DNA of 64,000 bases from an uncultured Ruminococcus sp. (GTDB lineage Bacteria; Bacillota; Clostridia; Oscillospirales; Ruminococcaceae), in the NCBI GenBank assembly GCA_944386525.1, contig CALXBL010000003.1, positions 1-64,000 on the forward strand, read 5' to 3'. The first letter of the stretch is position 1; each line of letters begins with the position of its first letter. The notes beneath the pieces are model-generated. The model was not told where the DNA came from, ran no database searches, and worked only from the letters and a program-made list of their open reading frames with translations. Positions 1 through 64,000 of the stretch are shown here, piece after piece. Position numbers and translations under genes: made by a program.

Positions 1-47
1 AATGTCATCCAAGGCTCAGAAGGCACTTTTTTCGCCCTGTAAAACGC

Positions 48-76
48 AAAAAACCACGGAATTTCCGTGGTTTTTT
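48..76 (-). terminator. Intrinsic terminator of tRNA-Arg
   Basis: A 7-bp inverted repeat, CCACGGA (54-60) and TCCGTGG (64-70), is flanked by A-runs on the left and T-runs on the right. Read on the minus strand it is a hairpin followed by Ts just downstream of the tRNA-Arg. The T-run on the other side means it could also stop plus-strand transcription entering from outside the window. Confidence 0.8.
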
Positions 77-105
77 GGTGTGTCATCTATTTTGTATGAC
101 CATGA

Positions 106-182
106 TGGTACGCCTGATGCGATTCGAACGCACGGCCTTCAGAGTCGGAGTCTGACGCTCTATCCAACTGAGCTACAGGCGC
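106..182 (-). tRNA. tRNA-Arg (anticodon CCG)
   Basis: The minus strand folds as a cloverleaf. The acceptor GCGCCTG (182-176) pairs with CAGGCGT. The D-arm carries AGTTGGATAGAGC, the anticodon stem TCAGA/TCTGA encloses loop CTCCGAC with anticodon CCG, and the T-loop is TTCGAAT. The discriminator A and a genomically encoded CCA end at 106. It decodes CGG arginine codons. A strong promoter lies about 30 bases upstream and a terminator directly follows. Confidence 0.95.
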
Positions 183-213
183 ATATATGGAATTACGGGA
201 CTTACAACATACT

Positions 214-242
214 ATTATACCATAACGCCTGATGAATTGCAA
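214..242 (-). promoter_or_regulatory. Promoter of tRNA-Arg
   Basis: On the minus strand TTGCAA (242-237) and TATAAT (219-214) are separated by exactly 17 bases. The predicted start near 207 leaves a short 5' leader before the tRNA at 182. Confidence 0.8.
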
Positions 243-259
243 GCTCTTTTTGTAAACAA

Positions 260-547
260 TCATTTATTCCAAAAAACATCTGCCGCAGCAAGCAGAGGTT
301 CGGCTGCCGCAAGAAGAAATCTGGTCTGCTCTGTATTAATACTGCTCGTGTCGATTGATAAATCGTGCCCCAGAATGCGCAGCGTAAGACAGTGCTCGGG
401 TGAAATTTCAATTTCTGCCATGATGGAACTGCCGTTCCCGGCTCTCTGACCTGAGGAGCAGCAGACCTTTATCCAGCCAAACGCACCTGCATTGAGAATT
501 GCCCAGCTTAGTATGAATAGGGTTGATCTTCTTATAATTCTTTTCAT
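260..547 (-). CDS. Small exported or membrane-anchored hypothetical protein
   Basis: A 95-residue protein of unknown function. The start ATG at 547 has AAAGGA about eight bases upstream. Residues 1-25 are basic (MKRIIRR) followed by a hydrophobic stretch, which predicts a signal peptide or a single membrane anchor. A Cys pair at 29-30 follows directly and another Cys sits near 53. The remainder has no motif I recognise. It follows spoIIP with a 14-base gap in the same direction, so it is probably co-transcribed with it; a sporulation role is only inference from position. Reality of the gene rests on the ribosome binding site, the leader-like N terminus and the operon-like spacing. Confidence 0.6.
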   Translation of the reverse strand: MKRIIRRSTLFILSWAILNAGAFGWIKVCCSSGQRAGNGSSIMAEIEISPEHCLTLRILGHDLSIDTSSINTEQTRFLLAAAEPLLAAADVFWNK

Positions 548-561
548 TTTGCAAAATCCTT

Positions 562-1659
562 TCAGTGCAGATCGAGCAGCACCTGAGCTAAAGCGTCGCC
601 GAAAAGCGAGCCGGCATAGAGCGCCTGTTCCAGCGTATTTCCGTGAGAGCCAACCTCAATAAGCAGGCTTCCTGTGGTGAGGTTCTGGTTATAACGTCTG
701 TAGTCAAACAGCACCGGACGTGTAAGCCCCGGATACATAGTCTCCATCTGCTCCTGCAGGCGGCAGGCAAAACGGAAGTTGAACATATAGTTTGGCATAC
801 CCATAGTGCCGTCATCGCAGCCGGAGATTATCATGACCTGAGCTGATTCTTTTTCGTTTATCTCGACAACGGGCTGAGTTATGGAGGTTTCTGTGCCTAT
901 AGCGTCACGGTGAATGTCAAGCACGACTTTTATACTTGGATATTCCTCTAAGATGGCTTTTACTGTTTCGGCGCTTCTTTCATAAGCTCCGGTGTAGGAT
1001 GGGTAGTCGTGGATAGTCTTGTCGTGTATGTACTCAATTCCTGCATTTTCCAGTTTTTCGCAAATGGCTTCGCCGACGGCGATAACATTTTTAGTTTCAT
1101 CGGTAGTTCTGTAGTTAAAGCTTGGGTCGAAGTTTTCCCTGACGTAGGGTTCGTATGATTCGGTTGTGTGGGTATGCATTATGAGGACCTGAGGCTTTTC
1201 GTTTACTGATACTTTGAAAGCCGGAGGGAGTTGGCTTTCCTCGAGGAGCTGACTGTTGGGAACGGAGGTATGGTTCACGACCTGACCGCCGCCCTCCAGA
1301 GAGATAAACTTATTGCCTGAGTAGCCGGTGAGAGTTGTACGGACTATCTTATTTTCCTCGGAGACATTCCACTTTTCGGGGTATGGTTTAGGTCCTGTAT
1401 CTGACGAGGACTGTTCGGTTGGACTTTCGTTTACTGAGCTGTTATTCACCTCGAGAGCGTCGTCCGACAGCGGACACCATTCAGTGGGCTGCATATCTAT
1501 ATAAGCGTCGCTAAGAGTGATATTGGGTGCAGGGGATATGTTATTTGTATTATGCTCAGAAATCGAGCGGAGAGTCAGAGCAGTTATCAAAGCGGCTGCC
1601 ACGATAGAAGCGAGGGCAATACGTTTATATTTTTTTCTTCTGGAGTATCTTCTGTACAT
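562..1659 (-). CDS. spoIIP: Stage II sporulation protein P (SpoIIP)
   Basis: 365 residues. SpoIIP is the peptidoglycan amidase and endopeptidase of the SpoIID-SpoIIM-SpoIIP engulfment machine in the mother-cell membrane. Residues 1-12 are basic, a transmembrane anchor covers about 13-31, a low-complexity linker runs to about 110, and the catalytic domain follows. Family signatures visible are MHTHTTESYEPY (161-172) with its His residues and Glu168, and LDIHRDAIG (247-255). The start is ATG 1659 with GAGGTG and AAGGAT just upstream. A sigma-E-like promoter sequence lies at 1696-1725. The small exported protein at 260-547 follows in the same direction. Neither SpoIID nor SpoIIM is in this window. 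Confidence 0.93.
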   Translation of the reverse strand: MYRRYSRRKKYKRIALASIVAAALITALTLRSISEHNTNNISPAPNITLSDAYIDMQPTEWCPLSDDALEVNNSSVNESPTEQSSSDTGPKPYPEKWNVSEENKIVRTTLTGYSGNKFISLEGGGQVVNHTSVPNSQLLEESQLPPAFKVSVNEKPQVLIMHTHTTESYEPYVRENFDPSFNYRTTDETKNVIAVGEAICEKLENAGIEYIHDKTIHDYPSYTGAYERSAETVKAILEEYPSIKVVLDIHRDAIGTETSITQPVVEINEKESAQVMIISGCDDGTMGMPNYMFNFRFACRLQEQMETMYPGLTRPVLFDYRRYNQNLTTGSLLIEVGSHGNTLEQALYAGSLFGDALAQVLLDLH

Positions 1660-1695
1660 ATCCTTGTCACCTCATTATTATATCCTGATATAGAT

Positions 1696-1725
1696 ATTAT
1701 ATGCATGGATATGCGTCATATATGA
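1696..1725 (-). promoter_or_regulatory. Candidate sigma-E promoter of spoIIP
   Basis: On the minus strand TCATATA (1725-1719) is followed after 15 bases by CATATAAT (1703-1696). This is close to the Bacillus sigma-E pattern GHATATT and CATACAHT, with mismatches in both boxes. spoIIP is transcribed by sigma-E in Bacillus. The same -10 also contains TATAAT but has no sigma-A -35 at the right distance. Prediction only. Confidence 0.4.
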
Positions 1726-1800
1726 AGATACTTACATATTTTCATCGCCAAAAAAGACAAGAACCTGAATGAGCGCACAGACATGAGATTACAAAAAGAG

Positions 1801-1861
1801 AGGAGTCCTTTGGCAGCTGCCTCCGGACTCCGTTAAAGGGGTGGAATTCTTTGGAATCCCA
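1801..1861 (-). repeat. GGGATTCC-family intergenic repeat; terminator of metA operon
   Basis: Read on the minus strand this is GTGGGATTCCAAAG, then an imperfect partner GAATTCCAC, then CGGAGTCC-GG-AGGCAGC-TGCC and finally GGACTCC followed by TCTCTTTTTG. Two hairpins result. The second (GGAGTCC with GGACTCC, enclosing the palindrome GGCAGCTGCC) has a T-rich tail, so it can terminate the metA transcript. The GGGATTCCAAA half recurs at 15583 and 42388, and both halves recur at 56213. Confidence 0.7.
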
Positions 1862-1886
1862 CGTTTATATGCTGTTTGTGATTGCT

Positions 1887-2834
1887 TTAAAGTCCGGCCT
1901 CCCACTCCCAGTTGTAAAGCTCCAGCTGAGATATATTATACGGAGTTAGCTGATATACACAGTGATTTATCCAGTTTGAAAACAGCAGATTAGCACTGCA
2001 TCCCCATGTGAAAAGCGGTTCGTTGGCTGGGTTGTCGTCAGGGAAATAATTGTATGGCAGGTGTATGTCTATCCCTTTGTTCACATCACGGAAATATTCA
2101 TCTTTCAGTGTATTCCGGTCGTACTCAAAATGGCCGGTGATGAAATAATGTCTGCCGTTGTTGTTGGCTGCAATATGAACGCCTGCGATATCCGATTCTG
2201 TGAGTATGCACAGATTAGGCACCTTTTCAATATCCTCCCTGCGAACCTCCGAAAGACGTGAGTGCGGTGCAAGGAAAACATCGTCAAATCCCCGAAGCAG
2301 CTGAACGTTCTTCATCTGCAGCTTGTGCTTGAAAATACCGAACATCTTTCTTGGGAGGTCGTACTTGGGTACGCCGTGATGATAGTAAAGTCCCGCCAGA
2401 GCCGCCCAGCATATGTGTAGAGTTGAGAAAACATGGGTTTTTGTCCACTCCATAATGGTGCATATCTCGTCCCAGTAGTCGACCTGTGTAAAGTCCAGAT
2501 GCTCAACAGGCGCACCGGTTATAATGCAGCCGTCGTAGTAATTATCCTTTATCTCGTCGAATGTGTGGTAGAAAGCGTCGAGATGACTTTTTGCAGTATT
2601 CTTGCTGACATGGCTTGCTATCTGTAAAAATTCAATATTCACCTGAATTGGCGTGTTGCTGAGCAGTCTCAGGAACTGGCATTCAGTTTCTATCTTCTTT
2701 GGCATGAGATTGAGTATGAGTACTTTAAGAGGGCGTATATCCTGATGTGCTGCACGCTCGTTATCCATCACGAAGATATTTTCATCAGCAAGAGTCTGAA
2801 AAGCCGGCAGATCCGGCGATATACAAATGGGCAT
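1887..2834 (-). CDS. metA: Homoserine O-acetyltransferase, MetA family
   Basis: 315 residues. Cytoplasmic enzyme of methionine synthesis that acylates homoserine. The MetA family catalytic set is present: Cys142 (LHICWAALAGLY), His235 and Glu237 in ITGHFEYD. Residue 111 is Glu (GAPVEHLDF); in this family Glu at this position is associated with acetyl-CoA use and Gly with succinyl-CoA use, so an acetyltransferase is inferred although older annotations say succinyltransferase. The start ATG is 18 bases after the rluB stop in the same direction, so it is the last gene of that run, and the repeat hairpins at 1801-1861 terminate it. I see no S-box or other methionine riboswitch in the short leader. 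Confidence 0.93.
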   Translation of the reverse strand: MPICISPDLPAFQTLADENIFVMDNERAAHQDIRPLKVLILNLMPKKIETECQFLRLLSNTPIQVNIEFLQIASHVSKNTAKSHLDAFYHTFDEIKDNYYDGCIITGAPVEHLDFTQVDYWDEICTIMEWTKTHVFSTLHICWAALAGLYYHHGVPKYDLPRKMFGIFKHKLQMKNVQLLRGFDDVFLAPHSRLSEVRREDIEKVPNLCILTESDIAGVHIAANNNGRHYFITGHFEYDRNTLKDEYFRDVNKGIDIHLPYNYFPDDNPANEPLFTWGCSANLLFSNWINHCVYQLTPYNISQLELYNWEWEAGL

Positions 2835-2852
2835 ATTGCAAGAAATCTCCTT

Positions 2853-3584
2853 TTAATTTTCTTTTCCTATGGCGTTGCGGATGGCACGCAGCTCATCAGC
2901 AGTCAAATCTCGGTAAGTGCCGGGTTTCATCATACCCAGCTTAAGAGGTCCAATGCTCACACGGCGGAGTCTTGCGACCTCCAGACCCAGCGCCTCGCAC
3001 ATACGGCGTATCTGACGGTTTCTGCCTTCTTTTATGGTTATGAGGAGTACGACTCTGCCGGGTTCTCTGGTTTTTACCACAACGTTTGCAGGCAGAGTTT
3101 TTCTGCCGTCGAGTTCGATACCGCTTGCCAGTTCTACGAGCTGCTCTTCAGTAATATCCGGGCGGACTGTAACACGATAGGTTTTGCTGATATGGCGGCT
3201 TGGGTGCATGATGTCGTTTGCGAATTTGCCGTCGTTTGTAAAGAGCAGCAGTCCCTCGGAATCCTTATCGAGGCGTCCCACCGGATAGAGGCGTTCCTCC
3301 TCATCTGCTAACAAATCCATAACGCAGCGTCTGTCCAGCTCGTCGGACGTGGTAGTCACATATCCACGGGGTTTATACATCATTATGTAGCGGTAGGACT
3401 TCTTCCGGCTTAGATATACTCTTTCGCCTGAAACGGTTATAATATCCTGATAAGATGCCTTGTCGCCCAGTTTTACCGGGTGACCATTAAGCTTGATCTT
3501 TCCCTTTGAAATAAGCTCCTCAGCCTTTCTTCTGGAGCAGTAGCCTGCATCTGCAAGCAGCTTCTGAATTCTTATTTTTTCCAC
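2853..3584 (-). CDS. rluB: 23S rRNA pseudouridine synthase, RsuA/RluB family
   Basis: 243 residues. It isomerises a specific uridine in rRNA. Residues 1-60 form an S4 RNA-binding domain (RIQKLLADAGYCSRRKAEELI). The catalytic domain follows with GRLDKDSEGLLLF, in which Asp106 is the catalytic aspartate, and a C-terminal GRNRQIRRM motif. The start is GTG at 3584, preceded by AAAGGAGAATAAT; the ATG two bases upstream is in another frame. The gene lies between the DacF-type carboxypeptidase and metA. Pseudouridine synthase next to scpAB is a common Firmicute arrangement. RluB and RsuA specificity cannot be separated from sequence by eye. Confidence 0.9.
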   Translation of the reverse strand: MEKIRIQKLLADAGYCSRRKAEELISKGKIKLNGHPVKLGDKASYQDIITVSGERVYLSRKKSYRYIMMYKPRGYVTTTSDELDRRCVMDLLADEEERLYPVGRLDKDSEGLLLFTNDGKFANDIMHPSRHISKTYRVTVRPDITEEQLVELASGIELDGRKTLPANVVVKTREPGRVVLLITIKEGRNRQIRRMCEALGLEVARLRRVSIGPLKLGMMKPGTYRDLTADELRAIRNAIGKEN

Positions 3585-3615
3585 ATTATTCTCCTTTACT
3601 TTATTACTTTATAGA

Positions 3616-4695
3616 TTATTTCTTTTCTGCATAGGGAACGGACTTTCCTGCATACAGCTCCTGACGCATAATCTCAAAGCCGTCGCAGCAGTGCACGAGA
3701 TATCCGACCACATCGTCTTTCTGAATCGGCGCATAAAGCATGGGTGCAGTTTCCGTTACCCATATTATCCTTATATCCGACTGAGGAGCGCAGCACCATA
3801 GTACTTCCTCCTTAGCATAGAGCGGAACGGTTTCCTCAGTGCCGCCGGCTACAGGCAGTTTCAGCGAATCAGGAACGGTTGCATACTGCATCTCTGCACG
3901 GGCAAAAGCCTCCTCGTATAGGGTGATGTGGTCATTCCAGTCGTTTTTGTCGTTCAGGGTTACGCAGATAAGCGTGATACCGTTACGCTCGCAGGCTGAC
4001 ACAAGACATCTTCCTGCCTCATCGGTAAAGCCTGTTTTAACGCCGATAACACCATCGTACATGGAGAGCAGCTTGTTTGAGTTATAGAGCCATCGTTCAT
4101 AGGGCGGATTGCCGAAATCGAGGCAGGCTGACTCCTGAGAGCATATCTCCCGGAAGTCCTCATTTCTTAGAGCCTCAGCGGTGAGCAGTCCCATGTCGTA
4201 TGCGGTGGAGTAATGTTCCTCGTGGTGAAGTCCCGAAGGTGTTACAAAGTGGGAATTTTCCATTCCTATATCAGCGGCACGTTCGTTCATCATATCGGCA
4301 AAAGCCTCGTAGCTGCCGGCGATTTTCACAGCAGCAGCTCCTGCCGCATCATTGCCGGAGGGCAGCAGCATACCGTAGCAAAGGTCACGCTTTGACACAA
4401 TATCGCCCTCCAGGAGTCCCATTGAGGAGCCTTCCACCTTGATGGCGTTTGAGTCGACGGTAAATTCGCTGTCAAGATCTCCGCTTTCCAGGCACAGCAG
4501 GGCGGACATTATTTTTGTAGTGCTTGCCATTGGCAGCTTCATGTGAGAGTTGCCCTCCAGTATCACAGAGCGTGAAGCCATATCCATTACAACATACGCC
4601 TTTGCGGAGACATCCACCTCCCACGCAGAGCCGCATGGCACAGCGCAGCAGAACATCATACATAAAGCGCATATAACGCAAATTATCCTTTTCAT
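3616..4695 (-). CDS. dacF: D-alanyl-D-alanine carboxypeptidase (DacF/PBP5 type)
   Basis: 359 residues from ATG 4695, chosen over an in-frame ATG 45 bases upstream because GTAGGAGG sits eight bases before it and a clean signal peptide (about 1-24, MKRIICVICALCMMFCC) follows. It trims the terminal D-Ala from peptidoglycan stem peptides outside the membrane. All three penicillin-fold motifs are intact: STTK (Ser58, Lys61), SGN (113-115) and KTG (220-222). A C-terminal beta-rich domain follows. It sits after gerW, as carboxypeptidases often sit near scpAB in Clostridia. A sigma-E-like -10 (CATACAGT) lies just upstream, but no convincing -35 does. Compare the defective paralogue at 35338. Confidence 0.92.
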   Translation of the reverse strand: MKRIICVICALCMMFCCAVPCGSAWEVDVSAKAYVVMDMASRSVILEGNSHMKLPMASTTKIMSALLCLESGDLDSEFTVDSNAIKVEGSSMGLLEGDIVSKRDLCYGMLLPSGNDAAGAAAVKIAGSYEAFADMMNERAADIGMENSHFVTPSGLHHEEHYSTAYDMGLLTAEALRNEDFREICSQESACLDFGNPPYERWLYNSNKLLSMYDGVIGVKTGFTDEAGRCLVSACERNGITLICVTLNDKNDWNDHITLYEEAFARAEMQYATVPDSLKLPVAGGTEETVPLYAKEEVLWCCAPQSDIRIIWVTETAPMLYAPIQKDDVVGYLVHCCDGFEIMRQELYAGKSVPYAEKK

Positions 4696-4758
4696 ACACA
4701 AGCCTCCTACAGCTATAACATATAATACTGTATGAGGCATTGTTTTATGTTATGATAG

Positions 4759-5184
4759 TTAATTTTCAGTTTGAGCAGCTGTAGATTTATCAGTCTTTTT
4801 ATCCTTGTAGTTTTCTATCATTTCGCTTATTTTGTCCATAAGCTCTGGCATGGTGCGGATAACGCCGGATATTTTATCTTCCGATGAAGATATCTGTATA
4901 AGGCGGACGTTGCTCATCTTGTCTACAATAAGGAAAGCCACCGGCTGGACAGTAACGCCTGCACCGGTACCGCCGCCAAAGAGCTCCTTTGGATTTTGCT
5001 TTGCCGGCAGATCGGAGCCGCCTGATGCAAAGCCGTATGAGACTTTTGAAACGGGGATTATTGTAGTTTCACCAACCTGCATCGGGTCGCCGATGATAGT
5101 TTTAACGTCGCCCATTTCACGTATCTTGTCGATAGTGATATCCATCATCTGTGTAATTTTAGCCTTTTCGTTGTGATTCTGCAT
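4759..5184 (-). CDS. gerW: GerW family sporulation protein (YtfJ)
   Basis: 141 residues. The family is made in the forespore in Bacillus and is needed for full spore germination and sporulation; the biochemical function is not known. The signature is visible as GDPMQVGETTIIPVSKVSYGF, then a Gly-rich loop FGGGTGAGVTVQPVAF and a hydrophobic segment. AGGAGG lies ten bases before ATG 5184. The start overlaps the end of the DUF2953 gene by 26 bases, matching the ytfI-ytfJ pairing in Bacillus. The C terminus (about 120-141) is charged and low in complexity. Confidence 0.9.
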   Translation of the reverse strand: MQNHNEKAKITQMMDITIDKIREMGDVKTIIGDPMQVGETTIIPVSKVSYGFASGGSDLPAKQNPKELFGGGTGAGVTVQPVAFLIVDKMSNVRLIQISSSEDKISGVIRTMPELMDKISEMIENYKDKKTDKSTAAQTEN

Positions 5185-5869
5185 TTTGGGTTCCTCCTTG
5201 TATTTTGGGGTTTGGTGTATTATTCTGCTCGGAGCGCAGAGAATTTTTCAGATATGTCCAGCCAAGGGCGATTCCTGCAGCTATCACGGCGGCAGGACTG
5301 AGCATAGTACGGAATCTTACTGTATAGACAGTACGTTCCGTGCCGAACCGTGGCAGAACCTCGATATGGTCAGCCTTTATGGAAAAGAACGACTGAAAGA
5401 ATGCAAGTCCGTTTGACACAGCAGTGCACATCTTTCCATATTTAATTGCGCAGTCGCAGGAATCGAAAGCGCCGACTTTTATATCAAGATAAAGCCGTGA
5501 TATCCTTATCCCACGGAAAAGCCGCCTTATACCTTTACTAACCGGCTCTATAAAATCCATTACAGTCCGGACGATATCGCCGACAGATTGTTTTTTATCA
5601 GTATCGTGAGCATTGCCTTTGGCGGCACGCTTTGACTGTCTGCGTTTTTTCTTCTCATTTTTCTTTTGCTTTTTGAGTAATTTCTTTTCCTTTTCAGCTT
5701 TTATCTTTTCGTTAGATTTTTTCTTAGTGCTGTTGAATAGAGTTATCCCGCAGTAGGACACCTTCACATCAGCCTTACCGTTTTCATACCGGAAGTCGGC
5801 AGCTGCCGGCATGAACAGTATAAATGATATTATTCCCAGAATAATAAGAAATATTATCCAGCCGGTCAT
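5159..5869 (-). CDS. DUF2953 membrane protein (YtfI-like)
   Basis: 236 residues. Residues 4-22 are a membrane helix (IIFLIILGIISFILFMPAA) followed by YENGKADVKVSYCGITLF, the typical DUF2953 opening. A strongly basic Lys/Glu-rich stretch at about 48-85 probably faces the cytoplasm, then a conserved C-terminal half with a second hydrophobic segment near 190-210. Function is unknown; the family sits upstream of gerW in many spore formers, as here, and overlaps it. A sporulation role is inferred from that linkage. Confidence 0.8.
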   Translation of the reverse strand: MTGWIIFLIILGIISFILFMPAAADFRYENGKADVKVSYCGITLFNSTKKKSNEKIKAEKEKKLLKKQKKNEKKKRRQSKRAAKGNAHDTDKKQSVGDIVRTVMDFIEPVSKGIRRLFRGIRISRLYLDIKVGAFDSCDCAIKYGKMCTAVSNGLAFFQSFFSIKADHIEVLPRFGTERTVYTVRFRTMLSPAAVIAAGIALGWTYLKNSLRSEQNNTPNPKIQGGTQNAESQRKG

Positions 5870-5890
5870 TTAAAGCTCCTTTCGGTACAT

Positions 5891-6472
5891 TTATTTCTCG
5901 CTGCTTACGGAGCTTTCCGTCTCCTGCTCGTCATTATTTTCGTGCGGACGCTGTATTATCGGCAGCGGCGGCAGGTCGCCGAGAGATGTAAGCTCAAAGC
6001 ATCTGAGGAAATTTTCAGTAGTCTTATATGCTACAGGTTTTCCGGGGATATCGAGTCTGCCTGATTCTTCAAGCAGTTCACGCTCCACGAGATTATTTAC
6101 AACGGAGCTGCTGTCGACGCCTCGTATGTGTTCGATAAAGCTTTTAGTAACGGGCTGGTTGTAAGCGACTATAGTGAGTACTTCCATGGCGGCGTTTGAG
6201 AGTGGAGCACTCTTTTTGCTTTCCATGGCGGCACGTATATATGGTGCGAATTCTTTTCTTGTGCACAGCTGCCAGCTTTTCCCAAGGGTGACGATATATA
6301 ATCCGCTTCCGTCTTTTTGATAGCGGTCGTTTATTGAACGGATTATATCGGGCAGTTCATTTTCATCCGAACCGATTACCTCAGCCAGTCTTGATGACGG
6401 TACAGGCTCACCGCAGGCAAAGAGTACAGCCTCGATGATAGCAGTTTTATTTATAGTGAGTTGATGTTCCAT
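5891..6472 (-). CDS. scpB: Segregation and condensation protein ScpB
   Basis: 193 residues. ScpB is a dimeric winged-helix subunit that, with ScpA, regulates the SMC condensin during chromosome segregation. Sequence shows the paired winged-helix pattern: IEAVLFACGEPVPSSRLAEVIG at the N terminus, LSNAAMEVLTIVAYNQPVTKSFIEHIRGV in the middle, and LLEESGRLDIPGKPVAYKTTENFL at 133-155. The tail from about 175 is acidic and low complexity. GGAGG precedes ATG 6472. The start overlaps scpA by 22 bases, as in most Firmicutes. Confidence 0.95.
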   Translation of the reverse strand: MEHQLTINKTAIIEAVLFACGEPVPSSRLAEVIGSDENELPDIIRSINDRYQKDGSGLYIVTLGKSWQLCTRKEFAPYIRAAMESKKSAPLSNAAMEVLTIVAYNQPVTKSFIEHIRGVDSSSVVNNLVERELLEESGRLDIPGKPVAYKTTENFLRCFELTSLGDLPPLPIIQRPHENNDEQETESSVSSEK

Positions 6473-7209
6473 GTTTCCTCCTCCTCGGGTGCAGCGGCAG
6501 GCTCAGGACGTCTGCCGTTTTCACGGTAGAGATATGTGTTGTCATCGCTTATACAAATTCTGCCGTGTTTTGTGAGTTCCAGTATTGCTAAGAACAGAGC
6601 GACTCTTGCGCTTCGCTCACGCACGTCCGCATACATGGCGTCGATGTATACGTGGTCGTTTTTGTGGAGCCCGCGTATTATATACACGACCTTCGACATA
6701 ACGGAAACATAGCTTCTGTTTACCACACGCTGGAGCTTTTCTGATGAATGTGTCTCCTGTTTAATGAGTTTTCTGCCCATGGCAAGAAACACATCGCACA
6801 GCTCCTGGGGCTTATGTTTTCGTTCATATTTTGTGGAAATATTTATTTTAGCCGGCTTTCGTACAAATATGCTGCTGCCTGCATATCTTTTTCTGAGAGA
6901 TTCAGCCGCCTGTTTACAAAGGGCGTATTCTATGAGCGCACCTTGCAGTTCCTCTTTTTGTTTTTCGGCGTCGTTGGGTTTTGGCAGCAGGGAGGCAGTT
7001 TTGATAAGAATGAGTCTTGCAGCCATTTCGAGGAATTCACCGGCAAGTTCCAGGTCGTGTTCTCTCGCCTGTTCGAGATAGAGGAGATACTGTTCCAGCA
7101 GGCTTGATATTTCGATGTCGTAAATATTCAGCTTATGCTTTGTGATAAGGCTCAGCAGCAGGTCCATAGGACCTTCAAAGACCTCGAGTTTAAAAGAAAT
7201 CTGTTCCAT
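6451..7209 (-). CDS. scpA: Segregation and condensation protein ScpA
   Basis: 252 residues. ScpA is the kleisin that bridges the SMC heads. The N-terminal SMC-neck-binding region reads FEGPMDLLLSLITKHKLNIYDI, and the C-terminal winged helix contains RVALFLAILELTKHGRICI, both typical. The start ATG 7209 follows the site-2 protease stop by two bases with only a weak AGG upstream, so translation is probably coupled to the upstream gene. It overlaps scpB at its 3' end. Confidence 0.95.
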   Translation of the reverse strand: MEQISFKLEVFEGPMDLLLSLITKHKLNIYDIEISSLLEQYLLYLEQAREHDLELAGEFLEMAARLILIKTASLLPKPNDAEKQKEELQGALIEYALCKQAAESLRKRYAGSSIFVRKPAKINISTKYERKHKPQELCDVFLAMGRKLIKQETHSSEKLQRVVNRSYVSVMSKVVYIIRGLHKNDHVYIDAMYADVRERSARVALFLAILELTKHGRICISDDNTYLYRENGRRPEPAAAPEEEETWNINSL

Positions 7210-7211
7210 AA

Positions 7212-7892
7212 TCAGCCTATGATAGCCTCCATTATGAGCGCTATCCAGTCAGTGGCGTTGTAGAAGAGGAGATATATCTTGGATGAAAGCCACGACAGAG
7301 GTATACTGAATGCATTTGAGCATACAAGCACCAGGAATATGATAGAGATTATCATCTGGTTGCGCTGTATCCATATTACCGCACGAGTCGGCAGGAACTG
7401 CATGAGCACGTTTGAGCCGTCGAGCGGCGGTACGGGGATAAGGTTGAAAACGGCAAGTCCGATATTGACAGATATGAAATAATAGAGTATAGTAGAAATG
7501 CTGCTGAGGGTGTTGTAGAGCATCGTATTGTCTAATGATATCGGTATGCAGTAGAGTATGCGCAGCAGCATCATTGCGATAAATGCAACGATGAGGTTTG
7601 AAAGAGGTCCTGCCAGTGAGGTCAGGATAATGCCTTTTCGTGGATTGCGCATGGCGTTTGGATTTATCGGGACGGGCTTTGCCCAGCCGAATCCGGTCAG
7701 CAGCAGGAGGAGTGCACCGATTGGGTCGATGTGTGCAAATGGGTTTAGAGTTATCCTGCCGGAGGACTCAGCGGTATAGTCGCCGCACTTTTTAGCAACA
7801 AATGCATGGGCGAATTCATGCAGCGGCAGAATGAGAAGTATGACGAGTATGCGTGCCGTTATTGTAAAAAGATTAAGACCGAAAAAGCTCAT
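7212..7892 (-). CDS. Site-2 protease family (M50) membrane peptidase
   Basis: 226 residues, a multi-helix intramembrane zinc metalloprotease of the small YwhC-like class. The zinc motif HEFAH is at 25-29 in the first helix, and the third ligand lies in PVPPLDG (Asp158). Hydrophobic segments flank both. Substrate is unknown. It is the first gene of the minus-strand run leading into scpA-scpB and has its own strong promoter at 7941-7969. This gene order before scpA is common in Clostridia. Confidence 0.9.
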   Translation of the reverse strand: MSFFGLNLFTITARILVILLILPLHEFAHAFVAKKCGDYTAESSGRITLNPFAHIDPIGALLLLLTGFGWAKPVPINPNAMRNPRKGIILTSLAGPLSNLIVAFIAMMLLRILYCIPISLDNTMLYNTLSSISTILYYFISVNIGLAVFNLIPVPPLDGSNVLMQFLPTRAVIWIQRNQMIISIIFLVLVCSNAFSIPLSWLSSKIYLLFYNATDWIALIMEAIIG

Positions 7893-7940
7893 GTTTAATT
7901 ACCTCACAAGTTATAGTTAGTTATAATTATAATACCTCTT

Positions 7941-7969
7941 ATTATACAACATAGAGATGTAAATTTCAA
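7941..7969 (-). promoter_or_regulatory. Promoter of the M50-scpAB-gerW-metA run
   Basis: TTGAAA (7969-7964) and TATAAT (7946-7941) on the minus strand are 17 bases apart. It is the only strong sigma-A promoter I see upstream of the 7.9-1.9 kb minus-strand gene run, and it diverges from the rpmB promoter. Confidence 0.75.
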
Positions 7970-8028
7970 TAGAAAATTGTCATGAAAAACGTAACAAAAA
8001 ATTTTTTTTGAAAAAAATGAAAAAATAC

Positions 8029-8057
8029 TTGCATTCTTAAAAAGAATATGATATAAT
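8029..8057 (+). promoter_or_regulatory. Promoter of rpmB
   Basis: TTGCAT (8029-8034) and TATAAT (8052-8057) are separated by 17 bases, about 38 bases before the rpmB start. Confidence 0.8.
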
Positions 8058-8094
8058 AGAATCCGTTAGCTTTTTTAAGGAGGTGCAGCCAATT

Positions 8095-8280
8095 ATGGCA
8101 AAATGTGAATTTTGCGGCAAGGGTGTTACATTTGGTATCAAGGTGTCTCACTCACACAGACGCTCTAACAGAACATGGAAGCCGAACGTAAAGCGTGTAA
8201 AGGCGATTGTGAAGGGTACGCCCTGTCATGTATACGTTTGCTCCAGATGCCTGCGCTCCGGCAAAGTTGAGCGTGCGTAA
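8095..8280 (+). CDS. rpmB: 50S ribosomal protein L28
   Basis: 61 residues from ATG 8095, with AAGGAGGTG upstream; an in-frame GTG at 8083 lies inside that ribosome binding site and is not the start. Large-subunit protein. Two Cys pairs, CEFCGKG at the N terminus and CSRCLRSG near the C terminus, show that this is the zinc-binding form of L28. It is monocistronic, with its own promoter and a strong terminator at 8316-8355. Confidence 0.97.
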   Translation: MAKCEFCGKGVTFGIKVSHSHRRSNRTWKPNVKRVKAIVKGTPCHVYVCSRCLRSGKVERA

Positions 8281-8315
8281 TCGGATTTCCGATGTTTCAG
8301 ATATGGAGAAGATGT

Positions 8316-8355
8316 TCAGGAGAGTTTCCTAAAATGGAGACTGCTCCTGATTTTT
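8316..8355 (+). terminator. rpmB terminator
   Basis: TCAGGAG (8316-8322) pairs with CTCCTGA (8344-8350), extended inward by AGTTTCC and GGAGACT with one wobble, and is followed by TTTTT. A long, near-perfect intrinsic terminator. Confidence 0.9.
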
Positions 8356-8395
8356 CTATCCGGAGAAAAATATGAAATTAAAATTGAAATTTTAC

Positions 8396-8424
8396 TTGCT
8401 TTTTTGTGCAATGTGTGTTATAAT
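8396..8424 (+). promoter_or_regulatory. Promoter of the tandem-SseB gene
   Basis: TTGCTT (8396-8401) and TATAAT (8419-8424), 17 bases apart, with a TGTGT run before the -10. Confidence 0.75.
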
Positions 8425-8475
8425 GAATTCATCGTGCACTTAACGTGAGAAATTTAATCTGAGGTGAATGTAATA

Positions 8476-9705
8476 ATGGCACAGATGAAGAAACCAACTG
8501 TTAAAAATCCAGAGCTGGTAGCTGCAATGACAGAGTTCAGGGCAAATGCCAGTCCGGTAAATGAAAAGAAAATGACAGATGCGATAAAGGATGCTCAGTT
8601 TATTGCTCCTGTGATAATGGACGACCTGCCCGAAAATATGGAGGCAGGCGAAAAGTATACAGCACAGGCAAAGTTTATGCTGGTTCAGCAGAAAGATGGC
8701 ACAAAGCTGTTCCCTGTATTTACTGAATGGCTGGAGTTCCTAAAGTGGAAAAACGACCCCGAATGCAAGACCGTTACACTGAATTTCGAGCAGTTCTGCA
8801 ATGTTGTAGCAGGCAGTCCGGAGGCGGCTGGTCTTGTTATCAATCCCGGTGAGGCAGGTCTGCTTGTATCAAGAAAGAAGATGAGTGAGCTTTCCGGCAG
8901 AGATCTTATGCCCAAAGCAGCAGTAGTTCCGCCTGCACCGGAGGTAACTCCCGATCCCGAGAAGATGCTCTTTGGCAGCGATAAGCAGACAAATCCCGCA
9001 CTAATTGCGGCTATCGACGATTTCCGTAAGGCGAAAAATCCCGAAAAGGAAAAGGTAATGATAGACGAGATCCGCAAGGCTAAGTTCGTAGCTCCCGTTC
9101 AGATGGACGAGCTGCCTAAGGATCTGAAGCTGGAAAAGGGTCAGACACACCAGGCACAGGTGAAGTTCGTTATGATACAGAAAGAGGGCAAGAAGTTTTT
9201 CCCGCTGTTTACAGACCAGGGCGAGCTTGCACGCTGGAAGAATGCACCAGAGCACAAGACTATTCTGCTTACATTTGATCAGTACAGCGGTATGCTTGCA
9301 CAGCAGGGTGCGGATGCTGAGGGTCTTGTTATCAATCCGTTTGGTGCGGCACTTCCTATGCCGAAGCAGCAGGTGCTTGCCATGAGAAATGGCGCACAGA
9401 TCTATGATCTGAAGGATATCCCGATGGATATGCTGCAGGAGCTTTCTGCTCACTTTGAAAATGAACCGATGATTCATGCAGCGTGGGTAATGGGAATGCG
9501 TGTAAATAACAATGAGAGCTATATGTTTTTTGTAGAGCATGATGTGGTATCATCTCAGGAGAGCCAGAAGGCGCTTTATGATCCTATAGCTCAGATAGCA
9601 GGCAAGTATACGAAGGGCGTACCGTGCGGTATAGTACCGGCAGGAATGCCGCAGTCGCAGCAGGTTATTAAGGGCAAGATGCCGTTCTATAAGGAAGCTG
9701 AATAA
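8476..9705 (+). CDS. SseB-type protein with duplicated N-terminal domain
   Basis: 409 residues from ATG 8476, preceded by GAGGTG; an ATG four codons earlier lies in the ribosome binding site. Two tandem copies of an SseB N-terminal-like domain are visible, each running from an ALIAAIDDFR-like helix through FVAPVQMDELP to FPLFTD and ending in GLVINP (about residues 10-130 and 175-300). A C-terminal SseB-like region (about 305-409) contains HAAWVMGMRVNNNESYMFFVEHD. SseB proteins were named for serine sensitivity in E. coli; their molecular role is not known. Single-copy versions are the usual form. The gene is monocistronic with its own promoter and a terminator, and no type III secretion genes are nearby. 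Confidence 0.8.
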   Translation: MAQMKKPTVKNPELVAAMTEFRANASPVNEKKMTDAIKDAQFIAPVIMDDLPENMEAGEKYTAQAKFMLVQQKDGTKLFPVFTEWLEFLKWKNDPECKTVTLNFEQFCNVVAGSPEAAGLVINPGEAGLLVSRKKMSELSGRDLMPKAAVVPPAPEVTPDPEKMLFGSDKQTNPALIAAIDDFRKAKNPEKEKVMIDEIRKAKFVAPVQMDELPKDLKLEKGQTHQAQVKFVMIQKEGKKFFPLFTDQGELARWKNAPEHKTILLTFDQYSGMLAQQGADAEGLVINPFGAALPMPKQQVLAMRNGAQIYDLKDIPMDMLQELSAHFENEPMIHAAWVMGMRVNNNESYMFFVEHDVVSSQESQKALYDPIAQIAGKYTKGVPCGIVPAGMPQSQQVIKGKMPFYKEAE

Positions 9706-9766
9706 AAATAACAATTACTCCCAAACAGCGCATAAACCACACAAACATAAAACCTGATTACAGGCT

Positions 9767-9801
9767 AAAAAAAGTCTGCCGCATACCAACGGCAGACTTT
9801 T
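9767..9801. terminator. Bidirectional terminator, GTCTGCCG repeat family copy 1
   Basis: AAAGTCTGCCG (9771-9781) pairs with CGGCAGACTTT (9790-9800) around loop CATACCAA, with A-runs on the left and T-runs on the right, so it works in both directions between the convergent SseB-type and MATE genes. Its reverse complement differs from copy 2 at 15681 by one loop base. Confidence 0.9.
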
Positions 9802-9831
9802 TATTTATAGCTATAGCTGTAAAAAAACTCC

Positions 9832-11235
9832 CTATTCACTCCGTGAGACAATATTCTGAAGCCATATTCCGCTCTTTATCATAAAGAATCCTATTATCAC
9901 CTTGATTATCTCGGTGAGCTGAACAAGGAAGAATACTGTTATTATAGGCAGGCTTGTGAAGTGCGACAGTACATAGGCAAAAGGTATGAGTATGACCCAC
10001 GTAAAGCCGCTGTCAAATATAAACGTTATTCCGGTCTTGCCGCCGGAGCGCAGCGTGAAATAGGAACAGTGCGAAAATGCACACAAGGGCATCGCCATTG
10101 CCGCTATAAAGATGAAGTTTCTGGCAAGCTTTTTTATGCTCTCGTCGGTGTTGTATATGGATGGGAAGAATCCGCCCACTGCTGCCATTATGCCCGCAAA
10201 TACAATACAACACGCCACACAGAAAAAGATCATCTTACGGGCATAGTCTCTTGCCTCGCCGAGCCTTCCTGCGCCAAGACTCTGACCTACGATAACGGAT
10301 ATGCTGCTGCCAAGCTGAATGTAGACTATGTTGAACAGGTTTGTTATGGTCGAGGAGATATTCTGAGCCGCAACTACTTCCAGACCTCTTACAGAGTAGC
10401 ACTGCACAATTACAGTCATACCAACCGCCCAAAGCATTTCATTGAGTATGAGAGGAACGCCCTTTTTAAGGATATCTCTGCATATATATCCGGGTATCCT
10501 GAAGCTTCTGAATGCTCCCCTTATGTAGGGATTTTTCGCCTTGTGAGTGTGTGTCCAGACGATAACTATTATACACTCGATAATACGTGCTATGACTGTA
10601 GCCGCAGCCGCACCCTGAACTCCCATAGCTGGTATCAGTCCGTCTATACCAAAGATAAAGATGAAGTCGAGGACGATGTTCACAACAACTGCAGCCGCAC
10701 TTGCTATCATTGGTACAAGCGTCTGACCTGTCTCACGGATAGTGTTGACATACGCCTGACAAATGGCAAAAGGCAGCAGTGTTCCAAGCATTATAACAAG
10801 GTAGTCCTTGCCGTATTTAAGTGCAAGATCTATGTCGCCAATGTTTCCGCTGTCGCTCAGGTAGAGTGATATGAGCTGGTCGTCGAGGAGCGTAAACAGC
10901 GCAAAGGCTATTGCCGTTATCAGCAGAACTGCATACATCTTGAATCGGAAGGCGTATTTTTGTCCCTGGTAGTCGCCCTTGCCGAAATACTGCGTACCAA
11001 ATATGCCTGCGCCCGAAACTCCGCCGAATATGCATATGTTGAACACGAATATGAGCTGGTTTACTATCGCAACGCCCGACATCTGCTCGGTTCCGATCTG
11101 ACCTACCATGATGTTGTCGATAAAGCTTACAAAACTGGTGACTGCGTTTTGTATGATCATGGGTACTGCGAGGTATAATATTCTTCTGTAAAAAGCCTTG
11201 TCGCCTATAAATCTGTTTTTTAAAGTCTGTATCAT
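9832..11235 (-). CDS. MATE family efflux transporter
   Basis: 467 residues with about 12 hydrophobic segments. MATE proteins export drugs or metabolites in exchange for Na+ or H+. Family-typical sequence is seen at the N terminus, AVPMIIQNAVTSFVSFIDNIMVG, and again at the start of the second half, GVPLILNEMLWAVGMTVIVQ. GGAG lies about eight bases before ATG 11235. A sigma-A promoter lies at 11268-11296. It is not close in sequence to the second MATE protein at 20631, so the pair is not a recent duplication. Substrate unknown. Confidence 0.9.
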   Translation of the reverse strand: MIQTLKNRFIGDKAFYRRILYLAVPMIIQNAVTSFVSFIDNIMVGQIGTEQMSGVAIVNQLIFVFNICIFGGVSGAGIFGTQYFGKGDYQGQKYAFRFKMYAVLLITAIAFALFTLLDDQLISLYLSDSGNIGDIDLALKYGKDYLVIMLGTLLPFAICQAYVNTIRETGQTLVPMIASAAAVVVNIVLDFIFIFGIDGLIPAMGVQGAAAATVIARIIECIIVIVWTHTHKAKNPYIRGAFRSFRIPGYICRDILKKGVPLILNEMLWAVGMTVIVQCYSVRGLEVVAAQNISSTITNLFNIVYIQLGSSISVIVGQSLGAGRLGEARDYARKMIFFCVACCIVFAGIMAAVGGFFPSIYNTDESIKKLARNFIFIAAMAMPLCAFSHCSYFTLRSGGKTGITFIFDSGFTWVILIPFAYVLSHFTSLPIITVFFLVQLTEIIKVIIGFFMIKSGIWLQNIVSRSE

Positions 11236-11267
11236 TAAAATTCTCCTTTCTTTTGGGGACGGAGTAT

Positions 11268-11296
11268 ATTATATCACTTATATTTCCCGGTATCAA
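11268..11296 (-). promoter_or_regulatory. Promoter of MATE transporter 1
   Basis: TTGATA (11296-11291) and TATAAT (11273-11268) on the minus strand with a 17-base spacer. Confidence 0.75.
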
Positions 11297-11383
11297 GGCT
11301 TTTTTTCAGATTTTACGCTTAGTTAATAATACATATAAAACACATGAGCCCGCAAATAATATATGTAAAATGCGAAAAATGTG

Positions 11384-11421
11384 TAATCCCTATTGACAGG
11401 ATAGGAATTAGGGTATATAAT
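11384..11421 (+). promoter_or_regulatory. iscR promoter with Rrf2-type operator
   Basis: TTGACA (11393-11398) and TATAAT (11416-11421) have a 17-base spacer. A 27-bp inverted repeat covers the -35: TAATCCCTAT (11384-11393), seven bases, ATAGGAATTA (11401-11410), with one mismatch between arms. Length and the GGAATTA half resemble known 25-27 bp Rrf2-family operators. Autoregulation by the IscR-like product is inferred. A related site lies before iscS at 11918. Confidence 0.75.
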
Positions 11422-11459
11422 AGTCAATGGGAGAAAGGTTAGGGAGGTGAACCCTTGTT

Positions 11460-11876
11460 ATGATGATCTCAACTAAGGGAACATATGCTATAAGAGTCAT
11501 GCTTGATCTGGCTCAGCACGAGAATGAGGGGTATATCTCGCTGAAATCTATTGCAGAGCGGCAGAATATCTCCGCAAAATATCTGGAATCCATAGTCTCC
11601 ATGCTCAACAAGGGTGGTATGCTCTCGAGCCTTAGAGGTAAGGACGGCGGCTATAAGCTGCTTAGAAGTGCTGAGGATTACTGCATCGGTGAGATATTAA
11701 GGCTGACTGAGGGCGGACTTACACCCGTCTCGTGCCACGGCTTTGCAGAGGATGAAAACGGCTGCCGAAATGTGGGAAACTGCCTTACATTTCCCATGTG
11801 GCAGAAGCTCGACACTCTCATAAATGACTATCTGGACAAGGTGTCCCTCAGAGATCTGCTGGAGGGGAATGTCTGA
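11460..11876 (+). CDS. iscR: Rrf2 family regulator, IscR-like
   Basis: 138 residues. The winged helix-turn-helix lies at about 1-80 (ISTKGTYAIRVMLDLA, SLKSIAERQNISAKYLESIV, LSSLRGKDGGYKL). Three Cys residues, 92, 102 and 108, lie where E. coli IscR carries its 2Fe-2S ligands at 92, 98 and 104, so cluster binding is likely. The start ATG 11460 is 12 bases after GGAGG; a second ATG follows immediately. Placed directly upstream of iscS-iscU, it should sense Fe-S status or cysteine and repress the operon. A CymR-like cysteine regulator is the main alternative, but the conserved Cys triplet favours IscR. A terminator separates it from iscS. Confidence 0.88.
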   Translation: MMISTKGTYAIRVMLDLAQHENEGYISLKSIAERQNISAKYLESIVSMLNKGGMLSSLRGKDGGYKLLRSAEDYCIGEILRLTEGGLTPVSCHGFAEDENGCRNVGNCLTFPMWQKLDTLINDYLDKVSLRDLLEGNV

Positions 11877-11887
11877 GACATACGGAA

Positions 11888-11911
11888 AGCCTGCATACAG
11901 GCTGATTTTTT
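11888..11911 (+). terminator. Terminator between iscR and iscS
   Basis: AGCCTG (11888-11893) and CAGGCT (11898-11903) around a CATA loop, followed by GATTTTTT. It would stop most transcripts from the iscR promoter before iscS, so iscS onward needs read-through or its own promoter. Confidence 0.8.
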
Positions 11912-11917
11912 GGCAAT

Positions 11918-11944
11918 AATATCCTATAAAACAAATGGGAATTG
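11918..11944 (+). promoter_or_regulatory. Second candidate Isc operator, upstream of iscS
   Basis: AATATCCTAT, seven bases, ATGGGAATTG. The core CCTAT-N7-AT-R-GGAATT is the same as in the iscR operator at 11384-11410 with identical spacing. It lies 15 bases before the iscS start, after the terminator. No good -35/-10 pair is evident; TATAAA at 11925-11930 inside the site is a possible -10. Confidence 0.5.
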
Positions 11945-11959
11945 AAAGGGAGAGATATA

Positions 11960-13150
11960 ATGAAAGTTTACGCTGATAACGCCGCAACTACCATGATGAG
12001 CCGTACAGCGAAAGAGGCTATGATGCCATATTTTGATGTGCTCTATGGCAACCCGTCCAGCCTCTACAGCTTCGGTCAGGAGGCAAAGACCGCTCTGGAG
12101 GAGGCTCGTGCAAAGGTGGCTAAAGCTCTTAACGCCGACCCAAGGGAGATATACTTCACATCAGGCGGCAGCGAGGCTGATAATCAAGCTATACTGTCCG
12201 CTGCTATAGCAGGCGAAAAAAAAGGAAAAAAACACATTATCTCAACTGCCTTTGAGCACCACGCAGTACTCCATACACTGAATAAGCTCCGGAAACAGGG
12301 CTATGAGGTAACACTGCTGGATGTCCACGAAAACGGCGTCGTTACTGCACAGGAGGTGGCAGACGCTATCCGTGAGGATACCTGCCTTGTGACTATCATG
12401 TTCGCAAACAACGAGATAGGTACTATCCAGCCAATAGCTGAGATAGGTGCTGTCTGCCGTGAAAAGGGCGTACTTTTCCACACCGATGCCGTACAGGCTG
12501 TAGGTCATGTTCCGGTCGATGTTAAGGCTATGAATGTTGATATGCTCTCACTGTCGGGACACAAGTTCCACGGCCCAAAGGGCGTGGGTGCACTATATGT
12601 GAAAAAAGGCATAATGCTGCACAATCTTATTGAGGGCGGAGCTCAGGAGAGAGGCAAGCGTGCCGGTACTGAAAACGTACCCGCTATCGTGGGTATGGCT
12701 GCTGCTCTTGAGGAGTCTGTTGAAAATATGGATAAGAATATGGCTAAGATAACTGCCATGCGTGAGATGCTTATCGAGGGACTTTCAAAGATACCCCACA
12801 GCAAGCTGAACGGCGACCGTGAAAAGCGTGTTCCCGGTACGGTGAACTTCTGCTTTGAGGGTATTGAGGGCGAATCACTTCTCCTGCTGCTGGACGACGC
12901 CGGTATTGCAGCGTCTTCGGGTTCAGCCTGCACATCAGGCTCGCTCGACCCAAGCCACGTTCTGCTCGCTATAGGATTGCCTCACGAAGTAGCACACGGT
13001 TCGCTGAGACTGTCTGTAAGCGAATATAACACCCCTGAGGAAATGAAGCACATAATTAAGAGCGTTCCTGAGGTAGTAGATTATCTGAGAAAACTTTCAC
13101 CCGTTTGGGAAGATCTTGAAAAGGGAGTAAAAGAATATGTTATACAGTGA
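11960..13150 (+). CDS. iscS: Cysteine desulfurase IscS/NifS
   Basis: 396 residues from ATG 11960, preceded by AAGGGAGAG. A PLP enzyme that takes sulfur from L-cysteine as a persulfide for Fe-S clusters and tRNA thiolation. Visible: N-terminal YADNAATT, the PLP lysine in [10 protein letters not shown] (Lys202), HTDAVQ (174-179), and the active-site Cys324 in [17 protein letters not shown], on a long flexible loop as in group I (NifS/IscS) enzymes. The stop overlaps iscU by 14 bases, so translation is coupled to the scaffold. Confidence 0.96.
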
Positions 13151-13583
13151 AAAGGTAATGGATCATTTCCGCAATCCGAGAAATGTCGGAGAGATTGAAA
13201 ACGCTGACGGTGTAGGCGAGGTCGGCAACGCTAAGTGTGGCGACATTATGAAGGTATATCTTAAGGTCGAAAACGACATTATCACCGATGTAAAGTTCAA
13301 GACCTTCGGCTGCGGCTCTGCAATAGCAGCAAGCTCCATGGCAACTGAAATGATAATGGGCAAGCCTATTTCAGAGGCCCTCACGCTTACAAACAAGGCT
13401 GTTGTTGAGGCTCTGGACGGACTGCCGGCTCACAAAATCCACTGCTCAGTTCTGGCTGAGGAGGCTGTGAAGTCTGCGGTAAAGGACTACTACGATAAGA
13501 ACGGCATTGAGTATGATAAGTCACAGTTCTGCGAGGGAGACTGTGCCTGCTGCCACGACCACGGCAACGGAGAGGACGAGTAA
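13137..13583 (+). CDS. iscU: Fe-S cluster scaffold IscU/NifU N-terminal type
   Basis: 148 residues. The scaffold on which IscS assembles clusters. Ligand residues are Cys34 with Asp36 in NAKCGDIMK, Cys59 in [11 protein letters not shown], and Cys103 in HCSVLAEEA. The C-terminal tail after about 130 ([11 protein letters not shown]) adds four more Cys and two His beyond the core fold, as seen in some clostridial NifU-like proteins. It overlaps iscS and is followed by nadA after two bases. Confidence 0.95.
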
Positions 13584-13585
13584 TT

Positions 13586-14500
13586 ATGATAGCTGATGTA
13601 CAGAAGGAAATACTGAGCCTTAAAAAGGAAAAGGACTTCTGCATACTTGCCCACTGCTATCAGACGCCGGATATTCTGGAAATAGCCGACTTTACTGGAG
13701 ATTCCTTTGCGCTGAGCACAAAGGCGATGGATGTTGAAAATAAAAATATACTCATGTGCGGTGTGCGCTTTATGGCTGAAACTGTAAAGATATTCTCACC
13801 GGACAAGAAGGTGTGGCTATCGAAGCCGGACGCAGGCTGTCCTATGGCTGAACAGCTTGATATTGATTCCCTCAGAAAGCTAAGGGAGCAGTATCCCGAC
13901 CATGTGGTAGTCGCATATGTGAACACGACGGCAGAGCTTAAAACGCTCTGCGACGTTTGTGTGACCTCTTCCTCGGCGGTGCAGATAATCAGCAATATGC
14001 CCGAGAAAAAGATACTCTTTATACCAGACTGCAACCTTGGCAGCTACGTACAAAAGCAGGTGCCCGACAAGGAGATCGTAACAATAAACGGCGGATGTCC
14101 AGTGCATTCAAGTCTTACTGCTGAGGACGTTCGTAAGGCAAAGGCTGCGCATCCTACGGCACAGTTCCTTGTACATCCGGAGTGCATACCTGCCGTTGTT
14201 GAAATGGCGGACTACGCCGGAAGTACTACCGGTATTATGGATTATGTGGCAAAGTCTGATTGCCGTGAGTTTATCATAGGAACCGAAAACAGCATAGTCC
14301 AGCATCTCCAGCTTGCATATCCCGAAAAGATGTTCTATCCTCTTTCAAAGCACTGCGTATGTCCTGATATGAAGCTTACATCTCTCACCGATGTTCTCAG
14401 CGTTATAAAGGGACACGCTGGCGAGGAGATAAATATGAGCGAGGAAATGCGCATTCAGGCTAAAAAATGCATGGATAGAATGCTGGAGCTTGGAAAATGA
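13586..14500 (+). CDS. nadA: Quinolinate synthase A
   Basis: 304 residues. It condenses iminoaspartate with dihydroxyacetone phosphate to make quinolinate for NAD synthesis, using an oxygen-sensitive 4Fe-4S cluster. The cluster Cys residues lie in DAGCPMA (Cys85), NGGCPVH (Cys171) and SKHCVCPDMK (Cys257/259). The substrate-binding AHCYQTPDI is near the N terminus. It sits between iscU and mnmA, overlapping mnmA by four bases. The usual partners nadB and nadC are absent here, unlike the nifS-nadBCA arrangement of Bacillus. Confidence 0.95.
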   Translation: MIADVQKEILSLKKEKDFCILAHCYQTPDILEIADFTGDSFALSTKAMDVENKNILMCGVRFMAETVKIFSPDKKVWLSKPDAGCPMAEQLDIDSLRKLREQYPDHVVVAYVNTTAELKTLCDVCVTSSSAVQIISNMPEKKILFIPDCNLGSYVQKQVPDKEIVTINGGCPVHSSLTAEDVRKAKAAHPTAQFLVHPECIPAVVEMADYAGSTTGIMDYVAKSDCREFIIGTENSIVQHLQLAYPEKMFYPLSKHCVCPDMKLTSLTDVLSVIKGHAGEEINMSEEMRIQAKKCMDRMLELGK

Positions 14501-15555
14501 GCAGGGCTATGATCGCCATGAGCGGCGGTGTTGACAGTTCGGTATCTGCGGTGCTCATGCAGGAGATGGGATATGAATGCGTTGGTGCGACCATGACTCT
14601 GTTTACATCTCAGGATTCCGAGGGCAAGTGCGGTTCTGTGGACAACGCCCGTGACGCAGCCTCTGTAGCTGCCCGGCTTGGCATGGAACACCATGTTTAT
14701 CCCATGGAGGATATATTTGCCCGTATGGTCATATCACCCTTTGTGAAGGTGTATGAGGCAGGTGCAACTCCCAACCCGTGTATACTCTGCAATCAGAATC
14801 TGAAATTCGGGGCGCTTCTTAGAAAGGCGATGGAGCTTGACTGCGACAAGATAGTCACCGGTCACTACGCCCGCACCGAGCGCCGTGAGGACGGCAGATA
14901 TCTCCTTAGAAAGGCGAAAAATACGGCTAAAGACCAGACGTATGTACTCTATTTTCTGACTCAGGAGCAGCTTGCCCACATATATTTTCCGCTTGGTGAT
15001 TTTGATAGCAAGGAGCAGATACGTGAAATCGCACGGGAGCATGGACTTGTGAGTGCGCATAAAAAGGAGAGCCAGGATATATGCTTTGTTCCTGACGGAG
15101 ATTATACAGGCTTTATCGAGAGGTATACAGGGAGGAAGTATCCCTGCGGCGATTATTGCGACCTTGAGGGAAATGTTCTCGGCAGGCACAGCGGCATTAT
15201 CGGCTACACGATCGGACAGCGTAAGGGACTTGGGATAGCTCTCGGCAAGCCGGCGTATGTATGCGGAAAGTGTGCGGAGACGAATACGGTATATCTTGGC
15301 AGCAACGAGGATTTGTTTACAAGGGAACTTATAGCGGATAACGTGAATCTCATACCATTTGAGCATATAGAGGGAGAGCTTAGGTGTTGTGCGAAGGTAC
15401 GCTACAATCAGCAGGAACAGCCGGCTACGGTGACGGAGCTGACTGACGGCAGGATAAAGGTTGTATTCGATGAGCCGCAGAGGGCGATAGCTGAAGGACA
15501 GGCTGTAGTGCTTTACGATGGCGAATATGTAATAGGCGGAGGAATTATATCATAG
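14497..15555 (+). CDS. mnmA: tRNA-specific 2-thiouridylase MnmA
   Basis: 352 residues. It thiolates U34 of tRNA-Gln, -Lys and -Glu using ATP and sulfur relayed from a cysteine desulfurase. PP-loop SGGVDSS at about 8-14, catalytic Cys pair formed by CILCNQ (about 91-96) and DICFVPDGDY (about 192), and GYTIGQRKGLGI typical of the family. It is the last gene of the isc operon and overlaps nadA by four bases. A repeat fragment and a bidirectional terminator follow. Confidence 0.95.
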   Translation: MSRAMIAMSGGVDSSVSAVLMQEMGYECVGATMTLFTSQDSEGKCGSVDNARDAASVAARLGMEHHVYPMEDIFARMVISPFVKVYEAGATPNPCILCNQNLKFGALLRKAMELDCDKIVTGHYARTERREDGRYLLRKAKNTAKDQTYVLYFLTQEQLAHIYFPLGDFDSKEQIREIAREHGLVSAHKKESQDICFVPDGDYTGFIERYTGRKYPCGDYCDLEGNVLGRHSGIIGYTIGQRKGLGIALGKPAYVCGKCAETNTVYLGSNEDLFTRELIADNVNLIPFEHIEGELRCCAKVRYNQQEQPATVTELTDGRIKVVFDEPQRAIAEGQAVVLYDGEYVIGGGIIS

Positions 15556-15580
15556 CAAACTCTCTTAGATACGCACAGAT

Positions 15581-15594
15581 GTGGGATTCCAAAG
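15581..15594 (+). repeat. GGGATTCC-family repeat fragment
   Basis: GTGGGATTCCAAAG is identical over 14 bases to the minus strand of the element at 1801-1861. The following 70 bases (to about 15665) hold no gene I can support and only loose similarity to the other copies. Confidence 0.5.
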
Positions 15595-15680
15595 GTAATA
15601 TCTCTGGTGTAGGTCTGGGGAGTGTTTTAGGACTATTCGAGGGTTTCTCCTCACAGATACGAGATATCTATAAAAAATAG

Positions 15681-15713
15681 AAAGTCTGCCGCTGGTATGC
15701 GGCAGACTTTTTT
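15681..15713. terminator. Bidirectional terminator, GTCTGCCG family copy 2
   Basis: AAAGTCTGCCGC (15681-15692) pairs with GCGGCAGACTTT (15699-15710) around TGGTAT and is followed by TTTT. It lies between the convergent mnmA and the membrane protein at 15767. Confidence 0.9.
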
Positions 15714-15766
15714 TAGCATATGATTGCGGCTTGTATTGGTGCGGTTGTGTGACCTTTTGGAATGCG

Positions 15767-16171
15767 TTATTTGGGGTTGTCTTGAATTTTCTTTTTGAAC
15801 TTTCCCTTACCATTGACCTTCTTAGCTCTGCGCCTGGCTCTTTTCTCTTTAGCTTTAGTCTTAAGATTATCATAAAGCCTTTTAAGTACTGCCAGCGTCT
15901 TCTGATCATCAGGAAATAGTCTCTTGAGCAGGATTATCGACAGCATAAGCGTGATTATTTTCTCCGGGGTGAACGGAAGCCACAGCAGCGCAAGATACGC
16001 CCCCGCTATCGTAGCCAACCAGCCGCTCTTGAATATTGTTGCAAGTCCTAATGCGATATACGCCCATCCATTCGTTATAAGCCACGCAAGTCCGAAGCAT
16101 AATAAAAATCTCGGGTTAGTGATAAGCTTTATTGCCCTGATTATAAATCTTTTTATCTTTTTCTTATCCAT
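15767..16171 (-). CDS. Small membrane protein with basic tail, unknown function
   Basis: 134 residues. Residues about 22-42 and 46-80 are hydrophobic (FLLCFGLAWLITNGWAYIALGLATIF, LATIAGAYLALLWLPF, IITLMLSIILL), giving two or three membrane helices. From about 95 to the end the protein is strongly basic (KTKAKEKRARRRAKKV), probably cytoplasmic and able to contact nucleic acid or phospholipid. ATG 16171 has no clear ribosome binding site, which is unusual in this window. A TATAAT lies upstream near 16212 but without a matching -35. I do not recognise a characterised family. Confidence 0.6.
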   Translation of the reverse strand: MDKKKIKRFIIRAIKLITNPRFLLCFGLAWLITNGWAYIALGLATIFKSGWLATIAGAYLALLWLPFTPEKIITLMLSIILLKRLFPDDQKTLAVLKRLYDNLKTKAKEKRARRRAKKVNGKGKFKKKIQDNPK

Positions 16172-16250
16172 ACAGTAAAATTCAGTCTATGTTTGCTTCT
16201 GCCTGCCGGTAATTATAATACCCTGGAAATATCCATAATATACAGCGCCC

Positions 16251-16940
16251 TCAGATAAACATAAACACCAGCAGGTCCCATGCCATATGAAGTGCTATCG
16301 GCAGTACTATGTTCTTAGTCCTTATGAATACTGCACTGAACAGCACGCTCAGTATCAGTATGCTCAGAAATCCCAGACTTGTAAATGATGATACAAATGT
16401 CCCCTGAGATATCCAGATGGGAAAGTGTATACACAAAAACAGCAGCGCATTTACACCAATGGCAATATACTGCTTTTTCGGCGGATCGCTTTCCTTTACA
16501 GTTGCGTTGAGCAGCCAGCCCCGGAATACCAGCTCCTCGGTTAGACCCACGAAAAGTACGGTTATTATGCTGTCTATGCCGAAGTCCTCTGATATACCTA
16601 TGCCGCCGCTGCGCAATGCTCCTATGAGTATGTAGATGATGAAGCATGGGAATATTATAAGATAATTCTTCCAGCCGGCAGCAGCTTTTGTGAACATATC
16701 CTTAAGAGAGACCATACATCTGTCATTGTATCTGACTATGAGCCACGCAGCCGGCAAAGTCCAGACTATATTTTTTATAATGCCGTTTCTCACAAGTGAC
16801 GACAAAGCTGTATCCTCACCTAAGGCGTCACATATAACCGGCTTTAGCAGCAGCGTGTATGCTGCCCATACGCACCACAGACATATTGTATATATTGTAA
16901 GTAAAGCAGCAAATCTGCCTTTGCTTGTGTCCTTAGTCAT
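16251..16940 (-). CDS. CPBP family intramembrane glutamic endopeptidase
   Basis: 229 residues from ATG 16940, preceded by GGAGGG; an in-frame upstream ATG would extend deep into the radical SAM gene and is rejected. Multi-pass membrane protein of the CAAX protease and bacteriocin-processing (Abi/Rce1) superfamily. Motif 1 is visible as TEELVFRGWLL (EExxxR), and later motifs as HFPIW and HMAWDLL. Substrate unknown. It overlaps the upstream radical SAM gene by eight bases, so it closes the four-gene nspC operon. Confidence 0.88.
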   Translation of the reverse strand: MTKDTSKGRFAALLTIYTICLWCVWAAYTLLLKPVICDALGEDTALSSLVRNGIIKNIVWTLPAAWLIVRYNDRCMVSLKDMFTKAAAGWKNYLIIFPCFIIYILIGALRSGGIGISEDFGIDSIITVLFVGLTEELVFRGWLLNATVKESDPPKKQYIAIGVNALLFLCIHFPIWISQGTFVSSFTSLGFLSILILSVLFSAVFIRTKNIVLPIALHMAWDLLVFMFI

Positions 16941-17850
16941 TTGGAAGACCCTCCAGATCAAATTCAGGCGTGTATTGTGCCTGTGCAGATGAAAGCTCCT
17001 GGGAAAAGCCATTTAGCTCAAGCTTTTCGGCGCATCTGAGTACGCTGCTGTACTCCATTGTGGTGAGCTTTCGGTTTAGATTTTTATATGGGAGCTTCTC
17101 CTTTGGCGGAGTATACTGTCCCATAAGGCTTATGAGAAACTCCTCTTTCGGCAGCAGTTCCGTGAGTTTTTTGAGTATATCAATGGATTCATGGCGGTGT
17201 CCCGGCAGGATAAGGTGCCTTATTATAAGACCTTTTTTCATAATGCCGTTTTCATCGAATACGGGTTTGCCTACTTGTCGGTGCATCTCAGCAATAGCTT
17301 TCAGGGCGTATTCGGGATAGTCCGGCGCCCATGAATATTCCCTTGCCGTGGCTGGGTAGAGATATTTGACATCCGGCAGATATATATCTATTATCCCATC
17401 GAGAAGCCTGAGCGTTTCAACAGTTTCATATCCGCTGCTGTTCCAGACTAATGGTATGGTGAGTTTGTCCCTTACCATATGAACAGCCTCAGTTATCCAC
17501 GGTGTGAAATGCGAGCCTGTAACGAAGTTTATGTTATGTGCGCCCTGCTGCTGGAGCTTAAGCATACATTGTGCGAGATGCTTTGTTGTGATTTCTGTGC
17601 CGAAGCAATCGTGACTTATCTTTTGGTTCTGGCAGTAGCAGCAGCTAAGGCTGCATCCGGAGAAGAATATAGTTCCGGAGCCGTTGGTGCCGCTAATGCA
17701 CGGTTCTTCCCACATATGGAGAGCACATCTTGCCGCACGGAGCTTGTCGTCGCAGCCGCAGTTCCCGTAGGATGCAGTTCTGTCGGTACCGCATTCCCGT
17801 GGACAGAGGGTACAGCAGGATATGTCGCAGCCGTTTATCATAGTCTGCAT
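16933..17850 (-). CDS. Radical SAM protein, PflA-like (COG1313 type)
   Basis: 305 residues. The radical SAM cluster motif is FFSGCSLSCCYCQNQ (CxxxCxxC) near residue 64-76. It is preceded by a Cys-rich N terminus (CDISCCTLCPRECG, then CGCDDK) that may bind a second metal site. Middle signatures such as WNSSGYE and DIYLPDVKY match the uncharacterised PFL-activase-like family found in anaerobes. No glycyl radical enzyme is nearby. It overlaps nspC by 13 bases and the CPBP gene by eight, so all are co-translated, but the functional link is unknown. Confidence 0.85.
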   Translation of the reverse strand: MQTMINGCDISCCTLCPRECGTDRTASYGNCGCDDKLRAARCALHMWEEPCISGTNGSGTIFFSGCSLSCCYCQNQKISHDCFGTEITTKHLAQCMLKLQQQGAHNINFVTGSHFTPWITEAVHMVRDKLTIPLVWNSSGYETVETLRLLDGIIDIYLPDVKYLYPATAREYSWAPDYPEYALKAIAEMHRQVGKPVFDENGIMKKGLIIRHLILPGHRHESIDILKKLTELLPKEEFLISLMGQYTPPKEKLPYKNLNRKLTTMEYSSVLRCAEKLELNGFSQELSSAQAQYTPEFDLEGLPND

Positions 17851-18986
17851 TTGAAGTCCTCGTAGGTAAAACGGCGTATAATTTCAATAGAGCCGTCCTC
17901 TTTGTGCAGTGCGATATCGGGCAGAGGCATACCGTTGAATGTGTTGGTCTTTACCATGGAATATATAGCCATATCGCAGAGGACGAGCTTGTCGCCGGCT
18001 TTAAGGGGTTTATCGAAGGAGTAGTCGCCGATAATATCGCCTGCAAGGCAGGTGTTTCCGCCCAGACGGTAGGTATAAGCCTTTTCGCCGGGCATACCGC
18101 TGCCTATTATATGCGGACGATAGGGCATTTCCAGAACGTCGGGCATATGGCAGGCTGCAGAGGCGTCGAGAATAGCAGCAGGCATACCGTTGTCAACGAA
18201 GTCAAGCACGGACGTTACAAGAAAGCCTGCATTGAGTGCGACAGCCTCGCCTGGTTCGAGGTATATCTGAGCGCCGTAACGTTCCTGCATGAGCTTTATG
18301 CAGCGGATAAGTCTTTCAAGGTCGTAGTCTGCTCTTGTGATATGGTGACCGCCGCCGAGATTTATCCATCTGCATTTTTTAAGGTATTTGTCGAACTTTT
18401 CAATAACGTGAGGGAGGGTTCTCTCGAGCACGTCGGAGTTCTGTTCGCACATTGTGTGGAAGTGTATACCCTCCAGACCCTCAAAAAGCTCATCGGTGAA
18501 GTCATTTGCACGTGTGCCCATACGTGAGCCGGGGATACATGGGTTATAGAGTTCTGTCTCCACCTCGGCGTATTCGGGATTTATGCGTATTCCGCAGGAA
18601 ATATTTCTGCCGGAGTTTCGCACTGTATTCTTATGCTGCTGCCACTGGCTCAGGGTGTTGAAGACGATATGGTCGCTTATTTTCACAAGCTCTGCCATAT
18701 CCTCGGCGGTGAAGGCGGGTGAGAATACGTGTACCTCTCCGCCGAACTCCTCAAAGCCGAGCCTTGCCTCATACAGACCGCTTGCAGTCGTACCGGCAAG
18801 ATATTCACGGAGCAGGGGGTAGGTGCTGTACATAGAAAAAGCCTTTTGGGCGAGGAGTATTCTGCAACCGGTTTCCTGCTGAACGTACCGGAGCGTTTCG
18901 CAGTTTCTCCTTAGCAGGCGCTCATCGGTGATAAAGCAGGGTGTTTTCACGGAGGATATGTCTATATCAAAGCAGTCACGTATCAT
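17838..18986 (-). CDS. nspC: Carboxynorspermidine/carboxyspermidine decarboxylase
   Basis: 382 residues. A PLP-dependent fold-III decarboxylase making norspermidine or spermidine from its carboxylated form in the alternative polyamine route. The PLP lysine is in LLAQKAFSM, the phosphate-binding loop is INLGGGHHI, and the C-terminal region contains LGGNTCLAGD and VLCDMAIYSMVKTNTFNG. GAAAGGAT precedes ATG 18986. The reductase partner (carboxyspermidine dehydrogenase) that normally sits next to nspC is not in this window. It is second in a four-gene operon. Confidence 0.93.
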   Translation of the reverse strand: MIRDCFDIDISSVKTPCFITDERLLRRNCETLRYVQQETGCRILLAQKAFSMYSTYPLLREYLAGTTASGLYEARLGFEEFGGEVHVFSPAFTAEDMAELVKISDHIVFNTLSQWQQHKNTVRNSGRNISCGIRINPEYAEVETELYNPCIPGSRMGTRANDFTDELFEGLEGIHFHTMCEQNSDVLERTLPHVIEKFDKYLKKCRWINLGGGHHITRADYDLERLIRCIKLMQERYGAQIYLEPGEAVALNAGFLVTSVLDFVDNGMPAAILDASAACHMPDVLEMPYRPHIIGSGMPGEKAYTYRLGGNTCLAGDIIGDYSFDKPLKAGDKLVLCDMAIYSMVKTNTFNGMPLPDIALHKEDGSIEIIRRFTYEDFKCRL

Positions 18987-19001
18987 AGTGTTTATCCTTT
19001 C

Positions 19002-19805
19002 TTATTGCTGGGCGAGAATGAAGAAACTCCAAGTGTTTTTATCCATATTATAAACGGCGTCTATTCCCACGGTGGAAATATCCTTTCCCCATATGAGGTC
19101 GGTGGGAGTTTCTGGCTCAGCCTGTTCCTCGAATTTAACAACGGCGTCCTGAGCGTTTACTGAGCTGAAGATAGTAAATGCAGAAACAGCCTCAGCATCC
19201 GGCAGGATACCCTGTACAAGGCGTTCCATATTGTTTTGATAGTCCATACCCACAGCGGCGTACTCATCAGCCACGCTCTGAGCTGCGGTGTTCATGGAGT
19301 CGTCAGGAGCAAGCTCGGGGAGACTGTTTTCAGTGCGCTTGTGGTTCAGGAGCTGGAGAAATCTATGGCACTCGACCTGAGCCCACACGTCCTCCACGTG
19401 GTCACGCACGACCTGATTATCCGCCATATAGAGCTGTCTTAAGGCAGCGGCAGTTTGGTTGTAACCGCAGGTGAGGTTGTTGTATCGTGAGAGGGCTTCA
19501 TCGGCGGCATCGAGCAGTATTAGCTGATAGCGGCTGTCGCCTGCCTCAGTGGGTGATTCTTCACACAGGGCGGCGATAGAGTAGCAGTTTTCGGCGTTTT
19601 CCATACTTCGTCTGAACGAGTTATCGGGCATGAATATTAGTACGGCTGCAGCAATGAGTGCAAGGATAAGTCCGCAGAACCCAAGGGTATAAAAGACTTT
19701 TCGGCGTTCGGTGCTGTTTTGCGTTTTCGGTTCTATGTCCTTTATGCAGTGGGGACACCTTGCAGTATCCGGCGGAAGCTTTCTTCCGCAGTTTATACAA
19801 CGCAT
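19002..19805 (-). CDS. Zinc-ribbon membrane protein with CAP-like region, unknown function
   Basis: 267 residues. A zinc ribbon opens the protein (MRCINCGRKLPPDTARCPHC, two CxxC pairs), followed by a transmembrane helix at about 36-58 and an extracytoplasmic domain. Residues about 152-190 (LLNHKRTENSLPELAPDDSMNTAAQSVADEYA) resemble the start of a CAP/SCP domain, but the diagnostic later motifs are not seen. First gene of the operon with nspC, starting at ATG 19805 behind AAGGAG, with promoter 19848-19876. No function is assigned. Confidence 0.75.
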   Translation of the reverse strand: MRCINCGRKLPPDTARCPHCIKDIEPKTQNSTERRKVFYTLGFCGLILALIAAAVLIFMPDNSFRRSMENAENCYSIAALCEESPTEAGDSRYQLILLDAADEALSRYNNLTCGYNQTAAALRQLYMADNQVVRDHVEDVWAQVECHRFLQLLNHKRTENSLPELAPDDSMNTAAQSVADEYAAVGMDYQNNMERLVQGILPDAEAVSAFTIFSSVNAQDAVVKFEEQAEPETPTDLIWGKDISTVGIDAVYNMDKNTWSFFILAQQ

Positions 19806-19847
19806 TTATAATGCTCCTTTTTATATTTTTATATTTTTTCACTTATT

Positions 19848-19876
19848 ATTTTACTATACCTATGTGTATTTGTCAA
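19848..19876 (-). promoter_or_regulatory. Promoter of the zinc-ribbon/nspC operon
   Basis: TTGACA (19876-19871) and TAAAAT (19853-19848) on the minus strand, 17-base spacer. Confidence 0.75.
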
Positions 19877-19975
19877 GAAGATGGTGGGGTGGTGAGGTGA
19901 AAAGCCACGCAATTGCGAAGGAATCCGGCCGACAGAAAAAAATCTGATTTTTTTAAAAAAAAGTTGAGAAAAGGC

Positions 19976-20004
19976 TTGACAAATGATTTCATTTGTGATA
20001 TAAT
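19976..20004 (+). promoter_or_regulatory. Promoter of tRNA-Gln
   Basis: TTGACA (19976-19981) and TATAAT (19999-20004), 17 bases apart, 37 bases before the tRNA. Confidence 0.85.
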
Positions 20005-20040
20005 AATAAAGCTGACTGAGAAGCAGCATACAAAATAAAC

Positions 20041-20115
20041 TGGGGTGTCGCCAAGCGGTAAGGCAGCGGACTCTGACTCCGTTATTCGAGGGTTCAAATC
20101 CTTCCACCCCAACCA
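20041..20115 (+). tRNA. tRNA-Gln (anticodon CTG)
   Basis: Acceptor TGGGGTG pairs with CACCCCA, the D-arm contains AAGCGGTAAGGC, the anticodon loop CTCTGAC gives CTG, the T-loop is TTCAAAT, and CCA is encoded at 20113-20115. It reads CAG codons and is a substrate class for MnmA. It has its own promoter and terminator. Confidence 0.96.
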
Positions 20116-20118
20116 CCA

Positions 20119-20148
20119 AGCGTTCTGACATAGGTCAGGGCGCTTTTT
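20119..20148 (+). terminator. tRNA-Gln terminator
   Basis: AGCGTTCTGAC (20119-20129) pairs with GTCAGGGCGCT (about 20134-20144) with wobbles, followed by a T-run. Confidence 0.8.
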
Positions 20149-20193
20149 CATTTTCCACAAAGCATAGTTAAAAAAATTCGTCTAAAACTCCCT

Positions 20194-20223
20194 TTGACCA
20201 ACCGACCCGAAAAGATGTATAAT
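20194..20223 (+). promoter_or_regulatory. Promoter of the small protein at 20313
   Basis: TTGACC (20194-20199) and TATAAT (20218-20223) with an 18-base spacer. This is the last recognisable promoter before the second MATE gene. Confidence 0.7.
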
Positions 20224-20312
20224 AGATATATGGCGCAGGGACAGCGGTCTGTGCGCAGGTATTATCAGCGTTATGATTTTGTGATCCATAACCGCTTGAG
20301 GGAGGTGAGCAG

Positions 20313-20552
20313 ATGAAACGCATCAAATCAGCTTGTATTTGTCAGACAATTCATTTTATGCTCAAGGACGGCGTATATGGTGACTACGGCAGAAAGCAGA
20401 TTGAAGCTGAGGTCGAGCACTACAAGATGACTCTCGACCGTAACAAAACAAAGTATAAAATAGTGGAAGAAACCACTCAGGACGACGGCTCTGTTATTAT
20501 AAAGATAATCAAACAGTATAACACAAGTCCTGTTGGAAGTTATCTTGACTAA
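20313..20552 (+). CDS. Small cytoplasmic protein, unknown function
   Basis: 79 residues, start ATG 20313 with GGGAGGTGA upstream and a good promoter at 20194-20223. No signal peptide or membrane segment. The N terminus carries two Cys (ACICQ, residues 8 and 10); the middle is charged and helical (QIEAEVEHYKMTLDRNKTKY), and a short beta-like segment SVIIKIIKQY follows. I do not recognise a family. A terminator-like hairpin and a MATE transporter follow in the same direction, so the two may share one transcript. Confidence 0.7.
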   Translation: MKRIKSACICQTIHFMLKDGVYGDYGRKQIEAEVEHYKMTLDRNKTKYKIVEETTQDDGSVIIKIIKQYNTSPVGSYLD

Positions 20553-20558
20553 AAAAAT

Positions 20559-20608
20559 GCGTGTAGCCAATGGCGTAAAACCAGCATCGCCATAGCTGCA
20601 CGCTTTTT
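20559..20608 (+). terminator. Terminator or attenuator before MATE transporter 2
   Basis: GCGTG-TAGCC-AATGGCG (from 20559) pairs with CGCCAT-AGC-TG-CACGC (to 20603) and is followed by TTTTTAT. Only about 20 bases separate it from the MATE start at 20631, leaving no room for a promoter. Confidence 0.8.
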
Positions 20609-20630
20609 ATTTTGTGTAAGGGGGATTCGT

Positions 20631-21992
20631 ATGACAGGAAACAAAATGGCTGAAATGCCGGTGAATAGACTTATGCTCTCAATGGGAGCGCCAATGATAG
20701 TGTCGATGGTGCTTCAGGCGGTGTACAATATTGTGGACAGCGCCTTTGTATCAAATATGGAAACGGGCGGTGAGGAGGCTCTCAACGCCCTTGCGCTTGC
20801 CTTTCCGCTGCAGATACTGATGGTAGCCGTGGGCATAGGTGCCGGAGTGGGAGCTAATGTACTTACAGCAGCAAGCATGGGTTCCGGTGATACGGAACGT
20901 GCTGGCAAAGCCGCCGGAAATGCTGTATTTCTGGGGATAGTTATAACGGTGGTATTTATGCTTTTCGGATTTTTCGGGGCAGAGAAATACATCTCCTCCC
21001 AGACCTCAGACAGGGTCATAGCAGAAATGGGAACAGATTACCTTAGGATATGCTGTGTGTTTTCATTCGGCATGGCGCTGTTTGCAGTTTACGAAAAGCT
21101 GCTCCAGTCAACGGGACATTCGGTTTGCTCGACCATAGCCCAGATATCCGGTGCAGTTACAAACATCATCCTCGACCCGATAATGATATATGGCTGGTTT
21201 GGGTGTCCGGCAATGGGCGTAAAGGGAGCTGCATACGCAACAGTTATAGGACAGATAGTCTCATTAGTGATTGCTTTAATTTTCCATCTGAAAATGAACG
21301 GCTCAATATGCTGCAAACTGAAATTTTACAAGCCATCCATACGGATAATAGGACAGATATATGCCGTTGGATTGCCGGCTATAATATCTCAGGCGCTCAT
21401 ATCAGTGATGACCTACGGAATGAACCTGATACTCGGCAGTATAAGCGTATCAATGGTAACAGCATACGGTCTTTACTATAAGATACAACAGTTCCTGCTA
21501 TTTGCGGCTTTTGGAATGCGAGATGCCATCATGCCGATAACAGCCTACAGCTATGGCATGGGCGACCGGAAACGTGTTAAGGAGTGTGTAAAGTTTGGTC
21601 ATATCTACACTTTTATAATAATGCTTGCCGGAACGCTGCTCCTTGAGTTTACAGCAGTACCCTTTGCAGGCGCATTCGGACTTTCCGGCGAGACACGTTC
21701 ACTCTGCATAGACGCCATGCGTATAATATCAGTATCATTTGTATTTGCCGGTGTGAATATTGCCTTTCAGGGAGTATTTCAGGCACTGGGAAAGGGCGGC
21801 AGTTCGCTTACCGTATCAATCTGCCGCCAGATATTGTTTGTGTTTCCCCCGGCGCTCATCTTTGCGGGACTGGCAAGAGAAAATCCGGAGCTTACATGGA
21901 CGCTCTGGACGGTGTTCCCGATAGCGGAACTGCTCACGTCGATAGTGGCGTTTGTCTTATACCGCAGCATGAAATATCCGGATAAAAAATAA
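20631..21992 (+). CDS. MATE family efflux transporter
   Basis: 453 residues, about 12 membrane segments. NorM/DinF-like layout: N-terminal PVNRLMLSMGAPMIVSMVLQAVYNIVDSAFVS, and the matching second-half start PAIISQALISVMTYGMNLILG. Ribosome binding site AAGGGGG precedes ATG 20631. It ends two bases before the convergent sigF, and its terminator lies inside the sigF coding region (22001-22037). Substrate unknown. Unlike the transporter at 9832 it has an upstream hairpin that may control its expression. Confidence 0.9.
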   Translation: MTGNKMAEMPVNRLMLSMGAPMIVSMVLQAVYNIVDSAFVSNMETGGEEALNALALAFPLQILMVAVGIGAGVGANVLTAASMGSGDTERAGKAAGNAVFLGIVITVVFMLFGFFGAEKYISSQTSDRVIAEMGTDYLRICCVFSFGMALFAVYEKLLQSTGHSVCSTIAQISGAVTNIILDPIMIYGWFGCPAMGVKGAAYATVIGQIVSLVIALIFHLKMNGSICCKLKFYKPSIRIIGQIYAVGLPAIISQALISVMTYGMNLILGSISVSMVTAYGLYYKIQQFLLFAAFGMRDAIMPITAYSYGMGDRKRVKECVKFGHIYTFIIMLAGTLLLEFTAVPFAGAFGLSGETRSLCIDAMRIISVSFVFAGVNIAFQGVFQALGKGGSSLTVSICRQILFVFPPALIFAGLARENPELTWTLWTVFPIAELLTSIVAFVLYRSMKYPDKK

Positions 21993-21993
21993 T

Positions 21994-22668
21994 TTATCTC
22001 AAAAGCTCCTCTCTCATTGCAGAGAGGAGCTTTTTTTCACGTCTGGAGACCTGCACCTGAGTCATACCCAGACGTTCGGCAGTTTTTGCCTGAGTGAGAT
22101 TTTGAAAATAGCGCAGCTTCAGCAGGCGGCGGTCTTTTTCCGAGAGCATAGCCATAGTCTGTCTGAGAGCAATGGAATCACCTATGGCTCTGTCGGGAGC
22201 TTCGACCGGTATGTCAAGCTGAGAGGATTCGTCGCTGCCGTCGCCGCAGACGGTAAGGGAGAGCGGTGTTTGAGTGGCGCAAAGAGCCTGTGCGGCTTCG
22301 TGCTCACTAATTCCGGCAAGCTGGCTCAGCTGAGACAGAGAAGGCTCAAAGCCGTGTTTCCTGAGAAAGGCTTCCTGTATTTCTCTCAAACGCAGGGCAT
22401 TTTCTCTGATGCGGCGGCTTATCCTCAAAGCGCCGCCGTCACGGAACAATTTCTTTATCTCGCCGAGTATGACGGGCACGGCGTATGTTGAAAACTGCAC
22501 ACCTCGCTCGGTATCAAATCCGTGGACAGCCTTCATAAGACCAAGACAGCCGGCGGAGTAGAGCTCCTCGTATTCAATGCCTCTTCCTCTGAATCGGGCG
22601 GCGCAGAGATGAACTAACCCCAGATGCTGTTCAGGCAGGGGTTTTTTTGAGGTCAGCTTGTCCTGCAT
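21994..22668 (-). CDS. sigF: RNA polymerase sigma factor SigF
   Basis: 224 residues. The first forespore-specific sigma factor. Region 2 reads EELYSAGCLGLMKAVHGFDTERGVQFSTYAVPVILGEIKKLFRDGG in the gene order expected for SigF, and region 4 is DRRLLKLRYFQNLTQAKTAERLGMTQVQVSRREKKLL (shown here only as landmarks GLMKAVHGFDTE and MTQVQVSRREK). Third gene of spoIIAA-spoIIAB-sigF, overlapping spoIIAB by 16 bases. Gene order separates it from the closely related SigG. The 3' end doubles as a terminator for the convergent MATE gene. Confidence 0.95.
   Translation of the reverse strand: MQDKLTSKKPLPEQHLGLVHLCAARFRGRGIEYEELYSAGCLGLMKAVHGFDTERGVQFSTYAVPVILGEIKKLFRDGGALRISRRIRENALRLREIQEAFLRKHGFEPSLSQLSQLAGISEHEAAQALCATQTPLSLTVCGDGSDESSQLDIPVEAPDRAIGDSIALRQTMAMLSEKDRRLLKLRYFQNLTQAKTAERLGMTQVQVSRREKKLLSAMREELLR
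22001..22037 (+). terminator. Terminator of MATE transporter 2 inside the sigF 3' end
   Basis: AAAAGCTCCTCTCT (22001-22014) pairs perfectly with AGAGAGGAGCTTTT (22021-22034) around CATTGC, followed by TTT. The same bases encode the last residues of SigF on the other strand. Confidence 0.85.
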
Positions 22669-23099
22669 GGCGGAGTTTTAAGTTTTTTGCGCATGATAAC
22701 GGCAGTACCGGAATCGGGTTTGCTTCGCACGTGGACGCTGTCCATAAAGCTCTGCATAACGGCAAAGCCAAGACCGGCACGTTCCTCCTGAGGGGCGGTG
22801 GTGTAGAGCGGTTCCATGGCTTTTTTGATGTCGTTGATACCGCAGCCTTTATCCTTAACTCTTATGTATATCTCACGGGAGGCGAGGAGCTTTATACAAA
22901 GCTCCACATTGCCGGAGGAATTTCTGTAGCCGTGGACAACGGCGTTGGTGACGGCTTCGGAAACGGCGGTTCGGATATCGGCAAGCTCCTCGATGGTGGG
23001 GTCTGCCTGTACGAGAAACGCAGAGACTATAGCACGTGAGGTTTGTTCGTTCACCGAGATGGCAGGGAAGGTGAACTTCATTGAGTTAATAGTTTTCAA
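22653..23099 (-). CDS. spoIIAB: Anti-sigma F factor and serine kinase SpoIIAB
   Basis: 148 residues. It holds SigF inactive in the predivisional cell and phosphorylates SpoIIAA. GHKL-fold ATPase motifs are visible: AVSEAVTNAVVHGY (N box), VKDKGCGI (G1) and EERAGLGFAVM (G2). Overlaps spoIIAA by four bases and sigF by 16, so the three are translationally coupled. Confidence 0.95.
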   Translation of the reverse strand: MKTINSMKFTFPAISVNEQTSRAIVSAFLVQADPTIEELADIRTAVSEAVTNAVVHGYRNSSGNVELCIKLLASREIYIRVKDKGCGINDIKKAMEPLYTTAPQEERAGLGFAVMQSFMDSVHVRSKPDSGTAVIMRKKLKTPPCRTS

Positions 23100-23431
23100 T
23101 TTGACTGCTCCTTTCTTGAGGGGGTGGATTCAATTTTAGCAAGGCGTTCTATACCCGAAAGCCGCATAACACGCTTTATATGGGGCGGAGGGCTGTAGAT
23201 GGTGGTAGTACCGCCGATACCGCCCATTACCTTGCAGCGGCCGAGGATAAGTCCGATACCGGAGCTATCCATAAAGGTAACTCCGCTGAAGTCGAGAGCG
23301 AGCTGAGATGGGTGTTGTTCAGCGATGGCGGTGTCGATTTCCTCACGGATAAGGCGGACGCTATGGTGGTCAAGCTCGCCGCTGAGTGAGGCGACGAGAC
23401 AGGAGTTTTCGGATTGCATAGCAACTGGCAT
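23096..23431 (-). CDS. spoIIAA: Anti-sigma F factor antagonist SpoIIAA
   Basis: 111 residues, STAS domain. Unphosphorylated SpoIIAA frees SigF from SpoIIAB. The phosphorylated serine lies in TFMDSSGIGLILGR (residues about 53-66). AAGGAGG precedes ATG 23431. The upstream region has a TATAAT near 23474 but no good sigma-A -35 and no sigma-H box that I can defend, although spoIIA is a sigma-H operon in Bacillus. Two minus-strand terminators lie further upstream (23545-23572 and 23643-23676). Confidence 0.94.
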   Translation of the reverse strand: MPVAMQSENSCLVASLSGELDHHSVRLIREEIDTAIAEQHPSQLALDFSGVTFMDSSGIGLILGRCKVMGGIGGTTTIYSPPPHIKRVMRLSGIERLAKIESTPSRKEQSN

Positions 23432-23544
23432 GATATGATAACCTCCTTGAAGATTGTGGGATATGATTATATTGTAAGGGCGGAGTAATAAAAAAGGTGT
23501 CGAAACGGGTGCGGACAGAGGATATTTTTATCGCAGAAAGCGAC

Positions 23545-23572
23545 AAAAAAAGCTCCGGATATCTTCCGGAGC
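23545..23572 (-). terminator. Minus-strand terminator upstream of spoIIA
   Basis: GCTCCGGA (23552-23559) and TCCGGAGC (23565-23572) flank a five-base loop, and the A-run at 23545-23551 gives a T7 tail on the minus strand. No minus-strand gene ends here, so it either insulates spoIIA or ends an unannotated short RNA. Confidence 0.75.
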
Positions 23573-23626
23573 ATAAGCTCGACAGCACACAGCGGCTGAA
23601 ATTTATTTGTAAACTTTCTATGAAAC

Positions 23627-23644
23627 TTGCATAAAAATATGCAA
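23627..23644. promoter_or_regulatory. Perfect inverted repeat upstream of replisome organizer gene
   Basis: TTGCATA, AAAA, TATGCAA: two perfect 7-base arms with a 4-base spacer, 44 bases before the start at 23688. Form and position suit a repressor operator, but this is inference. Confidence 0.4.
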
Positions 23645-23676
23645 AAAAACCCCTTCACGGGTCTATTAGTGAAGGG
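23643..23676 (-). terminator. Hairpin: minus-strand terminator, also overlaps plus-strand SD
   Basis: CCCTTCAC (23651-23658) pairs with GTGAAGGG (23669-23676). The A7 run on the left gives a T-tail on the minus strand. On the plus strand the right arm ends in the first bases of the ribosome binding site GGGAGGTG (23674-23681) of the gene at 23688, so the hairpin could also reduce translation. Confidence 0.65.
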
Positions 23677-23687
23677 AGGTGTTCCGC

Positions 23688-24452
23688 ATGATAGAAGGCG
23701 GATACATAAAATTATACAGAACCATGCTCAAATGGGAATGGTACGACAACTCAAACACCAAGTCGCTGTTCATACATCTGCTGCTGACAGTGAGTTTAAA
23801 CGACAGCAGCTGGCATGGTGTAGAAGTAAAACGAGGGAGTCGTATTTCAAGTCTTTCAAAGCTGTCGCTGGAGACGGGTCTGACAATACGTCAGATAAGA
23901 ACGGCAATAAACAATCTGAAGTCCACCGGCGAAATAACGACAAACGCACAGTGCGGCAAATTCACCCTGTTTACGGTGAATAATTACGACAAGTATCAGC
24001 TTGAGGCAAGTTTGCGTCAAACTGACGGCACGGATACGACAGAGTCCCGGCAAGTCAGCGGCAATCAAATGACAAATCAACGACAACAGTATAATAAAGT
24101 AAAAGAAAGTAAAGAAGGTAAAGAAATTATGAGAAGTAAAGAATACTGCGCAGCCACTGACTGCACAAAAAATAACATTGAAAATTTTTCAGAGCCGACA
24201 GAATATCCAAGCTTTTCGGAGGTTCAGGCGTATATTGCAGAGACTGGCGGAGGTGTAGACCCACTTAGATTTTATGCATTCTACAACGAGCGTGGCTGGA
24301 CTACCACATCAGGACAGCCCATAACCGACTGGCAGAGCCTTGTAAAACACTGGCGGACAACAGAGCGTCCTATGTATAACAAGAAGAAGGAGATTCCAGA
24401 ATCGCCCATGGCTGATGCCTACAGGTCGCTTGTATACAATATCGACGAGTAA
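23688..24452 (+). CDS. Phage-type replisome organizer / DnaD-like protein
   Basis: 254 residues from ATG 23688; an in-frame GTG at 23679 lies inside the ribosome binding site. The N-terminal 110 residues (GGYIKLYRTMLKWEWYDN, HLLLTVSLNDSSWHGVEVKRG, ISSLSKLSLETGLTIRQIRTAI) match the winged-helix domain of phage replisome organizers. A low-complexity linker (about 112-160) follows, then a C-terminal DnaD-like helical region with FYAFYNERGW and ITDWQSLVKHWRTTE. In phages such proteins load a DnaC-type helicase loader, but none is adjacent, nor are other phage genes. Possibly a domesticated or stranded phage gene. It ends four bases before the convergent HAD gene. Confidence 0.8.
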   Translation: MIEGGYIKLYRTMLKWEWYDNSNTKSLFIHLLLTVSLNDSSWHGVEVKRGSRISSLSKLSLETGLTIRQIRTAINNLKSTGEITTNAQCGKFTLFTVNNYDKYQLEASLRQTDGTDTTESRQVSGNQMTNQRQQYNKVKESKEGKEIMRSKEYCAATDCTKNNIENFSEPTEYPSFSEVQAYIAETGGGVDPLRFYAFYNERGWTTTSGQPITDWQSLVKHWRTTERPMYNKKKEIPESPMADAYRSLVYNIDE

Positions 24453-24456
24453 TATA

Positions 24457-25113
24457 TCACAGCAATATCTGTCCCAGTTCGCCTACGGAGTGCACCAGAT
24501 GAGACGCTTTATACTCCTCCAGCTCACCATCCGGAGCAAAGCCATAAAGCACACCTGCGCAGTCGATACCGCATTCACGAGCGCCGATAATGTCGTATTT
24601 TCTGTCGCCTATCATGAGGGTATAGGGTTTGTCGTTGTCTGAAAGGTTCATTTTTTTCATGCATAGGCGTATCATGTCGGCTTTAGTCTCGTTGTCTTTA
24701 TCGAGGCTGACGCCGGCGATGGCTTCAAAGTGACCGATTATCCCGAAGTGTTTTAATATCCTGACGGTGTAGATTTCCGGCTTTGAGGTGGCGATACCGA
24801 GTCTGTAGCCTGCATATCTGAGCTTACTCAGCAGTTCTGACACGCCGTGGTACAGGCGGTTTTCATAGAGCCCCACACGGTTGTAGCGTTCCCGGTATGA
24901 TGCCACAGCAGCTTCAGCCTCGTCATACGTCATTCCGCAGAATGTCTGGAACGATTCAATCAGAGGCGGACCTACAAAGCGCCGGAGAGTTTTAGCATCT
25001 GGCTGAGCACGTCCGGCGGAGGCGAGAGCGTATTCTACACATTTGAAGATACCCTCAGCCGAATCGGTGAGTGTACCGTCGAGGTCGAATAAAAGTATTT
25101 TGTATTGTGTCAT
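24457..25113 (-). CDS. HAD family hydrolase, phosphoglycolate phosphatase-like
   Basis: 218 residues. The HAD motif I FDLDGTLTDS (Asp10, Asp12) is followed by an inserted helical cap, motif II in GIATSKP, and motif III/IV in PYTLMIGDRKYDIIGA. This is the Gph/PgpB-like subgroup (subfamily I cap). Substrate cannot be told from sequence. AAAGGAGG precedes ATG 25113. It follows the RNA methyltransferase in the same direction with a 50-base gap. Confidence 0.88.
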   Translation of the reverse strand: MTQYKILLFDLDGTLTDSAEGIFKCVEYALASAGRAQPDAKTLRRFVGPPLIESFQTFCGMTYDEAEAAVASYRERYNRVGLYENRLYHGVSELLSKLRYAGYRLGIATSKPEIYTVRILKHFGIIGHFEAIAGVSLDKDNETKADMIRLCMKKMNLSDNDKPYTLMIGDRKYDIIGARECGIDCAGVLYGFAPDGELEEYKASHLVHSVGELGQILL

Positions 25114-25163
25114 ATGTCCTCCTTTGGATATAGCGAAGGGCAGTCATTGAGATTCATGTGGGT

Positions 25164-26279
25164 TTAATAATACATATAAAGCTGGCACTGCATCATGCCG
25201 TTGTAAAGCTTCCTACGCTTGACTGCCTTTTTGTCAAAGAAAGTCTCAAACTCGCTGGCTGGCGATATCACGTAGCATGGATATTCCTTATTTGCCGGGA
25301 ACACGCAGCCCATTATCCGATAAAGTGATTCAGCCGCCTGTATGTCAAGCATTCTCTCACCATAAGGCGGATTGCAGATTGTAATACTATTTTCTATTGG
25401 TTCAAAGTGGGCAATATCTCTCTGCTGGAGGTGTATTCTTGTCTTGACGCCTGCTTTGCGAGCGTTCTCCTCGGTTAGTCTTATAGCCTCGGGGTCGATA
25501 TCGCAGCCATAAGCCTCGAAAGGGGAGTCACGTCTTATAGCAGCTATTGCCTCGCTGCGGGCATTTCTCCAGACAGTATCGGGAATACAGTCCCACTTTT
25601 CCGCCGCAAAGTGACGGTTAAGTCCCGGAGCCATACGCATTGCCTTGAATGCAGCTTCTATCAGGATGGTTCCGCTGCCGCAGAAAGGGTCGATAACAAC
25701 GCTGTCGGTGCGGACTCTTGCAAGGTCTACAATTCCTGCTGCAAGGGTTTCCTTGATAGGTGCGGCGTTGGAATTGCGGCGGTAGCCGCGCTTGTGCAGA
25801 CCTGCCCCTGATGTATCGAGGCAGATCGTGCAGATATTCTTTCTGATAAAAAACTGTATCTGGTGTATACTTCCCGTCTCGGCAAACCAGCTTGTGTGGT
25901 AGTGGAGCTTGAGTCTTTCCACGGCAGCCTTTTTTATGATGGACTGGCAGTCGGGAACGCTGTGGAGCTTTGAGTCAAGGGCATGACCCTTTACCGGAAA
26001 GGCATCGTCTTTGCCGATCCAATTTTCGAGAGGGAGTTTTTTTACTCCCTGAAACAGTTCCTCAAAGCTGTAGGCAGGGAATTCTCCAAGCTGTATGAGT
26101 ACACGTTCAGCAGTGGAAAGGCAGAGATTCGCCTTAGCCAGAATGTTGTAGTCGCCCCGGAAGATGAGCCTGCCATCCTGAACGGTGATATCCTGTGCAC
26201 CGATTTTTTTCAGCTCAAATTTGAGGGTGCTTTCCAGACCAAAGTGGCATGGGCAGCACATGAGAAATGTCTGTGTCAA
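25164..26279 (-). CDS. THUMP-domain RNA N2-guanine methyltransferase (RlmL/YpsC type)
   Basis: About 371 residues. A THUMP RNA-binding domain fills the first 160 residues and a SAM-dependent methyltransferase domain the rest, with DPFCGSGTILIEAA and the catalytic NPPYGERM. The family methylates guanine in 23S rRNA. The start is uncertain: GTG 26288 lies within the ribosome binding site GAGGTG, so TTG 26279, nine bases after it, is preferred; ATG 26261 is the alternative. It follows the class A PBP after 18 bases. Confidence 0.85.
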   Translation of the reverse strand: MTQTFLMCCPCHFGLESTLKFELKKIGAQDITVQDGRLIFRGDYNILAKANLCLSTAERVLIQLGEFPAYSFEELFQGVKKLPLENWIGKDDAFPVKGHALDSKLHSVPDCQSIIKKAAVERLKLHYHTSWFAETGSIHQIQFFIRKNICTICLDTSGAGLHKRGYRRNSNAAPIKETLAAGIVDLARVRTDSVVIDPFCGSGTILIEAAFKAMRMAPGLNRHFAAEKWDCIPDTVWRNARSEAIAAIRRDSPFEAYGCDIDPEAIRLTEENARKAGVKTRIHLQQRDIAHFEPIENSITICNPPYGERMLDIQAAESLYRIMGCVFPANKEYPCYVISPASEFETFFDKKAVKRRKLYNGMMQCQLYMYY

Positions 26280-26297
26280 AGTAAACACCTCTTTCGG

Positions 26298-28904
26298 TTA
26301 TTGTGCTGGTGCTTCTGTAGCTTCTGCAGCTTCTGTAGCTTTTGTAGTTTCTGCAACTGTCTGGGTATAGACTGTAGTTGACTGTGACGAGCTGCCGGAG
26401 GTGGTAGTGGCAGTAGTGGTATATTTCCAACAGCCGTCGCACACAGGAGCGTTGGAGGATTTCCAGTAGCCGGTGCCGGCTGTGGGGCAGTTAACGCTTG
26501 CTATTTTGCCTGTTCTCTGGCAGACGTTTCCTGTGATAACGTTATCGTTTTCAGGATATTTTGCGTCTGACTTTATCTGGTCGGCGTATTCGCCTATGAT
26601 ATTGTACCACACCTGAGCAGATTTGAGGTCGCTTGGCAGTGAATATCTGTTCGAGTATCCCACCCAAACGCCGCTTACAAAGTCCTCGGTAAGACCGACA
26701 AAGGTGAGGTCTGTCCAATCCTGAGACGTACCTGTTTTGCCGGCAACGTGTTTATTCTGGAGCTGAGCTGCTTTGGCAGTACCGTTTGTCACAACGTTCT
26801 GGAGCATCTTGTTCATAACGTAGGCAGTTTCCTCGTCAATGACTTCTCTGGGGCTGCCGTCGTCCTCGTAGATTATGGTATCGGTGCCCTGTACGACCTT
26901 GCTTACGATATGGGCGTTGTAGTAGGTGCCGCCGTTTCCGTAGGGGATATATCCGTTTACAAGGTTTTCAAGAGTTATGCCATAGGTGAGTGCTCCCACT
27001 GACAGGGGAGATATTGCGTTATCGGTAAGACCATCGGGTGAAGTTGCTGAGAGCTTAAGACCCATCTTTTCAGTGGAGAAGTCGAAAACCGCCTGTGGGG
27101 TGAGGTCGTTGCATATTTTGGCGGAGACTGTGTTGAGGGACTGTGCCAAGGCGTCGAACACGTGGACATTTTCACGTTTATAGGTTCCGCTGTAGTTTAC
27201 AGGCCAGTCCTCGCCGGCGATCTGTGTGAGCGGCGAATCCTCATATAGTGAGCCCCAGTGAATAAGATCGTTCTCCAGACCAAGACCATACGCCGCCAGC
27301 GGTTTTATGGTAGATCCGGGCTGACGAGGCTCCATTGTTGCATAGTTCCAGCAAAGTGAGCTTGTTTTTTCGCCTACGCTGCCGACTATCGCACGAATGC
27401 TGCCGTCGTAGTTCATGGCAATGAATGCCGACTGTGGATATTCTATCTCCTCAACAGTATACTGACCATCGCCATTGGGGTCGCCGTAGTGGGCAACTGA
27501 GGTGGAGTTCATCAGGTTGTCGAGGTCGAGATATTTTTCCTCAACATACTCCTGCATATCCATATCAACTGTTGTGTAGATACGGTATCCGCCTGCGTTT
27601 ATGCGTTTTATCGCCTCGGAGGAGGATATGTTGTACATTTCCTCAAGGTATTCAGCAACTTCGTATATGGCAGTATCGACTATCCAGCTTGTGACGGAGG
27701 CGGAGAGATATGGGTTATCCTCCTCATCGGGGTTAGCTTCCTTATACTCATCGGAGTCGGTGAAGATAAGTTCTTCGTTCACGGCTTCCTGGTATTCGTC
27801 GTAGGTTATAGCTCCGTGCTCATACATCTGTTCCAGAACGTAGAGCTGACGTGTACGGTTAGCCTCCTTGCCAGTGTTGATCCATTCGCCTGTTTCATCG
27901 TCGGTGTAGCCGGCGAAGGGATTTATTTTTTCCGGACTTTTTGGTATAGCTGCGAGGCTTGCGGCCTCAGCCACACTCAGCTCCGAAACCGACTTGCCGA
28001 AATATTTCAGTGATGCGCCCTGTATGCCGTTAGTAGCACCGCCGAAGCCGATATAGTTCAGGTAGCTTTCGAGTATTTCGTCCTTGGAGTAGTTCTGCTC
28101 CAGCTCCATGGCACGGAATATCTCACGTATCTTACGGGAAGGTGACTGCACATCATCGCCGGTGATATTTTTTACAAGCTGCTGAGTGATGGTTGAGCCG
28201 CCTATATTCGTATCGTAGATATGGATGAACATATTCACAAAGGAGTAGAATGTTCGTTTATAGTCAACGCCGTCGTGGGTATAGAAGTTGGCGTCCTCGG
28301 CGTAGACGAAGGCGTCACGGACGTGCTGTGGTATTTCCTCGATGTCAACGGGCATTCGTTCCGAGTGGTTATTCACCTCATAAAGGCATATTTCATTGCC
28401 CTCGGAGTCGTTGGCGTAGACGTAGGTATTATACTGAAGCTCCATTTCCTCAATAGTTACTGATGAAATCTCATCCCGGAAGTCCATAACGTATACAGTC
28501 AGTGCTGTCAGTACGATAGTTCCTGTTATAACGCATATGAGGAAAAGAGACATTAAAGTTGTCAGCAGTATCGACAGGGCGTTTCTTAAAACAGGAAATT
28601 TACGTGATCTTGCGGCGGCAAGGCTGCCATTGTAGTAGGGGTATTCCGGAGTGCCTGTAGGCGGCTTGCTTCTGATCTCCTCATCGGTCTCGCTGCGAAG
28701 TGAGTTTTTGGTCTGATTTTCGCTGCGTTTTGGCGGAATCTTACCGGCTGACGGCTGACCTTTTTTTAGCGGAGTATTTCCCTGTTTATTTCTGCGGTTC
28801 ATCTTGGGAGCTGAACCTGCAGGCTTTGAGCCGGTGTTGTTATTTCCGGCAGATGTGTTTTTTGAATTCTGTGGATTATTCTTATGCTGTTCATTATTTT
28901 CCAT
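26298..28904 (-). CDS. Class A penicillin-binding protein (PBP1a/2c type)
   Basis: 868 residues. Bifunctional peptidoglycan synthase at the membrane. Residues 1-100 are cytoplasmic, rich in Asn, Lys, Ser and Pro; a membrane helix spans about 112-140. The glycosyltransferase 51 domain contains AEDANFYTHDG (Glu203) and GGSTITQQLVKN (236-247). The transpeptidase domain has STIK (Ser531, Lys534), SLN (589-591) and KTG (723-725). The C-terminal extension after about 790 has four Cys (795, 806, 822, 825) and then a Thr/Glu/Ala-rich tail. Ribosome binding site CGGAGG precedes ATG 28904; promoter at 28967-28995. It leads an operon with the methyltransferase and HAD genes. Confidence 0.95.
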   Translation of the reverse strand: MENNEQHKNNPQNSKNTSAGNNNTGSKPAGSAPKMNRRNKQGNTPLKKGQPSAGKIPPKRSENQTKNSLRSETDEEIRSKPPTGTPEYPYYNGSLAAARSRKFPVLRNALSILLTTLMSLFLICVITGTIVLTALTVYVMDFRDEISSVTIEEMELQYNTYVYANDSEGNEICLYEVNNHSERMPVDIEEIPQHVRDAFVYAEDANFYTHDGVDYKRTFYSFVNMFIHIYDTNIGGSTITQQLVKNITGDDVQSPSRKIREIFRAMELEQNYSKDEILESYLNYIGFGGATNGIQGASLKYFGKSVSELSVAEAASLAAIPKSPEKINPFAGYTDDETGEWINTGKEANRTRQLYVLEQMYEHGAITYDEYQEAVNEELIFTDSDEYKEANPDEEDNPYLSASVTSWIVDTAIYEVAEYLEEMYNISSSEAIKRINAGGYRIYTTVDMDMQEYVEEKYLDLDNLMNSTSVAHYGDPNGDGQYTVEEIEYPQSAFIAMNYDGSIRAIVGSVGEKTSSLCWNYATMEPRQPGSTIKPLAAYGLGLENDLIHWGSLYEDSPLTQIAGEDWPVNYSGTYKRENVHVFDALAQSLNTVSAKICNDLTPQAVFDFSTEKMGLKLSATSPDGLTDNAISPLSVGALTYGITLENLVNGYIPYGNGGTYYNAHIVSKVVQGTDTIIYEDDGSPREVIDEETAYVMNKMLQNVVTNGTAKAAQLQNKHVAGKTGTSQDWTDLTFVGLTEDFVSGVWVGYSNRYSLPSDLKSAQVWYNIIGEYADQIKSDAKYPENDNVITGNVCQRTGKIASVNCPTAGTGYWKSSNAPVCDGCWKYTTTATTTSGSSSQSTTVYTQTVAETTKATEAAEATEAPAQ

Positions 28905-28966
28905 GTGCTGTATCCTCCGTAAAGCGGCAGAAAATGCTGCTGTTTGTTATCAATATATACGTACTT

Positions 28967-28995
28967 ATTATAACACAAAAAAAGTCTGTTGTTAA
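28967..28995 (-). promoter_or_regulatory. Promoter of the class A PBP gene
   Basis: TTAACA (28995-28990) and TATAAT (28972-28967) on the minus strand, 17-base spacer. Confidence 0.7.
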
Positions 28996-29031
28996 GGGTC
29001 TTGCGAAAAAATTTTGAAAAATATACAAAGT

Positions 29032-29059
29032 GTATAAACTTATGGATATAGCAAATACT
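29032..29059 (+). promoter_or_regulatory. Candidate forespore (sigma-F/G) promoter of the BofC-like gene
   Basis: GTATA (29032-29036), 14 bases, GCAAATACT (29051-29059). It fits sigma-F (GYATA, GGNNANAHT) with one mismatch. Read as sigma-G, the spacing from GTATA to AATACTT is 17. The same layout occurs before the spoIIQ-like gene. Confidence 0.5.
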
Positions 29060-29094
29060 TTATATGTTACTTATTGAAAAAGGAGGAAAATAAA

Positions 29095-29433
29095 ATGGCA
29101 GACAAACTTGTATGGCTGATGCCTATCACCGCTTTGGCTGTATCGGCGGTGGTAGTATTCGGGACGGCAGCGGCGTCGGTGAAGCCGCCGTCAGCGCAGG
29201 AGACTGAGACACAGGTGACGACAGTTGCAACGGAGCTGACAGAGGTGAAGTATATACTGAAGATATGGGGGGACGGACTTGGAATGTTTCGTGGGGAAAG
29301 TGAGGAGCCGTATCGTGAGGTAGAGATGCCGCTTAATTTGTTAGCCGAATATGATCGTGAGCGCCTTGAGAAGGGCATAGAGGTTGAGACTGAGGAGGAG
29401 ATAAGATCGCTGGTGGAGGACATCACTTCATAG
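29095..29433 (+). CDS. BofC C-terminal-domain protein, membrane anchored
   Basis: 112 residues from ATG 29095, preceded by AAGGAGG. A signal anchor covers about 5-25, then a Thr/Glu-rich linker. Residues about 50-112 resemble the BofC C-terminal domain: YILKIWGDGLGMFRGESEEP, LAEYDRERLEKGIEVETEEE and a final LVEDITS. In Bacillus, BofC is a forespore protein that tunes the SigK checkpoint. Similar small proteins are widespread in Clostridia and their role there is unknown. The candidate forespore promoter fits a sporulation role. Confidence 0.7.
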   Translation: MADKLVWLMPITALAVSAVVVFGTAAASVKPPSAQETETQVTTVATELTEVKYILKIWGDGLGMFRGESEEPYREVEMPLNLLAEYDRERLEKGIEVETEEEIRSLVEDITS

Positions 29434-29454
29434 GATTTCAGTGTGCTGTAAATA

Positions 29455-29488
29455 AAAAGGTCTGCCGCTGATATGTGGCAGACCTTTT
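29455..29488. terminator. Bidirectional terminator, GTCTGCCG family copy 3
   Basis: AAAAGGTCTGCC (29455-29466) pairs with GGCAGACCTTTT (29477-29488). Relative to copies 1 and 2 the first stem base pair changes A-T to G-C on both sides, a compensated substitution. It lies between the convergent BofC-like gene and purL. Confidence 0.85.
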
Positions 29489-29503
29489 CAGGATATGATT
29501 GTG

Positions 29504-29532
29504 TTTTAAACGTCTCATCGGGACGTTTAAAA
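29504..29532. repeat. Perfect inverted repeat downstream of purL
   Basis: TTTTAAACGTC (29504-29514), loop TCATCGG, GACGTTTAAAA (29522-29532): 11-bp perfect arms. It lacks a clear T-tail and could end the purL transcript together with copy 3 of the terminator family. Confidence 0.6.
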
Positions 29533-29581
29533 GATTATATTTGCTTAAAGACGCAGAAAAAGGGGAGGGCACTCAAATTTC

Positions 29582-32500
29582 TTACTTAAAGTAATCTACG
29601 CCGCTCTGGAATATGCGCTGATCCTTTTCACCCGGTACGTTCCGGTACAGATTCTTGCCAATACGTTCGCTGTGTCCCATCTTGCCAAGTACTCTGCCGT
29701 CAGGTGAGGTGATACCCTCGATTGCTGCCATGGACGTGTTTGGATTGTAGTGTATATCCATCGTGGGATTTCCGTTCATGTCTACATACTGAGTTGCGAT
29801 TTGTCCGTTTGCTGCCAGCTTGTCGATAAGCGTCTGAGGTGCTACAAAACGTCCCTCACCATGTGATATTGCTACTGTGTGGATATCTCCCGGCTTGCAG
29901 CCATAGAGCCACGGCGACTTGTTTGATGCAATTCTTGTATTCACAAGCATCGACTGGTGACGTGCTATAGTGTTGAATGTGAGCGTCGGAGAGCTGTTCT
30001 CCATAGGCACTATCTCGCCATACGGCACAAGTCCCAGCTTGATAAGCGCCTGAAAACCGTTGCATATGCCCAGCATAAGACCGTCACGATTCTTCAGCAG
30101 ATTGTGTACAGCGTCCTGTATCTTCGGGTTGCGGAAGAATGCTGTGATGAACTTTCCGCTGCCGTCCGGCTCATCGCCGCCGCTGAATCCGCCGGGTATC
30201 ATGATTATCTGTGAATTCTTTATAAGTCTGGCAAACTCATCAACCGACTCCTCAATTGCTCCTGCAGACAGATTCCTGATAACGAATACCTCAGCTCTTG
30301 CGCCTGCACGCTCAAAAATTCGAGCTGTGTCGTATTCGCAGTTGGTGCCCGGAAATACCGGAATAAGCACTCTCGGACGTGCCTCCTTGACGGACGCTGA
30401 GAGAGTTTCTGTACGTTTGTATGAGTAAGCCTGAGGTTTTTCGGCAGTAGTTTTTATGCGGCATGGGAATACTGGTTCAAGCTTCTTCTCCCAAGTCTGG
30501 ATAAGCTCCTCAAGGTCGAGAGAGTAATCAGCAGTTGAGATAGTCTTAGTATCAGTAGTCGTACCGATAACATCTTCATCAGCCTGAGCCATGCCGTTAA
30601 GCTCAATGATAAATGCGCCTGCACATGGCTGGAACAGTTCCTCAGCTGAGAGCTTTTTAGAGAATGCAAAGCCGATCTTATTGCCAAACGCCATCTTTGC
30701 GATACCCTCAGCAACGCCGCCGAAGTCAACTGCCCACACAGCAGCAGCTCTGCCGTTGGCGATAATTTTTTCGGTTTTGTCGAAGCATTCACGTATGCTG
30801 TCGAATACGGGCAGACCGTTTTCGTCGTACTTAGGACGAATCTGAATAACAGTGCTGTTTGTCTTTTTGAATTCCGTGGAGACAACCTTGTCGGCATTGG
30901 CAGTAGATACGGCAAATGATACGAGTGTAGGCGGAACGTCGATATTCTCAAACGTGCCGGACATGGAGTCCTTGCCGCCGATAGAGCCGCAGGAAAGCTC
31001 CAGCTGAGCCTTGAATGCGCCCAGAAGTGCAGCCATAGGCTTGCCCCAGCGTGACGGCGTATTCTGAGTACGCTCGAAGTACTCCTGGAATGTGAGCCAG
31101 CAGTGGTGCCAGCTGCCGCCTGCTGCAACTATCTTTGCGATAGATTCAACAACAGCGCACATAGCACCGTGGTACGGGCTGTTTTCGCTGATGAGAGGAT
31201 TGAAGCCCCAGCCCATGAGTGAGCAGGTGTTAGTCTCTCCCCGGAGCACCGGAATTTTTGCAGCCATAGCCTGAGACGGTGAAAGCTGATATGCGCCTCC
31301 GAACGGCATGAGCACTGTGCCTGCGCCGATGGTGGAGTCGAACTTCTCAATAAGACCCTTCTGTGAGCATACGTTCAGGTTGGACATAAGCTCTGTCCAG
31401 CTTTCAGCGGAGTCCTCCATGGCGTTTACAGCGGAGGTCTTGGGAGCATCTATAACTATGTCGGTATATTTCGGAGCACCGTTTGAATTGAGGAACTCAC
31501 GTGAAAGGTCAACGATAACATTGCCGTTCCATTTCATGGTAAGTCTGGGGTCGGCCTTTACAGTGGCAACGATAGTAGCCTCGAGGTTTTCCTTTGCAGC
31601 CTCACGGAGGAAGCGGTCAGACTCGTGCTCTGAAACTACAACAGCCATTCTCTCCTGTGATTCGGAGATAGCGATTTCAGTGCCGTCCAGACCCTCGTAC
31701 TTTTTGGGTACTGCGTTTAGGTCGATATCCAAACCGTCGGTCAGCTCGCCGATGGCAACAGATACGCCGCCTGCGCCGAAGTCGTTGCAGCGCTTGATCA
31801 TGCGTGTAACGAATGGATTGCGGAAAAGTCTCTGGAGCTTTCTCTCCTCGGGAGCGTTGCCCTTCTGAACCTCTGCGCCGCAGGATTCGAGGGATTCGAT
31901 GGTGTGTGACTTTGATGAACCTGTAGCGCCGCCGCAGCCGTCACGTCCTGTCTTGCCGCCGAGGAGTATTACAACGTCGCCGGGAACGGGTGCTTCACGT
32001 CTGATATTGGAAGCAGGAGCTGCGCCCAGAACAGCGCCTATCTCCATGCGCTTAGCCATATAGCCGGGGTGGTATATTTCAGAGACATGGCCTGTGGCAA
32101 GACCTATCTGGTTGCCGTAGGAGCTGTAGCCGTTTGCAGCGCCTTGAGTTATCTTTCTCTGCGGCAGCTTGCCGGAGATGGTATCAGCAACGGGCACAAG
32201 CGGATTAGCCGCACCTGTCACACGCATAGCCTGGTATACGTATGAGCGTCCCGACAGCGGGTCACGTATTGCGCCGCCGAGGCAGGTGGCAGCTCCGCCG
32301 AAAGGTTCAATTTCTGTGGGGTGGTTGTGGGTTTCGTTTTTGAACATGAGTATCCAGTCTTCCTCACGTCCGTCGATATCCACTTTTATCTTTACAGAGC
32401 AGGCATTTATCTCCTCGCTCTCGTCGAGGTCGTTGAGCTTGCCGTCTGCCTTGAGCTTTCTCACTGCAAGAGTAGCCATATCCATAAGAGTGACAGGCTT

Positions 32501-33286
32501 TTCCTCTCTGCCCAGCTCACTTCTTATGCGCAGGTAGTCGTCGAATGTTTCTTTGATATATGGTGTTTGGATATCAGTCTTTTCGATATTTGTGAGGAAT
32601 GTTGTATGGCGGCAGTGGTCGGACCAATAGGTGTCGATCATGCGGATTTCGGTGATAGTGGGGTTACGTTTTTCGGTATCACGGAAATATTTCTGGCAGA
32701 ACTTTATGTCCTCCAGGTCCATTGCAAGGCCGTACTCCTTGATGAAGCTGTTGAGCTGTGCAACAGTCAGTTCGATAAAGCCGTCGAGAGTTTTAACGGT
32801 TGTGGGTATCTCGTAGTTTACGTCGAGGGACACCGGCTTTTCCATGGCAGCCTCACGTCTTTCAACGGGGTTGATCAGGTAGGATTTAACCTTTTCGAAT
32901 TCAGCGTCGGTAATATTTCCGCTGATGATATATATCTGAGCAGAGCGCACACGGCAGCGTTCGCCCTGAAGCAGTATTTGTATACACTGTTCGCAGCTGT
33001 CGGCTCTCTGGTCGAACTGTCCGGGCAGATATTCCATGGCGAACATACGCTGGTTTCCTGAAAGCTTTGGCAGCTCTCTGTAGACCATATCAACAGCCGG
33101 CTCTGAAAAAACAGTCGGGACAGCTTTTTCGAAGGCCTCCTCGGTGAGCTTGTCGGCGTCGTAGCGGTTGAGCACACGCACTCCCGTAACGCTTACACGA
33201 AGTGCCGTCTGGAGGTCGCTGAGCACGGACTGAGCCTCTACAGCGAATTCAGGCTTTTTTTCTACATAAATTCGATAAACAGACAT
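29582..33286 (-). CDS. purL: Phosphoribosylformylglycinamidine synthase, single-chain
   Basis: 1234 residues. It converts FGAR to FGAM with glutamine in purine synthesis. Both synthase halves and the glutaminase domain are in one chain, the clostridial and proteobacterial type, rather than separate PurL, PurQ and PurS. Landmarks: SDHCRHTTF and KNETHNHPTEIEPFGGAATC in the first half, GGKDSMSGT in the second, and the glutaminase nucleophile in LGICNGFQALI with HGEGRF near the end. AAGGAG precedes ATG 33286. It starts 12 bases after mtaB, so expression probably comes from the mtaB promoter. No purine riboswitch is seen. Confidence 0.97.
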   Translation of the reverse strand: MSVYRIYVEKKPEFAVEAQSVLSDLQTALRVSVTGVRVLNRYDADKLTEEAFEKAVPTVFSEPAVDMVYRELPKLSGNQRMFAMEYLPGQFDQRADSCEQCIQILLQGERCRVRSAQIYIISGNITDAEFEKVKSYLINPVERREAAMEKPVSLDVNYEIPTTVKTLDGFIELTVAQLNSFIKEYGLAMDLEDIKFCQKYFRDTEKRNPTITEIRMIDTYWSDHCRHTTFLTNIEKTDIQTPYIKETFDDYLRIRSELGREEKPVTLMDMATLAVRKLKADGKLNDLDESEEINACSVKIKVDIDGREEDWILMFKNETHNHPTEIEPFGGAATCLGGAIRDPLSGRSYVYQAMRVTGAANPLVPVADTISGKLPQRKITQGAANGYSSYGNQIGLATGHVSEIYHPGYMAKRMEIGAVLGAAPASNIRREAPVPGDVVILLGGKTGRDGCGGATGSSKSHTIESLESCGAEVQKGNAPEERKLQRLFRNPFVTRMIKRCNDFGAGGVSVAIGELTDGLDIDLNAVPKKYEGLDGTEIAISESQERMAVVVSEHESDRFLREAAKENLEATIVATVKADPRLTMKWNGNVIVDLSREFLNSNGAPKYTDIVIDAPKTSAVNAMEDSAESWTELMSNLNVCSQKGLIEKFDSTIGAGTVLMPFGGAYQLSPSQAMAAKIPVLRGETNTCSLMGWGFNPLISENSPYHGAMCAVVESIAKIVAAGGSWHHCWLTFQEYFERTQNTPSRWGKPMAALLGAFKAQLELSCGSIGGKDSMSGTFENIDVPPTLVSFAVSTANADKVVSTEFKKTNSTVIQIRPKYDENGLPVFDSIRECFDKTEKIIANGRAAAVWAVDFGGVAEGIAKMAFGNKIGFAFSKKLSAEELFQPCAGAFIIELNGMAQADEDVIGTTTDTKTISTADYSLDLEELIQTWEKKLEPVFPCRIKTTAEKPQAYSYKRTETLSASVKEARPRVLIPVFPGTNCEYDTARIFERAGARAEVFVIRNLSAGAIEESVDEFARLIKNSQIIMIPGGFSGGDEPDGSGKFITAFFRNPKIQDAVHNLLKNRDGLMLGICNGFQALIKLGLVPYGEIVPMENSSPTLTFNTIARHQSMLVNTRIASNKSPWLYGCKPGDIHTVAISHGEGRFVAPQTLIDKLAANGQIATQYVDMNGNPTMDIHYNPNTSMAAIEGITSPDGRVLGKMGHSERIGKNLYRNVPGEKDQRIFQSGVDYFK

Positions 33287-33298
33287 GATAATACTCCT

Positions 33299-34618
33299 TT
33301 ATATTTGATTTGCAAAGCTGCCATCGTCGATATCGCCGTAACAGCCAGCAGCATCACTCTCTTTTATTCTAACATAAAATATTGATTTACGCAAACTTTT
33401 TTTTATGTTTTTTTCGGGAATTTTTATGACCGTACCGCACGGGGCGTGTCCGGTGTGGAATCCGTCGTCCTTTTCGCATTCAAAAAGCACGGGAACTACG
33501 TGGTTTTCGAGCGACTTATGGAAAGATATCCTGAGCTTTTCGTCAAGTGACTGGAGCATTTCGGCACGTTTTGATTTAACGCTCTCGGTGACCTGACCGT
33601 CCATGCAGGCTGCTTTCGTGCCCGGACGGGCGGAATATCGGAACACGTGCATCCTGGCAAAGGCTATCCTTTCGGCGAATGCAAGGCTTTCGTGGAATTC
33701 GTCTTCCGTCTCGCCGGGGAAACCTGTCATGATGTCGGTTGTGATGGCGCAGTGAGGGAAATATCTCCTCACGAGCCGGCAGATGTCCTCATATTCGCCT
33801 GATGTATACTTTCTGTTCATGCGTTTCAGCACGCTGTCGGAGCCGCTCTGGAGCGACAGGTGGAACTGTGGACAAAATTCCGGCACGGCGGCAAGACCTC
33901 TCAGGAGCTCCTCGGTGATGCGTTCGGGCTCAAGAGAGCCGAGTCTTACTCTTTCAGCTCCGGCGTCTGCGCACGCAGTCACGGCATCGAGGAGCGTGTG
34001 ACCTGTTTCAGCGCCGTAGAATGCAAGGTTTATTCCGCACAGGACTATCTCACGATGACCGGAGCTTACAAGTCTGCCGGCGCATTCACGCAGCTCCGGC
34101 AGCAGCATACTTCTGCATCTTCCTCGGGCGTAGGGTATTATGCAGTAGGAGCAGAACGAGTTGCAGCCGTCCTGAATTTTCAGGAAGGCACGTGTATTTT
34201 TCGGGCTGTTCTCCCAGTCGAGGCACTCAAAGGAATCGCCGCTTCCGTAGGCAGAAACGGCAGATTTCCTTTGTCTGTCGGCCAGAAACTCCTTGGTGAG
34301 CGCAGGCAGACGCATTCTGTCCTTAGTGCCGATGATTATGTCGGCACCTGTGAGAGACTCAGCCTTCTCCGGGAAAGCCTGAGGGTAGCAGCCGGTGAGG
34401 ACTATTATAATATCAGGTTTGCTTTGACGCAGACGCCGTATAGCATTTGAAACTCGCTTGTCTCCCGAGGCTGTTACGGTGCAGGAGTTTATAATGGCAA
34501 TATCAGCAGTGCTGTCAGCAGACGCAGTTTCAAAGCCATAGCTTTCCATGAGTCTTTGCATACCGGCGGTCTCGCAGGTGTTCACCTTGCAGCCGAATGT
34601 TATATAGCAGCAGCGCAA
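33299..34618 (-). CDS. mtaB: tRNA threonylcarbamoyladenosine methylthiotransferase MtaB
   Basis: 439 residues. A radical SAM enzyme that converts t6A37 to ms2t6A37 in tRNA. The N-terminal methylthiotransferase domain has CYITFGCKVNTCE, and the radical SAM motif is DGCNSFCSYCIIPYARGR. A short TRAM-like region follows after about 375. The start is TTG 34618, eight bases after AAGGAG; the nearby ATG is out of frame. It precedes purL and has a candidate promoter at 34775-34803. TsaD, which makes t6A, is also in this window. Confidence 0.92.
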   Translation of the reverse strand: MRCCYITFGCKVNTCETAGMQRLMESYGFETASADSTADIAIINSCTVTASGDKRVSNAIRRLRQSKPDIIIVLTGCYPQAFPEKAESLTGADIIIGTKDRMRLPALTKEFLADRQRKSAVSAYGSGDSFECLDWENSPKNTRAFLKIQDGCNSFCSYCIIPYARGRCRSMLLPELRECAGRLVSSGHREIVLCGINLAFYGAETGHTLLDAVTACADAGAERVRLGSLEPERITEELLRGLAAVPEFCPQFHLSLQSGSDSVLKRMNRKYTSGEYEDICRLVRRYFPHCAITTDIMTGFPGETEDEFHESLAFAERIAFARMHVFRYSARPGTKAACMDGQVTESVKSKRAEMLQSLDEKLRISFHKSLENHVVPVLFECEKDDGFHTGHAPCGTVIKIPEKNIKKSLRKSIFYVRIKESDAAGCYGDIDDGSFANQI

Positions 34619-34774
34619 GCTTGCATCTCCTTTCTTATGGGTGAATCATACGGAAATTCCTACAGATTTATTATAATAAGGTTACGATTTGTAACATCTT
34701 TTAATCGGTGCGGAACTGAAAATTAACCGGCTTTCGTTGGAATGAATAAAAGCCGGAATCTACGGGACGATTCT

Positions 34775-34803
34775 ATTATACTATAATCACGAAAATAAAT
34801 CAA
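34775..34803 (-). promoter_or_regulatory. Candidate promoter of mtaB-purL
   Basis: TTGATT (34803-34798) and TATAAT (34780-34775) on the minus strand, 17-base spacer. It is nearly back-to-back with the HPr-like promoter at 34809. Confidence 0.6.
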
Positions 34804-34808
34804 CCTGC

Positions 34809-34837
34809 TTGACAAAAAAAATAAATCGTGGTATGCT
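34809..34837 (+). promoter_or_regulatory. Promoter of the HPr-like gene
   Basis: TTGACA (34809-34814) and TATGCT (34832-34837), 17-base spacer; transcription should start near 34844. Confidence 0.8.
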
Positions 34838-34845
34838 ATGTACAA

Positions 34846-34887
34846 CAGAAAGTGAAGATGCTGCTGAAGGCTGCGCTGAGCTTTCTG
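34846..34887 (+). other. 5'-terminal mRNA hairpin of the HPr-like gene
   Basis: CAGAAAG (34846-34852) pairs perfectly with CTTTCTG (34881-34887), starting two or three bases after the predicted transcription start. Such 5' stems stabilise mRNA in Firmicutes. A similar stem lies at the start of the pckG transcript. Confidence 0.5.
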
Positions 34888-34940
34888 CAATAACAACCAC
34901 GACGGGACATTTAGAATTAAAGTTCTTGGGAGGTATATTT

Positions 34941-35171
34941 ATGTTTGAGACAATGGTAGAACTTAAAACAATCAATGATGTTAAGGATTTCGTAAACACA
35001 GTAATGCTTTTCAGCTTCGATATCGACCTGGTATCCGGCAGATATGCTGTAGACGCAAAGTCTATTATGGGTATCTTTAGTCTTGACCTGTCCAAGGCAA
35101 TCAAGCTTCAGGCTCACACAGAGGATCCTGAAAAGCTGATTGAGGCTATCGACAGATTCATTGTAAAGTAA
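34941..35171 (+). CDS. HPr-like protein lacking the phosphorylated His
   Basis: 76 residues from ATG 34941 with TTGGGAGG upstream; longer in-frame readings would cover the promoter and are rejected. The C-terminal half is clearly HPr-like, with RYAVDAKSIMGIFSLDLSKAIKL corresponding to the Ser46 region (landmark KSIMGIFSLDL). The N-terminal segment that should hold GIHARPA reads INDVKDFVNT, so the PTS phosphorylation site His15 is missing while the regulatory Ser is kept. It is therefore unlikely to carry phosphate from Enzyme I and may act as a regulatory Ser-P or structural protein. Monocistronic, strong promoter, terminator at 35238. Confidence 0.8.
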   Translation: MFETMVELKTINDVKDFVNTVMLFSFDIDLVSGRYAVDAKSIMGIFSLDLSKAIKLQAHTEDPEKLIEAIDRFIVK

Positions 35172-35210
35172 AACAACAACTTTAAAAGTTAAACAACAAC
35201 TTTATATGTT
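35171..35210. repeat. Tandem 20-base repeat, two units
   Basis: AAACAACAACTTTAAAAGTT (35171-35190) is followed directly by AAACAACAACTTTATATGTT (35191-35210), 18 of 20 identical. It starts at the last base of the stop codon of the HPr-like gene. Function unknown. Confidence 0.7.
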
Positions 35211-35237
35211 CAAAAATTGAGTAGAATAGTAGAGGGG

Positions 35238-35265
35238 AAAACGGTACATTTTGTGCCGTTTTTTC
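35238..35265 (+). terminator. Terminator of the HPr-like gene
   Basis: AACGGTAC (35240-35247) and GTGCCGTT (35253-35260) with one wobble, followed by TTTTC. Confidence 0.85.
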
Positions 35266-35337
35266 TTTTCTCAGAGAATAGCGCCGCTTTGACAGCATAA
35301 AATATATACATCACTTGCTTGAAAGAGGGTAGTATAT

Positions 35338-36474
35338 ATGCTGAAAAAAATTATCTGCTTTATATGCAGTATAACAGTCATGACGGGAGTGTTTTCCGTG
35401 GAGGCACAGGCTGAGGAAACCATTCCTGAACCGGCTGCGTATGTCCTCATGGAGTGCAGCACGGGCACGGTGCTTGACGAGATGAACGGCGACAAAAAAC
35501 TCCCCGTGGGAACTATGGCAAAGCTCATGACCGCTCTGCTTGCCGGCGATATGATAGAGTCGGGGAAGTGGAGGAAAGATATGCTGCTTACCGCATCGGA
35601 CTGCGTAAACGGCACAAAGGGAGCTGTTATCTGGCTTCAGTCCGGCGAGAGTATGACTGTTGACGGTCTGCTGAGAGGACTTATCATTGGCAACGCAAAC
35701 GACGCTGCTGCCGTAATTGCCGAAAATATCAGCGGAAGCTGCGAGGATTTCGTCATGGATATGAACGCATACGCTTTTGAGCTTGGTATGCGTAATACAC
35801 GCTTTACAAGTCCGCAGGGCTACGACGACCCGAACGCCTATTCAACTGCAAGAGATATAGGTCTGCTTTGCTGTAAGCTTGCGGAGTATGACTGCCTTAA
35901 AGACTACTTCATCACATGGCGTGACTTCCTGCGTGACGGCGCAACTGAGCTTGTAAACGAAAACACCTTCGCCCGTACCTACGAGGGCATGATAGGTTGG
36001 AAGGCTGCTCACTCTGAGGCTTCAGGCTGGTCGCTGGCGGCAGGAGCTGAACGTGACGGCATGGAGTGCGCCGCTGTGGTTTTGGGCTCTCCCGACGAGG
36101 ACAGCAGATTTGCATATGCTAAAAAGCTCCTCAAAAAAGGCTTTTCTGAGTATACGATAACTCTACCCGGATTTTCACCGGAGCATATGAAGCCGGTTCG
36201 TGTGAAGGGCGGAGTTTCGAGCAGCGTTGAGATACGTGCAGAGAGCCTTTCGGGACTTGTCGTCCCCGTCGATGATACGTCGCTTGAGGCGGTTATAGTG
36301 CTGCCAAAATATGTCCATGCCCCCGTCGATGCAGGCAGACCTGTTGGTACTATCGCCTTCTACAACGGCGATGTGCTCCTCCATGAGACGGCTCTCGTCG
36401 CAAAAGAACCGGTCGAGGCTATGACGGCAGCTCTTGCAGTTAAAAAAATATTGGTGAAAATGTGCAAATTGTAG
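35338..36474 (+). CDS. PBP5/DacF homologue with altered catalytic motifs
   Basis: 378 residues. Exported (signal peptide about 1-25) and laid out like a D-Ala-D-Ala carboxypeptidase with a C-terminal beta domain, but all three active-site motifs are changed: TMAK (59-62) in place of SxxK, NAN (119-121) in place of SxN, and KAA (221-223) in place of KTG. The paralogue at 3616-4695 has all three intact. Both motif lysines remain, and the frame is open and well conserved, so this looks like a maintained pseudoenzyme rather than a decaying gene. AGAGGGTA precedes ATG 35338; no sigma-A promoter is clear. Role unknown; peptidoglycan binding or partner regulation are possibilities. Confidence 0.82.
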   Translation: MLKKIICFICSITVMTGVFSVEAQAEETIPEPAAYVLMECSTGTVLDEMNGDKKLPVGTMAKLMTALLAGDMIESGKWRKDMLLTASDCVNGTKGAVIWLQSGESMTVDGLLRGLIIGNANDAAAVIAENISGSCEDFVMDMNAYAFELGMRNTRFTSPQGYDDPNAYSTARDIGLLCCKLAEYDCLKDYFITWRDFLRDGATELVNENTFARTYEGMIGWKAAHSEASGWSLAAGAERDGMECAAVVLGSPDEDSRFAYAKKLLKKGFSEYTITLPGFSPEHMKPVRVKGGVSSSVEIRAESLSGLVVPVDDTSLEAVIVLPKYVHAPVDAGRPVGTIAFYNGDVLLHETALVAKEPVEAMTAALAVKKILVKMCKL

Positions 36475-36514
36475 TTTTAAATTTGTGCAGAATCAATAAG
36501 AATTTTTATTCCTC

Positions 36515-36543
36515 TTGCAATTGAGGTCAGAATATAGTATGAT
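36515..36543 (+). promoter_or_regulatory. Promoter of pgi
   Basis: TTGCAA (36515-36520) and TATGAT (36538-36543), 17-base spacer, about 75 bases before the pgi start. Confidence 0.7.
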
Positions 36544-36620
36544 ATAAGTGGTAAAATAGTGGGATAAGCTCAAAGCAATGACCGGCTGAGAGCTGTTCCC
36601 CGAAAATGGAGGAATGAACA

Positions 36621-37958
36621 ATGTCTTTGAAGTTGAATACAAAGTATTTGGCTGACTTTATGAATGATGACGAAATGTGCGGCATCGCCCACCAGGTGGA
36701 AGCATCTGCTAAGCTGCTCCACGAAAAAACCGGTCAGGGAAGCGACTTTCTCGGCTGGCTTACACTGCCCACCGACTACGATAAGGAGGAATTCGCAAGA
36801 ATAAAAACTGCTGCCAAGAAAATTCAGGGCAACTCCGATATCCTTATCGTTATAGGTATAGGCGGTTCATATCTGGGCGCAAGAGCCGCTATCGAGTTTT
36901 TGAAGTCCACGCTCTATAATAGCCTTAAAAAGGATACTCCCGATATCTACTATGTCGGCAACAATATCAACCCCACTTACCTCAGCGAGATAATCTCTCT
37001 CTGTAAGGATAAGGACTTTTCAGTAAACGTTATTTCCAAGTCCGGTACTACTACCGAGCCAGCACTCGCTTTCAGAGTTTTCAAGAAGCTGGTCGAGGAT
37101 AAGTACGGCAAGGACGGAGCTAAGGATCATATATTCGCAACTACTGATAAGGCTAAGGGTACACTCAAGGAGCTGTCTGATACAGAAGGCTATGAGACAT
37201 TTGTCGTTCCGGACGATGTGGGCGGACGTTTCTCCGTTCTCACAGCAGTAGGTCTGCTGCCAATCGCCGTTGCAGGCTGCGATATCGACGCTATCATGGC
37301 AGGCGCAGCTCAGGCTCAGCAGGACTATACGGCAGACTTTGAACACAACGATTGCTACAAATACGCTGCTATCAGAAATATCCTCAGCCGCAAGGGTAAG
37401 TCGGTTGAAATGCTCGTTTCCTACGACCCCAACTTCGTTATGATGGCTGAATGGTATAAGCAGCTCTTCGGCGAGAGCGAGGGTAAGGATAATAAGGGCA
37501 TCTTCCCGTCAGCTGCCGTGTTTTCAACAGATCTGCACTCCATGGGTCAGTATATCCAGGAGGGCTCAAGAATTCTCTTCGAGACTGTTGTAGATATCAA
37601 GAAGCCAAAGACCGACTTCTTCCTCGAAGCAGACGAGGAAAACCTCGATGGACTAAACTTCCTGTGTAACCAGAATATGTCCGTCGTAAACCGCAAGGCT
37701 CTCGAGGGCGTTGTGCTGGCTCACACCGAGGGCGGCGTTCCCAACATTATCCTTGAGCTTGAGGACACAAGCGAAAAGAGCCTTGGATATCTCATCTATT
37801 TCTTTGAAAAGGCATGTGCAATCTCCGGCTACCTGCTGGGAGTAAATCCGTTCAATCAGCCCGGCGTTGAAAGCTATAAGAGAAATATGTTCGCACTCCT
37901 CGGTAAGCCCGGCTACGAGGACCAGAAGGCTGCTCTCGAAGCTAAGCTGGCTGAGTAA
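36621..37958 (+). CDS. pgi: Glucose-6-phosphate isomerase
   Basis: 445 residues, the length typical of the bacterial Firmicute type. Interconverts glucose-6-phosphate and fructose-6-phosphate in the cytoplasm. Landmarks: [55 protein letters not shown] and [20 protein letters not shown] at the C terminus. TGGAGG precedes ATG 36621. The P-loop gene at 38046 follows after 87 bases in the same direction and may be co-transcribed, as I see no terminator with a T-run between. Confidence 0.97.
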
Positions 37959-38045
37959 TTACGGCTGTTTTGCAGCTATGCTGCATTTCATATAAAACGC
38001 AATAAGAATTGAAATAGTGTCTTTCCGACACGAAAGGAGTTAATT

Positions 38046-38453
38046 ATGATTCAACTGATCACTGGTAAAAAGGGAAGCGGCAAGACTAAGGTCCTCATAG
38101 ATAAGATCAACAGCGCTGTTAAGGAGACTACAGGCTGTCTGGTTTGTATCGAAAAGGGAGCAACTATCCGCAGCTCCATCAGCTACAAGGTAAGATGGTG
38201 CGACACTGAACAGTTCGCTATCGACAGCTATGATTCCTTCTACGGCTACGTTGCAGGTATGCTGGCTGGCAACTACGACATCAAGGAGATATTCGTTGAC
38301 GGTATCTTCAAGATCGCCGGCTCCGACTTCGAGGCTCTGGGCGTTATGCTCGATAAGCTTGCTAAGCTCACCGGCGAGGATGTAGTTATCGTATTTACAC
38401 TGTCCGCTGATAATTCCGAACTGCCGGCATCCGTTACAAAGTACATCGACTGA
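38046..38453 (+). CDS. Small P-loop protein, unknown function
   Basis: 135 residues. A Walker A motif, GKKGSGKT, lies at residues 7-14 right after the first beta strand, and a Walker B-like strand, EIFVDGI, lies near 81-87. A further strand VVIVFTLS near 113-120 fits a minimal RecA- or kinase-like fold. There are no extra domains, so a substrate cannot be named. AAAGGAG precedes ATG 38046; a short GTGTC/GACAC hairpin sits just before it. The body uses well-adapted codons like neighbouring pgi. It lies between pgi and yceD-rpmF. Confidence 0.75.
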   Translation: MIQLITGKKGSGKTKVLIDKINSAVKETTGCLVCIEKGATIRSSISYKVRWCDTEQFAIDSYDSFYGYVAGMLAGNYDIKEIFVDGIFKIAGSDFEALGVMLDKLAKLTGEDVVIVFTLSADNSELPASVTKYID

Positions 38454-38482
38454 TCCAAATTCCTAACTTTTTGAAAAAAAGC

Positions 38483-38512
38483 TTGACAAGCTGGCTCGTT
38501 ATAGTATATAAT
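38483..38512 (+). promoter_or_regulatory. Promoter of yceD-rpmF
   Basis: TTGACA (38483-38488) and TATAAT (38507-38512), 18-base spacer. Confidence 0.8.
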
Positions 38513-38542
38513 AGATGTTGCAATGCGTGAAAGGAAGAAAGT

Positions 38543-38998
38543 ATGATCTTACAACTGCGTGAGGTTTTTCAGATTGATGGTCTGGAAAAACCGATCAGCT
38601 ATGAAATCATAACTGATGAGCTTAAAGATATTCACGGCTATAAATTCGCCAAACCCATAAAAGTCGAGGGCGAGGTGCGTAACCATGCCGGTATCGTTAC
38701 ACTGAAGTACAAGGTTGCCTGTGTGCTTGATGTGGAGTGCGACCGCTGCCTGAAACCCTTTGAGCAGGAACATACTTACGATTTTACTCATACTGTCGTT
38801 CCAACGTTACACAGCGACAACCGTGCGTATGATTCGTACCTTGTGGCTGAAAATGACAGCATTGATTTGAATGAGACAGCAATAACAGATCTGCTGCTCA
38901 TGCTCCCTACAAAGATTCTTTGTAAGGAGGACTGTAAAGGGTTGTGCTATATCTGTGGGTGCGATCTGAATGAATCCACCTGCGACTGTCTGAAATAA
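38543..38998 (+). CDS. yceD: DUF177 protein YceD (23S rRNA accumulation)
   Basis: 151 residues. Widely conserved partner of rpmF; in E. coli YceD supports 23S rRNA accumulation. Conserved Cys positions are seen in LDVECDRCLKPFEQ and the C-terminal CKEDCKGLCYICGCDLNESTCDC, which looks like a metal-binding cluster and is typical of the Gram-positive form. GAAAGGAAG precedes ATG 38543. rpmF follows after 15 bases. Confidence 0.9.
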   Translation: MILQLREVFQIDGLEKPISYEIITDELKDIHGYKFAKPIKVEGEVRNHAGIVTLKYKVACVLDVECDRCLKPFEQEHTYDFTHTVVPTLHSDNRAYDSYLVAENDSIDLNETAITDLLLMLPTKILCKEDCKGLCYICGCDLNESTCDCLK

Positions 38999-39013
38999 GA
39001 AGGAGGTGCCAAC

Positions 39014-39199
39014 ATGGCAGTACCAAAGAATAAGGTCTCCAAAGCAAGACGTGATAAAAGACGTTCTGCTGTTTGGAAGCTGGATGCACCGGCAATGAGC
39101 GTATGCACAAATTGCGGTGCTTATAAGGCTCCGCACAAGGTATGCAAGGCTTGCGGTTTCTACAAGGGCGTTGCTGTACTTAAGATGGACGCTGAATAA
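39014..39199 (+). CDS. rpmF: 50S ribosomal protein L32
   Basis: 61 residues. MAVPKNKVSKARRDKRR is the L32 N terminus. Two Cys pairs, CTNCGAYKAPH and CKACGFYKG, make it the zinc-binding form, as with L28 at 8095. AGAAGGAGGTG precedes ATG 39014. Standard yceD-rpmF pair. Confidence 0.97.
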   Translation: MAVPKNKVSKARRDKRRSAVWKLDAPAMSVCTNCGAYKAPHKVCKACGFYKGVAVLKMDAE

Positions 39200-39216
39200 G
39201 TCATCGACTAATTGAG

Positions 39217-39247
39217 GAGGAGAGGCGGTCATTCGTCTCTCCTCTTT
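39217..39247 (+). terminator. Terminator or attenuator between rpmF and der
   Basis: GAGGAGAGGCG (39217-39227) pairs with CGTCTCTCCTC (39234-39244) with one wobble, followed by TTTG. The der start is only 28 bases on, so der depends on read-through or on a promoter I do not recognise. Confidence 0.7.
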
Positions 39248-39274
39248 GTCATATAAATATAAGGAGATGAGAAA

Positions 39275-40606
39275 ATGGCTTTACCAGTTGTGGCAGTCGT
39301 GGGCAGACCAAATGTGGGTAAGTCTACACTGTTCAATAAGATGATAGGCAAGAGACTGTCTATCGTGGAGGATACTCCCGGCGTTACCCGTGACCGTATA
39401 TACTCAAAGTGTGAGTGGAGAAACAGACAGTTTATGGTAGTCGATACGGGCGGTATAGAGCCGAATACTACCGACGTTATACTTGCTCAGATGCGCCGGC
39501 AGGCTGAGCTTGCTATTGAGAATGCTGATGTTATCATTCTTGTGACGGATATCCGCTGCGGCGTTACCGCTGACGACAGCGACGTTGCAAATATGCTCCA
39601 GAAAAGCGGCAAGCCAATTATCCTTGCGGTGAATAAGTGCGACTCCATAGGCGAGCCGCCATTGGAACTATATGAATTCTATAACCTGGGACTGGGCGAC
39701 CCATTTCCCATATCTGCTGCCCACGGACACGGCACCGGCGATATGCTCGACGCAGTTATGGAACAGCTGCCATCTGAGGATGAGCTTGCCGAGGATGATG
39801 ATGCTATAAAGGTCGCCATTATAGGTAAGCCGAATGCAGGCAAGTCTTCACTCGTAAACAAAATTGCAGGCGAGGAGAGAGTGATAGTTTCAGATATTGC
39901 AGGAACTACTCGTGACGCTACAGATACTACTATAGAAAATGAACACGGAAAATTCGTCTTTATTGATACTGCCGGCATACGTAAAAAGTCTAAGGTCACC
40001 GAGAAGATAGAGCATTTCAGCGTACTGCGTGCGTATATGGCGGTTGACAGGGCGGATGTCTGCCTGATACTCATCGACGCCGTGCAAGGCTTTACCGAGC
40101 AGGACTCCAAGGTTGCAGGCTATGCCCACGAACAGGGTAAGGCTTCGATCGTGGTCGTAAACAAGTGGGATCTTATCGAAAAGGACAACAACACAATGAA
40201 CGAGTACCTGACAAAGCTCCAGAATGACTTCAGCTTTATGTCATATGTGCCGTTCCTGTTTATTTCCGCAAAGACTGGTCAGAGAGTCAACAAGCTCTAC
40301 GAGATGATAGAAACGGTATACCAGCAGAACCAGATGCGTGTTTCCACAGGACGCCTCAATGACGTTCTGGCATATGCTACCACAAGAGTTCAGCCGCCAT
40401 CGGACAAGGGCAGGAGACTGAAGATATACTATATCACACAGCCCTCCACAAAGCCGCCAACATTCGTTATATTCGTAAACCGTGCCGATCTATTCCATTT
40501 CTCATACCAGAGATATATCGAAAATCAGATACGTTCCACATTCGGACTTACAGGCACTCCAGTGCGGTTTATCGTTCGTGAGCGTGACAAGAACGATAAC
40601 AGCTAA
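39275..40606 (+). CDS. der: Ribosome biogenesis GTPase Der (EngA)
   Basis: 443 residues. Double-GTPase needed for late 50S assembly. First GTPase domain: GRPNVGKSTLFNKM, DTPGVTRDR, DTGG and NKCD. Second: GKPNAGKSSLVNKI, DIAGTTRDATD, DTAGIRKKS and NKWD. A C-terminal KH-like domain follows from about 350. Starts 76 bases after rpmF and is followed by plsY and gpsA, a common clostridial order. Confidence 0.97.
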   Translation: MALPVVAVVGRPNVGKSTLFNKMIGKRLSIVEDTPGVTRDRIYSKCEWRNRQFMVVDTGGIEPNTTDVILAQMRRQAELAIENADVIILVTDIRCGVTADDSDVANMLQKSGKPIILAVNKCDSIGEPPLELYEFYNLGLGDPFPISAAHGHGTGDMLDAVMEQLPSEDELAEDDDAIKVAIIGKPNAGKSSLVNKIAGEERVIVSDIAGTTRDATDTTIENEHGKFVFIDTAGIRKKSKVTEKIEHFSVLRAYMAVDRADVCLILIDAVQGFTEQDSKVAGYAHEQGKASIVVVNKWDLIEKDNNTMNEYLTKLQNDFSFMSYVPFLFISAKTGQRVNKLYEMIETVYQQNQMRVSTGRLNDVLAYATTRVQPPSDKGRRLKIYYITQPSTKPPTFVIFVNRADLFHFSYQRYIENQIRSTFGLTGTPVRFIVRERDKNDNS

Positions 40607-40624
40607 ACTGCCGGAGGAAATATC

Positions 40625-41302
40625 ATGAACGTAATGCTAATTCTGGCAATAGTGCTTTCCATTGTTGTGTCGTATCTGCTGGGAAGTATAAATTCTGCCA
40701 TAATCGTGGGAAAACTTATCAAGCATCAGGATATCCGTACACTGGGCAGCAAGAACGCAGGTCTTACAAATACTCTGCGGTGTTTCGGCAAAGGCTGCGC
40801 ACTTCTGACTCTGGTCGGAGATCTTGCAAAGGGTATAATTGCAGTGTTTATAAGCAAGTGTATATGTTCGCTTATGGATGTATCCCTTGCAGGAGATGAA
40901 CAGCTTCAGTTTATCGGATATGTGGCAGGTATTGCTGCTATTCTGGGTCATGTTTATCCGCTCTACTACGGTTTCCGTGGAGGCAAGGGTGTACTTGTGG
41001 GAGTGTCGGTGTTCATAGTCATCGACTGGAGAGCTTTTATCATTATGATAGCGATTTTCGCCATTGTGCTGGCGCTGTCAAAGTATGTGTCACTCAGCTC
41101 TATAATATCATCAGCCCTTTGTCCTCTGGTTACGTTTGGAATCCAGCTTATACGTTTTCCGGAGCGTCCGATGTGGTACGTGCTCCTGAATACGTGTATG
41201 GCTGCCGTTATGGCAATATGGGTAATATGGATGCACCGCTCAAATATACAGCGTCTCAGGGACGGCTGTGAAAATAAATTTTCGTTCCACAAAAGTCAAT
41301 AA
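40625..41302 (+). CDS. plsY: Glycerol-3-phosphate acyltransferase PlsY
   Basis: 225 residues, a membrane enzyme that transfers acyl from acyl-phosphate to glycerol-3-phosphate, the first step in phospholipid synthesis. Family motifs are visible: YLLGSINSAIIVGK, DIRTLGSKNAGLTNTLR, and HVYPLYYGFRGGKGV. GGAGG precedes ATG 40625, 18 bases after der. It is followed by gpsA, which supplies its substrate. Confidence 0.95.
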   Translation: MNVMLILAIVLSIVVSYLLGSINSAIIVGKLIKHQDIRTLGSKNAGLTNTLRCFGKGCALLTLVGDLAKGIIAVFISKCICSLMDVSLAGDEQLQFIGYVAGIAAILGHVYPLYYGFRGGKGVLVGVSVFIVIDWRAFIIMIAIFAIVLALSKYVSLSSIISSALCPLVTFGIQLIRFPERPMWYVLLNTCMAAVMAIWVIWMHRSNIQRLRDGCENKFSFHKSQ

Positions 41303-41320
41303 TCGTCAAAGGAGGATAAC

Positions 41321-42325
41321 ATGGCAAATATCACGATTTTAGGTTCAGGCGGCTTCGGACTGAGCCTTGCACTTTCTGCACACAGAAGCGGTCATAAGGT
41401 AAAGGTCTGGTCGAAGTTCTCGGAGGAGCTTGAGGCCATACGCAGAGACGGCGAACATAAACAAAAGCTCCCCGGTGTGCCTATCCCCGAGGAGATAGAG
41501 CTTGACAGCAGCCTTGACTGTATCGAAGACTGCGATGTTGTAATATTTGGCATTCCCTCACGTTTTGTGCGTGATACTGTGCGTCTGGCAGCGCCGTACA
41601 TCAAACCGCCTATGGTGGTTGTGAACACGGGCAAGGGCCTGGAGGAAGGCACTCTTAAAACTCTCAGTCAGATTTTCCGTGAGGAGCTGCCTGCCGGTAT
41701 ACCTGTTGTAACGCTTACGGGTCCCTCCCACGCCGAGGAGGTGGGCAGAGGTGTTCCCACAACAATAGTTGCAGCCTCTGAGGATAAAGATGCTGCGGCT
41801 ATGGTACAGGAACTGCTGAGCAGTCAGACACTGCGAATTTACATAAGCTCTGATGTTATAGGCTGTGAGATAGGCGGTGCGCTGAAAAATATCATTGCTC
41901 TCAGCGCAGGAATATGCGATGGCCTTGGGTTTGGCGACAACACAAAGGCTGCCCTTATGACGAGAGGTATGCATGAGATAACGAATCTCGGTCTTGCTAT
42001 GGGCGGCAGGAGGGAGACCTTCAGCGGACTTTCCGGTGTGGGCGATCTTATAGTGACCTGCTGCAGTATGCACAGCCGCAACAGAAGGGCAGGCATACTG
42101 ATAGGTGAGGGAATGACGCCGCAGGAGGCAGTTGAAATGGTAGGGACTGTTGAGGGTTACTACTGTTGTCATGCCGCATGGGAGCTGGCAAATAAACTTG
42201 GAGTGACCATGCCAATAACGGAGCAGTTGTACAAGGTACTGTTTGAAGGCGCCGATGTGAATAAGGTGTTGGGAGCGCTCATGTCAAGACCGAAGAAGCA
42301 GGAGCTTGAGCCGCTGGAAGAGTAA
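41321..42325 (+). CDS. gpsA: Glycerol-3-phosphate dehydrogenase [NAD(P)+]
   Basis: 334 residues. It reduces dihydroxyacetone phosphate to glycerol-3-phosphate. N-terminal Rossmann motif GSGGFGLSLA, then TGPSHAEEV and the catalytic-lysine region GGALKNIIALSAGICDGLGFGDN. AAGGAGG precedes ATG 41321. It completes the der-plsY-gpsA run. The large hairpin at 42384-42428 follows. Confidence 0.97.
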   Translation: MANITILGSGGFGLSLALSAHRSGHKVKVWSKFSEELEAIRRDGEHKQKLPGVPIPEEIELDSSLDCIEDCDVVIFGIPSRFVRDTVRLAAPYIKPPMVVVNTGKGLEEGTLKTLSQIFREELPAGIPVVTLTGPSHAEEVGRGVPTTIVAASEDKDAAAMVQELLSSQTLRIYISSDVIGCEIGGALKNIIALSAGICDGLGFGDNTKAALMTRGMHEITNLGLAMGGRRETFSGLSGVGDLIVTCCSMHSRNRRAGILIGEGMTPQEAVEMVGTVEGYYCCHAAWELANKLGVTMPITEQLYKVLFEGADVNKVLGALMSRPKKQELEPLEE

Positions 42326-42383
42326 AATTTTCAGTGTACTTGCTGTGCTTAAACGGTTTTCCTGATATACAAGCAAATACTGA

Positions 42384-42428
42384 AACTGGGATTCCAAATG
42401 GGAGTATTATCCCTTTGGAATCCCAGTT
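42384..42428. repeat. Long perfect hairpin of the GGGATTCC repeat family
   Basis: AACTGGGATTCCAAA (42384-42398) is perfectly complementary to TTTGGAATCCCAGTT (42414-42428). After one unpaired T the stem continues with GGGA (42400-42403) and TCCC (42410-42413). It is followed by TTG rather than a full T-run. It probably ends the gpsA transcript, and shares GGGATTCCAAA with the elements at 1801 and 15581 and GGGATTCCA with that at 56213. Confidence 0.8.
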
Positions 42429-42478
42429 TTGTTCGCTCTTTTTCGACCGAAAGCCTCATGTTGTGCGTCTTGTTGATG

Positions 42479-42507
42479 TTGACGAAAAAACAGAGCTTTG
42501 GTATAAT
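42479..42507 (+). promoter_or_regulatory. Promoter of the unknown gene at 42603
   Basis: TTGACG (42479-42484) and TATAAT (42502-42507), 17-base spacer. Confidence 0.8.
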
Positions 42508-42602
42508 TAAGGCATAGAGTTGGTTTTACATAGAGTATTACTCAGCCAGCTTTAAAAAAACAGGTGCGCTAAATAAAGAAAAAGCACCAAAAGGAGACAA
42601 AA

Positions 42603-42992
42603 ATGAAATATGCCTACAGAATTATGATGACAGAATTGTGTGAGATTCCACCGCTTGTACAGGTGCGGCCCGGCTGTACTCAGGGCTTTTCCGAGAAACC
42701 TGAGCTGATGGACGAGATCCTCTACGATACTCCTCAGGAGGCTTCGTTTGCTCTACAGCGATTTCACTCAGTTGCAACCGGTGTTGTGGTGGATCATACG
42801 CTCCGGCGTGTGAGAGGGGTAAGAGAATTCTACGTTGAAAAAATTAAGGTAGGACAGAACGACAGAAAGCTGCTGTCGTACGGTGCAGTTAGATATGCGG
42901 ATTTTGAAGTCTATGATAAGACTGTGCCGGCTATCTGTCCGGAACCGCCTAAACCCGTAAAACGCCGCCGCAGACGCAAGCAGATGGCTTGA
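42603..42992 (+). CDS. Hypothetical protein with basic tail
   Basis: 129 residues, start ATG 42603 behind AAAAGGAG, with its own consensus promoter. Soluble, no signal peptide or membrane segment. Residues about 15-25 have VQVRPGCTQGF and the middle has TPQEASFALQRFHSVATGVVVDH. A proline-rich stretch and an Arg/Lys run (KPVKRRRRRKQ) form the C terminus, which may bind nucleic acid or act as a charged tether. I do not recognise a family. It ends four bases before the convergent YdcF-like gene, with no terminator in the gap. Confidence 0.7.
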   Translation: MKYAYRIMMTELCEIPPLVQVRPGCTQGFSEKPELMDEILYDTPQEASFALQRFHSVATGVVVDHTLRRVRGVREFYVEKIKVGQNDRKLLSYGAVRYADFEVYDKTVPAICPEPPKPVKRRRRRKQMA

Positions 42993-42996
42993 ACTG

Positions 42997-43758
42997 CTAT
43001 TTGAGAAATATTTCCCTTACAAGGGCAAGCAGTTCTCTCAGCCAGTAGGTGGGGATAAGTTCAGTCCTTGTCCTGCAGCTTATGGAATAGCTTTCAAGTC
43101 CCAGCTCCTCTGCTATAAGTGACGCCCTGTATTGATGAAAACCGTCGGTTATTATGACTACCTCCTCAGCCATATCCATTTCCAGGAGTATTTCCTGTGA
43201 ATAGGAAATATTCTGGTGAGTATCGGTCGACCTGTCTTCCATGAGTATACGGCTTTCGTCAATGCCCTTTTCGGTGAGGTAATTTTTCATAGCCTCCGCC
43301 TCGGAGATATCTTCACCTTCACCTTTGCCTCCCGAAACTATGCACATGACCTCCGGATTCTCCTCCAGATAGCCGTAAGCCTCCTCCAGACGGCGTTTGA
43401 GCATAAGGCTTGGCTCTGTTCCCTTTACCTTGCATCCAAGCACAACGGCGGTACATGGCGTTTGCGGCGGATTATTTGCGGCGGATATCATCTTCACCGT
43501 TAAAAATCCGCATAGACATATTCCTGCCGCAAGAATCAGGGCAGCAGTACAGAGGAATATCTTCCCCGGGATATGCTCCCATATGCTAAGGATAAACCCC
43601 GAAAACTGACGCCAGAAAATTGTAATGAGCAGCAGTGTTGCTGCAATAAGCGTGCCAAGGATATTTCCTGCATTTGAAACGTTCAGAAAGAACGCATTTG
43701 CGAATGATATGAGCAAAAACAGCTCCAGAGTAATAAGAAGACCTTTACCGATCGACAT
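42997..43758 (-). CDS. YdcF/ElyC family membrane protein (DUF218)
   Basis: 253 residues from ATG 43758, ten bases after dusB and preceded by GAGGTG; a longer in-frame reading runs through dusB and is rejected. Four hydrophobic segments fill about 1-95. The DUF218 domain follows with AVVLGCKVKGTEPSLMLKRRLEEA, IVSGGKGEGEDISEAEAM, EDRSTDTHQNI and VIITDGFHQYRA. Related SanA/ElyC proteins act in envelope or undecaprenyl-phosphate metabolism; the reaction is not established. Confidence 0.88.
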   Translation of the reverse strand: MSIGKGLLITLELFLLISFANAFFLNVSNAGNILGTLIAATLLLITIFWRQFSGFILSIWEHIPGKIFLCTAALILAAGICLCGFLTVKMISAANNPPQTPCTAVVLGCKVKGTEPSLMLKRRLEEAYGYLEENPEVMCIVSGGKGEGEDISEAEAMKNYLTEKGIDESRILMEDRSTDTHQNISYSQEILLEMDMAEEVVIITDGFHQYRASLIAEELGLESYSISCRTRTELIPTYWLRELLALVREIFLK

Positions 43759-43768
43759 GATCAACACC

Positions 43769-44764
43769 TCACTGATTTCTGAATTTTGCCTGGAGAGCCA
43801 GGAAGTCCTCTGCCATCTGCTGAGCCTCCTCATAAGATGAAAGGTGGTAGCATCGTGCACGAAACGCAGCTGCACCATAGCAGCCGGACATATACCAGGC
43901 GGCGTGTTTGCGTGCGTCACGAATGGCGACCTCGGGCGGCTTTCCGAAGCTGTGCTCGAGAATGAGCCGAATGTGATAGAGCATGGTTTCCATGCGTTCC
44001 TCAAGCGTTGGAGGGGTGTAGGGGAGACCTCTCATGAGGGAGTCTATTTCCCGGAAAACAAAGGGGTTGCCGTAGCTGCCTCTGCCTATCATGACGAGAT
44101 CGCAGCCGGTCTCGTCATACATTTTTTTGCACGAGGCAAAGTCTGTTACGTCGCCGTTGCCTATAACGGGAATCGAGACAGCCTTTTTCACCTGACGTAT
44201 GATATCCCAGTTGGCATTTCCGCTGTACATTTGCGTGCGAGTACGGCCGTGGACGGCAGCAGCAGCCACGCCTGCCTGTTCCATAGCCTTGGCAAATTCG
44301 ACTGCATTTATGGAGCTTTCGTCCCAACCAATGCGGAATTTCACAGTAACCGGTATACTTGAAGCCTTAACGGCAGCCTTTGCCACACGTACGGCAAGGT
44401 CTGTATCCTTCATGAGGGCAGAGCCTGAGCCTGTACCGATGACCTTTGGCACCGGACATCCCATGTTGATATCTATCCAGTCGGGCTGAAACTGCTGGAC
44501 AATCTCCACTGCTCTTGCCATAAATTCGGGTTCGCTTCCGAAGAGCTGTAAGCCCATGGGGCGTTCTTCCTGTAAGATGGTACACAGCTGATTAGTTTTG
44601 GGGTCTCCGTAGCAGAGACCCTTTGCTGATATCATTTCGCTTACGAGAGAGGCAGCGCCGAACTCCTTGCAGAGCAGTCTGTATGAGCGGTCTGCAACTC
44701 CTGCCATTGGTGCAAGGGCGGCAGTCTTAGGGATAGAGTGTTTGCCTATTTTGATGTATTCCAT
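43769..44764 (-). CDS. dusB: tRNA-dihydrouridine synthase
   Basis: 331 residues. FMN-dependent reductase of uridines in the tRNA D-loop. N-terminal APMAGVADRSYRLLCKEFGA, the catalytic Cys103 in DINMGCPVPKV, and the FMN-phosphate motif with GNGDV and MIGRGSYGNP. DusB is the usual single Dus of Firmicutes. AAGGAGC precedes ATG 44764, with promoter 44794-44822. Confidence 0.95.
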   Translation of the reverse strand: MEYIKIGKHSIPKTAALAPMAGVADRSYRLLCKEFGAASLVSEMISAKGLCYGDPKTNQLCTILQEERPMGLQLFGSEPEFMARAVEIVQQFQPDWIDINMGCPVPKVIGTGSGSALMKDTDLAVRVAKAAVKASSIPVTVKFRIGWDESSINAVEFAKAMEQAGVAAAAVHGRTRTQMYSGNANWDIIRQVKKAVSIPVIGNGDVTDFASCKKMYDETGCDLVMIGRGSYGNPFVFREIDSLMRGLPYTPPTLEERMETMLYHIRLILEHSFGKPPEVAIRDARKHAAWYMSGCYGAAAFRARCYHLSSYEEAQQMAEDFLALQAKFRNQ

Positions 44765-44793
44765 GTAAGAGCTCCTTGTTTAGTACTGGGAAT

Positions 44794-44822
44794 ATTATAA
44801 CACAGTGCAGAGCAAAATGCAA
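44794..44822 (-). promoter_or_regulatory. Promoter of dusB-ydcF
   Basis: TTGCAT (44822-44817) and TATAAT (44799-44794) on the minus strand, 17-base spacer. Confidence 0.8.
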
Positions 44823-44902
44823 GAACTTCCCGATTTTTGGACTTTCACATCTTAGCGTGGTTTTGCTTTTGTCGGTTCATTTCAGCGCATGAAAATTATA
44901 CA

Positions 44903-44933
44903 TAAAAAAGGACTGCCCATTTGGACAGTCCTC
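44903..44933 (-). terminator. pckG terminator
   Basis: AGGACTG (44909-44915) pairs with CAGTCCT (44926-44932), extended by CC/GG, and the A-run at 44904-44908 gives a T-tail on the minus strand. Confidence 0.9.
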
Positions 44934-44952
44934 TTTACTTATAGCTATAAAA

Positions 44953-46770
44953 TTATGCGTTAAGTCTTGCTTCGATCTTGTCAAGCTCAGCCACCAGCTC
45001 AGCAGGTACGTGACCACCCTTAGCTGCGATATCTTCACTGTAGTATCTGCGCATTTCTGCGATTTCAGCATTCCACAGATCCTTATCAACAGCAAGCAGC
45101 TTATCCATGATCTCAGGAGTTACCTCGTCCTCGATACCTTCAACGTTGATATCGCCCTTCTTAGGCAGGTAACCGATTGCAGTCTCCTCAGCGTCAACAG
45201 TGCCGTCACATCTCTTGATGATCCAATCGAGAACTCTCATGTTGTCGCCAAAGCCCGGCCAGATGAAGTTTCCGTTTTCATCCTGCTTAAACCAGTTAAC
45301 GTTGAAGATCTTAGGAGCCTTATCGCCCAGCTTTTCGCCCATTTCCAGCCAGTGAGCCCAGTAGTCGCCCACATTGTAGCCGATGAATGGCTTCATAGCC
45401 ATTGGGTCGTGACGGAGTACGCCGACAGCACCGGTTGCAGCAGCTGTTGTCTCAGAGGATACAGCAGAACCAATGTATGTGCCGTGTGTCCAGTCGAAGG
45501 ACTGATATACCAGCGGAGTTGTTGATGCACGACGGCCGCCGAAGATAATAGCGGAGATCGGAACGCCAGCCGGATTGTTGAACTCAGGAGAGATGCAAGG
45601 GCAGTTCTCAGCCGGAGCAGTAAATCTGGAGTTGGGGTGAGCCAGGTTGCCGCCCTGTGCGATATACTCAGGACCATTAACCTTAGCGCCCTTCCACTCT
45701 GTTGCGTCAACAGGCGGATTCTTGTCGAGCTTTTCCCACCAAACGGTATTTGTCTCATTGTTGAGAGCAACGTTTGTGAAGATGGTATTCTTCTTTGTGC
45801 AGGCAAGAGCGTTGGGGTTGGACTTTTCGTTAGTACCGGGAGCAACGCCGAAGAAGCCGTTTTCGGGGTTGATAGCATAGAGTCTGCCGTCAGCGCCGGG
45901 CTTCATCCAAGCGATATCGTCGCCTACAGTGAATACCTTATAGCCGTCCTTCTGATAGCCTTCCGGCGGAATGAGCATAGCAAGGTTAGTCTTGCCGCAG
46001 GCAGACGGGAATGCAGCAGTGATATAAGTTGTTTCGCCGTTTGGCTTCTGAACGCCCAGAATGAGCATATGCTCAGCCATCCAGCCCTCGTTTTTACCCT
46101 GGAAGGATGCAATACGCAGAGCGAAGCACTTCTTGCCCAGCAGAACGTTGCCGCCGTAAGCGGAGTTGATGGACCAGATTGTGTTTTCCTCGGGGAAGTG
46201 AACGATATATCTATTTTCAGGATCTACATTAGCCTTGGAGTGGAGACCACGTACGAAGTCGTTGGAAGTCTCGCCCAGGTTTTCAAATGCAGCCTTACCC
46301 ATTCTTGTCATGATGTTCATATTCAGAACAACGTAAATTGAGTCAGTAAGCTCAACGCCAACCTTAGCCAGAGGAGAACCGATCGGACCCATGGAGTAAG
46401 GAATTACGTACATTGTCTGACCCTTCATAACGCCATCGTACAGGGGAGTCAGCTTAGCCTTCATTTCAGCCGGATCCATCCAGTTGTTAGTTGGGCCAGC
46501 AGCTTCCTTAGTGGAAGTACAGATAAATGTTCTGTCTTCAACACGAGCTACGTCGTTAGGCAGAGTTCTGTGATACAGGCAGCCTGGAAGCTCTTCCTGA
46601 TTCAGCACATACATTTTATTGGGATCGCCGTCCGGCAGAGAAGTTACTTCTGCTGTGAGAGCGTCGATCTGCTCCTTGGAACCATCGATCCATACTACCT
46701 TATCCGGCTTTGTGAGAGCAACCATCTCGTCAACCCATGCCAGGACGTTCTTGTTGTTTGTCAATGCCAT
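44953..46770 (-). CDS. pckG: Phosphoenolpyruvate carboxykinase (GTP)
   Basis: 605 residues, the length of the GTP class rather than the roughly 530-residue ATP class. It interconverts oxaloacetate and PEP; in anaerobic gut bacteria it often runs in the carboxylating direction toward succinate. Landmarks: FPSACGKTNLAML (P-loop with the catalytic Cys of the GTP class), VGDDIAWMK and FGGRRASTTPLVYQ. TGGAGG precedes ATG 46770. A consensus promoter (46859-46887) and a 5' hairpin indicate high expression. Confidence 0.96.
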   Translation of the reverse strand: MALTNNKNVLAWVDEMVALTKPDKVVWIDGSKEQIDALTAEVTSLPDGDPNKMYVLNQEELPGCLYHRTLPNDVARVEDRTFICTSTKEAAGPTNNWMDPAEMKAKLTPLYDGVMKGQTMYVIPYSMGPIGSPLAKVGVELTDSIYVVLNMNIMTRMGKAAFENLGETSNDFVRGLHSKANVDPENRYIVHFPEENTIWSINSAYGGNVLLGKKCFALRIASFQGKNEGWMAEHMLILGVQKPNGETTYITAAFPSACGKTNLAMLIPPEGYQKDGYKVFTVGDDIAWMKPGADGRLYAINPENGFFGVAPGTNEKSNPNALACTKKNTIFTNVALNNETNTVWWEKLDKNPPVDATEWKGAKVNGPEYIAQGGNLAHPNSRFTAPAENCPCISPEFNNPAGVPISAIIFGGRRASTTPLVYQSFDWTHGTYIGSAVSSETTAAATGAVGVLRHDPMAMKPFIGYNVGDYWAHWLEMGEKLGDKAPKIFNVNWFKQDENGNFIWPGFGDNMRVLDWIIKRCDGTVDAEETAIGYLPKKGDINVEGIEDEVTPEIMDKLLAVDKDLWNAEIAEMRRYYSEDIAAKGGHVPAELVAELDKIEARLNA

Positions 46771-46815
46771 TGTTTTTTACCTCCATTATCACACAGTACA
46801 CTATGCGTTCTTTTA

Positions 46816-46847
46816 GGAAAGTTCTGCACTTGGCAGTGCGTCTTTCC
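46816..46847 (-). other. 5'-terminal mRNA hairpin of pckG
   Basis: On the minus strand GGAAAG (46847-46842) pairs with CTTTCC (46821-46816), and inside it GCACT pairs with AGTGC around GCCA. It begins about five bases after the predicted transcription start and may protect the mRNA from 5' decay. Confidence 0.55.
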
Positions 46848-46858
46848 CATTACTAAAT

Positions 46859-46887
46859 ATTATAAATCCATTTGCGGTGATTGTCAA
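46859..46887 (-). promoter_or_regulatory. Promoter of pckG
   Basis: TTGACA (46887-46882) and TATAAT (46864-46859) on the minus strand, 17-base spacer; a perfect consensus in both boxes. Confidence 0.88.
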
Positions 46888-46999
46888 TACATTTGCGGAA
46901 AAACTCACTCACTTTTCAGAAATTGTTCACTCTTTGCGCTCTTGTGTGCGCAGCACACGCACAGAATGACAAAATTCTGTCAATTTGTCCTCGATGAAA

Positions 47000-48025
47000 T
47001 CAGGCGTTTGGAGGGATATTTTCCTCAAGGCTCATGGTTGCGTAGGCATTTAGTTCAGCGCCTGCACGAATACCCGACTCAAAGTTATATGAGCCAGCGC
47101 AGGCTATCATGGCGGCGTTGTCGCCGCATAGTGAAAGCGGCGGTATATAGAGGGAAAAGCCTTTTTTTGCGCACATATCAGCCATTGCTTTTCTCACGCC
47201 GCTGTTTGCAGAAACTCCGCCTGCCACGGCAATTTTATCGTACCCGAGAGCTATTGCAGCATTCATGGTATGTTCTGTTACGATTTCCGAGATGGTATTT
47301 TGTACGCAGGCGGCAAGGTCGTTATAGTTTATATCAACCGACTTCTGCTTTGAATTGTGTATGAGATTTATAACGGCAGTTTTAAGTCCCGAGAAGCTGA
47401 AGTCATACTCATTTCCGGCGACTTTTGGTTTTGGGAGAGCAAAGGCTGTCTTGTCGCCATTCTGAGCAGCCTGGTCGATATGAACTCCGCCCGGATAGGG
47501 AAAGCCCATTGCACGTGCACACTTATCAAAGCATTCTCCGGCGGCGTCGTCACGGGTGCGTCCCACCACACGGAACTGCGTGTAGGAGAGCACCTCTACG
47601 ATGTGGCTGTGTCCGCCGCTTACAACAAGGCAGAGATATGGCGGTTTTAGCTCAGGATGAGCTATATAGTTTGCGGCAATGTGCCCGGAGATATGGTGCA
47701 CAGGCACAAGAGATTTTCCTGCCGCAATGGCAAGACCCTTTGCAAAATTCACTCCCACCAGCAGTGCGCCGATAAGTCCGGGAGCATATGTAACGGCAAT
47801 TGCGTCGAGGTCATTCAGCGTCACAGCAGCATCGGCAAGAGCCTTCTGCACAACGGGCAGGATATTTTCACAGTGACGGCGTGAGGCTATTTCCGGCACA
47901 ACTCCGCCGTAAAGCTTATGCTCTTCAACCTGTGAGGAGATGACGTTTGAAAGAACCTGCGTGTGGTCTTTTACGACGCTTGCGGCGGTCTCATCGCAGG
48001 AGCTTTCTATTCCTAAAATAAGCAT
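47000..48025 (-). CDS. tsaD: tRNA N6-adenosine threonylcarbamoyltransferase TsaD
   Basis: 341 residues. It transfers threonylcarbamoyl to A37 of ANN-decoding tRNAs. ASKHA fold with ILGIESSCDETAASVV at the N terminus, the metal-binding HHISGHIAANYI (His residues near 108-112), SGGHSHIV and GGVSANSGVR. AAGGAG precedes ATG 48025. It follows polA, rimI and the Dabb gene in one direction; RimI next to TsaD is a common bacterial pairing. Confidence 0.96.
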   Translation of the reverse strand: MLILGIESSCDETAASVVKDHTQVLSNVISSQVEEHKLYGGVVPEIASRRHCENILPVVQKALADAAVTLNDLDAIAVTYAPGLIGALLVGVNFAKGLAIAAGKSLVPVHHISGHIAANYIAHPELKPPYLCLVVSGGHSHIVEVLSYTQFRVVGRTRDDAAGECFDKCARAMGFPYPGGVHIDQAAQNGDKTAFALPKPKVAGNEYDFSFSGLKTAVINLIHNSKQKSVDINYNDLAACVQNTISEIVTEHTMNAAIALGYDKIAVAGGVSANSGVRKAMADMCAKKGFSLYIPPLSLCGDNAAMIACAGSYNFESGIRAGAELNAYATMSLEENIPPNA

Positions 48026-48036
48026 ATATCCACTCC

Positions 48037-48342
48037 TTAAAATTCGTAGTCAATGCAGGCTCTCAGCTCACGCATGGGAGTTATGAATTTGCCGAACTCC
48101 ACATGAGCGGGATGCACCTGATATGCGTTAAGACCCTCCATATCCTCAAATTCGCATATAAGGGCGAATTCGTAGTTGCCGGAGTCGGTGTTTTCATGGT
48201 TTATGCACACCTCCAGTTTTTGGAGAGTGGGTACAAGCTCTGTGAGCTTTTGGGCATTTTCCTTAGCCGCAATGGCATTTTCAAGGGCAGTTCTGCCCTG
48301 GTATTCCGGTTTTAGCTTAAACATTACAATATGCTTTATCAT
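48037..48342 (-). CDS. Dabb family stress-responsive barrel protein
   Basis: 101 residues. A dimeric alpha-beta barrel (Dabb) with the family opening MIKHIVMFKLKPE, the middle YEFALICEFEDMEGLNAYQVHP and the end CIDYEF. Function in bacteria is not established. AAAGGAA precedes ATG 48342. It lies between rimI and tsaD with gaps of one and 11 bases, so it is in their operon. Confidence 0.88.
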   Translation of the reverse strand: MIKHIVMFKLKPEYQGRTALENAIAAKENAQKLTELVPTLQKLEVCINHENTDSGNYEFALICEFEDMEGLNAYQVHPAHVEFGKFITPMRELRACIDYEF

Positions 48343-48343
48343 T

Positions 48344-48793
48344 TTAAGATTCCTTTCTGTATTTAGTCATGAGGACTGCGCCCTCGCTGGGGTTATGGTA
48401 GTATCTTTTCCTGAAGCCGACCTGCCTATAGCCCATTGACTTATAGAGAGTTATGGCAGGCATATTTGATTCACGCACCTCCAGCAGGAAGTTTTTATCA
48501 TGATATTTCTGGTGTGCGTACAGGAGGAGCTGTTTTCCCACGCCCATTCGTCTGAAATCGGGAGCTACAGCTATATCATCAACGCTCTTTTCGTCGCCGC
48601 AGTCCGACAGCACCAGATATCCTGCAATATCATCGTTTTGCGTCCTTGCAAGGAGTATCTCCGAGATGGGCGAAGAAAGCGTCTGCATAAATATCTTCTC
48701 GCTCCACGGGTCAGAAAAGGAGCTTTCTGCTATCTCGCAGAGCTTTTTAATATCAGCCTCACAGGCAGGGGAGATATCAGCCTTTAGCGTCAT
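48344..48793 (-). CDS. rimI: Ribosomal protein S18-alanine N-acetyltransferase
   Basis: 149 residues, GNAT fold. FSDPWSEKIFMQTL at the N terminus, the acetyl-CoA loop RRMGVGKQLL and LEVRESNMPAITLYKSMGYRQVGFRKRYY (landmark LEVRESNMPAI) are typical RimI. GGAGGAAG precedes ATG 48793, which overlaps polA by 17 bases. Confidence 0.93.
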   Translation of the reverse strand: MTLKADISPACEADIKKLCEIAESSFSDPWSEKIFMQTLSSPISEILLARTQNDDIAGYLVLSDCGDEKSVDDIAVAPDFRRMGVGKQLLLYAHQKYHDKNFLLEVRESNMPAITLYKSMGYRQVGFRKRYYHNPSEGAVLMTKYRKES

Positions 48794-51320
48794 ACCAGCT
48801 TCCTCCCATATTCACCTCAGCAGTCAGCGGAACGGTGAAGTCGGCCACATTCTGCATTTCCTCGCTGAGTATCTTTGCAGCTTTCGGGGCGAGTTCACGG
48901 GGCGTTTCCACGATAAGCTCGTCGTGCACCTGCAAAATGAGCCTTGCCTTTGGCACTTCCTCACGCAGGCGTTCGTAGACTCTCACCATAGCCATTTTGA
49001 TTATATCGGCAGCCGTACCTTGAATTGGCGTATTCATGGCGATACGTTTTCCTGCGGCCTGCACCATTTTATTTGACTGTCTCAGCTCCGGAACGGGTCT
49101 GCGGCGTTTAAAATATGTTGAAACGTAGCCATCAGTCTTACCGTTTTGGACTATCTGCTCCATGAACTCATTTACTTTCGGGTATTTTGCAAGGTAGTTC
49201 CGGATATATCTGTTAGCCTCGTAGACGGAAACGCCTATGTCCTTTGACAGTGAAAATGCGCCTATTCCGTAGATTATGCCGAAGTTTACGGCTTTAGCGG
49301 CGTTTCTCATCTCGGAGGTGACCATTTCGGGCGGCATATCAAAGACCTGAGCTGCCGTTGCCCTGTGGATGTCCTCGCCGCTTAAAAAGGCAGCCTGCAT
49401 ATTTTCGTCACCGCATAGATTTGCGAGTATGCGCAGTTCAATCTGGCTGTAGTCGGCGTCCAGCAGGATATTGCCCTCCTCCGCAAGGAAGAATTTCCGC
49501 ATATTCATTCCAAGGCTTGTGCGGACGGGTATGTTCTGCATATTTGGCTCAGTTGAGGATATGCGTCCTGTGCGTGTTTCGGTCTGTTTGAATACTGAGT
49601 GGATTCGTCCGTCCTTGTCCACAGTTTTTAGCAGGCCGTCCACATAGGTGGATTTGAGCTTTGAGAACTGCCGCCACTTTAAAACATAGTCAACTATTTT
49701 GTATTCCCCACGCAGATTTTCAAGTATCTCAGCGCTGGTGGAGTAGCCTGTTTTGGTTTTCTTGCCATGGGGAAGTCCCATCTCCGAAAAGAGCACTTCG
49801 CCAAGCTGCTTTGGAGAACCTATCTTAAACTCATGACCTGCCTCATCAAAGACAAGCTGCTGCATTTCCTCTATCTGCTCCGACAGATACACGCCGAATT
49901 CCTTTACGCCATTTTTATCAACTTTAACACCGGTGTGCTCCATGGCGGCAAGGACTTCCGTGAGCTTAAGTTCCATTTTGTAAAGCTCAGTCTGTTCCTG
50001 TTCATCTATGAGTTTTTCCATTTTATCGCAGAGCGTATTAAGGACTGCAATATCCGCAAGTTCTCCCTTTGGATATGCTATATGGTATGTGACGCACAGT
50101 CTGTCGATAGTATATTCCGACGTGGTAGGGTTGAGGATATATGCTGATATTTCTCCGTCGGAGCAGAGATTTTTAAGCTCCGTGCCGTGCTCCAGACAAT
50201 ACCTGTAGTGGAGCTTGGCGGAGAACGTACGCTTTTTTAAGCTGCTGCTGAGGAAGTCTAAGATGAGCTCCTGCTCCTCGGAATGGTAGACCGTATCATC
50301 AGCAAACAGCGTAAGTCTTGTGCCGTCGAAGAGATATGGTACCGGCTCAGCCTTTTCCATGAGAGCTTTCAACACGCCGTCGTCGAGAGTCTTTTCATCA
50401 AATTTCGTCTCCGGCGCAGCCGCAGAAGCTTCAGCAGTTTCCGTTTCAGCAGGGATGTTTTCACCGGTAAGCTCGAGCTTTGAGATAAGCTTTGCCATTT
50501 CCAGCTCCAGCAGCAGCTCACGGAGCTGAGAGCCTTTTACCTCGCCCTTGTCGTAGTCGGAGAGCTTCTGGGGAATGGGTGCGTCCTTTACAATAGTGGC
50601 AAGCCACTTGCTTTTTTCGGCGTCGGTCTTTCCTGTAGTCAGTTTTGTGTAAACGCCCTTTGTAAGTCCGGCGCTGTCGATATTTTCATAGAGGTTTTCG
50701 ATAGTGCGCCATTTTTGAATAAGGCTGGACGCAGTTTTCTGTCCTATGCCGGCAACTCCCGATATATTGTCGGAGCTGTCGCCCATGAGGGCTTTAAGAT
50801 CAATCATAGAGAGCGGTGGAAAGCCGTAGTCCTCAGTAAATTTTTCGGGGGTATAGATGATGGTGTCCTTATTTGTGACAAGCCTGACGGTAACGTTTTC
50901 GTCTACAAGCTGGAGACTGTCCCTGTCTCCGGTGACGATATGACATTCAGATTCCTGCTCCGTGCATATACGTGCAAGCGTACCGAGTATATCGTCGGCC
51001 TCGTACCCTTCGCAGGTGACAACAGGAACTCCCATAAGTGTGAGTATTTCCTTAACATAGGGAAGCTGCATAGCAAGCTCATCTGGCATACCCTTGCGTC
51101 CGGCTTTGTAGGTATCCACCATTTTGTGGCGGAATGTGGGAGCTTTAAGGTCAAATGCAGCCACGATGCGGTCGGGCTTTACCTCGGATATATGCTTGAA
51201 GTAGATGTTCATAAAGCCGAAAATGGCGTTGGTGTATACACCCTTTTGGTTTGAAAGCAGTCTTATCCCGTAGAATGCACGGTTAAGGATACTATTTCCA
51301 TCAATAGCTAATAAGCGCAT
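48777..51320 (-). CDS. polA: DNA polymerase I
   Basis: 847 residues from ATG 51320, nine bases after GGAGG; an in-frame upstream ATG is rejected. The 5'-3' exonuclease domain occupies about 1-290 (LLAIDGNSILNRAFYG, GYEADDILGT, MGDSSDNISGV). The central domain (about 300-460) shows no DxE exonuclease pair; where E. coli has FDTET this protein reads PYLFDGTRL, so proofreading is probably lost, as in Bacillus-type enzymes. The polymerase domain has DADYSQIELR, KAVNFGIIYGI and QVHDELIVE. Followed by rimI. Promoter candidate at 51358-51386. Confidence 0.96.
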   Translation of the reverse strand: MRLLAIDGNSILNRAFYGIRLLSNQKGVYTNAIFGFMNIYFKHISEVKPDRIVAAFDLKAPTFRHKMVDTYKAGRKGMPDELAMQLPYVKEILTLMGVPVVTCEGYEADDILGTLARICTEQESECHIVTGDRDSLQLVDENVTVRLVTNKDTIIYTPEKFTEDYGFPPLSMIDLKALMGDSSDNISGVAGIGQKTASSLIQKWRTIENLYENIDSAGLTKGVYTKLTTGKTDAEKSKWLATIVKDAPIPQKLSDYDKGEVKGSQLRELLLELEMAKLISKLELTGENIPAETETAEASAAAPETKFDEKTLDDGVLKALMEKAEPVPYLFDGTRLTLFADDTVYHSEEQELILDFLSSSLKKRTFSAKLHYRYCLEHGTELKNLCSDGEISAYILNPTTSEYTIDRLCVTYHIAYPKGELADIAVLNTLCDKMEKLIDEQEQTELYKMELKLTEVLAAMEHTGVKVDKNGVKEFGVYLSEQIEEMQQLVFDEAGHEFKIGSPKQLGEVLFSEMGLPHGKKTKTGYSTSAEILENLRGEYKIVDYVLKWRQFSKLKSTYVDGLLKTVDKDGRIHSVFKQTETRTGRISSTEPNMQNIPVRTSLGMNMRKFFLAEEGNILLDADYSQIELRILANLCGDENMQAAFLSGEDIHRATAAQVFDMPPEMVTSEMRNAAKAVNFGIIYGIGAFSLSKDIGVSVYEANRYIRNYLAKYPKVNEFMEQIVQNGKTDGYVSTYFKRRRPVPELRQSNKMVQAAGKRIAMNTPIQGTAADIIKMAMVRVYERLREEVPKARLILQVHDELIVETPRELAPKAAKILSEEMQNVADFTVPLTAEVNMGGSWYDAKG

Positions 51321-51357
51321 TTTTATATTAACCTCCGTGACAGTAGTTATCCACTCC

Positions 51358-51386
51358 ATTATACCACATTCCGGCTAAAAAGAAAA
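51358..51386 (-). promoter_or_regulatory. Candidate promoter of polA-rimI-tsaD
   Basis: TATAAT (51363-51358 on the minus strand) preceded by TG and, after 17 bases, a weak -35 TTTTCT (51386-51381). It lies in the 29-base gap between gerAC and the upstream end of polA leader and would separate housekeeping polA from the sporulation genes. Confidence 0.5.
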
Positions 51387-51389
51387 GGG

Positions 51390-52322
51390 TTATTTTTCAC
51401 GAACATCTATTTCAAATACAGCAGTTCTCATTACAGTATCAAAATCATGCTGTGCGTAGTATTCTGAGCAGTCACGTGCAATGGCAGCTTCTATGCCGAA
51501 GACATCGGCTCTCATGCTTTCGGCTGTTTCATCTATGGCGGACTGACAGTAAGCCTTTATCATATTGCAGGCTGCATTTGTGTTGCCTTTGCCTTTTATT
51601 TTTACCTCTGCTTTTATGTGAGGTATACCCTTTATTATCTGCGCACTTACATCGGTGCAGGCGGAGTAGACCTGAAAGCTTTCAGTACCGTTTTCGCCTG
51701 TTACAGTGATTCTTTCTGGGTGGTTGTCACCTCTGAGCCACACAAGACCAATTGTTGCTCTCTGTGAGAGTATCCCGAGGATATTTTGTCCGTCGGTTAT
51801 GCACATACTGATACCATCTTCAGTGAGCAGCGGTGCAAGAGCTTTACCGTCGGCGGATTGAAGCTCCTTTAGTATGGTGAAAAGGTCTGTTTGTGGTATA
51901 TTTCCCTTTTCAGTCCCCAGCTTAAGGCTGTCGGTGAGTTTGGTGGTATCGGTATCTTCCGATATATCCTCACCCTGGAGCAGCAAGAGCCGGCAGCCCG
52001 GTGAGAGCCTGTATTCATCAAGACAGTTCATAAGACCGCTGCTGTCCATGGGTGACTTAAGACACAAAAGTTCAGTATGCCCCAGAAATATTTCACGGCC
52101 TGTCCTTACGGCTGCGTTTTCAGTGGCGGAGAATATATCCTTTCCCACGCCCTCAACCAGTTCACCGGTTCCCTCAAACAGGAAGAGTTCAAGGCTTGTG
52201 TACTCTCCGGCGTCAAGGACTGCACTCTGGACGTAGATACGCTCTCTCACCTCGGCAGTTCCTCCGGTGCAGCCTGTTGCAAAGATAAGAGCTGCACACA
52301 GGCAGAATATTCTTTTTATCAT
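51390..52322 (-). CDS. gerAC: Ger(x)C family germination lipoprotein (GerAC)
   Basis: 310 residues. The C subunit of a spore germinant receptor. Lipoprotein signal with lipobox ATGC at about residues 15-18. The family pattern follows: ERIYVQSAVLDAG, FSATENAAVRTGREIFLGHTELLCL, and the C-terminal domain with IKGIPHIKAEVKIKG. GGAGTG precedes ATG 52322, overlapping gerAB by four bases. Confidence 0.92.
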   Translation of the reverse strand: MIKRIFCLCAALIFATGCTGGTAEVRERIYVQSAVLDAGEYTSLELFLFEGTGELVEGVGKDIFSATENAAVRTGREIFLGHTELLCLKSPMDSSGLMNCLDEYRLSPGCRLLLLQGEDISEDTDTTKLTDSLKLGTEKGNIPQTDLFTILKELQSADGKALAPLLTEDGISMCITDGQNILGILSQRATIGLVWLRGDNHPERITVTGENGTESFQVYSACTDVSAQIIKGIPHIKAEVKIKGKGNTNAACNMIKAYCQSAIDETAESMRADVFGIEAAIARDCSEYYAQHDFDTVMRTAVFEIDVREK

Positions 52323-53323
52323 GAGGCTCTACACTCCTTTTTCTTTTTAATGAGAAGCCACAGCGGCACTGTAAAGGTCAGGAATACGATTGGCAAAATG
52401 CAAAATGGACTTCCTGTATATCCGATAAAGCCGAATAAAGTGCCTGCGCCAATCATAAGCAGCAGAGCTATAATGCTCCTGAGTTTTAACCTTGGGAAGA
52501 TCGTGCCCATAATATGCGCCGACAGCACTGTGAACATTGTTATCCTGAGCGTGCACAGCAACACGAATACAATGAGATATATGGCGTCGGCACGCTGAGC
52601 GGCAAGAGGCTGGGATACAGATGTGAGCAGGAAGAACGGATACTCACCGTATGATGCAAGTCCTCCCAGAACCGCCGCACAGAGCAGCTGTACTATCTCC
52701 CACAGCAAAAGCCCTATGGGCAGGAACATGAGTCTTTTGGCAGGTCTGTCCTCTCTGGTGAAGCTCATGAGCACAAAGAAAACCGGCAGGGAATCACTTA
52801 GCATAAGGTTTTCTACTGCGCCTGAGAATGCTCCCGAGCTTTCTGCAAGGGATATTGAGGATATATCCATCCTCTGCCATGCACCTATTAGAAGTATTAC
52901 AAGAGTTATTCCAAGGAATCCTGCGGTAAATGTGGCTGCCCTTGAAAAGGTGCGCAGTCCCAGAGATGAGGTGTAGAGACAGACTATACCTATGAGTACT
53001 GCCGTTATCAGTGAGCCTGAATAGGGCAGTGAAAGCTGTTCGGCGCTGTTCCAGATGAGTACGAAAGAGATTCCGCCCCGTGCGATAAAGTAGAGCACAA
53101 ATATAACCGGCAGTACAAAATGGCGTTCCTTGCAGTAGCTGCTCAGCGAAAAGCCGTTTTTGTATAGTACCATCGCCGGTATGCACAGCAGCAGCTTTAT
53201 ACCAAAGCCTATGGCAGTGCCAGCCATTGCAGGAAGTCCCGTATCGGCAGACAGACACATTATCATAAAAGCCTCCGAGAGCAGGAGTATACAGGTGAGT
53301 TGACCGGAGCTGATTCTATTCAT
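52319..53323 (-). CDS. gerAB: GerAB family germinant permease subunit
   Basis: 334 residues from ATG 53323, directly after GGAGGAAT; an in-frame ATG 51 bases upstream is rejected. Ten hydrophobic segments, APC-superfamily fold, family opening ISSGQLTCILLLSEAFMIM. It forms the germinant-binding subunit in the spore inner membrane. Overlaps gerAA by eight bases and gerAC by four. Confidence 0.9.
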   Translation of the reverse strand: MNRISSGQLTCILLLSEAFMIMCLSADTGLPAMAGTAIGFGIKLLLCIPAMVLYKNGFSLSSYCKERHFVLPVIFVLYFIARGGISFVLIWNSAEQLSLPYSGSLITAVLIGIVCLYTSSLGLRTFSRAATFTAGFLGITLVILLIGAWQRMDISSISLAESSGAFSGAVENLMLSDSLPVFFVLMSFTREDRPAKRLMFLPIGLLLWEIVQLLCAAVLGGLASYGEYPFFLLTSVSQPLAAQRADAIYLIVFVLLCTLRITMFTVLSAHIMGTIFPRLKLRSIIALLLMIGAGTLFGFIGYTGSPFCILPIVFLTFTVPLWLLIKKKKECRAS

Positions 53324-54770
53324 GATATTCCTCCACGGTAAAGTGACCTTTCTGCATTGTCCTGAATCCAACACGTGTTGCTACATCACGCATTGACCTT
53401 ATCCTTAAAGGTGCAATTGGAGCAGTAAACGGATAGCCAAAGCTTTCGCCGGCGCATATATTGAATAGCGTTATGCTTCCAAGCAGACCTATCCCGAAAA
53501 GACCTAAGAATCCGCCGGCAAGTATAAAAAGCAGTCTTAGTACTGTAAGCGGCTGGTTAAGGTCGGGCAGGGCAAATCCGCTTATTACAGCAATGGCAGT
53601 AACTGTCAGCATGGGGGTGCTTATAAGTCCCGACGAGACTGCTGCGTCACCTATGATAAGACCTGCCACAATGCTCACTGAACCGCCAACAGCCTTCGGG
53701 AGTCTTAGTCCTGCCTCACGCACTATCTCATACACAAGCAAAACGCCTATTGCCTCAGCCATAAGGGATACTGGAGCGTTTTCCTCAGCCTTTGCAAGGA
53801 TAAGGAGCAGTGTTCGGTTAAGAAGCTCCGGGTGATGAAGGGCAACCGCTACATAAAGGGCAGGCAGAAGAAGTGATATGAAAAATGCAAGGTATTTTAT
53901 GAGCCTTATGCACGTGGTGTAGTATGGACGGAAGCTGTAGTCGTCCATGGTCTGGAAGCTCTCGCACATTAGTTTTGGTACAGTGATGGCATAGGGTATG
54001 CCGTCGATGAGTATGCCGACTCTGCCCTCAAGGAGCTTTCCGCACAGTACATCTGGCCGCTGGGTAGTGCCCACTGTATCAAAGAGACAACCCGTCTTGT
54101 TTTCAAGAAACGGCTGTAGATAGCCTGTTGAAAGTACGCTTTCAAGTTCCGTGCCGTTTAGTCTTTCCTTTATCTCATCAACAAGGCTTTCTGGAACTCT
54201 GTCGTACATATAGCAAAGGCATATATCGGTCTGTGACTTGTCGCCGATGGGCATAAGCTCCATTTTCAGGAATGGAGTTTTCATACGTCTGCGCACAAGG
54301 GACATATTCATTCTTATGACCTCTATAAATCCCTCACGTGCGCCCATCACGTTGCTTTCGCCCGATGGCTCTGATACCGACCTTTTCTCATACCCCTGAA
54401 CGCCAAACACAAGAGCCTTGGAGGCTCCGTGTATTATTACTATGGCAAAGCCGGAATTCAGAAATCTGAAAAAGTCACGGTAATTATCAGCCACACTTCT
54501 GTCGAGGGACAGGAGCAGTCGGTCTTGTATGTGTGATATGAGTCTTTCGGCTGTTGGATTGGGTATATCCACATGAGTTATAGGTTCAAGGATAAGCTCC
54601 GTTATCATCATTGTGGAGACCATGCCCTCGCAGGTGACAAGAGCCGCCGGAACGCCGCTCAGCAGAAATTCATTCACCATAAGATCCGAGCCGCCGCCTG
54701 TTATCTCCCTTAGTCTCCGGATATTCTGCTGAAGATCGGGGTGTATTGTTTCGTTGGCAAAGTCGTTCAT
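53316..54770 (-). CDS. gerAA: Spore germination receptor subunit GerAA
   Basis: 484 residues. Large soluble N-terminal domain with DLMVNEFLLSGVPAALVTCEGM and GRVGILIDGIPYAITVPKLM, then about five membrane helices (LLPALYVAVALHHPELL, IGVLLVYEIVREAGLRLPKAVG). GerA subunits assemble into the pentameric channel opened by nutrients. AAAGGCGG precedes ATG 54770. First gene of the AA-AB-AC operon. A candidate sigma-G promoter is at 54800-54828. Germinant not predictable. Confidence 0.94.
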   Translation of the reverse strand: MNDFANETIHPDLQQNIRRLREITGGGSDLMVNEFLLSGVPAALVTCEGMVSTMMITELILEPITHVDIPNPTAERLISHIQDRLLLSLDRSVADNYRDFFRFLNSGFAIVIIHGASKALVFGVQGYEKRSVSEPSGESNVMGAREGFIEVIRMNMSLVRRRMKTPFLKMELMPIGDKSQTDICLCYMYDRVPESLVDEIKERLNGTELESVLSTGYLQPFLENKTGCLFDTVGTTQRPDVLCGKLLEGRVGILIDGIPYAITVPKLMCESFQTMDDYSFRPYYTTCIRLIKYLAFFISLLLPALYVAVALHHPELLNRTLLLILAKAEENAPVSLMAEAIGVLLVYEIVREAGLRLPKAVGGSVSIVAGLIIGDAAVSSGLISTPMLTVTAIAVISGFALPDLNQPLTVLRLLFILAGGFLGLFGIGLLGSITLFNICAGESFGYPFTAPIAPLRIRSMRDVATRVGFRTMQKGHFTVEEYHE

Positions 54771-54799
54771 ATATATGCCGCCTTTCTATCGCTTTTCAT

Positions 54800-54828
54800 T
54801 AGGTTATGTCAAAATCAGGAGGTTATAC
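54800..54828 (-). promoter_or_regulatory. Candidate sigma-G promoter of gerA
   Basis: On the minus strand GTATA (54828-54824), 17 bases, TAACCTA (54806-54800). The -35 fits sigma-G (GHATR); the -10 fits CATNHTA with two mismatches. Spacing equals that of the BofC-like and spoIIQ-like candidates. Confidence 0.35.
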
Positions 54829-54835
54829 GAAAGGG

Positions 54836-54864
54836 TTGCATTTTGTTGCGATGTGTGTTATACT
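54836..54864 (+). promoter_or_regulatory. Promoter of the CapA-like gene
   Basis: TTGCAT (54836-54841) and TATACT (54859-54864), 17-base spacer; the sequence ATGTGTGTTATA before and in the -10 repeats that of the SseB-gene promoter at 8411. Confidence 0.75.
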
Positions 54865-54913
54865 GTAAGTAATAGTATCATTAGATGATGCTCTCAAAAA
54901 AAGGAGGTAAAAT

Positions 54914-56200
54914 ATGTACATAAAAAAGTTTATAGCTGCCGGTATATCCATGCTGCTGCTTTGTGCAGCATCGGGCTGCAGGTCTATCGACAACAGCGAA
55001 AATGCAAGGATTCCTGCCGGAATGCAGAACGACGGCACTCAGGATGCAACTACCACAATCAGTGATGGCATGGACGGCTCTGTTGCTCGTGAGGAGGCTA
55101 CTATTGCCAATGTAAAACAGACCGGCGGCGAGGTGCGTGTGATAGCTGCAGGAGACAATCTGGTGCAGACAGCAGTTTATAATTCAGCTGCTGCTCATGC
55201 CGAAGACGGCGAGAGCTACAACTTCGACTACTGCTACGAGGGAATAAGGGATGTTGTATCACAGGGCGATATAAGCATAATAAATCAGGAGACCCTTATC
55301 TGCGACGACCCTGATATTGAGATAAGCGGCAGTAACTATAACTTCAACTCTCCGGCTGAGCTGGGACCAGCCATTCTGAATGCCGGCTTTAATGTTGTGT
55401 CTATGAGCAACAATCATCTGCTTGACAAGGGTGTTGACGGTCTTTCAGCCTGCCTTGACTACTGGGAACAGATGGAGGCTGATAATCCCGATCTGCTTAC
55501 ATACGGAGTTTACAGGGACGAGGCCGATATGAACGATATCCGCATAAAAGAGGTGAACGGCGTAAAAATCGCATTCCTTGCCTACACGGAGAATATCAAC
55601 GGCTACACCGTTCCTGAGGATTCAGATATACAAATAGTGCTCACATCTGAAAGCGAAGTCATAAAATCTCAGATAGAGGCTGCAAACGAAGTGGCAGACG
55701 CTGTTATTGTATCGGCTCACTGGGGCGTTGAGGACACATTTGAGGTGACCGACGGCGTAAAGCAGCAGGCTCAGAATATGATAGAATGGGGCGCAGATGT
55801 TATCATAGGAACACATCCCCACGTTCCCCAGACTATGGAGTACCTGACACGTGAGGACGGCACACAGGGATTTGTGTTCTACTCCCTTGGAAATCTTATT
55901 TCCGCAATGACATGGAATATCAACATCATAGGTGAGATAGCTGACTTTAACATAGTAGTCGACTCGCAGGGAAATACTACTATCGAGGACGTAAAGGTAA
56001 TGCCTGTTATAACTCAGTATGACGACGGATATCTGAGCAACCTCAGACTTGTCATGTACAAGGACTACACCGATGAGCTTATGGAGGCGCATGGACTGCC
56101 TTATGCGATGTATGACCAGTATTATGCGGAGTGGAACAGGGAACGCATAAAGGAGCTTATCGACACAGCCATACCGGCAGAGTACCAGAAGCTTGACTAA
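54914..56200 (+). CDS. CapA-like metallophosphoesterase lipoprotein
   Basis: 428 residues. A lipoprotein signal with lipobox AASGC (Cys about 22), then a short linker, then the CapA/PgsA phosphoesterase fold: AAGDNLV, INQETLIC, NFNSPAELGPAILNAGFNVVSMSNNHLLDKG (landmark MSNNHLLDKG), SAHWGVE and GTHPHVPQ, which are the metal-binding motifs. CapA proteins are linked to poly-gamma-glutamate export, but no capB or capC is present here, so the substrate is unknown. AAGGAGG precedes ATG 54914. Monocistronic or leading into the MoxR operon by read-through. Confidence 0.9.
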   Translation: MYIKKFIAAGISMLLLCAASGCRSIDNSENARIPAGMQNDGTQDATTTISDGMDGSVAREEATIANVKQTGGEVRVIAAGDNLVQTAVYNSAAAHAEDGESYNFDYCYEGIRDVVSQGDISIINQETLICDDPDIEISGSNYNFNSPAELGPAILNAGFNVVSMSNNHLLDKGVDGLSACLDYWEQMEADNPDLLTYGVYRDEADMNDIRIKEVNGVKIAFLAYTENINGYTVPEDSDIQIVLTSESEVIKSQIEAANEVADAVIVSAHWGVEDTFEVTDGVKQQAQNMIEWGADVIIGTHPHVPQTMEYLTREDGTQGFVFYSLGNLISAMTWNINIIGEIADFNIVVDSQGNTTIEDVKVMPVITQYDDGYLSNLRLVMYKDYTDELMEAHGLPYAMYDQYYAEWNRERIKELIDTAIPAEYQKLD

Positions 56201-56212
56201 AGCGCATAGAAC

Positions 56213-56257
56213 CGGGATTCCAATGTGGCTCGACTCTTTGGCGGAGTCCATAGGCAG
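56213..56257 (+). repeat. GGGATTCC-family intergenic repeat
   Basis: CGGGATTCCA, then CTTTGGCGGAGTCC-AT-AGGCAGC-GCC. It shares both halves with the minus strand of 1801-1861 in the same order. An internal hairpin forms from GACTC (56232-56236) and GAGTC (56244-56248). Confidence 0.6.
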
Positions 56258-56314
56258 CGCCCATGATAGCCTTAGGGATACTCATTGATTCAATAGACGG
56301 TTTTTTACGATTTA

Positions 56315-56346
56315 AGCAGTGCAGTTCAATGCTGCGCTGCTTTTTT
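56315..56346 (+). terminator. Terminator or attenuator directly before the MoxR gene
   Basis: AGCAGTGCAG (56315-56324) pairs with CTGCGCTGCT (56332-56341) around TTCAATG, followed by TTTTTT. The MoxR ribosome binding site begins five bases later and ATG 56362 is 15 bases on, so no promoter fits between. Confidence 0.85.
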
Positions 56347-56361
56347 AGAAGGAGGAAAAAT

Positions 56362-57309
56362 ATGCTCATAAAAGAACTTTCAGAGATGATACATCAAAAC
56401 ATAGAAAAATGCATAAAGGGCAAGGGTGATATCATAGATAAGGTGACTATCGCCGTGCTCGCAGGAGGCCACGTGCTCCTCGACGACCTGCCGGGTACGG
56501 GTAAGACTACTCTTGCAAAGTGTCTTGCAGCATCTGTGGACGGAGAATTCCGGCGTGTTCAGTTCACGCCCGACCTGCTGCCATCTGACATAACAGGCGT
56601 GAGCATATACGACCAGAGATCTAATGGATTTAGTTTCCGCAAGGGCGCAGTATTCACAAATATACTCCTTGCGGACGAGATAAACCGTGCAGCTCCCAGA
56701 ACACAGTCTGCCCTTATGGAGTGCATGGAGGAGAGACAGGTAACCTGCGATGGTGAGACATATGAGCTGCCCGAGCCTTTTCTTGTTATCGCAACTCAAA
56801 ATCCCGTGGAGCTTGCAGGAACGTATCCTCTGCCGGAGGCTCAGCTTGACAGATTTATGATGTGCCTGAGCATGGGATATCCTGAGCGTGACTCAGAACT
56901 GGAGATGCTTACAAACGCCCTTAAAGGCGTACCGGAGCTTTCAGCAGTTACTGACTGCAGTGCGCTTATTGCAGCACGCAGGGAGCTTGCGGACATAAAG
57001 ATATCAAAGGCAGTGCAGGATTATCTGCTTGATATTGCTGCTGCAACGAGAAACGATGGGGATATCAGAACAGGACTTAGCCCCAGAGGTCTAATAGCTC
57101 TTGCAGACGCCTCACGGGGATATGCAGCTATCATGGGCAGGAACTACGCTACTCCTGATGACGTTAAAGCTGTAGCTGCCGATGTTATTGCTCACAGGCT
57201 GATTTTAAAGGGCGCAGCCTATGCCAGCAGGCTTCCCGAAAAGCGCAGGGCAGTACAGGGTATACTTGAGCGTGTGGACGTGCCTAAGGATATGACATGG
57301 AACTGCTGA
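56362..57309 (+). CDS. MoxR family AAA+ ATPase
   Basis: 315 residues from ATG 56362, with AAGGAGG upstream. Walker A LPGTGKTTLA (about 43-52), Walker B LADEINRA, sensor region ATQNPVE and the lid domain TGLSPRGLIALADASRGYA. MoxR ATPases act as chaperones, often for VWA-domain partners. Here it leads a three-gene operon with DUF58 and DUF4129-like membrane genes, overlapping the DUF58 gene by 13 bases. No transglutaminase gene, often found in such operons, is present. Role unknown; envelope quality control is a guess. Confidence 0.92.
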   Translation: MLIKELSEMIHQNIEKCIKGKGDIIDKVTIAVLAGGHVLLDDLPGTGKTTLAKCLAASVDGEFRRVQFTPDLLPSDITGVSIYDQRSNGFSFRKGAVFTNILLADEINRAAPRTQSALMECMEERQVTCDGETYELPEPFLVIATQNPVELAGTYPLPEAQLDRFMMCLSMGYPERDSELEMLTNALKGVPELSAVTDCSALIAARRELADIKISKAVQDYLLDIAAATRNDGDIRTGLSPRGLIALADASRGYAAIMGRNYATPDDVKAVAADVIAHRLILKGAAYASRLPEKRRAVQGILERVDVPKDMTWNC

Positions 57310-58400
57310 TAATTGTAATAATAATAGCGGCTGTAGTTTTAGCGGAGCAGTGGTTCTATTCCCGTATGTGCGGAAGATATGTAGGCTATAGCTGCAGGTT
57401 CGACCGTGATACCGCCGAGGAGGGCCAGGAACTGGAGCTTATAGAAACAGCCGAAAATGCCGGAGTTTTACCGCTGCCCTTTATGAAAGCGGAACTCACC
57501 ATACCGGCAGCCATAGAGCCTTTGCAGGGAAAAGGCACGGTCACTGACAGGGACAGATTTATCACAGGCTTTTTTTTGGTGCGGAGTATGAGCCGCATAA
57601 GGCGTGTTCGTAAGGTAAAGGCTCTTGCAAGAGGAGTATATAGCGTGACTGCTGCAAGAGTCCAGACAGGTGACCTTCTGGGCGGCGTGAGGATATCATT
57701 TCCGGCTGAGAGCACCGGCGGCAGACTGACAGTCCTGCCGGTACCTGCTGAAAGCGAGGCGGTCTTTCCCGAAAGGATAAGGCGAAAAGTTGGCGAGACT
57801 ATCGTCCGGAACAGTCTGGTAAGTGATCCATTCTATACGGCAGGTGCAAGGGAATATGAAATGGGTGATCCTGTCTCACGCATACACTGGAAAGCAAGCG
57901 CACATATGCAGCAGCTTATGGTGCGGCAGGAGGAAAGGACAGCTCTGCCTTCAGTGCTGATAATACTGAATGTCCAGTCGGATTCCGAGGAGAGCGGAAA
58001 TTCCTCAGCCGAACCGCAGCTTCAGGAGCACACCATAAGACTATGCGTCCGGTGCATACAGGAGGTGCTCAGCGAGGGCTATAATGTAACTCTTGCAGGC
58101 AATGGCATTACTCCTTTGGGAGAGCCGCTTGTTGTTTCAGGCGTTGATTACGATTCATTCCGCTTTGCTCTTGCGGAGATGTCAACAGATGAGTTTATGC
58201 CGTTCAGGCAGTTTATAAAGCGCTGGGAGACAATTCCCATGGATACGGCTGCAGTCCTCATAACGCCCTACACGGACGATTCGGCGGAAAAGTGGCTTTC
58301 AGTCTGCCGGGAGGCGTCGGTTATAGTATCAGGCGGCGGCAGAGACAGGGCAGGCATTGCCGACAAAATCTTACCCATGCCGGAAAGGAGCGATGCATAA
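57297..58400 (+). CDS. DUF58 domain protein
   Basis: 367 residues. An N-terminal membrane helix (about 3-20, LLIIVIIIAAVVLAEQW), a beta-rich region, then the DUF58/VWA-like core with DPVSRIHWKASAHMQQLMVRQEER (landmark RIHWKASA), and a MIDAS-like strand VLIILNVQSDSE. DUF58 proteins are typical MoxR partners. It overlaps the ATPase gene at the start and its TAA overlaps the next ATG by one base. Confidence 0.9.
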   Translation: MELLIIVIIIAAVVLAEQWFYSRMCGRYVGYSCRFDRDTAEEGQELELIETAENAGVLPLPFMKAELTIPAAIEPLQGKGTVTDRDRFITGFFLVRSMSRIRRVRKVKALARGVYSVTAARVQTGDLLGGVRISFPAESTGGRLTVLPVPAESEAVFPERIRRKVGETIVRNSLVSDPFYTAGAREYEMGDPVSRIHWKASAHMQQLMVRQEERTALPSVLIILNVQSDSEESGNSSAEPQLQEHTIRLCVRCIQEVLSEGYNVTLAGNGITPLGEPLVVSGVDYDSFRFALAEMSTDEFMPFRQFIKRWETIPMDTAAVLITPYTDDSAEKWLSVCREASVIVSGGGRDRAGIADKILPMPERSDA

Positions 58401-59731
58401 TGAGAGCAGTACAGCGGACGCTTCTCCACTTTGCGGCATATGGGGCGCTGCTTTTGGCGGTGTATCCTATTATTGCTATGGTGTATACATTTTCGGATTT
58501 GGGCGTACTTCATATGTGGCTCAGCGAGCTTTATATTATAGCAGCAGGAACGGCAGCTCTTGTCCACGCCATAATGATAAGGCGCATATACAGGCGCAGA
58601 CCGGTCGTTGTAAATATCGGATTTTTCATTGCAGGAGCGATATTTGCAGTTATTGCGTTTTTTATCTGTCCCTTTTCAGGAACGTTCATGAGGGCAGTCT
58701 CAGCCCTTGCGGTTTTTTTGGTATATCAGGCAGGAGTGCGGCTATTCTTCGTGGAGTACGACGTGCTGACTCACACCTACGTATACGCCGGAATATGCAC
58801 ATTTTTCGTGCTCACATCGGCAGCCGTATGGATACACGATAAAAATGCCTCCTTCATATGGCAGGGGGTAGTATTCCTGATAATAAGCGGAATCTTTTCG
58901 CTGTGCAGGAATTTTGCCGGGATAGACACAGCTCTTGGGAGTGCTGATGACGAAGGTACACATCTCCCAAAGGGTATACTCAAGTATAACCGCTCACTGC
59001 TTGGAGTTATAGGAACAGTGGTTCTTATACTTGTGGTGTTTAGAGGATTTATAGGCAATTTTCTTTGGAGTACTGTTAGAACAGTGATAAAGCTTGCAGG
59101 AAAGGTGTATTTGTGGTTTGCGGGACTTTTCACCGGCGAGGAGCAGGACAGCTCAGACCTTGATGACAATGTCGATGAATCAGCCGGAACTTTGAGCTAT
59201 GAGCAGAATGAGCTTTTAACTCTTGTGTGCACGGTGATACTTCTTGTTATACTGCTGTTTCTGGTGATAAGGTTCAGAGACAGGATATACAGGCTTATCT
59301 ATGGAATCATAAAAGGGATAATAACAGCTTTGGGGAATATTTTCGGACGCAGCCGTGAGCGTCAGCAGGTATTTTACGAGGGCGGATATACGGACTGCTA
59401 CGAGGAGATAGGCAGAGCTGAAATGAAACAATTGCGTGCAAAAAGCGGCGGTTTCAGGTGGAAAAGAGAGCTTAGGCGATACAGGAAGATGAGCTTTGGT
59501 GCAGAGAAGTACCGTATGGGATATAGTCTGCTGCTTTACCGGCTGAGCCAGAATGGCGTGGCGGTGTCAGAGTGGAGCACTCCGCAGGAGGTATATGCGG
59601 CAGTGCCTGATGCGCATCCGTCAAAGTCTGAGCTTTTCGCAGTAACTGAGTGTTACGAGAGGGTACGCTACGGCGAGGAGTTTCCCGACAGTCGTGCCTT
59701 TGAGCAGCTCGACAGGCTTTTGATGTCATGA
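58400..59731 (+). CDS. Membrane protein with DUF4129-like C terminus
   Basis: 443 residues from ATG 58400, AAAGGAG upstream. Seven or so hydrophobic segments fill about 10-220 and another lies near 275-295, followed by a basic cytoplasmic or extracellular C-terminal domain. Its end resembles DUF4129: YRMGYSLLLYRLSQNGVAVSEWSTPQEV and ELFAVTECYERVRYGEE. Proteins with this domain follow MoxR and DUF58 genes in many bacteria, usually with a transglutaminase domain that is not evident here. Last gene of the operon; terminator at 59752. Confidence 0.8.
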   Translation: MRAVQRTLLHFAAYGALLLAVYPIIAMVYTFSDLGVLHMWLSELYIIAAGTAALVHAIMIRRIYRRRPVVVNIGFFIAGAIFAVIAFFICPFSGTFMRAVSALAVFLVYQAGVRLFFVEYDVLTHTYVYAGICTFFVLTSAAVWIHDKNASFIWQGVVFLIISGIFSLCRNFAGIDTALGSADDEGTHLPKGILKYNRSLLGVIGTVVLILVVFRGFIGNFLWSTVRTVIKLAGKVYLWFAGLFTGEEQDSSDLDDNVDESAGTLSYEQNELLTLVCTVILLVILLFLVIRFRDRIYRLIYGIIKGIITALGNIFGRSRERQQVFYEGGYTDCYEEIGRAEMKQLRAKSGGFRWKRELRRYRKMSFGAEKYRMGYSLLLYRLSQNGVAVSEWSTPQEVYAAVPDAHPSKSELFAVTECYERVRYGEEFPDSRAFEQLDRLLMS

Positions 59732-59751
59732 GTTTAAAACATATTCAAAAT

Positions 59752-59788
59752 AAAAAATGTCTGCCGCATTCAAGCAGCAGACATTTTT
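59752..59788. terminator. Bidirectional terminator, GTCTGCCG family copy 4
   Basis: AAAATGTCTGC pairs with GCAGACATTTT (59777-59787) around a loop with CGC...GCA that extends the stem. Read on the minus strand it aligns with copies 2 and 3, with a compensated A-T pair at the third stem position. It lies between the convergent DUF4129-like and spoIIQ-like genes. Confidence 0.85.
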
Positions 59789-59828
59789 GTTTGCATACAA
59801 TTCTTCGTTACAATGGGCTGAAAACAGG

Positions 59829-60578
59829 CTATTCGTTCAGAAAAGCAATTGGGTCGACATAGACGCCGTTTTTGAGCACCTCAAAGTGCAGATGTGATTC
59901 CTGCTTGCACTCAGCGTCAGCCGTGTTTCCTACAGAACCTATAGTCTGTCCGCTCTCCACATCGTCGCCCTCCTGAACTGATAAACTTGGGCTCAGGCTG
60001 CAGTATCTGCTGATAATGCCGTTGCCGTGGTCTATCTCCACGCATATTCCCCATAGAGGGTCTTTTGTCACCTCAGTCACTGTGCCGTTATCCGCCGCAC
60101 ATACCGCAGTACCCTCCTCGGCACTGAAATCAGTACCGTTATGTGTTTGCCACGTGCCGGTAGTCTCGGATTTTACAAGCTCTCCGTTGCTGAACGGCAC
60201 AAGCACCTCACCTTCCACCGGATATACAACAACATGTGAGAACTGCTGTTCAGTTTCAGGTTCAGTCTCTGGTTCAGTCTCTGGTTCTACGGCGGCTTCT
60301 GTTGTAGGCTCAGTGGTCTGAATGGGCAGTTCAGTTCTGCTGCCGGCTGCGGCTGCATCCAGAGCGGCTTCAGTTGTCCGTGATGTTGCCGGTTCAGTCA
60401 CGGCTGCCTGTGTTTCGGAAACCAACTCATTCTGGAGTGAATTAAGGTTGTCCTCCAGCGTGGCAGTAGTTGCCTGATAGGCATATGCACAGGCTGCACC
60501 AATCATCGCAAGGCTCACAAGCAGTGCCACTGAAAAGCTTTTTGGGCGTACTCGCTTCTTTTCGTCTGTATTGTTCAT
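59829..60578 (-). CDS. spoIIQ: SpoIIQ-like LytM (M23) peptidase
   Basis: 249 residues from ATG 60578, eight bases after GGAGG; an in-frame GTG lies inside the ribosome binding site. One membrane helix (about 15-33), a linker rich in Thr and Glu with EPET repeats (about 95-112), then a LytM domain with HNGTD (His146, Asp150) and SHLHFE (His229, His231). All zinc ligands are present, as in clostridial SpoIIQ, while Bacillus SpoIIQ has lost one. SpoIIQ in the forespore membrane binds SpoIIIAH across the septum. The sigma-F promoter candidate supports SpoIIQ over a generic cell-wall M23 peptidase. Confidence 0.78.
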   Translation of the reverse strand: MNNTDEKKRVRPKSFSVALLVSLAMIGAACAYAYQATTATLEDNLNSLQNELVSETQAAVTEPATSRTTEAALDAAAAGSRTELPIQTTEPTTEAAVEPETEPETEPETEQQFSHVVVYPVEGEVLVPFSNGELVKSETTGTWQTHNGTDFSAEEGTAVCAADNGTVTEVTKDPLWGICVEIDHGNGIISRYCSLSPSLSVQEGDDVESGQTIGSVGNTADAECKQESHLHFEVLKNGVYVDPIAFLNE

Positions 60579-60597
60579 ATCAAACACCTCCGGCTAT

Positions 60598-60625
60598 AGT
60601 ATTGCCGGATAATGGTGTTATATGC
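60598..60625 (-). promoter_or_regulatory. Candidate sigma-F promoter of the spoIIQ-like gene
   Basis: On the minus strand GCATA (60625-60621), 14 bases, GGCAATACT (60606-60598). Both boxes match the Bacillus sigma-F consensus GYATA and GGNNANAHT at every defined position. spoIIQ is a sigma-F gene in Bacillus. Confidence 0.65.
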
Positions 60626-60687
60626 AGGATTTTTTCAAAAGCGAATCCATAATTTCAAGGAACTCCGTGTGTGTATATTATGGGGAC

Positions 60688-62460
60688 TTATTCCTGTTCA
60701 ATCACCTTTATACCCAGAACGTCGAGCGACTCCTTGTCCACAACGGACGGACACTCACTCATAAGCTCAGACGCATTCTGAACCTTTGGGAACGCTACTA
60801 CATCACGCAGACTTTCTGCATTTAGCAGCACCATAGCCAGTCTGTCCAGACCAATTCCCAGACCTCCATGAGGGGGTGCGCCGTATTTGTAAGCCTCCAC
60901 CAGGAAGCCGAACTTAGCCTCAATCTCTTCATCGGTGAGTCCGAGAGCCTCAAACATCTTTTGCTGAAGCTCGTAGTCAGTTATACGTATCGAACCGGAT
61001 GAAAGTTCCGTGCCGTTAAGCACCAGATCGAATGCTTTTGCAAAAACCTTTTCCGGAGCAGTATCCAGATACTGTATACAATCGTCCTGAGGCATTGTAA
61101 ACGGGTGATGCATAGCAGTCCATGTCTGGCTGTCCTCGTCCCACTCAAAGAACGGGAATTCTGTTATCCACAGGAAGTTGAGCTTATCCTGAGGAATGAT
61201 ATCAAGCTTCTTTGCTGCAGTCAGACGAAGTGCGCCCAGTACAGGCAGAGTTACCTTGTTTTTGTCGGCAACTATGAGTACAACATCGCCCTGTGAGCAG
61301 TCAAGCCTTGCGAGAATCTCATCGAGGCGTCCTTCGGGCAGGAATTTAGCAAATGAGCAGTTTGGCTTTTCGTCATGCCATCTGATAAAAGCAAGACCCT
61401 TTGCACCGATGCCCTTTGCGCTTTCGGTGAGCTTATCGATCTCCTTGCGTGTGAGGATTTTTGCAGCATTCTTTGCCACAATACAGCGAACGCTGCCGCC
61501 TGCCTCAATGGCACTTTTGAACACAACGAAGTCAAGGTCTGATACCATATCAGTTATATCCTGAAGCTCCATGCCAAAGCGTGTATCAGGCTTATCAGAA
61601 CCGAAACGGTTCATAGCCTCGGTGTAAGTCATTCTGGGCAGAGGGAGAGAAATCTCTCTGTCCATTACCTTTTCAAGCAGATACTTTATAAAGCCCTCGG
61701 TCATTTCGAGTATATCGTCCACGTCAACAAAGGACATTTCAAGGTCTATCTGAGTAAATTCAGGCTGTCTGTCGGCACGCAGGTCCTCGTCACGGAAGCA
61801 TCTTGCGATCTGGATATATCTGTCAAGACCTGCAACCATAGTGAGCTGCTTGTAGATCTGCGGAGACTGGGGCAGAGCGTAGAACTTGCCGTTGTGTACT
61901 CTCGACGGGATAAGGTAGTCTCTTGCGCCCTCGGGAGTTGACTTCATCATCATGGGAGTTTCTATCTCGATAAAGCCGTTTGCATAGTAGTATTCACGTG
62001 CAGCCTGAGCAATCTTATGGCGCATGATAAGGTTGTGCTGAAGCGGAGCACGTCTCAGGTCGAGGTAGCGATATTTTAGTCTTAGTTCCTCGTTTACCTT
62101 AGTTTCGTCGGTGATGAAAAATGGGGTAGTCTCAGCCTTTGCGAGAATTCTCAGCTCATCGACCATAATTTCCACTTCACCGGTTTTCATATCCGGATTG
62201 ACGCTTGAGCGCTTTGTGACAACACCCTTTGCCATGAGCACATATTCCATATGGCAGCGAGCAGCCTTTTCAAAAACAGCCGGATCTGTAGCCTCGTTGA
62301 AAGCGAGCTGAACAATGCCTGTTCTGTCTCTCAGGTCGATAAATATAAGTGTACCCAGGTTGCGGACTTTCTGTACAAAGCCGCCTACAACGACAGTAGT
62401 TCCGATATCAGAAACCTCACCGCAGTAGCAGGTGCGGCGCAAACCGTTCATAGATTCCAT
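60688..62460 (-). CDS. aspS: Aspartyl-tRNA synthetase
   Basis: 590 residues, bacterial-type class II enzyme. N-terminal OB fold (about 1-110, RNLGTLIFIDLRDRTGIVQ), motif 2 with RCFRDEDLRADRQPEFTQID (landmark FRDEDLRADRQPE), the bacterial GAD insertion in the middle (about 300-410), and motif 3 GLGIGLDRLAM. GGAGG precedes ATG 62460, whose A is also the last base of the hisS stop. hisS-aspS is a common Firmicute pair. Confidence 0.97.
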   Translation of the reverse strand: MESMNGLRRTCYCGEVSDIGTTVVVGGFVQKVRNLGTLIFIDLRDRTGIVQLAFNEATDPAVFEKAARCHMEYVLMAKGVVTKRSSVNPDMKTGEVEIMVDELRILAKAETTPFFITDETKVNEELRLKYRYLDLRRAPLQHNLIMRHKIAQAAREYYYANGFIEIETPMMMKSTPEGARDYLIPSRVHNGKFYALPQSPQIYKQLTMVAGLDRYIQIARCFRDEDLRADRQPEFTQIDLEMSFVDVDDILEMTEGFIKYLLEKVMDREISLPLPRMTYTEAMNRFGSDKPDTRFGMELQDITDMVSDLDFVVFKSAIEAGGSVRCIVAKNAAKILTRKEIDKLTESAKGIGAKGLAFIRWHDEKPNCSFAKFLPEGRLDEILARLDCSQGDVVLIVADKNKVTLPVLGALRLTAAKKLDIIPQDKLNFLWITEFPFFEWDEDSQTWTAMHHPFTMPQDDCIQYLDTAPEKVFAKAFDLVLNGTELSSGSIRITDYELQQKMFEALGLTDEEIEAKFGFLVEAYKYGAPPHGGLGIGLDRLAMVLLNAESLRDVVAFPKVQNASELMSECPSVVDKESLDVLGIKVIEQE

Positions 62461-63773
62461 TATTTTTCCTCCTCCAGAGCATTTATTACTGAATCAAGGC
62501 GATAATTATTGAGCTGTTCCAGGAAAGCGCTGTTGAATTCGCTGCCTATATTCACAGGTATCTGCTCGCCTGTATCCATGCGTTTTAAATTAGCCTCGCC
62601 GGACTGCAGCTCGTTTTCGCCGAGGACAAGCACAAACTTTGCGCCTATCTTATTGGCATATTTCATCTGAGCTTTAATGCCTCTGTTCATAACGTCCAGC
62701 TCGGCAATGCAGCCATCGGAGCGTACAGCCTGAGCAAGAGCAAGAGCCTTATCGGAGGCAGCAGCATCCATGGGGGCGATATACAGGTCGCACGTTTGAT
62801 TTTCCATAAAGTCGCAGTTCTGGCTCTCCATAGTCAGCAGGAGACGCTCGATACCCATAGCAAATCCAAGAGCAGGAGTGGGATTTCCGCCGAGCTGTTC
62901 GATAAGACCGTCGTAGCGTCCGCCGCCGCAGACAGTTCCCTGAGCGCCGATATCGGTAGTTACAAATTCAAAAACGGTCTTTGTGTAGTAGTCAAGACCT
63001 CTTACTATCTTTGGATTTACGGTGAATTCTATATTCATAGCATTCAGCTTGTTTTTAAGCGACTGGAAGTGATCGCTGCACTCCACGCACAGGTAATCGA
63101 GGATAACGGGAGCATCCTTTGCAATGCCGGCGCAGATGGGGCTTTTGCAGTCGAGGATTCTCATTGGATTTTTTTCGAGGCGTGACTTGCAGGTGTCACA
63201 GAGCTTCTCCTCGTGTTTAGCGAAGTAAGCTCTCAGCGCCTTATGGTATTCACTTCTGCATTTGGGGCAGCCTATAGAGTTTATATTAAGAGCGATATTT
63301 TTAAGTCCAAGTCTGTCGAGCAGTGTTTTTGCAAGGCATATCACCTCAGCGTCGGCAGACGGGTCGGAGGCTCCTGCCATCTCCAGACCAAACTGGTGGA
63401 ATTCACGAAGTCTGCCGGCCTGCGGACGTTCATGGCGGAAGCATGAGAGAATATAGAACACCTTCTGAGGCAGTGCGTCGTTGAGCATACCGTTCTGGAG
63501 CATTGCACGTATAGTACCTGCTGTACCCTCGGGGCGGAGGGTAAATTCAGTTTCCTTAGCCTTCACGGAATACATTTCCTTCTGCACCACGTCGGTAGTT
63601 TCGCCGACTGAGCGGAGAAAGAGGTCGGTATTCTCGAAGGTTGGGATGCGTATTTCCTTAAATCCGAAGCATTCAGCCGTTTCACGGGCGATATGTTCTA
63701 CGGTATACCACTTATTTATGTTTTTAGGTGTGATATCCTCTGTACCCAGAGGACGAGTAATTTTAAGTGCCAT
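62460..63773 (-). CDS. hisS: Histidyl-tRNA synthetase
   Basis: 437 residues, class II. Motif 2 CFRHERPQAGRLREFHQFG, the HisS-specific RGLDYYTKTVFE and GGGRYDGLIEQLGG, and a C-terminal anticodon-binding domain. AAGGAG precedes ATG 63773. An intrinsic terminator lies 31 bases upstream, with no promoter between and no T-box leader, although T-boxes often control this operon in other Firmicutes. Confidence 0.97.
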   Translation of the reverse strand: MALKITRPLGTEDITPKNINKWYTVEHIARETAECFGFKEIRIPTFENTDLFLRSVGETTDVVQKEMYSVKAKETEFTLRPEGTAGTIRAMLQNGMLNDALPQKVFYILSCFRHERPQAGRLREFHQFGLEMAGASDPSADAEVICLAKTLLDRLGLKNIALNINSIGCPKCRSEYHKALRAYFAKHEEKLCDTCKSRLEKNPMRILDCKSPICAGIAKDAPVILDYLCVECSDHFQSLKNKLNAMNIEFTVNPKIVRGLDYYTKTVFEFVTTDIGAQGTVCGGGRYDGLIEQLGGNPTPALGFAMGIERLLLTMESQNCDFMENQTCDLYIAPMDAAASDKALALAQAVRSDGCIAELDVMNRGIKAQMKYANKIGAKFVLVLGENELQSGEANLKRMDTGEQIPVNIGSEFNSAFLEQLNNYRLDSVINALEEEK

Positions 63774-63803
63774 AGTTTTATCTCCTTAAGTAAAAATCTA
63801 CAT

Positions 63804-63834
63804 ACAAAAAATCTGTCCCTTAAAAAAGGGACAG
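63804..63834 (-). terminator. Terminator between mgsA and hisS
   Basis: CTGTCCCTT (63813-63821) and AAGGGACAG (63826-63834) flank a four-A loop. On the minus strand the hairpin is followed by a six-T run (63811-63806). Confidence 0.88.
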
Positions 63835-63848
63835 TGGGGGCAGCGTTT

Positions 63849-64000
63849 TTAAACTTCAAGCTCGCCCATTATTCTCCAATCGAGGTCGCCGCGCTCAAGA
63901 GCCATGATAAGAGCCTCGGCAGTTGCGATATTAGTGGCAACAGGAATATTATGAACGTCGCAGAGACGGAGAAGATTCTGCTCTGTAGGCTCTGATTCCT
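63849..64000 (-). CDS. mgsA: Methylglyoxal synthase, C-terminal part
   Basis: The window holds only the last 50 codons, ending in stop TAA at 63851-63849. The visible sequence [34 protein letters not shown] (landmarks [16 protein letters not shown] and ERGDLDWR) matches the end of MgsA, which makes methylglyoxal from dihydroxyacetone phosphate. The MGS-like domain of CarB is the alternative, but LATN-ATAE followed by GDLDWR favours MgsA. The 5' end lies beyond the window. Its terminator is shared with the hisS upstream region. Confidence 0.8.

Follow-up and report, generated by a model that had tools for sequence, protein, structure and literature searches.

A DacF-type carboxypeptidase homologue maintained without its catalytic motifs in a lineage of gut and rumen Ruminococcus

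A gene in the 64,000-nucleotide stretch of uncultured Ruminococcus sp. DNA analysed here (the window) encodes a degenerate homologue of DacF-type D-Ala-D-Ala carboxypeptidases, which we call pseudo-DacF. We favour, with moderate confidence, the interpretation that pseudo-DacF is a maintained pseudo-carboxypeptidase that lost catalysis in place and most likely binds the stem peptide, or a mimic of it, without cutting. Because all three catalytic motifs are lost and the nucleophile position drifts, whereas what remains of the pocket is strictly conserved under purifying selection, the protein appears to be one that does not cut and still needs its pocket. The gene persists intact, under selection and at an unchanged chromosomal position, in more than 80 species, and this suggests a non-catalytic wall-binding or regulatory protein. 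The features of the locus are collected in Table 1.

Table 1. Features of the pseudo-DacF locus and of the intact carboxypeptidase gene in the window
Feature	Position	Strand	Basis
Intact S11 carboxypeptidase (STTK / SGN / KTG), ~31 kb from pseudo-DacF	3616..4740	-	Pfam, motifs
PurL	29582-33286		Pfam
MiaB-like radical SAM methylthiotransferase, conserved neighbour	33299..34618	-	
HPr-like protein, upstream neighbour; His15 segment absent, Ser46 segment kept (AKSIMGIFSLDLS)	34944..35171	+	
Pseudo-DacF, degenerate DacF-type D-Ala-D-Ala carboxypeptidase homologue, 378 aa	35338..36474	+	ORF, Pfam, orthologues
Signal-peptide-like N-terminal segment, residues 1-25, MLKKIICFICSITVMTGVFSVEAQA	35338..35412	+	Sequence; predicted helix 2-19
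TMAK, residues 59-62, at SxxK position; residue 59 varies, Lys62 does not	35512..35523	+	Alignments
GNAN (G118-N119-A120-N121), at SxN position; N119 in place of catalytic Ser, clade-invariant	35689..35700	+	Alignments
NAN, residues 119-121, aligned with SxN	35692-35700	+	Alignment with canonical enzymes
Glu208, where canonical DacF has a fixed Thr; aligned to Arg of NRN in PBP5/PBP6 structures	35959..35961	+	
KAA, residues 222-224, at KTG position; Lys222 invariant	36001..36009	+	Alignments
PBP5_C domain, residues 284-360	36187..36417	+	Pfam; AlphaFold2 model
Predicted C-terminal helix, residues 364-375	36427..36462	+	AlphaFold2 model
gpi, glucose-6-phosphate isomerase, conserved downstream neighbour at canonical and degenerate loci	36621..37958	+	

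The reading frame starts with ATG and is open throughout. By homology the product belongs to the Peptidase_S11, DacF-type proteins, with an S11 domain (3.8e-45, residues 32-251) followed by PBP5_C (2.9e-7), and both Pfam matches exceed the curated cut-offs. Judged from the sequence and a predicted helix, the N-terminus is signal-peptide-like and of the export type. The modelled C-terminal helix is a probable membrane anchor; its amphipathicity was not significant for the window sequence. Alignments to canonical enzymes place TMAK at SxxK, NAN at SxN and KAA at KTG. These substitutions had been noted from the DNA at the outset, together with an intact frame, a retained fold length and C-terminal domain, and an intact paralogue 31 kb away, and each of these points was borne out. 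Pseudo-DacF thus lacks the nucleophilic Ser of an active SxxK acyltransferase or DD-carboxypeptidase, the SxN motif and the KTG motif, the last of which reads KAx, KVx or KEx across the clade of degenerate orthologues.

An AlphaFold2 model built from the family alignment (mean pLDDT 93.8, pTM 0.83) predicts a PBP5-like fold. The best Foldseek matches of this model were PBP6, Pseudomonas aeruginosa PBP5 and Escherichia coli PBP5 (E 2e-34 to 3e-33), with an E value of 2e-34 against PBP6 (3ita) and an rmsd of 2.6, as given by Foldseek, against PBP5 (1z6f). Such a fold is expected from homology alone and is silent on activity. The Arg of NRN with which position 208 aligns presumably sits in the PBP5 substrate pocket.

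A protein search of 99 related genomes recovered an orthologue in 14 of 15 genomes of the same genus, at 52-73% identity, and in about ten further genera of the family. Wherever the motif positions could be read, the motifs were absent from all of these orthologues, while SITK or SVTK / SAN / KTG takes their place in other genera of the family and of the order. A scan of named genomes added 80 loci, mostly from MAGs of gut and rumen that carry the label Ruminococcus or Oscillospiraceae; among them are degenerate loci of Ruminococcus callidus ATCC 27760 and of R. flavefaciens. These 80 loci partly duplicate genomes of the first search, and they were retrieved with degenerate-motif peptide patterns and so give no estimate of how frequent the canonical state is. 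The 99-genome search is free of this motif bias and yields the same invariant residues (alignment A1). Most of the genomes are MAGs. Sequencing or assembly error was rejected as an explanation, since 85 other orthologues, from many independent genomes, show the losses as well. The R. flavefaciens-like loci L091, L092, L096 and L098 carry another S11 gene (24-29% identical) some 1.2 kb upstream of the degenerate one.

The gene order MiaB-like / HPr-like / dacF / gpi is common to degenerate and canonical loci. Because the same neighbours flank canonical SITK / SAN / KTG DacF elsewhere (L027, L028, L032, L121 and L130, with part of the neighbours at many more loci), pseudo-DacF is a positional orthologue of active-type DacF that was converted in place, and not an extra copy. 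The original prediction of a maintained pseudoenzyme is strongly supported by the single origin, the loss common to 86 orthologues, purifying selection and the free nucleophile column beside a conserved pocket; its suggestion that the protein binds stem peptides or regulates a real carboxypeptidase stays plausible, and its description of the gene as a paralogue falls short. One subgroup has gpi in the opposite orientation to the gene, though still next to it. The HPr-like neighbour is conserved at the locus in canonical and degenerate genomes alike; the source genome carries two other HPr genes. Since the conserved neighbours are older than the motif change, they are silent on a partner of pseudo-DacF, and a promoter scan for the gene found no informative site.

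The source genome holds five S11 genes, including pseudo-DacF and the STTK-type gene. The three further copies are one with a dockerin-like segment (SMTK / SGC / KTG), one with SMTK / SGA / KTG and one that is degenerate (HLAQ / SGC / KTS). An STTK-type copy is present in each of 12 genomes carrying the degenerate gene and in the window's own, and canonical DacF was not found in any of these; for these genomes we therefore reject the idea that the degenerate gene is an extra copy beside an active DacF encoded elsewhere. The STTK-type copy in G007 looks broken, which may be an assembly error. The same pattern, an STTK-type copy present and canonical DacF absent, was seen in G012, the one same-genus genome (91% completeness) in which no orthologue of pseudo-DacF was found.

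Two of the other S11 genes deserve comment in their own right. The dockerin-like copy (L002, G000:C13:27807-28496) keeps SMTK and KTG and has SGC in place of SxN. Pfam gave no dockerin match for it; PMC2930009 lists a carboxypeptidase with a dockerin for R. flavefaciens FD-1. The degenerate copy (L005, G000:C15:12273-13016, minus strand; also L184-L190) represents a second S11 paralogue whose catalytic residues were lost in the lineage as well. Its motifs are HLAQ / SGC or SSC / KT[GSA], with SLVD in G020 and SLVQ in G042, and in some other relatives it retains SLTK / SAC / KTG. In contrast to pseudo-DacF, it belongs to another clade and another locus, has lost the SxxK Lys, mostly keeps KTG and ends in a C-terminal extension resembling a membrane segment.

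A tree of 132 proteins (quick search), built with the motif columns removed, separates 86 degenerate proteins from the 46 others by one branch (SH-aLRT 98), and on this tree S119N is one change that was never reverted. For gpi, a tree of 65 loci has this single split too (support 97), as expected under vertical descent; horizontal acquisition is thus disfavoured, with the qualification that branches in the canonical part of the gpi tree are long. Adjoining the degenerate clade is L123 (G025:C10:88675-89349), a gene at the gpi locus with SLTK / SAN / KTA, whose motifs resemble what may have been an early stage of conversion.

The gene is under purifying selection, with dN/dS of 0.06-0.23 in 12 close pairs with usable dS; two further pairs, including the window sequence and its nearest relative, were saturated at synonymous sites. 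The corresponding values for gpi, in pairs where both members have it, are 0.01-0.08. These data bear on whether pseudo-DacF is a decaying relic heading to loss and intact by chance, as the loss of three motifs and the absence of an orthologue from G012 might suggest. We regard this as very improbable given the low dN/dS, the intact frames of the orthologues used, a single origin followed by deep diversification, newly fixed residues and a conserved locus. Within the clade we found no orthologues with intact motifs together with frameshifts or neutral dN/dS, the pattern that would have spoken against a maintained protein; intact-motif orthologues occur only outside it.

Constraint within the clade is distributed unevenly over the former active site. 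K62, G118, N119, A120, D122 and K222 are invariant in the 86 orthologues and Asn121 is retained in most. Among the positions at which canonical DacF is fixed or almost fixed and the clade has mostly settled on another residue are A58G, S96A, S119N, T208E and T223A; A58G, S119N and T223A are nearly fixed, T208E occurs in most members, and neither Glu208 nor His225 is universal. Thr of KTG is replaced by Ala in 83 of 86 members, and the third letter varies freely (G, S, A, C, W or Y). Columns 59 and 224, both invariant in canonical DacF, are more variable than 60% and 61% of clade columns, respectively. On the protein tree the nucleophile column needs at least 21 changes within the clade, among eight residues (S, T, Y, H, M, A, V, F); for the KTG Gly column the minimum is 23. 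The loss of the motifs is common to the orthologues, but Thr59 and the third KTG letter are not fixed.

One alternative is that the protein is an active hydrolase or transferase with altered chemistry, acting through Ser or Thr59 and Lys62 where these are present or through a nucleophile that has migrated. Of the 86 orthologues, 67 have Ser or Thr at residue 59 and all have Lys62; in one subclade of 30 species Ser59 occurs in 27, so acylation would be possible there. Some presumed pseudoenzymes have turned out to be active (PMC12037411). However, the remaining 19 orthologues, scattered over the tree, have Tyr, His, Met, Ala, Val or Phe at position 59, and even in the Ser-rich subclade this column is not invariant and has intermediate variability (36th percentile). 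The Ser of SxN and the Thr of KTG are lost too, and the invariant columns of a 40-sequence alignment contain no Ser, Cys or His able to replace the nucleophile. We consider altered chemistry improbable, and loss of catalysis in the pseudo-DacF clade well supported by the sequences. The earlier suggestion that a Ser-to-Thr change could leave weak activity is likewise weakened by the range of residues that relatives carry there.

Alternatively, both ligand binding and catalysis could have been lost, leaving a scaffold that holds wall enzymes at the membrane through protein-protein contacts, for example of PBP5_C. The loss of the motifs with retention of fold and C-terminal domain fits such a role, as do P277, P310, P323 and F341 in the C-terminal part, which are more conserved in the clade than in canonical DacF. 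Against this, the pocket lysines, N119 and G118 are invariant in 86 orthologues and the pocket has gained nearly fixed residues, for which a scaffold would have no use, except in a structural role. We judge a pure scaffold rather unlikely; pseudo-DacF probably binds the stem peptide or a partner through its remodelled pocket.

We propose that catalysis was lost in place in the ancestor of one lineage of the Ruminococcus family, where the DacF of the miaB-hpr-dacF-gpi locus exchanged its SxN Ser for Asn and its KTG Thr for Ala and its nucleophile Ser drifted; an STTK-type S11 enzyme encoded elsewhere would have stayed intact. The pocket keeps its two lysines, Lys62 and Lys222, which Asn119 may bridge in the manner of the SxN Ser, and has Glu208 as a new element; the resulting positively charged site could hold a peptide carboxylate. 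Binding of a peptidoglycan stem peptide, or of a protein mimicking it, without cutting may shield pentapeptides, or may position or regulate synthases or the active carboxypeptidase, much as amidases are regulated by degenerate LytM factors. We infer from the motifs that the protein would be inactive in vitro, and the stem peptide as ligand and the STTK-type carboxypeptidase as the partner acted on are put forward as candidates. In a more specific form of this proposal, which is tentative, a DD-carboxypeptidase would have become a receptor at the membrane throughout the gut Ruminococcus lineage. Its pocket (GxxxK, GNAN, KAxH and Glu208) would sense pentapeptides whose D-Ala-D-Ala is still uncut, or a related ligand, and the receptor would then switch a synthase or the STTK-type carboxypeptidase that remains.

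DacF is a sporulation enzyme in Bacillus. A link between the conversion and loss of sporulation is not supported, as the window's genome and most others of the degenerate lineage encode SpoIIR (PF09551).

Compared with DacF / PBP5-type DD-carboxypeptidases (MEROPS S11; PF00768 and PF07943; E. coli PBP5/PBP6), pseudo-DacF shares the domain order, predicted fold, export-type N-terminus, C-terminal helix, both pocket lysines, the SxN Asn and the locus of the canonical orthologue. It differs in lacking the nucleophile Ser, the SxN Ser and the KTG Thr and Gly, and in having gained A58G, G118, S119N, T208E and T223A. By analogy, the nearest functional precedent would be the degenerate LytM (M23) factors EnvC, NlpD and ActS, which are likewise a maintained peptidoglycan-enzyme fold without catalytic residues. 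PMC8416486 describes such inactive factors as regulators of cell-wall hydrolases. In contrast to pseudo-DacF, these have an unrelated metallopeptidase fold; pseudo-DacF is known from sequence, and its partner and any activation are hypothetical. Pseudoenzymes are described as common in general (PMC10211241, PMC5106787), and we found no description of an S11 or PBP pseudoenzyme clade in the open-access library that was searched.

The profile libraries applied here call these proteins D-alanyl-D-alanine carboxypeptidases, yet in a whole gut and rumen Ruminococcus lineage they are without catalytic motifs. This cautions against basing counts of carboxypeptidases or beta-lactam targets on a family match alone. 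Together, the active-type orthologues at the same locus, the intermediate-like SLTK / SAN / KTA gene and the many separate replacements of the nucleophile form a natural series on the non-catalytic roles of a low-molecular-weight PBP.
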